Source: a virus
Length of the DNA stretch: 21,672 nucleotides
IMG/VR virus record: IMGVR_UViG_3300028920_000294
Span: 1 to 21,672 of that record
Strand: one strand, 5' to 3'
The position numbers were made by a program, and so were the translations under genes. This document shows, one piece after another, positions 1 to 21,672 of the stretch; positions within the stretch are counted from its first letter, which is position 1, and each line of letters starts with the position of its first letter. The notes under the pieces are model-generated. The model saw only the letters and a program-made list of their open reading frames with translations, ran no database searches and was not told the origin of the DNA.

Positions 1-170
1 ACAGTGGTACGTACTTTTAAATAATCTTCAAGCTCTTTTATTATACCAGCTGTAGCTTCTTTCCATATAAGTAATGATGCTGCTCTTTTTTCTTCAGGTA
101 TTATTCCTTTAGCAATAAAATTATCTATAATGTTATTAGCCATTCTATCTTTACTAAGTTCTGAAGCCAT
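1..170 (-). CDS. Unidentified protein after the spike gene (N-terminal 56 codons only)
   Basis: This is an open frame starting at ATG 170-168 and running off the left edge without a stop. The start lies 1 nt after the stop of the spike gene, with GAGGA about 10 nt upstream, so it is very likely translationally linked. The visible part begins MASELSKDRMANNIIDNF and is predicted to be helical and charged, with no signal peptide or membrane segment. In this type of phage the baseplate wedge genes often follow the spike, but the visible sequence does not look like a gp25/GpW wedge domain and I do not assign a family. Its place at the end of the baseplate series suggests a small tail or baseplate accessory protein; that is inference. 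Confidence 0.7.
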   Translation of the reverse strand, partial: MASELSKDRMANNIIDNFIAKGIIPEEKRAASLLIWKEATAGIIKELEDYLKVRTT

Positions 171-171
171 A

Positions 172-936
172 CTAAGTTTTCCTCAAAAGCTTAAGATCAT
201 TATTTTTAATATTTATATCATTCGAATGTGTTTCTAAATCTGTATAATTGGGAACAAAATTACCGTATAAAGCAGCTAATACCGCACCTCCTAGTGCAGT
301 AGGTATCGTAACAGAAGATATACCCATAATCATTTGATTAACGCTTCCAGCATAATTATAAATAGAGTCTAAAGCACCTACTAATATATTAACCATTTCT
401 TTATCATTTCCCTTTATTTTTATCTTGCCGTCTGGATATAATATAAGTTCCATAGAATTAGTATCATCACTATGCTTTACAACAACATTATTGTTATCAG
501 GTATGTTTAAAGCTTTACCAGCTGGAACAACTCCAGGTATAAAAAACGCATCTGACAAATCATGCGTTCTTTTATCTTCCACTTTATATTTTTCACCTTT
601 ATTTAATGTATAAGACTCTAAAGATCTATTACTAAACATTATCATGCCTAGATCACCTTTCTTTATAGGTGTGTGAATAAATGTTTTACCACTATTTGAG
701 CTAGTATGTTTTACCATTACATTAAATATAACATCTATCTCTTTATATTCGGCATTTTCAGGATCAATAAAAGCTTCTTTAGTATCGTATGATTTAGTCT
801 GTAGCATCGGTAATGGTTTTACTTGAGCCAACTGTTTATCTTTATCATATTTAACTACCTTACCTGGTATACTAGTGTACACATTAAGTAAATCATTTTT
901 TATGCACGTATGTATTAACTCAGTTAAAAAGCTCAT
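172..936 (-). CDS. Gp138-like baseplate central spike protein
   Basis: 254 aa. Residues about 15-140 resemble the Gp138 N-terminal (OB-fold) domain of membrane-puncturing spikes: a Y-T-S-I-P-G-K-V-V start, a central I-x-V-I-F-N-V strand, the phrase I-K-K-G-D-L-G-M-I-M-F-S-N-R-S near residue 100, and the family's hallmark H-D-L-S-D-A-F-F-I-P-G near residue 130. These proteins trimerise at the tip of contractile tails, below the hub, and pierce the outer membrane. The C-terminal part (about 150-254) contains a D-x-x-x-S-M-E-L-I-L-x-P-D-G-K-I strand pattern, as in beta-helical spike shafts, then a small hydrophobic Gly/Ala segment (about 205-225). The ATG overlaps the stop of the hub gene by 4 nt (ATGA), suggesting coupled translation. 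Family assignment is by pattern, not by a search. Confidence 0.85.
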   Translation of the reverse strand: MSFLTELIHTCIKNDLLNVYTSIPGKVVKYDKDKQLAQVKPLPMLQTKSYDTKEAFIDPENAEYKEIDVIFNVMVKHTSSNSGKTFIHTPIKKGDLGMIMFSNRSLESYTLNKGEKYKVEDKRTHDLSDAFFIPGVVPAGKALNIPDNNNVVVKHSDDTNSMELILYPDGKIKIKGNDKEMVNILVGALDSIYNYAGSVNQMIMGISSVTIPTALGGAVLAALYGNFVPNYTDLETHSNDINIKNNDLKLLRKT

Positions 937-1868
937 ACTGCTTCAATCTCCATACAATAGTCACCACTTAAACTACTACCTGAATATGCTATATCATCTA
1001 TTATAAACTCACTATCTATGTCTTCATTCTTTACATAAATACGACTACCAAGTTTTGCTTTAGGTTGTATTAAAGCTTTAGCTTTTAATCTACCATTTAT
1101 TATTTTAGGACTACCTATTAAACCAGTCTTAGGACTTAGTACTAACCCTAGATCTTCAATTTCTGCCCCTGGATGTGCAATAATAAGGTTGTTATTACTC
1201 ATATAAATCTTATAATTATATTTATCTCTTAGCAACCTATTAAGAACACCTAAGACACTTTCATTAGCAGTAAATCCGTTAGGTAAAATAGTTTCAGCTA
1301 TTATATCTTGTCCAGCATTTCCTACGCTTTTTGCAGCTTTATTTCTTTCTTTGTTTAAGTCAGAAAAAACCTTAAAATATTTCAAGTCTGATAAACCTAA
1401 ACCTGTTAATACAGACTTACAGTCAGATACTATTTCTGTCATTTTAGTATTAGGAGGATAGCTTTTGTTTAACACTCCTAATTTACCTAAGTACAGACCT
1501 TCTTCTGCGTTTATTTCTAATATAGTACCATTCCTACGGTTATCAAAGTTTATGTCTATTATGTCTGCAAAAAATATACGCTCTCTATTTTCTGCGCTAG
1601 AGTGCCCTACTTCTAGCTCAACCTGCAAGTTTTCTACTTCATCTGTTAAAAATTCAAATGTTTTTCTACTTACATTATTTACTTCTATCGTGCCTGTACT
1701 AACAGCATCTTTAACGCTTTTCTTAATATCAAAATTTATCATAAGATTAGTATTACGTTCTAACTTATTAGATATTATGCGTTGGGTCTTAAACATTATA
1801 CCACCACCGTTTCTTTTACCTATTTTGAGAACTACGTCTCTAGAAAAAAGTAAATCAGCACTTTTCAT
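933..1868 (-). CDS. Baseplate hub protein (gp27/gpD-like)
   Basis: 311 aa. The position between a Pam3 plug-like protein and the Gp138 spike is where contractile phages encode the trimeric hub that links tube and spike (T4 gp27, P2 gpD). The sequence fits: N-terminal beta-strands (I-N-F-D-I-K-K-S, G-T-I-E-V-N-N-V), a middle part with F-F-A-D-I-I-D-I-N-F and G-T-I-L-E-I-N-A-E-E-G, and a C-terminal P-K-I-I-N-G-R-L-K-A-K-A-L-I-Q-P-K-A-K-L-G-S pattern like the last barrel of hub proteins. The start is ATG 1868, overlapping the upstream stop by one base (TAATG). A second Met follows at residue 25, but the first is favoured by the overlap. Hub role is well supported by context, the exact family less so. 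Confidence 0.75.
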   Translation of the reverse strand: MKSADLLFSRDVVLKIGKRNGGGIMFKTQRIISNKLERNTNLMINFDIKKSVKDAVSTGTIEVNNVSRKTFEFLTDEVENLQVELEVGHSSAENRERIFFADIIDINFDNRRNGTILEINAEEGLYLGKLGVLNKSYPPNTKMTEIVSDCKSVLTGLGLSDLKYFKVFSDLNKERNKAAKSVGNAGQDIIAETILPNGFTANESVLGVLNRLLRDKYNYKIYMSNNNLIIAHPGAEIEDLGLVLSPKTGLIGSPKIINGRLKAKALIQPKAKLGSRIYVKNEDIDSEFIIDDIAYSGSSLSGDYCMEIEAV

Positions 1869-2206
1869 TACTGTTCATCCTCGATGTCTTCTTCTATACT
1901 TCCGTAGGCTAAAACATACTTAGTACCTAAATTAAAAAAATCTAATGGTTCTGATAAATCCATAGGTATAAAAAATAAATCATTTTCAGGTAGCCTTTCA
2001 TCATTAAAAGCCTTTAATAGTGGTACACCATTATTTACCCTAATGCCATTAGCTATATCACCATTGTCATCAGCTATACTAAAAAACCAAGAATTTATTC
2101 TATAATTATAAGAAAAAGTCATATTAAAATTTTTGTTATCTAAAACAGAACTTAACTCAACAAAAGGTCTGTTATTTGTAGTAAACCTAATAACTTTAAT
2201 TTTCAT
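1868..2206 (-). CDS. Pam3 plug-like baseplate protein (gp18 type, DUF6983-like)
   Basis: 112 aa, all-beta. The pattern F-N-M-T-F-S-Y-N-Y-R-I-N-S-W-F-F-S-I-A-D, then N-G-I-R-V-N-N-G-V-P-L-L-K, then L-P-x-N-D-L-F-F-I-P-M matches what I know of the small plug domain described in the minimal contractile phage Pam3 and common in phages with DUF3383 sheaths. The plug sits inside the baseplate hub channel. It is placed between the Dit-like gene and the hub gene, which is its usual neighbourhood. The C-terminal end is acidic (E-E-D-I-E-D-E). It starts 6 nt after the previous stop and overlaps the next start by one base. Confidence 0.75.
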   Translation of the reverse strand: MKIKVIRFTTNNRPFVELSSVLDNKNFNMTFSYNYRINSWFFSIADDNGDIANGIRVNNGVPLLKAFNDERLPENDLFFIPMDLSEPLDFFNLGTKYVLAYGSIEEDIEDEQ

Positions 2207-2212
2207 AATAGT

Positions 2213-2947
2213 CTACCAATTATTTGCAAAATCACCAGTTACTTTAACAATGGTCTGCATAAATTTGTACCATAAACTTTGCATTCTAGCCATTTTCTCT
2301 TCAGGTGTTAACTCTTTATAAGGTTTTTGACCTTTTTTAGCTACACCTTTTCCACCCTTTCCTACTGCCGGCATATCCGGTATATCTGGATTGTACTCGA
2401 CATATTCACTCATATCTGTAAACTCACTGGTTACAAAATTAAACTCTTTCAAAGTTAATGTGAATTCTATTACTCCAGTATTGTCTGAATTTTTAACTCT
2501 ATCAACATCAACAACAACAAAGTCTACAAAATAACCCATACCTATTTTAACATTAAGTATACTAGTTTCTTTCATACATGAAGCTAAAAAATCATCTACA
2601 ATAGCATTATAAAAAGTATTATGATCAAAAAATTCATCTTCAGCTTTAAAAGCATCTGTTACATTAAAAGCGGTATCATACAACATATTTGTTTCGTCTA
2701 AAGGATCTTCAGAAATTATGCAATTTAAAGTAAGTTCTAAAGGTTTTATACTGCAATTATCTGAAAAATTACTACCTTTTTCTATAGGAAAATCTGTCAT
2801 TTCTTTAGACATTTTAAGCTTTTCACTTAACATAACATCAGCAAATAAACCTACTAATGGTTCAGCCTTTTCTATATCATAAGTTAACAGAAAACTTTTA
2901 CGATGTGATTCTCCGTAAAGTTCACCTAATGTATCTAGTATAGACAT
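2213..2947 (-). CDS. Dit-like baseplate/tail protein
   Basis: 244 aa. The N-terminal half carries the features of Dit-like proteins of contractile phages: K-M-S-K-E-M-T-D-F-P-I-E-K-G-S-N-F-S-D-N near residues 45-65 (compare the widespread pattern H-P-V-E-x-G-x-x-I-S-D-H), followed by the strand I-K-P-L-E-L-T-L-N-C-I-I-S. The core ends with V-I-E-F-T-L-T-L-K-E-F, typical of tube-fold domains. The C-terminal 50 residues are charged (G-K-G-G-K-G-V-A-K-K-G-Q-K) and Trp-containing. It probably forms the ring joining the tail tube to the baseplate. It directly follows the tape measure with a TAATG overlap at 2947. Confidence 0.75.
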   Translation of the reverse strand: MSILDTLGELYGESHRKSFLLTYDIEKAEPLVGLFADVMLSEKLKMSKEMTDFPIEKGSNFSDNCSIKPLELTLNCIISEDPLDETNMLYDTAFNVTDAFKAEDEFFDHNTFYNAIVDDFLASCMKETSILNVKIGMGYFVDFVVVDVDRVKNSDNTGVIEFTLTLKEFNFVTSEFTDMSEYVEYNPDIPDMPAVGKGGKGVAKKGQKPYKELTPEEKMARMQSLWYKFMQTIVKVTGDFANNW

Positions 2948-4851
2948 TAACTTAACCTCAATTTTTCACTACGTAAATTAACCTTAAATACATCTTCTAT
3001 GACAGACTGCAATTTTCTCTTATCTAAACCATCTGGTACATTACCTTTAAAATTAATATTTATATCGAAATTACCACTTACTGGTTCTAAAGGATCTCTA
3101 TCATCAATATCTATAGGCGAACCACCAGTTTTTCTTTTTCTACGTTTATTAGTAGGTAATGGCATAGGTCCTGCATCAGGATCATCTACTAATGTTCTAT
3201 CAGGTAAATTCATACCTGCTTCATCTACTCTATCTAGCATCCTTCTATGTTCTATAGCTTCGCCTATGTCTTTGCCTATGTCCCTATTTTTAAAGGCCAT
3301 TTTTATTATTTCACCACCACTTAATATATCTAGTAGATCTATTATTTTACCTAGCCATTTAGCTATAGATGCTAAAGTATCATTAATACCTCTCAAGCTT
3401 TTAGATGTATCTTTAAGCATTTTAAAAACGTCTTTAAAACTCTTTTTAAAATTATTCCATCCTTCTTTTATAAGTTTACCATCGCCGGTAAATATGCCTA
3501 CTATTAACGACAACAATAAAAATCCAACACTCTGAAGCAGTTTAAACCATTTAAAAAGAGTAGGAAACTTTTTTATCATATAACCAGTAACGGTGTCAGC
3601 CTTATCTCCATATTCAGAATATAAGTATAAATCTTGTATTAAAAGACCTAAAAAAGCTAGTATTAAAGCTTTAGCTGTAAACACAGCGAAAAACTTTTTA
3701 GTAGCAGTCCAGGCTAAACCCATCAATTTAGTAAATACTTTTAAATATCCACCAGCGTTAGCAATTGCTGTACCTAATAAACCCCACTTAACCACAAACC
3801 AAGCTATACCAGCAAAAAAGTATCTTGTAAATAGAAATATCAACAAACCCTTAAATAAAGCAATAAATCTATTTAATCCCATAACAGCATCTATAAAATC
3901 ACGCGTATATTTAATCAATTTAGCCATACCTGCTAGTGATTCCATTACAGCTTCTGCAAATAACGCCATAGGTTTAGCTATGGCAGCTACAATCTTTTCT
4001 TTATTTCTTAAAAACCATTTAATAAATTTTTCTACTAATGGTTTAACTGTAGGAGTTATTTTCTCTCCAACACCTCTCATAACAAGTGTTACAATATCTT
4101 TTATACGACTATACATACCTGAAAGAGTAGTCATAACTCTTTCACCCATTTTAAAAAATAAGCCTCCTTCAGAAGTCATATTTTTAATAGCGGCAGCAAC
4201 ATCTTCAAAAGACACCTGTCTAAGCTCTATTAATTTTCTTAAACCAGCAGAATCTACGCCTCTAAATTTGTCAAGTTTTAATAACTCATCCATCAATGGA
4301 ACACCCTGGGATATAAAGTCCCTGAGCTCCATTCCTCTAAGATAAGTAGCTGCTCGTACCTGTCCTAAGTTGTACGCAAAACGTTCAAGAGTTAAACTAG
4401 GTAAACCAGCTGTAATGTCTGAAATTTGACCCATCATATCTTTTAATTTTTCTGCTTCAAAACCCATTGCAAGTAAAGTAGCTGCACCTTTTTCAACTTC
4501 AGGAACAGTAAACGGTCTTTTTATAGCTAATTCATGTAGTTCTTCTAAAGTTTTCTTACCGAGTGCAGCACTTTTAGTCAAAACTTCAAATGTAATATCT
4601 ATCCTTTCTTTGTCACTACCAGCTTTAAGAAATGAAGTCAAAACACCTAATGTAGACTCTAACCCCCACTTAAGAGCATTTAAAGCATAACGTATAGAAG
4701 TAATTTTAGCTATAAAACCTACTACTTTTACATTCTTAACTATAGAACTAAAGCCTTCAACTTTTCTGTTAACTTTTTCAAGGTCATTGGCACCTTGTTT
4801 ATCAACTTTAAAACCTACTTCTATAAATAAGTCTTTTACTTTAATACTCAT
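2947..4851 (-). CDS. Tail tape measure protein
   Basis: 634 aa, the longest protein here, lying directly after the frameshifted tail chaperones as tape measures do. Residues about 75-250 form a tape-measure domain: S-D-K-E-R-I-D-I-T-F-E-V-L-T, then K-R-P-F-T-V-P-E-V-E-K-G-A-A-T-L-L-A-M-G-F and L-R-G-M-E-L-R-D-F-I-S-Q-G-V-P-L. Three hydrophobic stretches follow (about 326-368, 386-410, 436-456), which in tape measures are linked to inner-membrane channel formation. The C-terminus is low-complexity and basic near 570-580 (K-R-R-K-R-K). At about 0.15 nm per residue it would set a tail near 95 nm; this is an estimate. Its ATG overlaps the TGA of the chaperone extension (ATGA at 4851-4848). Confidence 0.93.
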   Translation of the reverse strand: MSIKVKDLFIEVGFKVDKQGANDLEKVNRKVEGFSSIVKNVKVVGFIAKITSIRYALNALKWGLESTLGVLTSFLKAGSDKERIDITFEVLTKSAALGKKTLEELHELAIKRPFTVPEVEKGAATLLAMGFEAEKLKDMMGQISDITAGLPSLTLERFAYNLGQVRAATYLRGMELRDFISQGVPLMDELLKLDKFRGVDSAGLRKLIELRQVSFEDVAAAIKNMTSEGGLFFKMGERVMTTLSGMYSRIKDIVTLVMRGVGEKITPTVKPLVEKFIKWFLRNKEKIVAAIAKPMALFAEAVMESLAGMAKLIKYTRDFIDAVMGLNRFIALFKGLLIFLFTRYFFAGIAWFVVKWGLLGTAIANAGGYLKVFTKLMGLAWTATKKFFAVFTAKALILAFLGLLIQDLYLYSEYGDKADTVTGYMIKKFPTLFKWFKLLQSVGFLLLSLIVGIFTGDGKLIKEGWNNFKKSFKDVFKMLKDTSKSLRGINDTLASIAKWLGKIIDLLDILSGGEIIKMAFKNRDIGKDIGEAIEHRRMLDRVDEAGMNLPDRTLVDDPDAGPMPLPTNKRRKRKTGGSPIDIDDRDPLEPVSGNFDININFKGNVPDGLDKRKLQSVIEDVFKVNLRSEKLRLS

Positions 4852-5575
4852 TGAATACCTCTAAAAGCATTAGCTATAGTACTAAGCATTCCACCACTAA
4901 TTCTACGCTTAATACTGGTAGCCTTATGGTAATCTCTTAAATCAACCATAGTCCAATAACTGTCCAGTTCATATAAAGTAGCGTGGCCTTCAATAACAGG
5001 TAGCCATACGTACATGTCAACTTCATCAAGTTCTCTTGGGTCGATGCGAAGTTTTTTAAGCGTACGCTCATATTCTAATAGCTCCTTTTCTGCTTCTAAC
5101 TTTCGTTTTTCTCGTTCTGATCTTCTTTTTTGTTCTCTAGATCTGCGTTCTTCTTCTGATAGAACTTCTGAGCCATTTCCTGAAGATCCTGCAACATCGA
5201 CCCTTCTCCGAAAAAATCATCAAAGTAGTACTTAAAAGCTTCTGCAACAACTTTATACATGTGTATAATCTTACGATCAAAAATAATATCAAATTTTTCT
5301 TTTACAAGACCTTTACCTGTACATTCAGTTGCTGATAAAATTTCAACTATTGTTTTATCAAGCATATCCTCATCAAGGTTATCAGCAAGCAGCTGTACTG
5401 TTTTAATAGCGAGCTCACCTGCATTGGTCCCAATATCTTCATCGAGATTATCTATAAAACTTTTACCTAAAACTTTTACAGCTCTAGCTAAGATCTTATT
5501 TAATACTCTAACTGAAAGTCTATAGAAAGTGTACTCAACACCATCTACCATAACTGTATGTGCCTGTTGGTTCAT
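4848..5575 (-). CDS. Tail assembly chaperone, long form by -1 frameshift (gpGT-like)
   Basis: Reading the short form to the slippery run and then slipping back one base continues an open frame of about 92 codons to TGA 4850-4848, which overlaps the ATG of the tape measure. The fused protein is about 242 aa. The extension starts with a charged helix (R-R-S-E-R-E-K-R-K-L-E-A-E-K-E-L-L-E-Y-E-R) and continues with V-D-M-Y-V-W-L-P-V-I-E-G-H and a compact C-terminus (R-R-I-S-G-G-M-L-S-T-I-A-N-A-F-R-G-I-Q). The extension has no good start codon or ribosome site of its own near the junction, and it fills the otherwise empty 245 bp before the tape measure. This is the classic lambda G/GT arrangement. 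Frame and open reading are read directly; use of the slip site is inferred. Confidence 0.82.
5096..5575 (-). CDS. Tail assembly chaperone, short form (gpG-like)
   Basis: 159 aa, read in frame zero. It is acidic in the middle (D-N-L-D-E-D repeated at about residues 42-47 and 66-71), with an F-K-Y-Y-F-D-D-F-F-G-E-G motif near residue 115 that resembles the end of the folded domain in phage tail-assembly chaperones. A Lys/Glu/Asn-rich tail follows, ending at TAG 5098-5096. Such proteins coat the tape measure and recruit tube subunits during tail assembly. AGGAGG lies about 6 nt before the ATG. The slippery run at 5132-5126 gives the longer form. Both the place between tube genes and tape measure and the frameshift support the call. 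Confidence 0.87.
   Translation of the reverse strand: MNQQAHTVMVDGVEYTFYRLSVRVLNKILARAVKVLGKSFIDNLDEDIGTNAGELAIKTVQLLADNLDEDMLDKTIVEILSATECTGKGLVKEKFDIIFDRKIIHMYKVVAEAFKYYFDDFFGEGSMLQDLQEMAQKFYQKKNADLENKKEDQNEKNES
5126..5132 (-). promoter_or_regulatory. Probable -1 frameshift slippery site C AAA AAA G
   Basis: On the minus strand the zero-frame codons are AAC AAA AAA GAA. The six A residues (5131-5126) allow tRNA-Lys to re-pair one base upstream, giving AAA AGA. The -1 frame is open upstream only to about 5217, so any slip must lie between there and 5096. A second A-rich candidate, G AAA AAC, lies at about 5109-5103. Confidence 0.65.
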
Positions 5576-5584
5576 AATGTCCTC

Positions 5585-6076
5585 CTAATTCCAAATCTGG
5601 TTAACCCAATAGGTTGGGTCTAAAAAATTTCTTATTGTAGCAGCTACAAATGAGTTACCGCCTACCCAATTAAGGTTAAGTCTACCGGTAAACCTCCAAG
5701 TATTATCAGTAACTTCTTTACCAAATGTATGAGTAGGTATTCTTTGTATAGTGGCCTTACTCATATGACAAAAAGATAAACCTAAATTGTCTTTGATAAA
5801 AACTGGTATAGTATCAGTTACTAACATTTGAGCAGAAAGTAAATCGTTAGTAATATCCGTTCTAGGTATAACTATTTCAATAGTAGCTAATTTGTCTAAA
5901 GTCTTACCTCTAGCTATTTCACCTTGAGTACCTTTGTAAAAGCGCCACATAGGACTATTAAAACCTATTTTTACACTGTTAAAAGTTACAACAGGAAAAA
6001 ACCCTGCTGATATTTTAAGCTCGCCTGGACTATAAGTCCTAGTAGGCATAAGCCTTTGTGGCGCTAGTATACCCAT
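5585..6076 (-). CDS. Tail tube-like protein, second copy (DUF3277-like)
   Basis: 163 aa. It shares with the next gene upstream (6086-6532) an N-terminal T-Y-S-P-G/S-E start, a strand pair, a segment G-K-T-L-D-K-L-A-T-I-E-I-V-I-P-R-T-D-I-T-N-D (compare I-I-N-P-S-M-L-G-T-I-T-L-N-L-P-Q-S-A-E-T-N-D), a middle I-x-V-K/F-I-K-D-x-L-G motif, and a final W-R/V-F-x-G beta-strand. Both therefore look like DUF3277-type tube proteins. The C-terminal end (F-L-D-P-T-Y-W-V-N-Q-I-W-N) is more hydrophobic than in its paralogue, so this copy may be the tube cap or initiator at the baseplate rather than the main tube; that is inference. AAGGAG lies 6 nt before the ATG. Confidence 0.7.
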   Translation of the reverse strand: MGILAPQRLMPTRTYSPGELKISAGFFPVVTFNSVKIGFNSPMWRFYKGTQGEIARGKTLDKLATIEIVIPRTDITNDLLSAQMLVTDTIPVFIKDNLGLSFCHMSKATIQRIPTHTFGKEVTDNTWRFTGRLNLNWVGGNSFVAATIRNFLDPTYWVNQIWN

Positions 6077-6085
6077 TATAACTCC

Positions 6086-6532
6086 TTACGGCCTAGCCTG
6101 ATGATAAGCACCACCAGGTTTATATTTAGTAAAATCGCCTTCAAAAACCCAACTTCTATCAGAATCTTCTTTTTCAAAGTTAGAATCAGACGGTTTTTTG
6201 ATAGAAGCTTTTTCAATCTTATACTTAGACGTTCCAAGCTTATCTTTTACCTCTATAGATACAAACTCTCCAAACATGTACTCTTCAATAATTTTTTCAT
6301 AATATTCAAGTACTTTGTCATTAGTTTCAGCAGACTGAGGTAAATTAAGAGTAATAGTACCAAGCATTGAAGGATTTATTATCCTTGTACTTTGACCGGT
6401 AGAAGCAGTTGAATGCGTAATCTTATCTTCTGCAAGTGCTATTTCCACTGTGTTAAAAACATCTATGATGTCATTACCAACTATAACACTAACTTCCGAA
6501 GGAGAATACGTCTTTGTTGTTGGATTCAGCAT
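6086..6532 (-). CDS. Tail tube protein (DUF3277-like)
   Basis: 148 aa, directly after the sheath gene, where contractile phages encode the inner tube. The sequence is beta-rich, with T-Y-S-P-S-E-V-S-V-I-V-G at the start, M-L-G-T-I-T-L-N-L-P-Q-S-A-E-T-N-D in the middle, V-S-I-E-V-K-D-K-L-G and D-R-S-W-V-F-E-G-D near the end. The size and the final W-x-F-x-G strand fit the DUF3277 family, reported as structural (tube) protein in KPP10-like and other myophages. AAGGAGG lies a few bases before the ATG. The shorter, more regular sequence and position make this the likelier main tube subunit of the two paralogues. Confidence 0.8.
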   Translation of the reverse strand: MLNPTTKTYSPSEVSVIVGNDIIDVFNTVEIALAEDKITHSTASTGQSTRIINPSMLGTITLNLPQSAETNDKVLEYYEKIIEEYMFGEFVSIEVKDKLGTSKYKIEKASIKKPSDSNFEKEDSDRSWVFEGDFTKYKPGGAYHQARP

Positions 6533-6542
6533 TGTGTCCTCC

Positions 6543-7892
6543 TTATGTAGACAATGTTCCTTCTATGTTTACAAAATGTATAGCACCTTTAAGTGTAGCT
6601 TTAAACTTACAGTTCTTAAGAACTCTGTTAGCTTTATCTGCAGCTGGTATATCCCTAGGATTAGGCATAGTAATAAGTATGCTATTTTCATTAATAAGGT
6701 TGTTTTCAACCCCATAATTATAAAGTGCTGTATTCATAAAGCTTTCTACAAGGTTAATACCGTTTTCATCAAAATCTACCTTTTCAGGAGTAGAAATTCC
6801 TGCAAATACGGTTTCACCCATCCTAACTGAAAGATAATGAATACCTATCATTATGTCAATCCACTCACCAGAAGGAACTTTTCCATCCTTAAAAACTGGT
6901 TTACCTGACTGAACTTCGTAAAAATTACAATTTTTAGATCTAAGGTTAGCTCTCTGCGTAGTTGTTATTTCGCAAGGAGTTACGCCTACGAACGTTTTAT
7001 ACATGTACGCAGATGAACCTGGAGTTTTAGTAATCTGCAAGCCAACAGCTGCCGCATCTATATAATTATCAAGACTATCTGCGTATATAACATATGTATT
7101 ATTGTAGTTAAGCTTTTTAAGCCTAGTAGCAAGATCAGTAGGATCTGAAGCATAATTAGTATCAGCAAGTGTAGTACCTGTTCTTAGAACAGTCAGCACT
7201 CGTTTTTCTGTTTCAATAAGCGCAGCAAGCTCAACAACTTCATCATCTGTTGCAAAATCATTTGTCATGATAGGATTAAAAAAGTCATTATTGGACTGCT
7301 TTATAGCTTCATAAGCAGCGCTTACTGTTTCACCTTCTGAACCATACTGAGCGTAAGAAACTTCAGCTGTGATAGTCGGTGTTAAAGAACTTAAAAATTC
7401 TACAAGTTCTACTATAGACTCAGCTTGAGAACCTGCAAACTCGATTTCAATACGTGTAGAGCTTTCTCTAAGAACAATAACCATATCAACATTTGACAGT
7501 GCCTCAAGTGCAGCTTTAATAGCTGTAGCATTTGCGTCATAAGGAATTGCTGCTGTAGTCTCACCTTCTACTTCAATAATAAATGTACCTCCAGTAGGAT
7601 TAGCAGAAAGCTCTATTATCTGCTTTGTGTTAGCAGCTGGATTTCTCTTACCTACTAAAAATTGTTTAGCAACTCTAGCTTGCCCCATAAGTACTAGTGC
7701 TTTTTTGTATGCAGGGTCTGAACTTTCAAAACCATCTGCAAGCATTTCTGAAGCCTCAGAATAGAACTTAGTCCTAAAATTAACTCTAGGATTTTTCATA
7801 AAAATAGCCGGCACACCAAAACCAACCTGAGTAAGTCTAGGCGTCTCGTTTACAATACTTACCTGTACTGTGTCTTTTACTGGTGAAGTCAT
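6543..7892 (-). CDS. Contractile tail sheath protein (DUF3383-like)
   Basis: 449 aa. The N-terminus (V-S-I-V-N-E-T-P-R-L-T-Q-V-G-F-G-V-P-A-I) and the pattern F-Y-S-E-A-S-E-M-L-A-D-G-F near residue 43 followed by A-R-V-A-K-Q-F-L-V-G-K-R near 72 match DUF3383 sheath proteins. Residues about 97-185 form a separate beta-rich block (G-G-T-F-I-I-E-V-E-G, I-P-Y-D-A-N-A-T-A-I-K-A-A-L-E-A-L) that looks like an inserted surface domain. The C-terminal third (Y-N-Y-G-V-E-N-N, R-D-I-P-A-A-D-K-A-N-R, F-V-N-I-E-G-T-L) is typical of sheath ends. Its presence defines the phage as a myovirus. The adjacent tube gene and tail terminator agree. Confidence 0.88.
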   Translation of the reverse strand: MTSPVKDTVQVSIVNETPRLTQVGFGVPAIFMKNPRVNFRTKFYSEASEMLADGFESSDPAYKKALVLMGQARVAKQFLVGKRNPAANTKQIIELSANPTGGTFIIEVEGETTAAIPYDANATAIKAALEALSNVDMVIVLRESSTRIEIEFAGSQAESIVELVEFLSSLTPTITAEVSYAQYGSEGETVSAAYEAIKQSNNDFFNPIMTNDFATDDEVVELAALIETEKRVLTVLRTGTTLADTNYASDPTDLATRLKKLNYNNTYVIYADSLDNYIDAAAVGLQITKTPGSSAYMYKTFVGVTPCEITTTQRANLRSKNCNFYEVQSGKPVFKDGKVPSGEWIDIMIGIHYLSVRMGETVFAGISTPEKVDFDENGINLVESFMNTALYNYGVENNLINENSILITMPNPRDIPAADKANRVLKNCKFKATLKGAIHFVNIEGTLST

Positions 7893-7901
7893 TTAATCCT
7901 C

Positions 7902-8387
7902 CTATCGATCATAACTAATTTCGACATTCTCTATAATATCTCTTTCTCTTTCAACTAAAGAGCTAGTTCCAAACTTTATGTCTATAGTAGCGTGATACTC
8001 AGATCTATCAGATAGTTCTTTGTAAGCACTAACAATAGGCATAGTATAACATGGATATAAATCTACATCATTTAAAGCATACTTAATATCCATAACATCT
8101 AGACTTTCTTCTATAGCATTAGCTATACTACAAGCATCATTATCATCAATAACTAAAATAGATAAAATAAAATACTTATGATATTTGTTAACAACAGTAG
8201 TGCTGCCATCCCTAAATTTTATAGGTGTACGCATTTTTTTAGTTATTGGCTGCATCATATAAATAGTAGCAAGCGGCTTATTAGGCATTTTTATATCTTG
8301 TCCAGCAAAAATAACTTCTATTCCTGTTAAATTGTGTATCCAGTCATAGATAGCGGTTCTCTGAACATCTGTTAAACCAAAAATCAT
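7902..8387 (-). CDS. Tail terminator (neck gp12-like) protein
   Basis: 161 aa, immediately before the sheath gene in reading order. It has the shape of terminator proteins: an N-terminal helix (L-T-D-V-Q-R-T-A-I-Y-D-W-I-H), a strand I-E-V-I-F-A-G-Q-D, then P-L-A-T-I-Y-M-M-Q-P-I, a long K-Y-H-K-Y-F-I-L-S-I-L-V-I-D-D strand, a helix with A-N-A-I-E-E-S-L, and a final H-A-T-I-D-I-K-F strand. That layout fits the neck terminator (gp12-like) group of contractile phages, which caps the tube and joins it to the head. It overlaps the upstream gene by 4 nt. Assignment is by pattern and place. Confidence 0.68.
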   Translation of the reverse strand: MIFGLTDVQRTAIYDWIHNLTGIEVIFAGQDIKMPNKPLATIYMMQPITKKMRTPIKFRDGSTTVVNKYHKYFILSILVIDDNDACSIANAIEESLDVMDIKYALNDVDLYPCYTMPIVSAYKELSDRSEYHATIDIKFGTSSLVERERDIIENVEISYDR

Positions 8388-8731
8388 CTTTCTACCTTAA
8401 CTATTATTGTTTTATAATGATTTCCATTAAAACCATAATCAGCATAATCATATTTTTTTAAAACTACAAACTCTTCACCTTTATGTGCTATTATTTCTAG
8501 CTCATCAATTACTTTTTTAGTATACATTTTTCTGTAATCAGAAATACGTTTACCTTCTTGTTCTATTCTAGCAATTTCTGTAGCCGCATCTGACATTTCA
8601 GTTAATGCCGCAGGCATAATAGCTCCGTCAATAAATCTTCTATCTATTAATCTCTTACTTATAATACCTTTTATATTAACTTCGTCATAAGTTCTTATTT
8701 CTATCCTGTGTGTTCTTATTATTTTACTCAT
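8384..8731 (-). CDS. Probable head-closure (stopper-like) protein
   Basis: 115 aa. It starts with an I-R-T-H-R-I-E-I-R-T-Y strand, then F-I-D-G-A-I-M-P-A near residue 35, a charged helix (A-A-T-E-I-A-R-I-E-Q-E-G-K-R-I-S-D-Y), Y-T-K-K near 70, and a C-terminal pair of strands G-E-E-F-V-V-L-K-K-Y-D-Y-A-D-Y and Y-K-T-I-I-V-K-V-E-R. The I-x-P-A / Y-T / G-x-x-Y-x-V plan resembles small head-closure proteins that plug the portal after packaging. It lies between the gp10-like and terminator genes, with 4-nt overlaps on both sides, as neck genes do. The stopper role is inferred mostly from position. Confidence 0.5.
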   Translation of the reverse strand: MSKIIRTHRIEIRTYDEVNIKGIISKRLIDRRFIDGAIMPAALTEMSDAATEIARIEQEGKRISDYRKMYTKKVIDELEIIAHKGEEFVVLKKYDYADYGFNGNHYKTIIVKVER

Positions 8732-9153
8732 TTAATTAATACCTTTATACTATTATACATTTCTAATGTATCTTTTAAAGGTTCATCATGACCTTTTTTT
8801 CTTACTGTATACGGTCTTAAAGGCATAGCCCAAAACTTCGCGTCATCTATACTTTTTTTAATTACATCTACAAATTGTAGACCAACTTCGTTTAAAGAAT
8901 TTTTAACACCTTTTGCCCATAACTCTATAAAGCTAACTTTAACGGTAGGCATGTTTTGAATAGCCCGTCTCATAAACGGCCTAGGTGGAATAGGTCCAGG
9001 TTTATTAGTAGGATCACCGTACTCCATTTTATATGCCTTAGACGCATTCTTAGAATCAAAGATACCTACCGCTATTTTACGTTTCTTTAACTGCCTTATT
9101 ATTGCCATTAAATGCGGCATTTTATCTAATCTAATTGTTGCTTTTACTACCAT
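8728..9153 (-). CDS. Neck/tail-completion protein (HK97 gp10 or Mu gpG-like)
   Basis: 141 aa, basic. The family pattern is clear: I-A-V-G-I-F-D-S-K-N near residue 27, M-E-Y-G-D-P near 43, the conserved I-P-P-R-P-F-M-R-R-A-I near 55, and a C-terminal P-Y-T-V-R-K-K-G-H-D-E-P-L-K-D-T-L-E-M-Y-N-S-I. Members of this group are small neck or tail-completion proteins next to the connector genes. It overlaps the upstream gene by one base (9153) and the downstream by 4 nt. Its role in the particle is not sharply defined even in studied phages. Confidence 0.72.
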   Translation of the reverse strand: MVVKATIRLDKMPHLMAIIRQLKKRKIAVGIFDSKNASKAYKMEYGDPTNKPGPIPPRPFMRRAIQNMPTVKVSFIELWAKGVKNSLNEVGLQFVDVIKKSIDDAKFWAMPLRPYTVRKKGHDEPLKDTLEMYNSIKVLIK

Positions 9154-9812
9154 TATATAAACCTAAACCATAATCTCATCATAATTTCATAAAATACTAT
9201 ACCATATCTACTTAGACCATAAAAAGCTTCATCTAGCTTAGAAAAATCTGTTCCATACTTATACTGAACATCACCAACTACTTCCTGCACTAAACCGATA
9301 ATATCATCTGTATTATCTGGATCTATATTTGTTATAGTAAGTAAATGAGCTAATAAATACCTTTGAGCTCGTTCTTGTTCATCTTTAAAATTTAATTCTG
9401 TTACTTGTAATATAACATCTTCTAAAAGCAGATTAAACAATATTATGCCACTATGGTTATGGACTAGATTATTATCTATCAAGTTAATATCTACATTTAT
9501 AGAATAACTAACACCTGGTACTGCAGCCGTTGTTATTATTTTAGTAGAACTATTACTTACTACTATGGCAGCACAACCAGCTAGAACTGATGCTAAACCA
9601 TTTATTATCTCTGTTCTTAAAACTTCTTCATCCGGTGTACCTGGCTGTGGACTAGAAGTATACGTATAGTCTACGCCATCTATATTTATTGTATATTCTG
9701 TATCATAAAATAAATTAGCTACTTCAACTGAATCCTTTTTAGCTATATCAATAACTTTATTTTTTAATTCAGGTGCTATAGTTAATACATTTTCTAACGT
9801 TGTATTTGCCAT
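9153..9812 (-). CDS. Head-tail adaptor (DUF4054-like) with an inserted beta domain
   Basis: 219 aa. The C-terminal 90 residues (about 138-219) look like a DUF4054 adaptor: a helix with E-Q-E-R-A-Q-R-Y-L-L-A-H-L-L-T near 146, then Y-K-Y-G-T and F-Y-G-L-S-R-Y-G-I-V-F-Y-E-I. The N-terminal helix (about 8-37) belongs to the same fold. Between them residues about 38-112 form a beta block (Y-T-I-N-I-D-G-V-D-Y-T-Y-T, I-I-N-G-L-A-S-V-L, S-Y-S-I-N-V-D-I) not found in the plain adaptor. The block resembles small domains often grafted onto virion proteins. The adaptor binds the portal and receives the stopper. Start ATG 9812 lies 1 nt after the outer spanin stop. Confidence 0.62.
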   Translation of the reverse strand: MANTTLENVLTIAPELKNKVIDIAKKDSVEVANLFYDTEYTINIDGVDYTYTSSPQPGTPDEEVLRTEIINGLASVLAGCAAIVVSNSSTKIITTAAVPGVSYSINVDINLIDNNLVHNHSGIILFNLLLEDVILQVTELNFKDEQERAQRYLLAHLLTITNIDPDNTDDIIGLVQEVVGDVQYKYGTDFSKLDEAFYGLSRYGIVFYEIMMRLWFRFI

Positions 9813-9813
9813 T

Positions 9814-10083
9814 TTATCCCTCGAACGACTTTTCTAAACATCTAACATAAGCTTCAAGTAACCTTATATACTCTTTCCAATGTAATATACAAACATCTAA
9901 TTCACCGAACTTAGCAAAATCATCTGTCGGTGCAAGTAAGTCACAAACATAGTCATATTTCGGTTTTTCACAGGTATTAACATACTTTTTGTACACTGGT
10001 ACATATTTAGTAACTACCTTAGTCGTACTACAGCTGCATAAGCTTATTAAGACGACCCCAAATAAGACTAAAATCTTTCTCAT
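9814..10083 (-). CDS. Outer-membrane lipoprotein spanin (Rz1-like)
   Basis: 89 aa with a lipoprotein signal: M-R-K, a hydrophobic core, and Cys at residue 18 in an L-C-S-C lipobox. Mature residues include V-P-V-Y-K-K-Y-V-N-T-C-E-K-P, a Pro/Cys-containing start seen in many outer spanins. The first 56 bp lie inside the end of the upstream coiled-coil membrane protein gene, in another frame, which is the standard nested Rz/Rz1 layout. With that partner it would fuse inner and outer membranes at lysis. Four more Cys residues after the lipobox are unusual and could form disulphides. Confidence 0.75.
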   Translation of the reverse strand: MRKILVLFGVVLISLCSCSTTKVVTKYVPVYKKYVNTCEKPKYDYVCDLLAPTDDFAKFGELDVCILHWKEYIRLLEAYVRCLEKSFEG

Positions 10084-10405
10084 CCTTTGCCTGTTCTATT
10101 ATTTGTTCACCCTTTTCTTTTTCTATCCTTACTATCTCTTTTATTCTTACTATTTCTTTTTTATTAGCCTTCTGGAACTCAATAGCATCATTAAGATATT
10201 TAACTTCCATGTCTTTTATCTTATTTACTAATACTAGCTTTTCAGACTCACATTGAGCCTTATTTTTAATAATCTCAGACTCCAAAACTTTAATCTCAGA
10301 TTTTTTAATATTTATGTCCTTAGACATTATTATAATAGTAGATATTAAAGCAATTAATACAACTAAGATAATGGCTGAAACTATTATTTTAGCTTTAGTA
10401 AACAC
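10028..10405 (-). CDS. Inner-membrane spanin (Rz-like)
   Basis: About 125 aa starting at GTG 10405-10403, chosen because GGAGG (10415-10411) lies 5 nt upstream; a TTG at 10417 would overlap that site. It has one N-terminal transmembrane helix (about residues 6-28, mostly I/V/L/A) followed by a long charged coiled coil (K-S-E-I-K-V-L-E-S-E-I, then V-R-I-K-E-I-V-R-I-E-K-E-K). This type II membrane plan, with the lipoprotein gene nested at its 3' end, fits an inner spanin. Finding it in the head-neck junction rather than beside a holin and endolysin is uncommon; neither of those is recognisable in this window. Confidence 0.72.
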   Translation of the reverse strand: MFTKAKIIVSAIILVVLIALISTIIIMSKDINIKKSEIKVLESEIIKNKAQCESEKLVLVNKIKDMEVKYLNDAIEFQKANKKEIVRIKEIVRIEKEKGEQIIEQAKDEKDFSLIWGRLNKLMQL

Positions 10406-10421
10406 TCTAACCTCCAAAATA

Positions 10422-10441
10422 GGGCCAGTTTAAACTGGCCC
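10422..10441 (-). terminator. Perfect 20-bp palindrome, likely terminator or processing hairpin
   Basis: GGGCCAGTTTAAACTGGCCC, with 10-bp arms and a GGGCC/GGCCC base, stands between the stop of the head-region protein (10451) and the spanin ribosome site. On the minus strand it is followed by TATTTT, a weak U-run. It is the most GC-rich inverted repeat in the operon. It probably reduces read-through from the highly expressed head genes or protects the 3' end of their mRNA. Confidence 0.6.
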
Positions 10442-10450
10442 AAAAATAAA

Positions 10451-10828
10451 CTACTTACCTTTTGTCTCGTTTTTAGCCTTAAGTTCTGCTTTTTTAGCCT
10501 CAGCTGCTTCTTCTGCCTCTTTTGCTTTTTTAGCTTCTTCTGCCTCTTTTGCTTTTTTAGCTTCTTCTTCTTTAGCCTTTTGTTCTTTTTCGGCTTTTTC
10601 AATGTCATATGCTTTTTTAGCATCTTCTGCCTTTTTAGCATTATCGGCCTGCTTAGCGGACTCTACTTCATCATCAACTTTAACATATCGCATAGCCTGC
10701 AATATTTTAGCATCTGCTTCATTGTCGACGGTAAATTTACCGCCGACAAATTTGCGAAGAGAACCCTTATGATCGTAGAACTGAAGACTTTTAAACTGAG
10801 ATTTAAAAGTTTTTCTAAACTTCGACAT
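10451..10828 (-). CDS. Small head-region protein with Lys/Ala/Glu helical tail
   Basis: 125 aa from ATG 10828, which has GAGG 5 nt upstream; a GTG two codons earlier (10834) overlaps that site and is less likely. The N-terminal 45 residues are folded-looking (L-Q-F-Y-D-H-K-G, L-R-K-F-V-G-G-K-F-T-V-D-N-E-A-D-A-K-I-L-Q), resembling small proteins that often follow capsid genes. The rest is a continuous Lys/Ala/Glu helix containing an exact 27-bp tandem repeat. Its place just after the major capsid gene suggests a head-decorating or head-fibre role, but this is not proven. No known domain was recognised with certainty. Confidence 0.65.
   Translation of the reverse strand: MSKFRKTFKSQFKSLQFYDHKGSLRKFVGGKFTVDNEADAKILQAMRYVKVDDEVESAKQADNAKKAEDAKKAYDIEKAEKEQKAKEEEAKKAKEAEEAKKAKEAEEAAEAKKAELKAKNETKGK
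10506..10559 (-). repeat. 27-bp tandem repeat, two exact copies
   Basis: Copies at 10506-10532 and 10533-10559 are identical and keep the reading frame, coding a nine-residue A-K-E-A-E-E-A-K-K-type unit. Partial copies continue on both sides. The repeat probably expands or shrinks by slippage and would change the length of the helical tail. Confidence 0.85.
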
Positions 10829-10837
10829 AATCACCTC

Positions 10838-11947
10838 TTACCAAGTGGTTTTAAGATTAGTAAGCCTTGAGTGAGCTTTCTCCTGCTTAAATTCAAAAGT
10901 ATACTCACCAACTACCATACCTGAATAGTAGTCACCTTTCTTTCCAAGGTACTCATGGAAGAAGCTTCTAGAACCAAGAGGTCTAACTTTGGCTCTGTTA
11001 ACATCCATGAAAATCATTTCATCAGGCTTGAGGTTAGGGTTAACTCTAACAGGGAACTCACCAAGGTCAGTTACAACCCAGTTAACTGTCTCACCTCTTA
11101 CACCGTCAGTTCTCTCAATAATAAGAGAATTAGCATCAAGTGCTCCGATCTTTCTCTTCTGAGTAGGACTAACCATAAATACGTAATTACCAGCAGCAAC
11201 ACCTGCATGGTCAGCAACAGCCTGAACTGCATCATTAAGCATCTTTTTACTGATGTCAGCAGCAGAAGCATCTATGATATTAGTCTGTATCCAAGCTTTA
11301 AGGCCAGCAAACTGACGAACATTACCGGCTGAGTACTTAACACCATCAATACAAGCTTTTTCAAGCTGCAGTGCTAGCTCAACGAGCTTCTTCTGTTTTT
11401 CGTACTCATAAAGTTTGTCAATACCATACTGCTCAATCTCTGCAGCTGTACCTGTTACTTCAACAGTGTCATCAAAGATCTGAGTGTAATTCTGCTTGTT
11501 GACTCTAGGTTTGTATCTAGAAGTCCTAGCATCAGCACCTTCTTCGCCTTCTACAAAGTTAATGCTAATAGATTCTCCAGCTGTGGCTGCAGCCGCAGTT
11601 GTACCAGCATAACCTCTTGTAACGGTAAGCTCGTATGTACCGCCTGTGCTAATGGCTGTAACTTTCATGAGCTCTTCGTTAATCTGAATAATATGACCAA
11701 CTCTAAACTTCTGACGTTCGTCGGCATCAGCAAGCACTAGTGTTGTTGCAGCATCAGTAATATCAGCAGCAAGTGCTGACTTATAACCATACATTTCGTC
11801 TTCATTCCACTCATGGAGAGTATTCCTTACAGGATTACCGAATCCACCAAGCATCGAAAGAAGAGGGATCTGAATAGGATTAAGCAGAAGCATTTCATCT
11901 ACTACGCTTTCCTTTTTACCTACAATAAGATTTGAAAAAACTGACAT
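10838..11947 (-). CDS. Major capsid protein (DUF5309/SU10-type HK97 fold)
   Basis: 369 aa. The N-terminus (E-M-L-L-L-N-P-I-Q-I-P-L-L-S-M-L-G) and the body (T-Q-I-F-D-D-T-V-E-V-T-G-T-A, E-Y-E-K-Q-K-K-L-V-E-L-A-L-Q-L-E-K, Y-V-F-M-V-S-P-T-Q-K-R-K-I, F-P-V-R-V-N-P, M-I-F-M-D-V-N-R-A-K-V) match the DUF5309 group of HK97-fold capsid proteins. Residues about 55-130 hold an inserted beta block with L-M-K-V-T-A-I-S and T-V-T-R-G-Y-A-G-T, common in this family. Base composition and codon use look less AT-rich than most neighbours, which fits very high expression. It follows the scaffold gene by 10 nt, with AGGAGG before the start. Confidence 0.9.
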   Translation of the reverse strand: MSVFSNLIVGKKESVVDEMLLLNPIQIPLLSMLGGFGNPVRNTLHEWNEDEMYGYKSALAADITDAATTLVLADADERQKFRVGHIIQINEELMKVTAISTGGTYELTVTRGYAGTTAAAATAGESISINFVEGEEGADARTSRYKPRVNKQNYTQIFDDTVEVTGTAAEIEQYGIDKLYEYEKQKKLVELALQLEKACIDGVKYSAGNVRQFAGLKAWIQTNIIDASAADISKKMLNDAVQAVADHAGVAAGNYVFMVSPTQKRKIGALDANSLIIERTDGVRGETVNWVVTDLGEFPVRVNPNLKPDEMIFMDVNRAKVRPLGSRSFFHEYLGKKGDYYSGMVVGEYTFEFKQEKAHSRLTNLKTTW

Positions 11948-11957
11948 AAGTTACCTC

Positions 11958-12671
11958 CTACGTCTCTTGTTGTTGTGCTTCATATTGTTTCTTAAGTAAC
12001 GAGTAATCACCACGGGCCTCATTAGTACCTACTTTTTCAGCTTTAAGCTTAGCTTCTTCGACCATAGCCTTAGTAACTTTACCTTTTTCAAGGTTCTTTT
12101 TACTCTTGTCAGGATTAAACTCAAATTCTTTAAACTTCTGCTTAATAACTTTTTCTGAGTCTGTTGTAACCGCTTGCTTATACTTCTCAACAAACTTAGA
12201 AGCTTTTTCAATAGAAGTATCAAGATCTATTGAAACAAAATGTTCAGCAAAAGATACATCTACATTCTTTTCCAGCAAAAGTTTTGTAACGGCCTCTTTA
12301 GAGTCTTTAAAGGCATTGTCTTTTTTAAGCTTAGCTACTTCTTCTTCCATTTCCTGTAGCCTTTTTGCTTCAGCTGAAAGCTCAGGATTAAACTTTTTAG
12401 TAAGTTCCTTTTCTTTCTCAGATACAGCTGTAGAAATAGCTTCCTGCATGTCCTTCTTTTTAAACTTGTCAAGAGCTGTCTTGACGCCGTCTGTAACCCT
12501 TTTGTCAGCAAAAGAATTAAGTAGAGTTTTTCCAGTTTCATCCTTTTCAAGCTTTGCAAACATGTCCTCAGGTTTAGCCTCCGGAACTAAGCTAAGTAGT
12601 TCAGTCTGCAGTTCTGAGTCCTCTTTTTCAGCTTTGATCACTTCTAACGCTTTTTTAACTTCTTCTTTCAT
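11958..12671 (-). CDS. Capsid scaffolding protein (DUF4355-like)
   Basis: 237 aa, highly charged and largely helical, rich in Lys and Glu, between the portal and major capsid genes, where scaffolds are encoded. The segment L-L-L-E-K-N-V-D-V-S-F-A-E-H-F-V-S-I-D-L-D-T-S-I-E-K-A near residues 130-155 resembles DUF4355-type scaffolding proteins, as does the preceding coiled coil (E-M-E-E-E-V-A-K-L-K-K-D-N-A-F). Scaffolds direct procapsid assembly and leave or are degraded before packaging. No protease gene is visible in the window, so exit without cleavage, or a protease encoded elsewhere, is possible. Confidence 0.82.
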   Translation of the reverse strand: MKEEVKKALEVIKAEKEDSELQTELLSLVPEAKPEDMFAKLEKDETGKTLLNSFADKRVTDGVKTALDKFKKKDMQEAISTAVSEKEKELTKKFNPELSAEAKRLQEMEEEVAKLKKDNAFKDSKEAVTKLLLEKNVDVSFAEHFVSIDLDTSIEKASKFVEKYKQAVTTDSEKVIKQKFKEFEFNPDKSKKNLEKGKVTKAMVEEAKLKAEKVGTNEARGDYSLLKKQYEAQQQET

Positions 12672-12695
12672 GTTGTTCTCCCATGTCCCTAGAGT

Positions 12696-14240
12696 CTACT
12701 TTTTAGAAGTATCCTCAACAGGTCCATTTGTGTTTCTATTACTAATGCCGCCCTCGTCAATGTCTACGACTCGGACTTTACTCTCTTTATTAGCAAAATC
12801 TATACCATTTTTAACATTTTCAATCTTTTCTCGCTGTAAAGCTTGCATTTCCAATTCAGGATTTTCTATAAAAGAAGCTATACTTAATCTAGTTTCTGTA
12901 CTTACTATACCATCAAGCTCTGTTTGTATACGTGCTTCTTCTAACATATTAACAGGTATATTGCGTGTAAATCTTCTATGAATTAATTTATAATCAAATT
13001 CAGTATTAAACTTTTTAAATACAGGTTCCAGTAATCTCCACATATAACTATCTGAAACTTCAAACTTAACTTGAGCAGTCATTGATTTTTCTTCTAACTG
13101 CATAAGCTTATATCTAATAGCAACACCTGATAAATTACCAAAAAAGTTTTCATCTTTAAAATTAACAGACTTAGAAAATCTTATAATATTATTTTCAAGT
13201 TTATCTAAATATTCTATAATTCCTTTTATATCTACTTTTTTTGTAACAAATTCAACTTTACCATCTTTAGTCATTTCGAACATACCAGTCTGCTTAAGCT
13301 CATCTATATTTTCTTTATTACTCTTAAGACCATATAATGCTATATAAGCTAGTCTAAACTGTTCTAACTCAGAACTAAGATCAGACAAAGCTCTATCGTA
13401 AGCATCTATTAAAGATAAAACCTTATCACAGTCACCTTGCCTCTCTCTGTTATTAACAAATTCAAATAAAGGTACATTACCAAAAAGATGCGGCGTAACT
13501 GTTACATCTGTGTCTTCATCAAAAGAAGACTGCGAATTTTGAGTAACAGTATATATATTTGTATTATCATATATTTCAAATTTGTATAGCTCTTTTACTT
13601 GATTACTAACAACAGCTCTAGTCTTTAAATATCTTATAGATGCAATAAGATGATTTTCGTTGTCTCCATATACAAATATAGTTTCCCAAGGATCAATATT
13701 CATCATAGAAACCTTAGCTTCATTAGAATTTTCATCATAGGAAGGAGTATAAACTAGTCTAGAAGAAGTACCACAAATTGAGCAAGTTTTAATTGTTTCC
13801 ATATTTATATTATGTAAAACAACTTCTTTACCAAAAGTATTTATCTTATTAAATATATCAGCATGCTTTCTTCTTTCTTGTTCAATCGCAGCTTCATCAG
13901 CTTTATCAACTTCTAATTTAGTACTTTTAACTGCATAAACAATAGGTATACCTATTAAGTAACCAAGCTTAGTATCTATTATCTCAGACATAAAACTATT
14001 ATTAAGTTGATTATTTATCTTCATAAAATTATCAAGAGTTCTGCTTTTAATAGGAGTACCAGACTCATAAGCCATATACCTAAAATAGTTTGTTTTATAC
14101 TTGGTATGTAAAGTCTCATAAGAGTCTATCAAACTATTTAATGCCTTAGGCAAAGTCAACGGTACTGAAATAGCATTATCAGAAAAGTCTAAAGCCTCTT
14201 TTATAATTGCATCAGCAGTTTCTTTCTTAATTTTACCCAT
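12696..14240 (-). CDS. Portal protein (SPP1 gp6-like)
   Basis: 514 aa from ATG 14240-14238, which has GAGG 5 nt upstream and lies 7 nt after the large terminase stop; the open frame extends 19 codons further but that would overlap terminase and lacks a ribosome site. Recognisable gp6-type features are Y-L-I-G-I-P-I-V-Y near residue 100, the segment I-C-G-T-S-S-R-L-V-Y, D-P-W-E-T-I-F-V-Y, G-N-V-P-L-F-E-F-V-N-N, D-A-Y-D-R-A-L-S-D-L and the S-G-V-A-I-R-Y-K-L part of the stem/crown region near 375. Portals form the dodecameric channel at one capsid vertex and dock the terminase. The C-terminus is hydrophilic. Confidence 0.9.
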   Translation of the reverse strand: MGKIKKETADAIIKEALDFSDNAISVPLTLPKALNSLIDSYETLHTKYKTNYFRYMAYESGTPIKSRTLDNFMKINNQLNNSFMSEIIDTKLGYLIGIPIVYAVKSTKLEVDKADEAAIEQERRKHADIFNKINTFGKEVVLHNINMETIKTCSICGTSSRLVYTPSYDENSNEAKVSMMNIDPWETIFVYGDNENHLIASIRYLKTRAVVSNQVKELYKFEIYDNTNIYTVTQNSQSSFDEDTDVTVTPHLFGNVPLFEFVNNRERQGDCDKVLSLIDAYDRALSDLSSELEQFRLAYIALYGLKSNKENIDELKQTGMFEMTKDGKVEFVTKKVDIKGIIEYLDKLENNIIRFSKSVNFKDENFFGNLSGVAIRYKLMQLEEKSMTAQVKFEVSDSYMWRLLEPVFKKFNTEFDYKLIHRRFTRNIPVNMLEEARIQTELDGIVSTETRLSIASFIENPELEMQALQREKIENVKNGIDFANKESKVRVVDIDEGGISNRNTNGPVEDTSKK

Positions 14241-14247
14241 TACAACC

Positions 14248-15666
14248 TCATAAAAATCTTTTAATAGGCACAATCTCACCAGGCTCATCAGTATCATCTA
14301 ACATTAATTCTGTTAAACACCATACTAAAGCATCTAACCTATTAGGTGAATCCTCTCCAGGTACCCATTCACACATTTCACTTTCTAACTCAGGAAAATC
14401 ACCTACGTGATGTACAACACCTTTATCATATAATGTAGATATAGGCTCTGCCCTTAATCTCTTTCCTCGTGCTGCGTGCACCTTTTTAAAATTAACTTTT
14501 GATCCTGTAGTTTGTAAAACCATTTCAACAAGATCTCCGCCGTTATTAGTTTCTGCTACAACTAAATCGGCTTGTTCTTTTTTATAACGCTTTACAGCCA
14601 AACCTGACCATATACTAGGATGACACTTTCTAGAGTCATCAGCAAAAACATAGGCGTGACCTTCAGCTGTAAGACCAGCTGTAATTATACCTGCTTCATC
14701 AGATCTTTCATTATCTGTAACAGACGGATCTATTGCTACTACAATACGAATAAAGTCAGTTGGCCTAGCATTAACCTTATGTTTTTGTATAACTTCATGG
14801 TTCCAAAGAGCACCAGCTACATCGCTAAACAATTTACCATATAACTCCTGCTCACCAATACGAGTACCGTCATACTTTTTAATAACACGTTCTATAAACC
14901 TACTAGACAAGTTAGATAGGTTTTCAAAACTAGATCCTAAAGTAAGATAAGTACTAGGGTCTTCTACCATCTTTTTAATAGTCGGTCGTGGTTTAGGAGT
15001 ACCAGTGGCTATGTACTGAGGATTGTCACCAATACGAAGACCAAGCTCAAACATATCTATGCAGTCTTCCAAGTACTTGAACTTACCGGGTTCATCAACC
15101 CATCCTTTGTGATGCTGAGGTCCTCTAAGCTGGTCCGGTTCGTCTCCTGAATAGATAAACCCCTTTGCACCATTAGGCCATTCAATCTGTCTTTTAGAAG
15201 CGATATATCTTGGTCTATTGTAAGGCGGAGCTACAGTAATAAGCCCCGATTCACCGTGTAACATAACATCACGTACGTCAGCAGTGGTTTGTCCGATTAA
15301 GGCAAAAATACCATAGCCTCGACGCTGCCACTCAATAATTGTCTCTGCACCGGTACGAGTTTTTCCAAAACCACGACCAGACATTATGAACCAGAGGTAC
15401 CAGGCACCCTCTGGTATTCGTTGCTTCGGGCGAGCCCAAAACGACCAATCATATAACAGCAATTCAGTCTGCTCAGCCGTAAGGCTGTTAAAAAACGCAT
15501 CCTGGTCTTCTTTAGGTAATCTAGCAACTAGTTCAGCATTAGACATATTATTAGCCTGTAAGGCTATCTGATGCTTTTCACTTAGATCATCAGACAACTT
15601 GATAGGATTAGCGGTTAAAGCCTCCCTTATATCAAGAGTACTATGTTCTAATGCTAAACTGTTCAT
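14248..15666 (-). CDS. terL: Terminase large subunit (packaging ATPase and nuclease)
   Basis: 472 aa. The ATPase domain has Walker A S-G-R-G-F-G-K-T at residues 96-103 and a Walker B-like G-W-V-D-E ending at D191-E192, followed by the coupling motif A-T-G-T-P-K-P near 220. The RNase H-like nuclease domain shows A-I-D-P-S (Asp 313), A-E-T-N-N (Glu 372) and N-R-L-D-A-L-V-W (Asp 445) as probable metal ligands. It cuts concatemeric DNA and pumps it through the portal encoded directly downstream. Gene length is normal for the family. All key residues appear intact. It is separated from the small subunit by three other genes, which is not the usual order. Confidence 0.95.
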   Translation of the reverse strand: MNSLALEHSTLDIREALTANPIKLSDDLSEKHQIALQANNMSNAELVARLPKEDQDAFFNSLTAEQTELLLYDWSFWARPKQRIPEGAWYLWFIMSGRGFGKTRTGAETIIEWQRRGYGIFALIGQTTADVRDVMLHGESGLITVAPPYNRPRYIASKRQIEWPNGAKGFIYSGDEPDQLRGPQHHKGWVDEPGKFKYLEDCIDMFELGLRIGDNPQYIATGTPKPRPTIKKMVEDPSTYLTLGSSFENLSNLSSRFIERVIKKYDGTRIGEQELYGKLFSDVAGALWNHEVIQKHKVNARPTDFIRIVVAIDPSVTDNERSDEAGIITAGLTAEGHAYVFADDSRKCHPSIWSGLAVKRYKKEQADLVVAETNNGGDLVEMVLQTTGSKVNFKKVHAARGKRLRAEPISTLYDKGVVHHVGDFPELESEMCEWVPGEDSPNRLDALVWCLTELMLDDTDEPGEIVPIKRFL

Positions 15667-15673
15667 TAATTAC

Positions 15674-16822
15674 CTATTCTGTTTCTGCTGTTACGAAAGT
15701 TTTATTTCTATAAGCGCCTATACTTATAACATTTCCAACAGGCTTGTTTTCAATATCGTATTTAAGCCAATCTCTAGGCATACCCCAAAAAGACAAAGGA
15801 GAACCTTCTACAAGCTTAAATGTATCTGGCTGAAATTCAGGCACAATATCAGTATTAAGTGTTCCAGCCGGTAGAGGAGATGAGCAAGTTCTCTTAATAT
15901 CTGCACTACCGTAAAGCAGTAATATATTTGACGGCTCATTGTCTACAACAATTGAATTATATAGTATGTGTCCACTACCCTGAAAAAGAACAGTACCAAT
16001 AGCTGTATTGTCTTTTACTATTGAATTTTCAATTCTACATGTTCCCTGATAAGACATAACTGCGCCGTACGGGCTTGAACATCCTTTAACTATTGAGTTA
16101 TAAAGATACCCTTCATAACGAAGACCAACGCCGCCTCCGCCTTGATACCCACCAGTTCCTGTAGAACAGTCTTTTACAATTGAGTTGATACAACTTGCTC
16201 GTTTATCCATAAGATAAACACCACCACCATACTGATCAGCATAACAATCTTTTACTATACAGTCAGATACAAAGCTTCCTATAGGAGCTGTATTTGTTTC
16301 TGTCAACCAAATACAAACACCTCCACCATTACCAGAATTCTCACCAACACTAGTATAAAGCGATCTACCATTCTGAAAAGTAAAACCATAAACTTCTGCT
16401 TCATTAGTAGTATGTATATACATACATCTAATATCAGTTCCTGCTACTGGCTGAATTATTGTCTTTTCTGCACCTTCAACACCAATTATTTTAACAGCCT
16501 TTCCAACATTTATTTCTGCTGTAAGTTCGTACGTTCCTTTAAAAACGAATATTGTATCACCTGCGCTTGCAGCATCAACCGCAGCCTGTATTGATGCTTT
16601 TGCTTCAGCGTAACTCAAACCGTCATCTGCATCTGAACCATCTGGTCTAACAAAATAAAAAGTACCGGTAGGAATAACCTGAAACAGACCTATCATTTCG
16701 CAAGATCCGCCGCCTCCACCGCCTTCTATCTCATCTACAACTTCGTTATTTGCTTCATAAAGCACATTACGACCGTTATCATTATCTAACGCGTCAGGAT
16801 TTTCTATAAATTTTCTCGGCAT
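15674..16822 (-). CDS. Right-handed beta-helix (pectin-lyase-like) protein
   Basis: 382 aa. After a short N-terminal segment comes a run of six glycines (34-39), then F-Y-F-V-R-P-D-G-S-D-A-D-D-G-L-S and A-S-I-Q-A-A-V-D-A-A-S-A-G-D-T-I-F-V, the usual cap of right-handed beta-helix proteins. From about 150 to 310 the sequence repeats short turns such as C-I-V-K-D-C, S-I-V-K-D-C, S-I-V-K-G-C and S-I-V-K-D-N, one per helical rung. There is no signal peptide, so it is probably a virion fibre or spike, or an intracellular product; no catalytic site is evident. The N-terminal segment plus Gly linker could be the particle-binding part. AGGAGG precedes the ATG. Its place between terminase subunits suggests an acquired gene. 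Confidence 0.72.
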   Translation of the reverse strand: MPRKFIENPDALDNDNGRNVLYEANNEVVDEIEGGGGGGSCEMIGLFQVIPTGTFYFVRPDGSDADDGLSYAEAKASIQAAVDAASAGDTIFVFKGTYELTAEINVGKAVKIIGVEGAEKTIIQPVAGTDIRCMYIHTTNEAEVYGFTFQNGRSLYTSVGENSGNGGGVCIWLTETNTAPIGSFVSDCIVKDCYADQYGGGVYLMDKRASCINSIVKDCSTGTGGYQGGGGVGLRYEGYLYNSIVKGCSSPYGAVMSYQGTCRIENSIVKDNTAIGTVLFQGSGHILYNSIVVDNEPSNILLLYGSADIKRTCSSPLPAGTLNTDIVPEFQPDTFKLVEGSPLSFWGMPRDWLKYDIENKPVGNVISIGAYRNKTFVTAETE

Positions 16823-16835
16823 GATACCCTCCTAA

Positions 16836-17234
16836 TTAAAGCTTACTTATTGGTTTACTTTTAAACATAAGTACTTTAGGAGTAGGTGCCTCTTTTGCAG
16901 CTTTAAATTCACTGGCATCAACTTCACAAGAATAGCTTTGCCCGTTGATACTAACTTTAATCATTCCACTCAATTCAAGCACCGAAAGATCTGTCTTAAT
17001 GTCCAGGTCTTCTTTTTTCCCTTTTTCATACGCAATTGAACAAGCCACTTTAACACCCTTGTACTCACCTTCAAGGTCAACTGACTTCTTCTCATCATTA
17101 TATTCAGCTGCAATACCGTAAGTATGGCTATTGCCGCTTTTATCTGTAAAACCTAGCTTAATACTTCCCATAACTGTTCCGATACAAGAAGTCATAAGCA
17201 TTGATACAATTATTACTAGTAAAAGCTTCTTCAT
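16836..17234 (-). CDS. Putative lipoprotein of unknown function
   Basis: 132 aa with a lipoprotein-type signal: M-K-K, hydrophobic L-L-L-V-I-I-V-S-M-L-M, then T-S-C with Cys 17. The mature part is polar and beta-rich (S-I-K-L-G-F-T-D-K-S-G-N, Y-N-D-E-K-K-S-V-D-L-E-G-E-Y, I-K-V-S-I-N-G-Q-S-Y-S-C-E-V). No known domain was recognised. A lipoprotein encoded inside a packaging operon may change the host envelope during infection (for example superinfection exclusion), or it may serve lysis; both are guesses. The gene has GAGG before the start and lies 13 nt before the beta-helix gene. Confidence 0.72.
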   Translation of the reverse strand: MKKLLLVIIVSMLMTSCIGTVMGSIKLGFTDKSGNSHTYGIAAEYNDEKKSVDLEGEYKGVKVACSIAYEKGKKEDLDIKTDLSVLELSGMIKVSINGQSYSCEVDASEFKAAKEAPTPKVLMFKSKPISKL

Positions 17235-17256
17235 TTTGTCCTCTTTTCTTACTTAT

Positions 17257-17727
17257 TTATAAATCTTTTTTATCAATTTCTTTTTTCGTCTCTTCAATTA
17301 TCTTTTTTACGTCAGATTCTCCTACATCATCGTCCGGTTTTTCTTTATTTTTAACACTTTCTATAGATTCTTTAGTCTTAGGAGCAATAATTTCTTCCTT
17401 AGCAGGCTTTACAGCTTCATTAACCTTCTTAGTAGGGCCTACATCTGATTTTGTCTCAGGAGTAGGTACTAAACCATCAGAATTCTTAGGTTCACAGTTA
17501 AACTCAAGCGAGACTGTTTCCTTAAAGTGATTCTTATTTGTGTTTTTAATAAGGTTAAGGATACCTTCCTTCATGCCAAAGTCAACATAGCATACTTTTG
17601 TCTCTGTTTCGAAGCGCACATTAGTAAGTGCACCACTAGGATCTCCAGTAAAAGCTGCAAGAAGCAATATGATAATTGCCTGTATGCCGTTAATAATGTA
17701 AGAAATAACTGTTTTGTTAGCCTTCAT
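17257..17727 (-). CDS. Single-span membrane protein of unknown function
   Basis: 156 aa. One hydrophobic stretch (about residues 7-28, I-I-N-G-I-Q-A-I-I-I-L-L-L-A-A-F) follows a short basic start, then a middle part with two Cys residues and a long Lys/Glu/Pro/Ser tail (about 80-156) that looks disordered. The plan suggests a type II or III membrane protein with the charged tail on one side. It could be a holin-like or envelope-modifying protein, but nothing specific supports either. It begins 1 nt after the small terminase stop and has GGAG before the ATG, so it is cotranscribed with terminase. Confidence 0.68.
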   Translation of the reverse strand: MKANKTVISYIINGIQAIIILLLAAFTGDPSGALTNVRFETETKVCYVDFGMKEGILNLIKNTNKNHFKETVSLEFNCEPKNSDGLVPTPETKSDVGPTKKVNEAVKPAKEEIIAPKTKESIESVKNKEKPDDDVGESDVKKIIEETKKEIDKKDL

Positions 17728-17728
17728 T

Positions 17729-18571
17729 TTAGCTCTCCTCTTTGTTGTTACTATTATCTTCGTCTACCGATTCTTCGTCATCATCTAAATCGTTTTCTTT
17801 AACAACAGAAGCCTCTCCTTTCTTAATTAGTTCAGCAACTGCTTGATTTTTAGCCCTTTCAACGATTGTGTCAAGTTTACCACGAAGTTCTGAAAGATTA
17901 GCTTCGATTTTGATAGGATCACCATCAGCACCAGTGACCTCGACCTTCTCTTTAAACATACCAAGATGCTTACCAACTGCTTCGAGGGCCGCCATTTTAT
18001 TATGGAGTTTAATTTTTACTCCATATTGTGTGCTTTGGACTTCGGAAATCATAGATGTATCAACTTCAGAACTATTTTTAAGAGTAACAACGTCTTTATC
18101 GAATTCGAGAAATTCGCCAATATCAGCAAATGCAATTTTAGCATATTCGTTTAGTACAGCTTGAGAAGTAACCTGACTAACATCTCTCAACTCTTGCTGT
18201 CTGCACATGATGATAAAGCGAATAATAGGATTTGTCAATCTCAATCTAGCTGCAACAGATGGTGTCTTATATCCAAGTCTCTTTGCTGCAGCAGCTCCAT
18301 CAAAGTCAATCATAAACTCGTTGATAAAGTTCTGATCTGCATCAGGTAGGTCTGAAAACAATGAATCGCTATTAAAAAAGCAACCTTCACCTGCTAGAAC
18401 TGAGAATACATGTTTATTTGAAAGAATCCTCATTCCTACAGCTTCACTGATGTTCATCTCTTCACAGACAAGAGCATTATCTTCGTGAATTTTATACAAG
18501 TCAATGTATTTTTGTGTTTTTTCATTATTTTTAGCACTTAGCGGATTATAGTTATAATTTTTATCAGACAT
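17729..18571 (-). CDS. terS: Terminase small subunit (DNA-recognition)
   Basis: 280 aa. Residues 75-122 carry the Terminase_2 type helix-turn-helix: D-A-D-Q-N-F-I-N-E-F, D-G-A-A-A-A-K-R-L-G-Y, S-V-A-A-R-L-R-L-T-N-P-I-I-R-F-I. A helical region with A-K-I-A-F-A-D-I-G-E-F follows, then K-M-A-A-L-E-A-V-G-K-H-L-G-M-F-K-E-K near 192-209, also typical. The C-terminus (250-280) is very acidic (D-D-D-E-E-S-V-D-E-D), probably contacting the large subunit. About 70 extra N-terminal residues include another helical stretch (E-A-V-G-M-R-I-L). It is the first gene of the late operon, with AGGTGA just before the ATG, next to the large non-coding repeat region, where a packaging site could lie. Confidence 0.85.
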   Translation of the reverse strand: MSDKNYNYNPLSAKNNEKTQKYIDLYKIHEDNALVCEEMNISEAVGMRILSNKHVFSVLAGEGCFFNSDSLFSDLPDADQNFINEFMIDFDGAAAAKRLGYKTPSVAARLRLTNPIIRFIIMCRQQELRDVSQVTSQAVLNEYAKIAFADIGEFLEFDKDVVTLKNSSEVDTSMISEVQSTQYGVKIKLHNKMAALEAVGKHLGMFKEKVEVTGADGDPIKIEANLSELRGKLDTIVERAKNQAVAELIKKGEASVVKENDLDDDEESVDEDNSNNKEES

Positions 18572-18611
18572 TCACCTAACCTCAGGTTAAATTCCTCGAC
18601 CATCTAAATAC

Positions 18612-18640
18612 ATTATAATATATATGCACCCGCGCGTAAA
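18612..18640 (-). promoter_or_regulatory. Sigma70-type promoter of the late operon
   Basis: On the minus strand a -35 TTTACG (18640-18635) and a perfect -10 TATAAT (18617-18612) are 17 bp apart. A start near 18605 would give a leader of about 34 nt with AGGTGA before the small terminase ATG at 18571. It is the only good promoter-like pair upstream of the whole minus-strand series. Confidence 0.65.
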
Positions 18641-18682
18641 TATAAAATTATACTATTTACTAAATTAGTTTACTTTAAAATT

Positions 18683-18795
18683 AAGCCAGGGTTAACTGTT
18701 ATTAAGTGAATAAAAAACGTAATAGCGAAGCCAGGTGTTCGATGGGACCAACCTTAGCAAATTTAATCCATAAACGAGGTGCGAAGCCAGGGTTA
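18683..18795 (+). repeat. Three dispersed copies of (GCG)AAGCCAGG
   Basis: AAGCCAGGGTTA occurs at 18683-18694, GCGAAGCCAGGTGTT at 18725-18739 and GCGAAGCCAGGGTTA at 18781-18795. They share AAGCCAGG and the last two also GCG in front; the first and third share the GTTA end. Spacing is about 44 and 56 bp. GC content is notably above the surrounding DNA. Confidence 0.7.
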
Positions 18796-19052
18796 TGATG
18801 TATTAACATCTTAGTTAGATTTATAAATATCTAGGATCGTTATTTTAGGCCGATATTAGTGCTTCGTGCTGCGCATATTGAAAAAGTAAGTCGGGCCTCT
18901 TACAGCTTTAAAATTATTATCAAAAAAGTTAAACTGAGCCAGTTATCTTACAAGGTAAAGCACGATAAGACAGCTTTTATAGAGACTTAACTAAAGTTAA
19001 AATAAACTAAAATACTATAAGTAATACAATATATGCTACTATATATAATCTA

Positions 19053-19061
19053 TGATATAAT
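19053..19061 (+). promoter_or_regulatory. Extended -10 promoter-like element
   Basis: TGATATAAT matches the extended -10 form TGNTATAAT on the plus strand, with no good -35. Such matches are common in AT-rich DNA. It would drive transcription towards the T-run and the left box array. Confidence 0.3.
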
Positions 19062-19094
19062 AAAAATATATGAGTGAAAAAATTTAGATACCTA

Positions 19095-19136
19095 TTTTTT
19101 TTTTTTTTTTTTTTTAATTAAGGGCACCCCTTAATT
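19095..19136. other. T21 run next to a perfect 9-bp inverted repeat
   Basis: A run of 21 T residues (19095-19115) is followed at once by AATTAAGGG-CAC-CCCTTAATT (19116-19136). Read on the plus strand the hairpin ends in TTTT, a weak terminator; on the minus strand it is followed by A21, not a terminator. The run could be an easily melted or bent DNA segment and is likely to vary in length. Confidence 0.6.
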
Positions 19137-19320
19137 TTAAAGTGCTCCCATATATTTATTTATTGGTCTTAGAATAATTTTCATATTTTACAGCTGTAAT
19201 AAGGTGCAGTTAAATAACTACCAGAAGTTTGCTTGATTTTCAAAATTTTTCTTATATATGAGAGACGTTAAAGTAGGCCTAATCTCCGCTAAGATTTACC
19301 TAATGTCTTGTAAAATATAT

Positions 19321-20116
19321 TTAATCATCATTAAATAATCTTTATTTAATATTATTTAATCTATATTAAGTATAACTTAATTAAAGTTAAGGAATTCCGA
19401 GTTACGACTAACTCCTTAATAGGCATTAAAGTTTATTTAATCTTAATTAAATAATATTTAATTAAATATAAACTATAATATATTTAATCATTATTAAATA
19501 TATCTTAATATATATTATATATTTTATAACTTATAATAAATTAAAATATATTTAATACACATTAAATATATCTTAACTCATACTATATATTATTTAATTT
19601 AATATAAACTATAATATATTTAATCTAGGCTAAGACGATCTTAATGTGAATTAAGAATGATCACTAAGAGATCTTTAATCTACATTAAGACATACTTAAT
19701 ATATATTAAATAATATTTAATAAGCATTATTTAATAGTAACTAAGTTATATTTAATGACTATTAAGAATATCTTGCAGCGGACTTCGTAACTCTTAGCAG
19801 TAATTAAGGAGTTAATAAATATTAAAATTTAATATATAACTTAATCTATATTAAGATTTATCTAATTATCATTTAAAATATTAAAATTTATCATTAAAAA
19901 TAAAAAAAATGTACTTAGTGGCTTTTTTGTTATATAATTAAATATAATATAAATATATTATATATTTATATTATTAACTTAATTTAAATTAAATTTATTT
20001 AATTTAAACTAAGAAAACCTTAATGCTCATTTTGTTGTCTTAGTGATGACTAAGTCAAATTTAATTTTGACTAAAGTTTTTTAATCACTAATTAAAGATA
20101 ACTTAATGTCTAGCAT
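19321..20116. repeat. Left array of about 30 TTAAT-N4-ATTAA palindromic boxes
   Basis: A 14-bp imperfect palindrome, consensus TTARTNNNNAYTAA, recurs mainly at 21-bp steps. Clear copies start at 19321, 19356, 19377, 19416, 19437, 19484, 19552, 19620, 19641, 19675, 19696, 19752, 19812, 19841, 19999, 20040 and 20061, with degenerate ones between them (for example 19458, 19505, 19573, 19594, 19717). No open frame of note exists here. Two turns of the helix separate boxes, so they face the same side. Confidence 0.8.
19416..19633. repeat. 68-bp higher-order unit, three copies plus the start of a fourth
   Basis: Boxes at 19416, 19484, 19552 and 19620 are exactly 68 bp apart. Each full unit holds positions +0, +21 and +42 and then a 26-bp step. 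A stretch of 24 bp at 19466-19489 is identical to 19602-19625, which is 136 bp (two units) away. Another shared piece, ATTAAATATATCTTAA, lies at about 19493 and 19561. Confidence 0.75.
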
Positions 20117-20136
20117 GGTTCATTGAAAATTGAGTA

Positions 20137-20202
20137 AAAGAAAAATTACAAAGACTAGATTTTTCTTTGTTCTCGCTAAGTGAATTGACTTAGCAACTAA
20201 GT
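20137..20202 (+). promoter_or_regulatory. Leader with overlapping alternative hairpins before the plus-strand gene
   Basis: A 10-bp-arm hairpin (AAAGAAAAAT 20137-20146 with ATTTTTCTTT 20159-20168) competes with ACAAAGA (20148-20154) pairing TCTTTGT (20164-20170). Next, GCTAAGT (20175-20181) pairs ACTTAGC (20188-20194), while the overlapping ACTTAG (20188-20193) can instead pair CTAAGT (20197-20202). A poor promoter-like TTGACT lies inside at 20185. This may be an operator, an attenuator or both. Confidence 0.5.
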
Positions 20203-20234
20203 TATTTTTAATTTAAATTTGAGAGGACAAAACC

Positions 20235-20795
20235 ATGACTAAGAAAAATGAAACAACAACAAAGGAAATCAAAGCCAACATTAATGTTATTGAATCTGCA
20301 TTAGAAAAAGCTAACATCAAAATTGATGAAGTTAGTCTACATTCTAATTCGTTTAAGTTCAGTTTTAGTTTTCCTAATGGAAACTATTTCTGCTTATTCA
20401 AGACTAATCTTAAAGGAATCGCCACTGAGGAATGTGAAATTGATGGTAAGAAATTCAAAGTTGGCATTAAGAAATTCTGTAAGCTCGCTAAATTTAATGA
20501 AGATGTGGCTAAAGAACTCTTAGTTAAAAGAAATCAAATCTTAAAGTCGATTAGAGGAGATAAGTCTGACACTTCAAAAATTGAGTTTGAAATTAAAGAA
20601 ATTGAAGAGAAGATTAAGACTTATGAAGAGAAGATTAAAAATCTTCAAATCAAGGCTAAGGAAAAAGAAGTGGAGCTTAAAGAATCTTTAGCTTTTGAAA
20701 AGAATAATAAAATCGACACTAAGGAACTTAAAGAGAAAGCTAAAAAAATGCAAATTGAGAAGTTACAAAAAGAACTTGAAGCTTTGAAATCTTAA
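20235..20795 (+). CDS. Coiled-coil protein of unknown function, flanked by box arrays
   Basis: 186 aa, on the opposite strand to all late genes. It starts with ATG preceded by GAGAGGA 7 nt upstream and ends with its own strong terminator, so it is a single-gene unit. Residues 1-25 are charged. Residues about 28-105 look like a small mixed alpha/beta domain (S-F-K-F-S-F-S-F-P-N-G-N-Y-F-C-L-F-K, then C-E-I-D-G-K-K-F-K-V-G-I-K-K-F). Residues about 112-184 are a long Lys/Glu coiled coil (E-I-K-E-I-E-E-K-I-K-T-Y-E-E-K-I). No known family was recognised. Codon use has fewer ATA and CTA codons than the late genes. Its place between two box arrays suggests a link with them, for example a box-binding, bridging or silencing protein; this is speculation. 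Confidence 0.82.
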   Translation: MTKKNETTTKEIKANINVIESALEKANIKIDEVSLHSNSFKFSFSFPNGNYFCLFKTNLKGIATEECEIDGKKFKVGIKKFCKLAKFNEDVAKELLVKRNQILKSIRGDKSDTSKIEFEIKEIEEKIKTYEEKIKNLQIKAKEKEVELKESLAFEKNNKIDTKELKEKAKKMQIEKLQKELEALKS

Positions 20796-20813
20796 GTCTT
20801 GATTAAACAAATC

Positions 20814-20846
20814 TTAGGGTAGACTTTGTCTACCCTAATTTTTTTT
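20814..20846 (+). terminator. Strong intrinsic terminator of the plus-strand gene
   Basis: TTAGGGTAGAC (20814-20824), loop TTT, GTCTACCCTAA (20828-20838), then eight T residues (20839-20846): an 11-bp perfect stem with a U-run, 18 nt after the stop codon. Confidence 0.93.
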
Positions 20847-20855
20847 CTATTATGC

Positions 20856-21610
20856 TTAATGACCATTAAGAATGATCTAATTAACTTTAAATCATTTTTA
20901 ATTGAAACTAAAACATTTTTAGTCTATATTAATATGTTTTTAGTGCAAACTAACCATTTTTAAGCATTAATTAAGATCGGATTAATCGAAACTAAATCGA
21001 TTTTAATTGAAACTAAATCATTTTTAGTCTATACTAATATGGTTTTAATATAAACTAACCATTTTTAAGTCTTAATTAAATATGATTAATTGAAACTAAA
21101 TCGATTTTAATTGAAACTAAACCATTTTTAGTCTAGGTAAATATGGTTTTAATATAAACTAACCATTTTTAAGTCTTGATTAAATATGATTAGTCTAAAC
21201 TAAATCACTTTTATTCTTTATTAAAAATGGTTTAACATAAACTTTACCATTTTTAGTGCAAACTAATACGATTTAATATCCATTAATAACGATTTAGCTT
21301 TCATTAAGATCGACTTAGTTTCCATTAAAAATGGGAAAATCAATACTTAAAAATGGTAAATCTCAATTAAAACGGTTTTAATCCATATTAAAACGGATTT
21401 AGTTTCAACTAAAAAATGGTGAATCTTAACTAAAACTATTCTAGTTTAGGTTAAAAGACTTTTAATTTATATTAAAGAATGGTTAGTCTAAACTAATCAA
21501 ATTTAAACAATCATTAAGGGTGCTTAGTGATGATTAACAATTTTAGATTACTGACTAAGGGTATTAAATTGTAAGCTAATCTTAAGTAAGATTTTTTTAG
21601 TCAAAACTAA
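20856..21610. repeat. Right array of about 35 TTARTNNNNAYTAA boxes on a 21-bp period
   Basis: Boxes start at 20856, 20877, 20898, 20919, 20940, 20960, 20982, 21003, 21024, 21045, 21065, 21086, 21107, 21128, 21149, 21169, 21190, 21211, 21232, 21253, 21273, 21294, 21315, 21336, 21357, 21378, 21399, 21420, 21441, 21462, 21483, 21503 and 21524, with looser ones at about 21543, 21564 and 21597. Steps are 20-22 bp throughout. A few are 15 bp long. The 6-7-bp spacers are often ATCATTT, ACCATTT, ATCGATT or TATGGTT. The phase is kept even where the box itself has decayed (21336, 21357). No gene is present. Confidence 0.92.
20898..21210. repeat. 104-105-bp higher-order tandem repeat, three copies of five boxes
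   Basis: Units are 20898-21002 (105 bp), 21003-21106 (104 bp) and 21107-21210 (104 bp). Each contains the same ordered set: TTAATTGAAACTAA, TTAGTCTA-type, a box followed by the short CCATTT spacer, a 15-bp TTAAG...ATTAA variant, and a fifth ACTAA box with ATCGATT or ATCACTT. Order and the odd 15-bp box are conserved, showing block duplication. Confidence 0.88.
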
Positions 21611-21646
21611 GAAACATAAAAAGTTTACCACAAATTTAGGAGCCCC

Positions 21647-21672
21647 ATGTTGGAAAAATTTTGCGAAAATTT
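21647..21672 (+). CDS. Probable start of the next plus-strand gene (8 codons visible)
   Basis: ATG 21647 is preceded by AGGAG (21638-21642) with a 4-nt gap, directly after the end of the right box array. The visible residues are M-L-E-K-F-C-E-N. The frame is open to the window edge. Too little is visible to say what it is. Confidence 0.5.

Follow-up and report, generated by a model that had tools for sequence, protein, structure and literature searches.

In phage T7, the spanin genes 18.5 and 18.7 lie between gene 18, which encodes the small terminase subunit (TerS), and gene 19, which encodes the large subunit (TerL); the product of 18.7 is a lipoprotein. Proteins such as T4 T and RI carry an N-terminal membrane segment followed by a periplasmic domain, and beta-helix folds are common in tailspikes. 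A paper and a review (PMC5292684, PMC7602432) describe a two-part design of capsid decoration proteins, in which a binding segment is joined to an exposed domain.

Here, we describe a phage in which the two terminase genes are parted by three genes, those of a membrane protein, a lipoprotein and a beta-helix protein. The split is comparable to that of T7, since in both cases TerS and TerL are separated in the late region by a membrane-protein gene and then a lipoprotein gene. However, the T7 pair are nested spanins, whereas the two genes found here do not overlap, are not spanin-like and are accompanied by an added beta-helix gene; moreover, the spanin candidates of this phage sit elsewhere (9814-10417). 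The split layout is uncommon, yet not new, as T7 provides a textbook precedent. We propose that, in this phage lineage, the late operon has a standing accessory spot between its two terminase genes and that the genes in it have separate histories: a membrane-protein gene that is kept, a lipoprotein gene that is optional and the gene of a modular surface protein; we give this reading a probability of about one half.

Results

Layout of the late operon

The stretch of DNA analysed here (the window, 21,672 bases) is an entire uncultured virus record and carries the minus-strand late operon of a contractile-tail phage, some of whose gene labels rest on gene order and on annotated phages used for comparison. 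The order on the minus strand is TerS, membrane protein, lipoprotein, beta-helix protein, TerL, an SPP1-type portal (PF05133, E 4e-79), a gene in the scaffold position and an SU10-type major capsid protein (PF17236, E 4.1e-79). Downstream of the capsid gene follow a small Lys-rich protein, a spanin-like pair, a neck-type gene, sheath, tape measure, and Dit-like, hub and spike genes. The terminase names given in the initial annotation are correct by Pfam: TerS (17729-18571, minus strand) matches Terminase_2 (E 4.7e-26) and also phrog_51 (E 6.8e-23), and TerL (14248-15666, minus strand) matches Terminase_6N (E 7.9e-19) and Terminase_6C (E 2.2e-8). The three ORFs that it had placed between them are all found, likewise on the minus strand: those of a bitopic membrane protein of 156 aa (17257-17727), a lipoprotein of 132 aa (16836-17234) and a beta-helix protein of 382 aa (15674-16822). 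From TerS through to TerL, the successive genes are spaced by 1, 22, 13 and 7 nt and all are co-directional; the Shine-Dalgarno-like stretches of the three inserted genes (gaggaga, agaggac and ggaggg) are good, in keeping with the shared operon and good ribosome sites described before. Searches of the whole window with Pfam and PHROGs recognised no endolysin or holin, and Rfam gave no match in the window or in L091, the close relative described below.

Two further observations concern the capsid region. In the major capsid protein (10838-11947), residues from about 57 to 130 match tail, tail fibre and baseplate PHROG modules (phrog_1101, E 2.1e-7; phrog_11439, E 5.4e-6) and are perhaps a shared inserted domain. 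The small protein encoded after the capsid gene (10451-10834 in the window, 9748-10059 in L091) has a low-complexity, repetitive end, of AKKAKEAEE type in the window and of GKVEA type in L091.

Spacing of the terminase genes

The spacing was surveyed at 95 loci with a TerL relative, the window counted in, using a TerS profile grown from the TerS of the window over five rounds without convergence (11 to 44 hits). An upstream TerS-like ORF was recognised in 44 of the 95, the window and L091 among them, although the weakest of these assignments, near E 1e-5, could be erroneous; the remaining 51 loci have no TerS call and are uninformative on spacing. At 39 of the 44 loci, TerS overlaps TerL or ends at most 100 nt from the TerL match; a split is uncommon here, though not new, as T7 and L039 show. 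The five exceptions in the survey have gaps of 559 nt (L041), 1016 nt (L091), 1357 nt (L039), 2063 nt (the window) and 4114 nt (L046). In the gap of L039 (210-1561) lie genes for an endolysin of the amidase type (PF01510, E 7.8e-16; phrog_1493, E 6.9e-46) and for a holin (phrog_9284, E 3.1e-6); that of L041 holds a single 133-aa protein (phrog_18251, unknown function) and that of L046 several ORFs without assignment. With the spanins of T7 and the endolysin and holin of L039, the gap, uncommon as it is in this TerL family, is a recurrent site for lysis genes elsewhere.

Six annotated TerL relatives were also compared. A gene abuts or overlaps the start of TerL in L002, L004 and L005, and is annotated as small terminase in L004 only; L003 has TerS, then two tiny ORFs and then TerL, and L006 and L007 have no TerS annotated beside TerL. 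A scan of genome contigs with the TerL pair yielded 6 loci at 42-46% identity, and none of them has the three genes by tblastn (E 0.01).

Comparison with the close relative L091

The sole close relative found, L091 (17,125 bases), was recovered by a scan with the capsid protein, while single-sequence scans of viral contigs with TerL, the lipoprotein, the membrane protein and the beta-helix protein returned no relative. L091 is syntenic with the window from TerS through the tape-measure gene at 35-72% identity (TerS 60%, membrane protein 37%, TerL 72%, portal 62%, scaffold 54%, capsid 67%, sheath 54%). By tblastn, 18 of 25 window proteins were found in L091; the seven without a match are the lipoprotein, the beta-helix protein, the product of the plus-strand ORF 20235-20795 and four baseplate-side proteins, which would fall past the end of L091. 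Between the membrane protein and TerL, L091 has one ORF of 176 aa. Since the gene order from TerS to the tape measure is the same and the terminases are split at the same place, the shared layout is more than chance.

L091 retains the membrane protein but has no lipoprotein, and a different protein takes the place of the beta-helix protein, which argues that the three genes are inherited independently; the calls of kept and swapped rest on one pair of phages, the window and L091. The initial annotation had named the three genes being fixed in related phages as what would speak against its reading, and L091 goes halfway towards this, as one of the three is kept there and the other two are not.

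The beta-helix protein and its N-terminal segment

The beta-helix protein bears its name on a borderline profile match (PF13229, E 1.3e-5), which scores 25.3 bits where the cut-off is 25.9; its residues ~52-161 show partial matches to two tail fibre PHROGs (phrog_9851, E 5.9e-8; phrog_17885, E 1.6e-7). The protein is built of an N-terminal segment shared with L091, a six-Gly linker (34-39) and the beta-helix domain. The shared segment (16730-16792, minus strand) occupies residues 11-31 both here and in the 176-aa protein of L091, with 8 of 21 positions identical and 15 of 21 similar (BLASTP, E 0.001); the only other BLASTP segment between the two proteins is a chance match (E 26). The ungapped score of 53 was reached in 0 of 2000 shuffles of the N-terminal 45 residues of the L091 protein and in 0 of 300 shuffles of the whole protein, and the equal distance from the start in both proteins is added evidence outside the E-value. 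Beyond this pair, none of 50,697 phage records matched the beta-helix protein by tblastn at E 0.01, and a PDB sequence search returned nothing. The L091 protein has no relative in the same records at E 10 (tblastn) and no Pfam or PHROG match, and its predicted model is of low confidence (pLDDT 38.4).

We read the beta-helix gene and the 176-aa ORF of L091 as one gene, of which the N-terminus would have been kept and the remainder exchanged. Neither protein has a hydrophobic N-terminus, and thus neither should be exported alone. A kept N-terminus, a swapped remainder and the lack of a signal peptide together fit a virion-surface protein that is docked by its N-terminus; the beta-helix protein may then be an interchangeable virion-surface protein with a putative N-terminal docking segment. 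It resembles the T5 pb10-type decoration proteins (also Hoc, SPP1 gp12 and the phi29 head fibre) in joining a binding segment to an exposed domain, and a conserved N-terminal segment with a variable exposed domain, as in decoration proteins, is seen in the two sequences at hand, those of the window and L091. It differs from these proteins in that there is no sequence match, that the exposed part is a beta-helix and that capsid binding is putative. The head is preferred as the docking site because the gene is positioned beside the head genes. Among the roles that the initial annotation had offered, a virion spike is the better reading for this gene.

The protein could instead be a tail spike or tail fibre that binds a receptor and possibly degrades glycans, its gene being merely placed in the head module. 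The two tail fibre PHROGs matched over residues 52-161 provide the family match expected of such a protein, and sheath, hub and spike genes are present in the window, so that a tail-attached spike is conceivable. However, the gene lies between TerS and TerL and not in the tail or baseplate module, which is the usual, if not strict, location; it is far from the baseplate genes at 172-2947, and its counterpart in L091 carries a different, unrecognised domain. We therefore regard a tail spike as rather unlikely and prefer a surface protein docked on the head.

Composition and signals of the three genes

To the initial annotation, the three genes looked like acquired cargo acting on the host envelope (superinfection exclusion, lysis control) or like a virion spike. 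As one cargo, they would form a moron whose products act jointly on the host envelope, in superinfection exclusion. The split on which this was based is real and uncommon, the gap being absent from 39 of the 44 loci with a recognised TerS, and envelope-targeting N-termini are found on two of the three proteins. What does not stand is the notion of one set, given the independent inheritance seen in L091. Moreover, the third product, the beta-helix protein, lacks a signal peptide, there is no PADLOC match, and the GC contents of the beta-helix (0.380), lipoprotein (0.358) and membrane protein (0.342) genes are within the range of the other 21 genes (0.271-0.411). Consensus scans found promoter-like and terminator-like sites near chance number, with 15 of the former against 10.2 +/- 3.2 expected and 1 of the latter against 1.5 expected; an own promoter or terminator together with deviating composition, as in a moron, is not seen in these scans. 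A single jointly acting cargo is thus improbable.

The codon-usage score of the lipoprotein gene (0.092) is the lowest of 24 genes, the next being those of the o-spanin candidate (0.111) and TerS (0.112). There is no clear sign of recent acquisition, and the lipoprotein gene is the likeliest newcomer.

The membrane protein and the lipoprotein

By hydropathy, the membrane protein has one N-terminal hydrophobic segment (about residues 5-27), and its L091 homologue (E 5e-18) also has a single such segment. The core conserved between the two reads TKxCxVDFGMKEGxxNLI...FNC, with both Cys (46 and 78) kept, and the charged C-terminal tail is poorly conserved. The pattern DFGM[KR][DE]G occurs in 27 stretches of viral contigs, among which inspection and tblastn identified a relative only in L195, which is the contig of L091. 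Pfam and PHROGs gave no match up to E 1, and no homologue of known function was found; a PDB sequence search with the window and L091 proteins gave four matches at E 0.18 or worse, and tblastn of the L091 protein against the 50,697 phage records gave 3 records at E 5 or worse.

Because it directly follows TerS in both phages, the membrane protein gene belongs to the lineage, and it is probably a lysis or envelope gene common to it. Since the gap recurrently houses lysis genes and the searches of the window identified no holin, a holin or antiholin is our first guess, based on position and topology; a role in exclusion is the alternative. The protein resembles class III (single-span) holins and periplasmic antiholins in having one N-terminal membrane segment and then a domain that is presumably periplasmic in the orientation we infer, but differs from them in that neither Pfam nor PHROGs places it in a family of holins or antiholins.

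The lipoprotein has a signal peptide with a lipobox-like MTSC (Cys17), followed by a beta-rich domain, as judged from sequence, hydropathy and an AlphaFold2 model. The model, predicted from the single sequence, has a mean pLDDT of 72.2 (72.2 to 40.4 over five models), with block means of 74-91 over residues 41-130. Foldseek of the model against PDB and BFVD found nothing at E 0.001, and the best VIA-align match (Atg18, Z 5.6) is in the range counted as common arrangement. The sequence has no relative in L091 or in the viral contig scan, tblastn against the 50,697 phage records gave 9 records at E 1 or worse, a PDB sequence search gave nothing, and no homologue of known function was found. As L091 has no lipoprotein, the membrane protein can do without one. 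We regard the lipoprotein as an optional accessory of this phage alone, which plausibly acts at the host envelope.

The lipobox-like MTSC and hydrophobic signal are features that the lipoprotein shares with o-spanins; an obligate pair is not formed, as L091 has the membrane protein without it. A better spanin pair would be the one at 9814-10417, where the gene of a membrane-anchored i-spanin candidate (10028-10417, minus strand) overlaps that of an o-spanin candidate, a short lipoprotein (9814-10083, minus strand), by 56 nt and out of frame, with both present in L091 (44% and 45% identity, respectively). The i-spanin candidate has an N-terminal membrane segment and a long charged helix-like region, with a weak match to the Rz-like spanin phrog_214 (E 0.044); the o-spanin candidate matches the Rz-like spanin phrog_456 (E 1.2e-4) and, under the cut-off, Pfam LysC (E 0.043). 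Judged by pairing and profile, the two-Cys membrane protein is probably not an i-spanin. A reading of the membrane protein and the lipoprotein as a second lysis pair of the inner and outer membrane, comparable to the T7 spanins, agrees with their position and order, membrane protein then lipoprotein as in 18.5/18.7, but is highly improbable, because L091 retains the membrane protein without the lipoprotein, the two genes are 22 nt apart without overlap, neither matches a spanin profile in Pfam or PHROGs, and both phages have the better pair.

The spanin candidates sit between the capsid and neck genes and not in a lysis cassette; both are conserved in L091.

The region upstream of TerS

About 3 kb upstream of TerS are nearly ORF-free and very AT-rich in both phages (window 18572-21672, GC 0.237; L091 1-3034, GC 0.247). 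In the window, TTAA recurs there at helical spacings (10, 11, 21, 31, 42 ... 126 bp), with 29 pairs at 21 bp against 1.7 expected; in L091, from base 891, there are 45 pairs at 10 bp against 2.6 expected, both expectations being from Markov resampling. Among the loci tested for phasing, the window and L091, of which L177 is a duplicate, come first. The left contig end of L091 (1-890) is a long array of AAGGATTAAGGAGAAGGA-type units in 13- and 20-base steps. The ORF at 20235-20795, the only one on the plus strand above 100 aa in the AT-rich region of the window, matches no family at better than E 0.003 and is without a counterpart in L091. Possibly, the TTAA region is a pac site, an origin or protein-wrapped DNA, and it is perhaps of more interest than the terminase split.

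Discussion

In the proposed accessory spot, each of the three genes would have a role of its own. First, a small inner-membrane protein encoded after TerS may act in lysis timing or envelope control, most likely as a single-span holin or antiholin, with its conserved two-Cys domain presumably in the periplasm. Second, a virion-surface protein encoded before TerL may dock on the virion by its short N-terminal segment, most likely on the capsid or the neck, since the gene is within the head module; its swappable exposed domain, here a beta-helix, would contact the environment or the host surface, the swap being seen in one phage pair. Third, the lipoprotein may be an optional extra that plausibly acts at the host envelope. 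We infer both main functional claims from two genomes. It is a tentative and somewhat doubtful further step to suppose that the segment LxxDxGRNxxxxxxNxxxDE is a new virion-docking peptide by which this lineage exchanges entire displayed domains, beta-helix or other, at one gene beside the terminase, and that the two-Cys membrane protein at the same time founds a new family of envelope or lysis regulators.

Because the layout has a textbook precedent, our claim stays modest. The terminase gap emerges as a recurrent place for lysis genes, and perhaps for virion-surface genes, as in T7, L039 and the lineage of the window, and the locus provides a short candidate docking peptide. It also corrects the view of such loci, in that an unusual gap between the terminase genes need not be a single acquired cargo.
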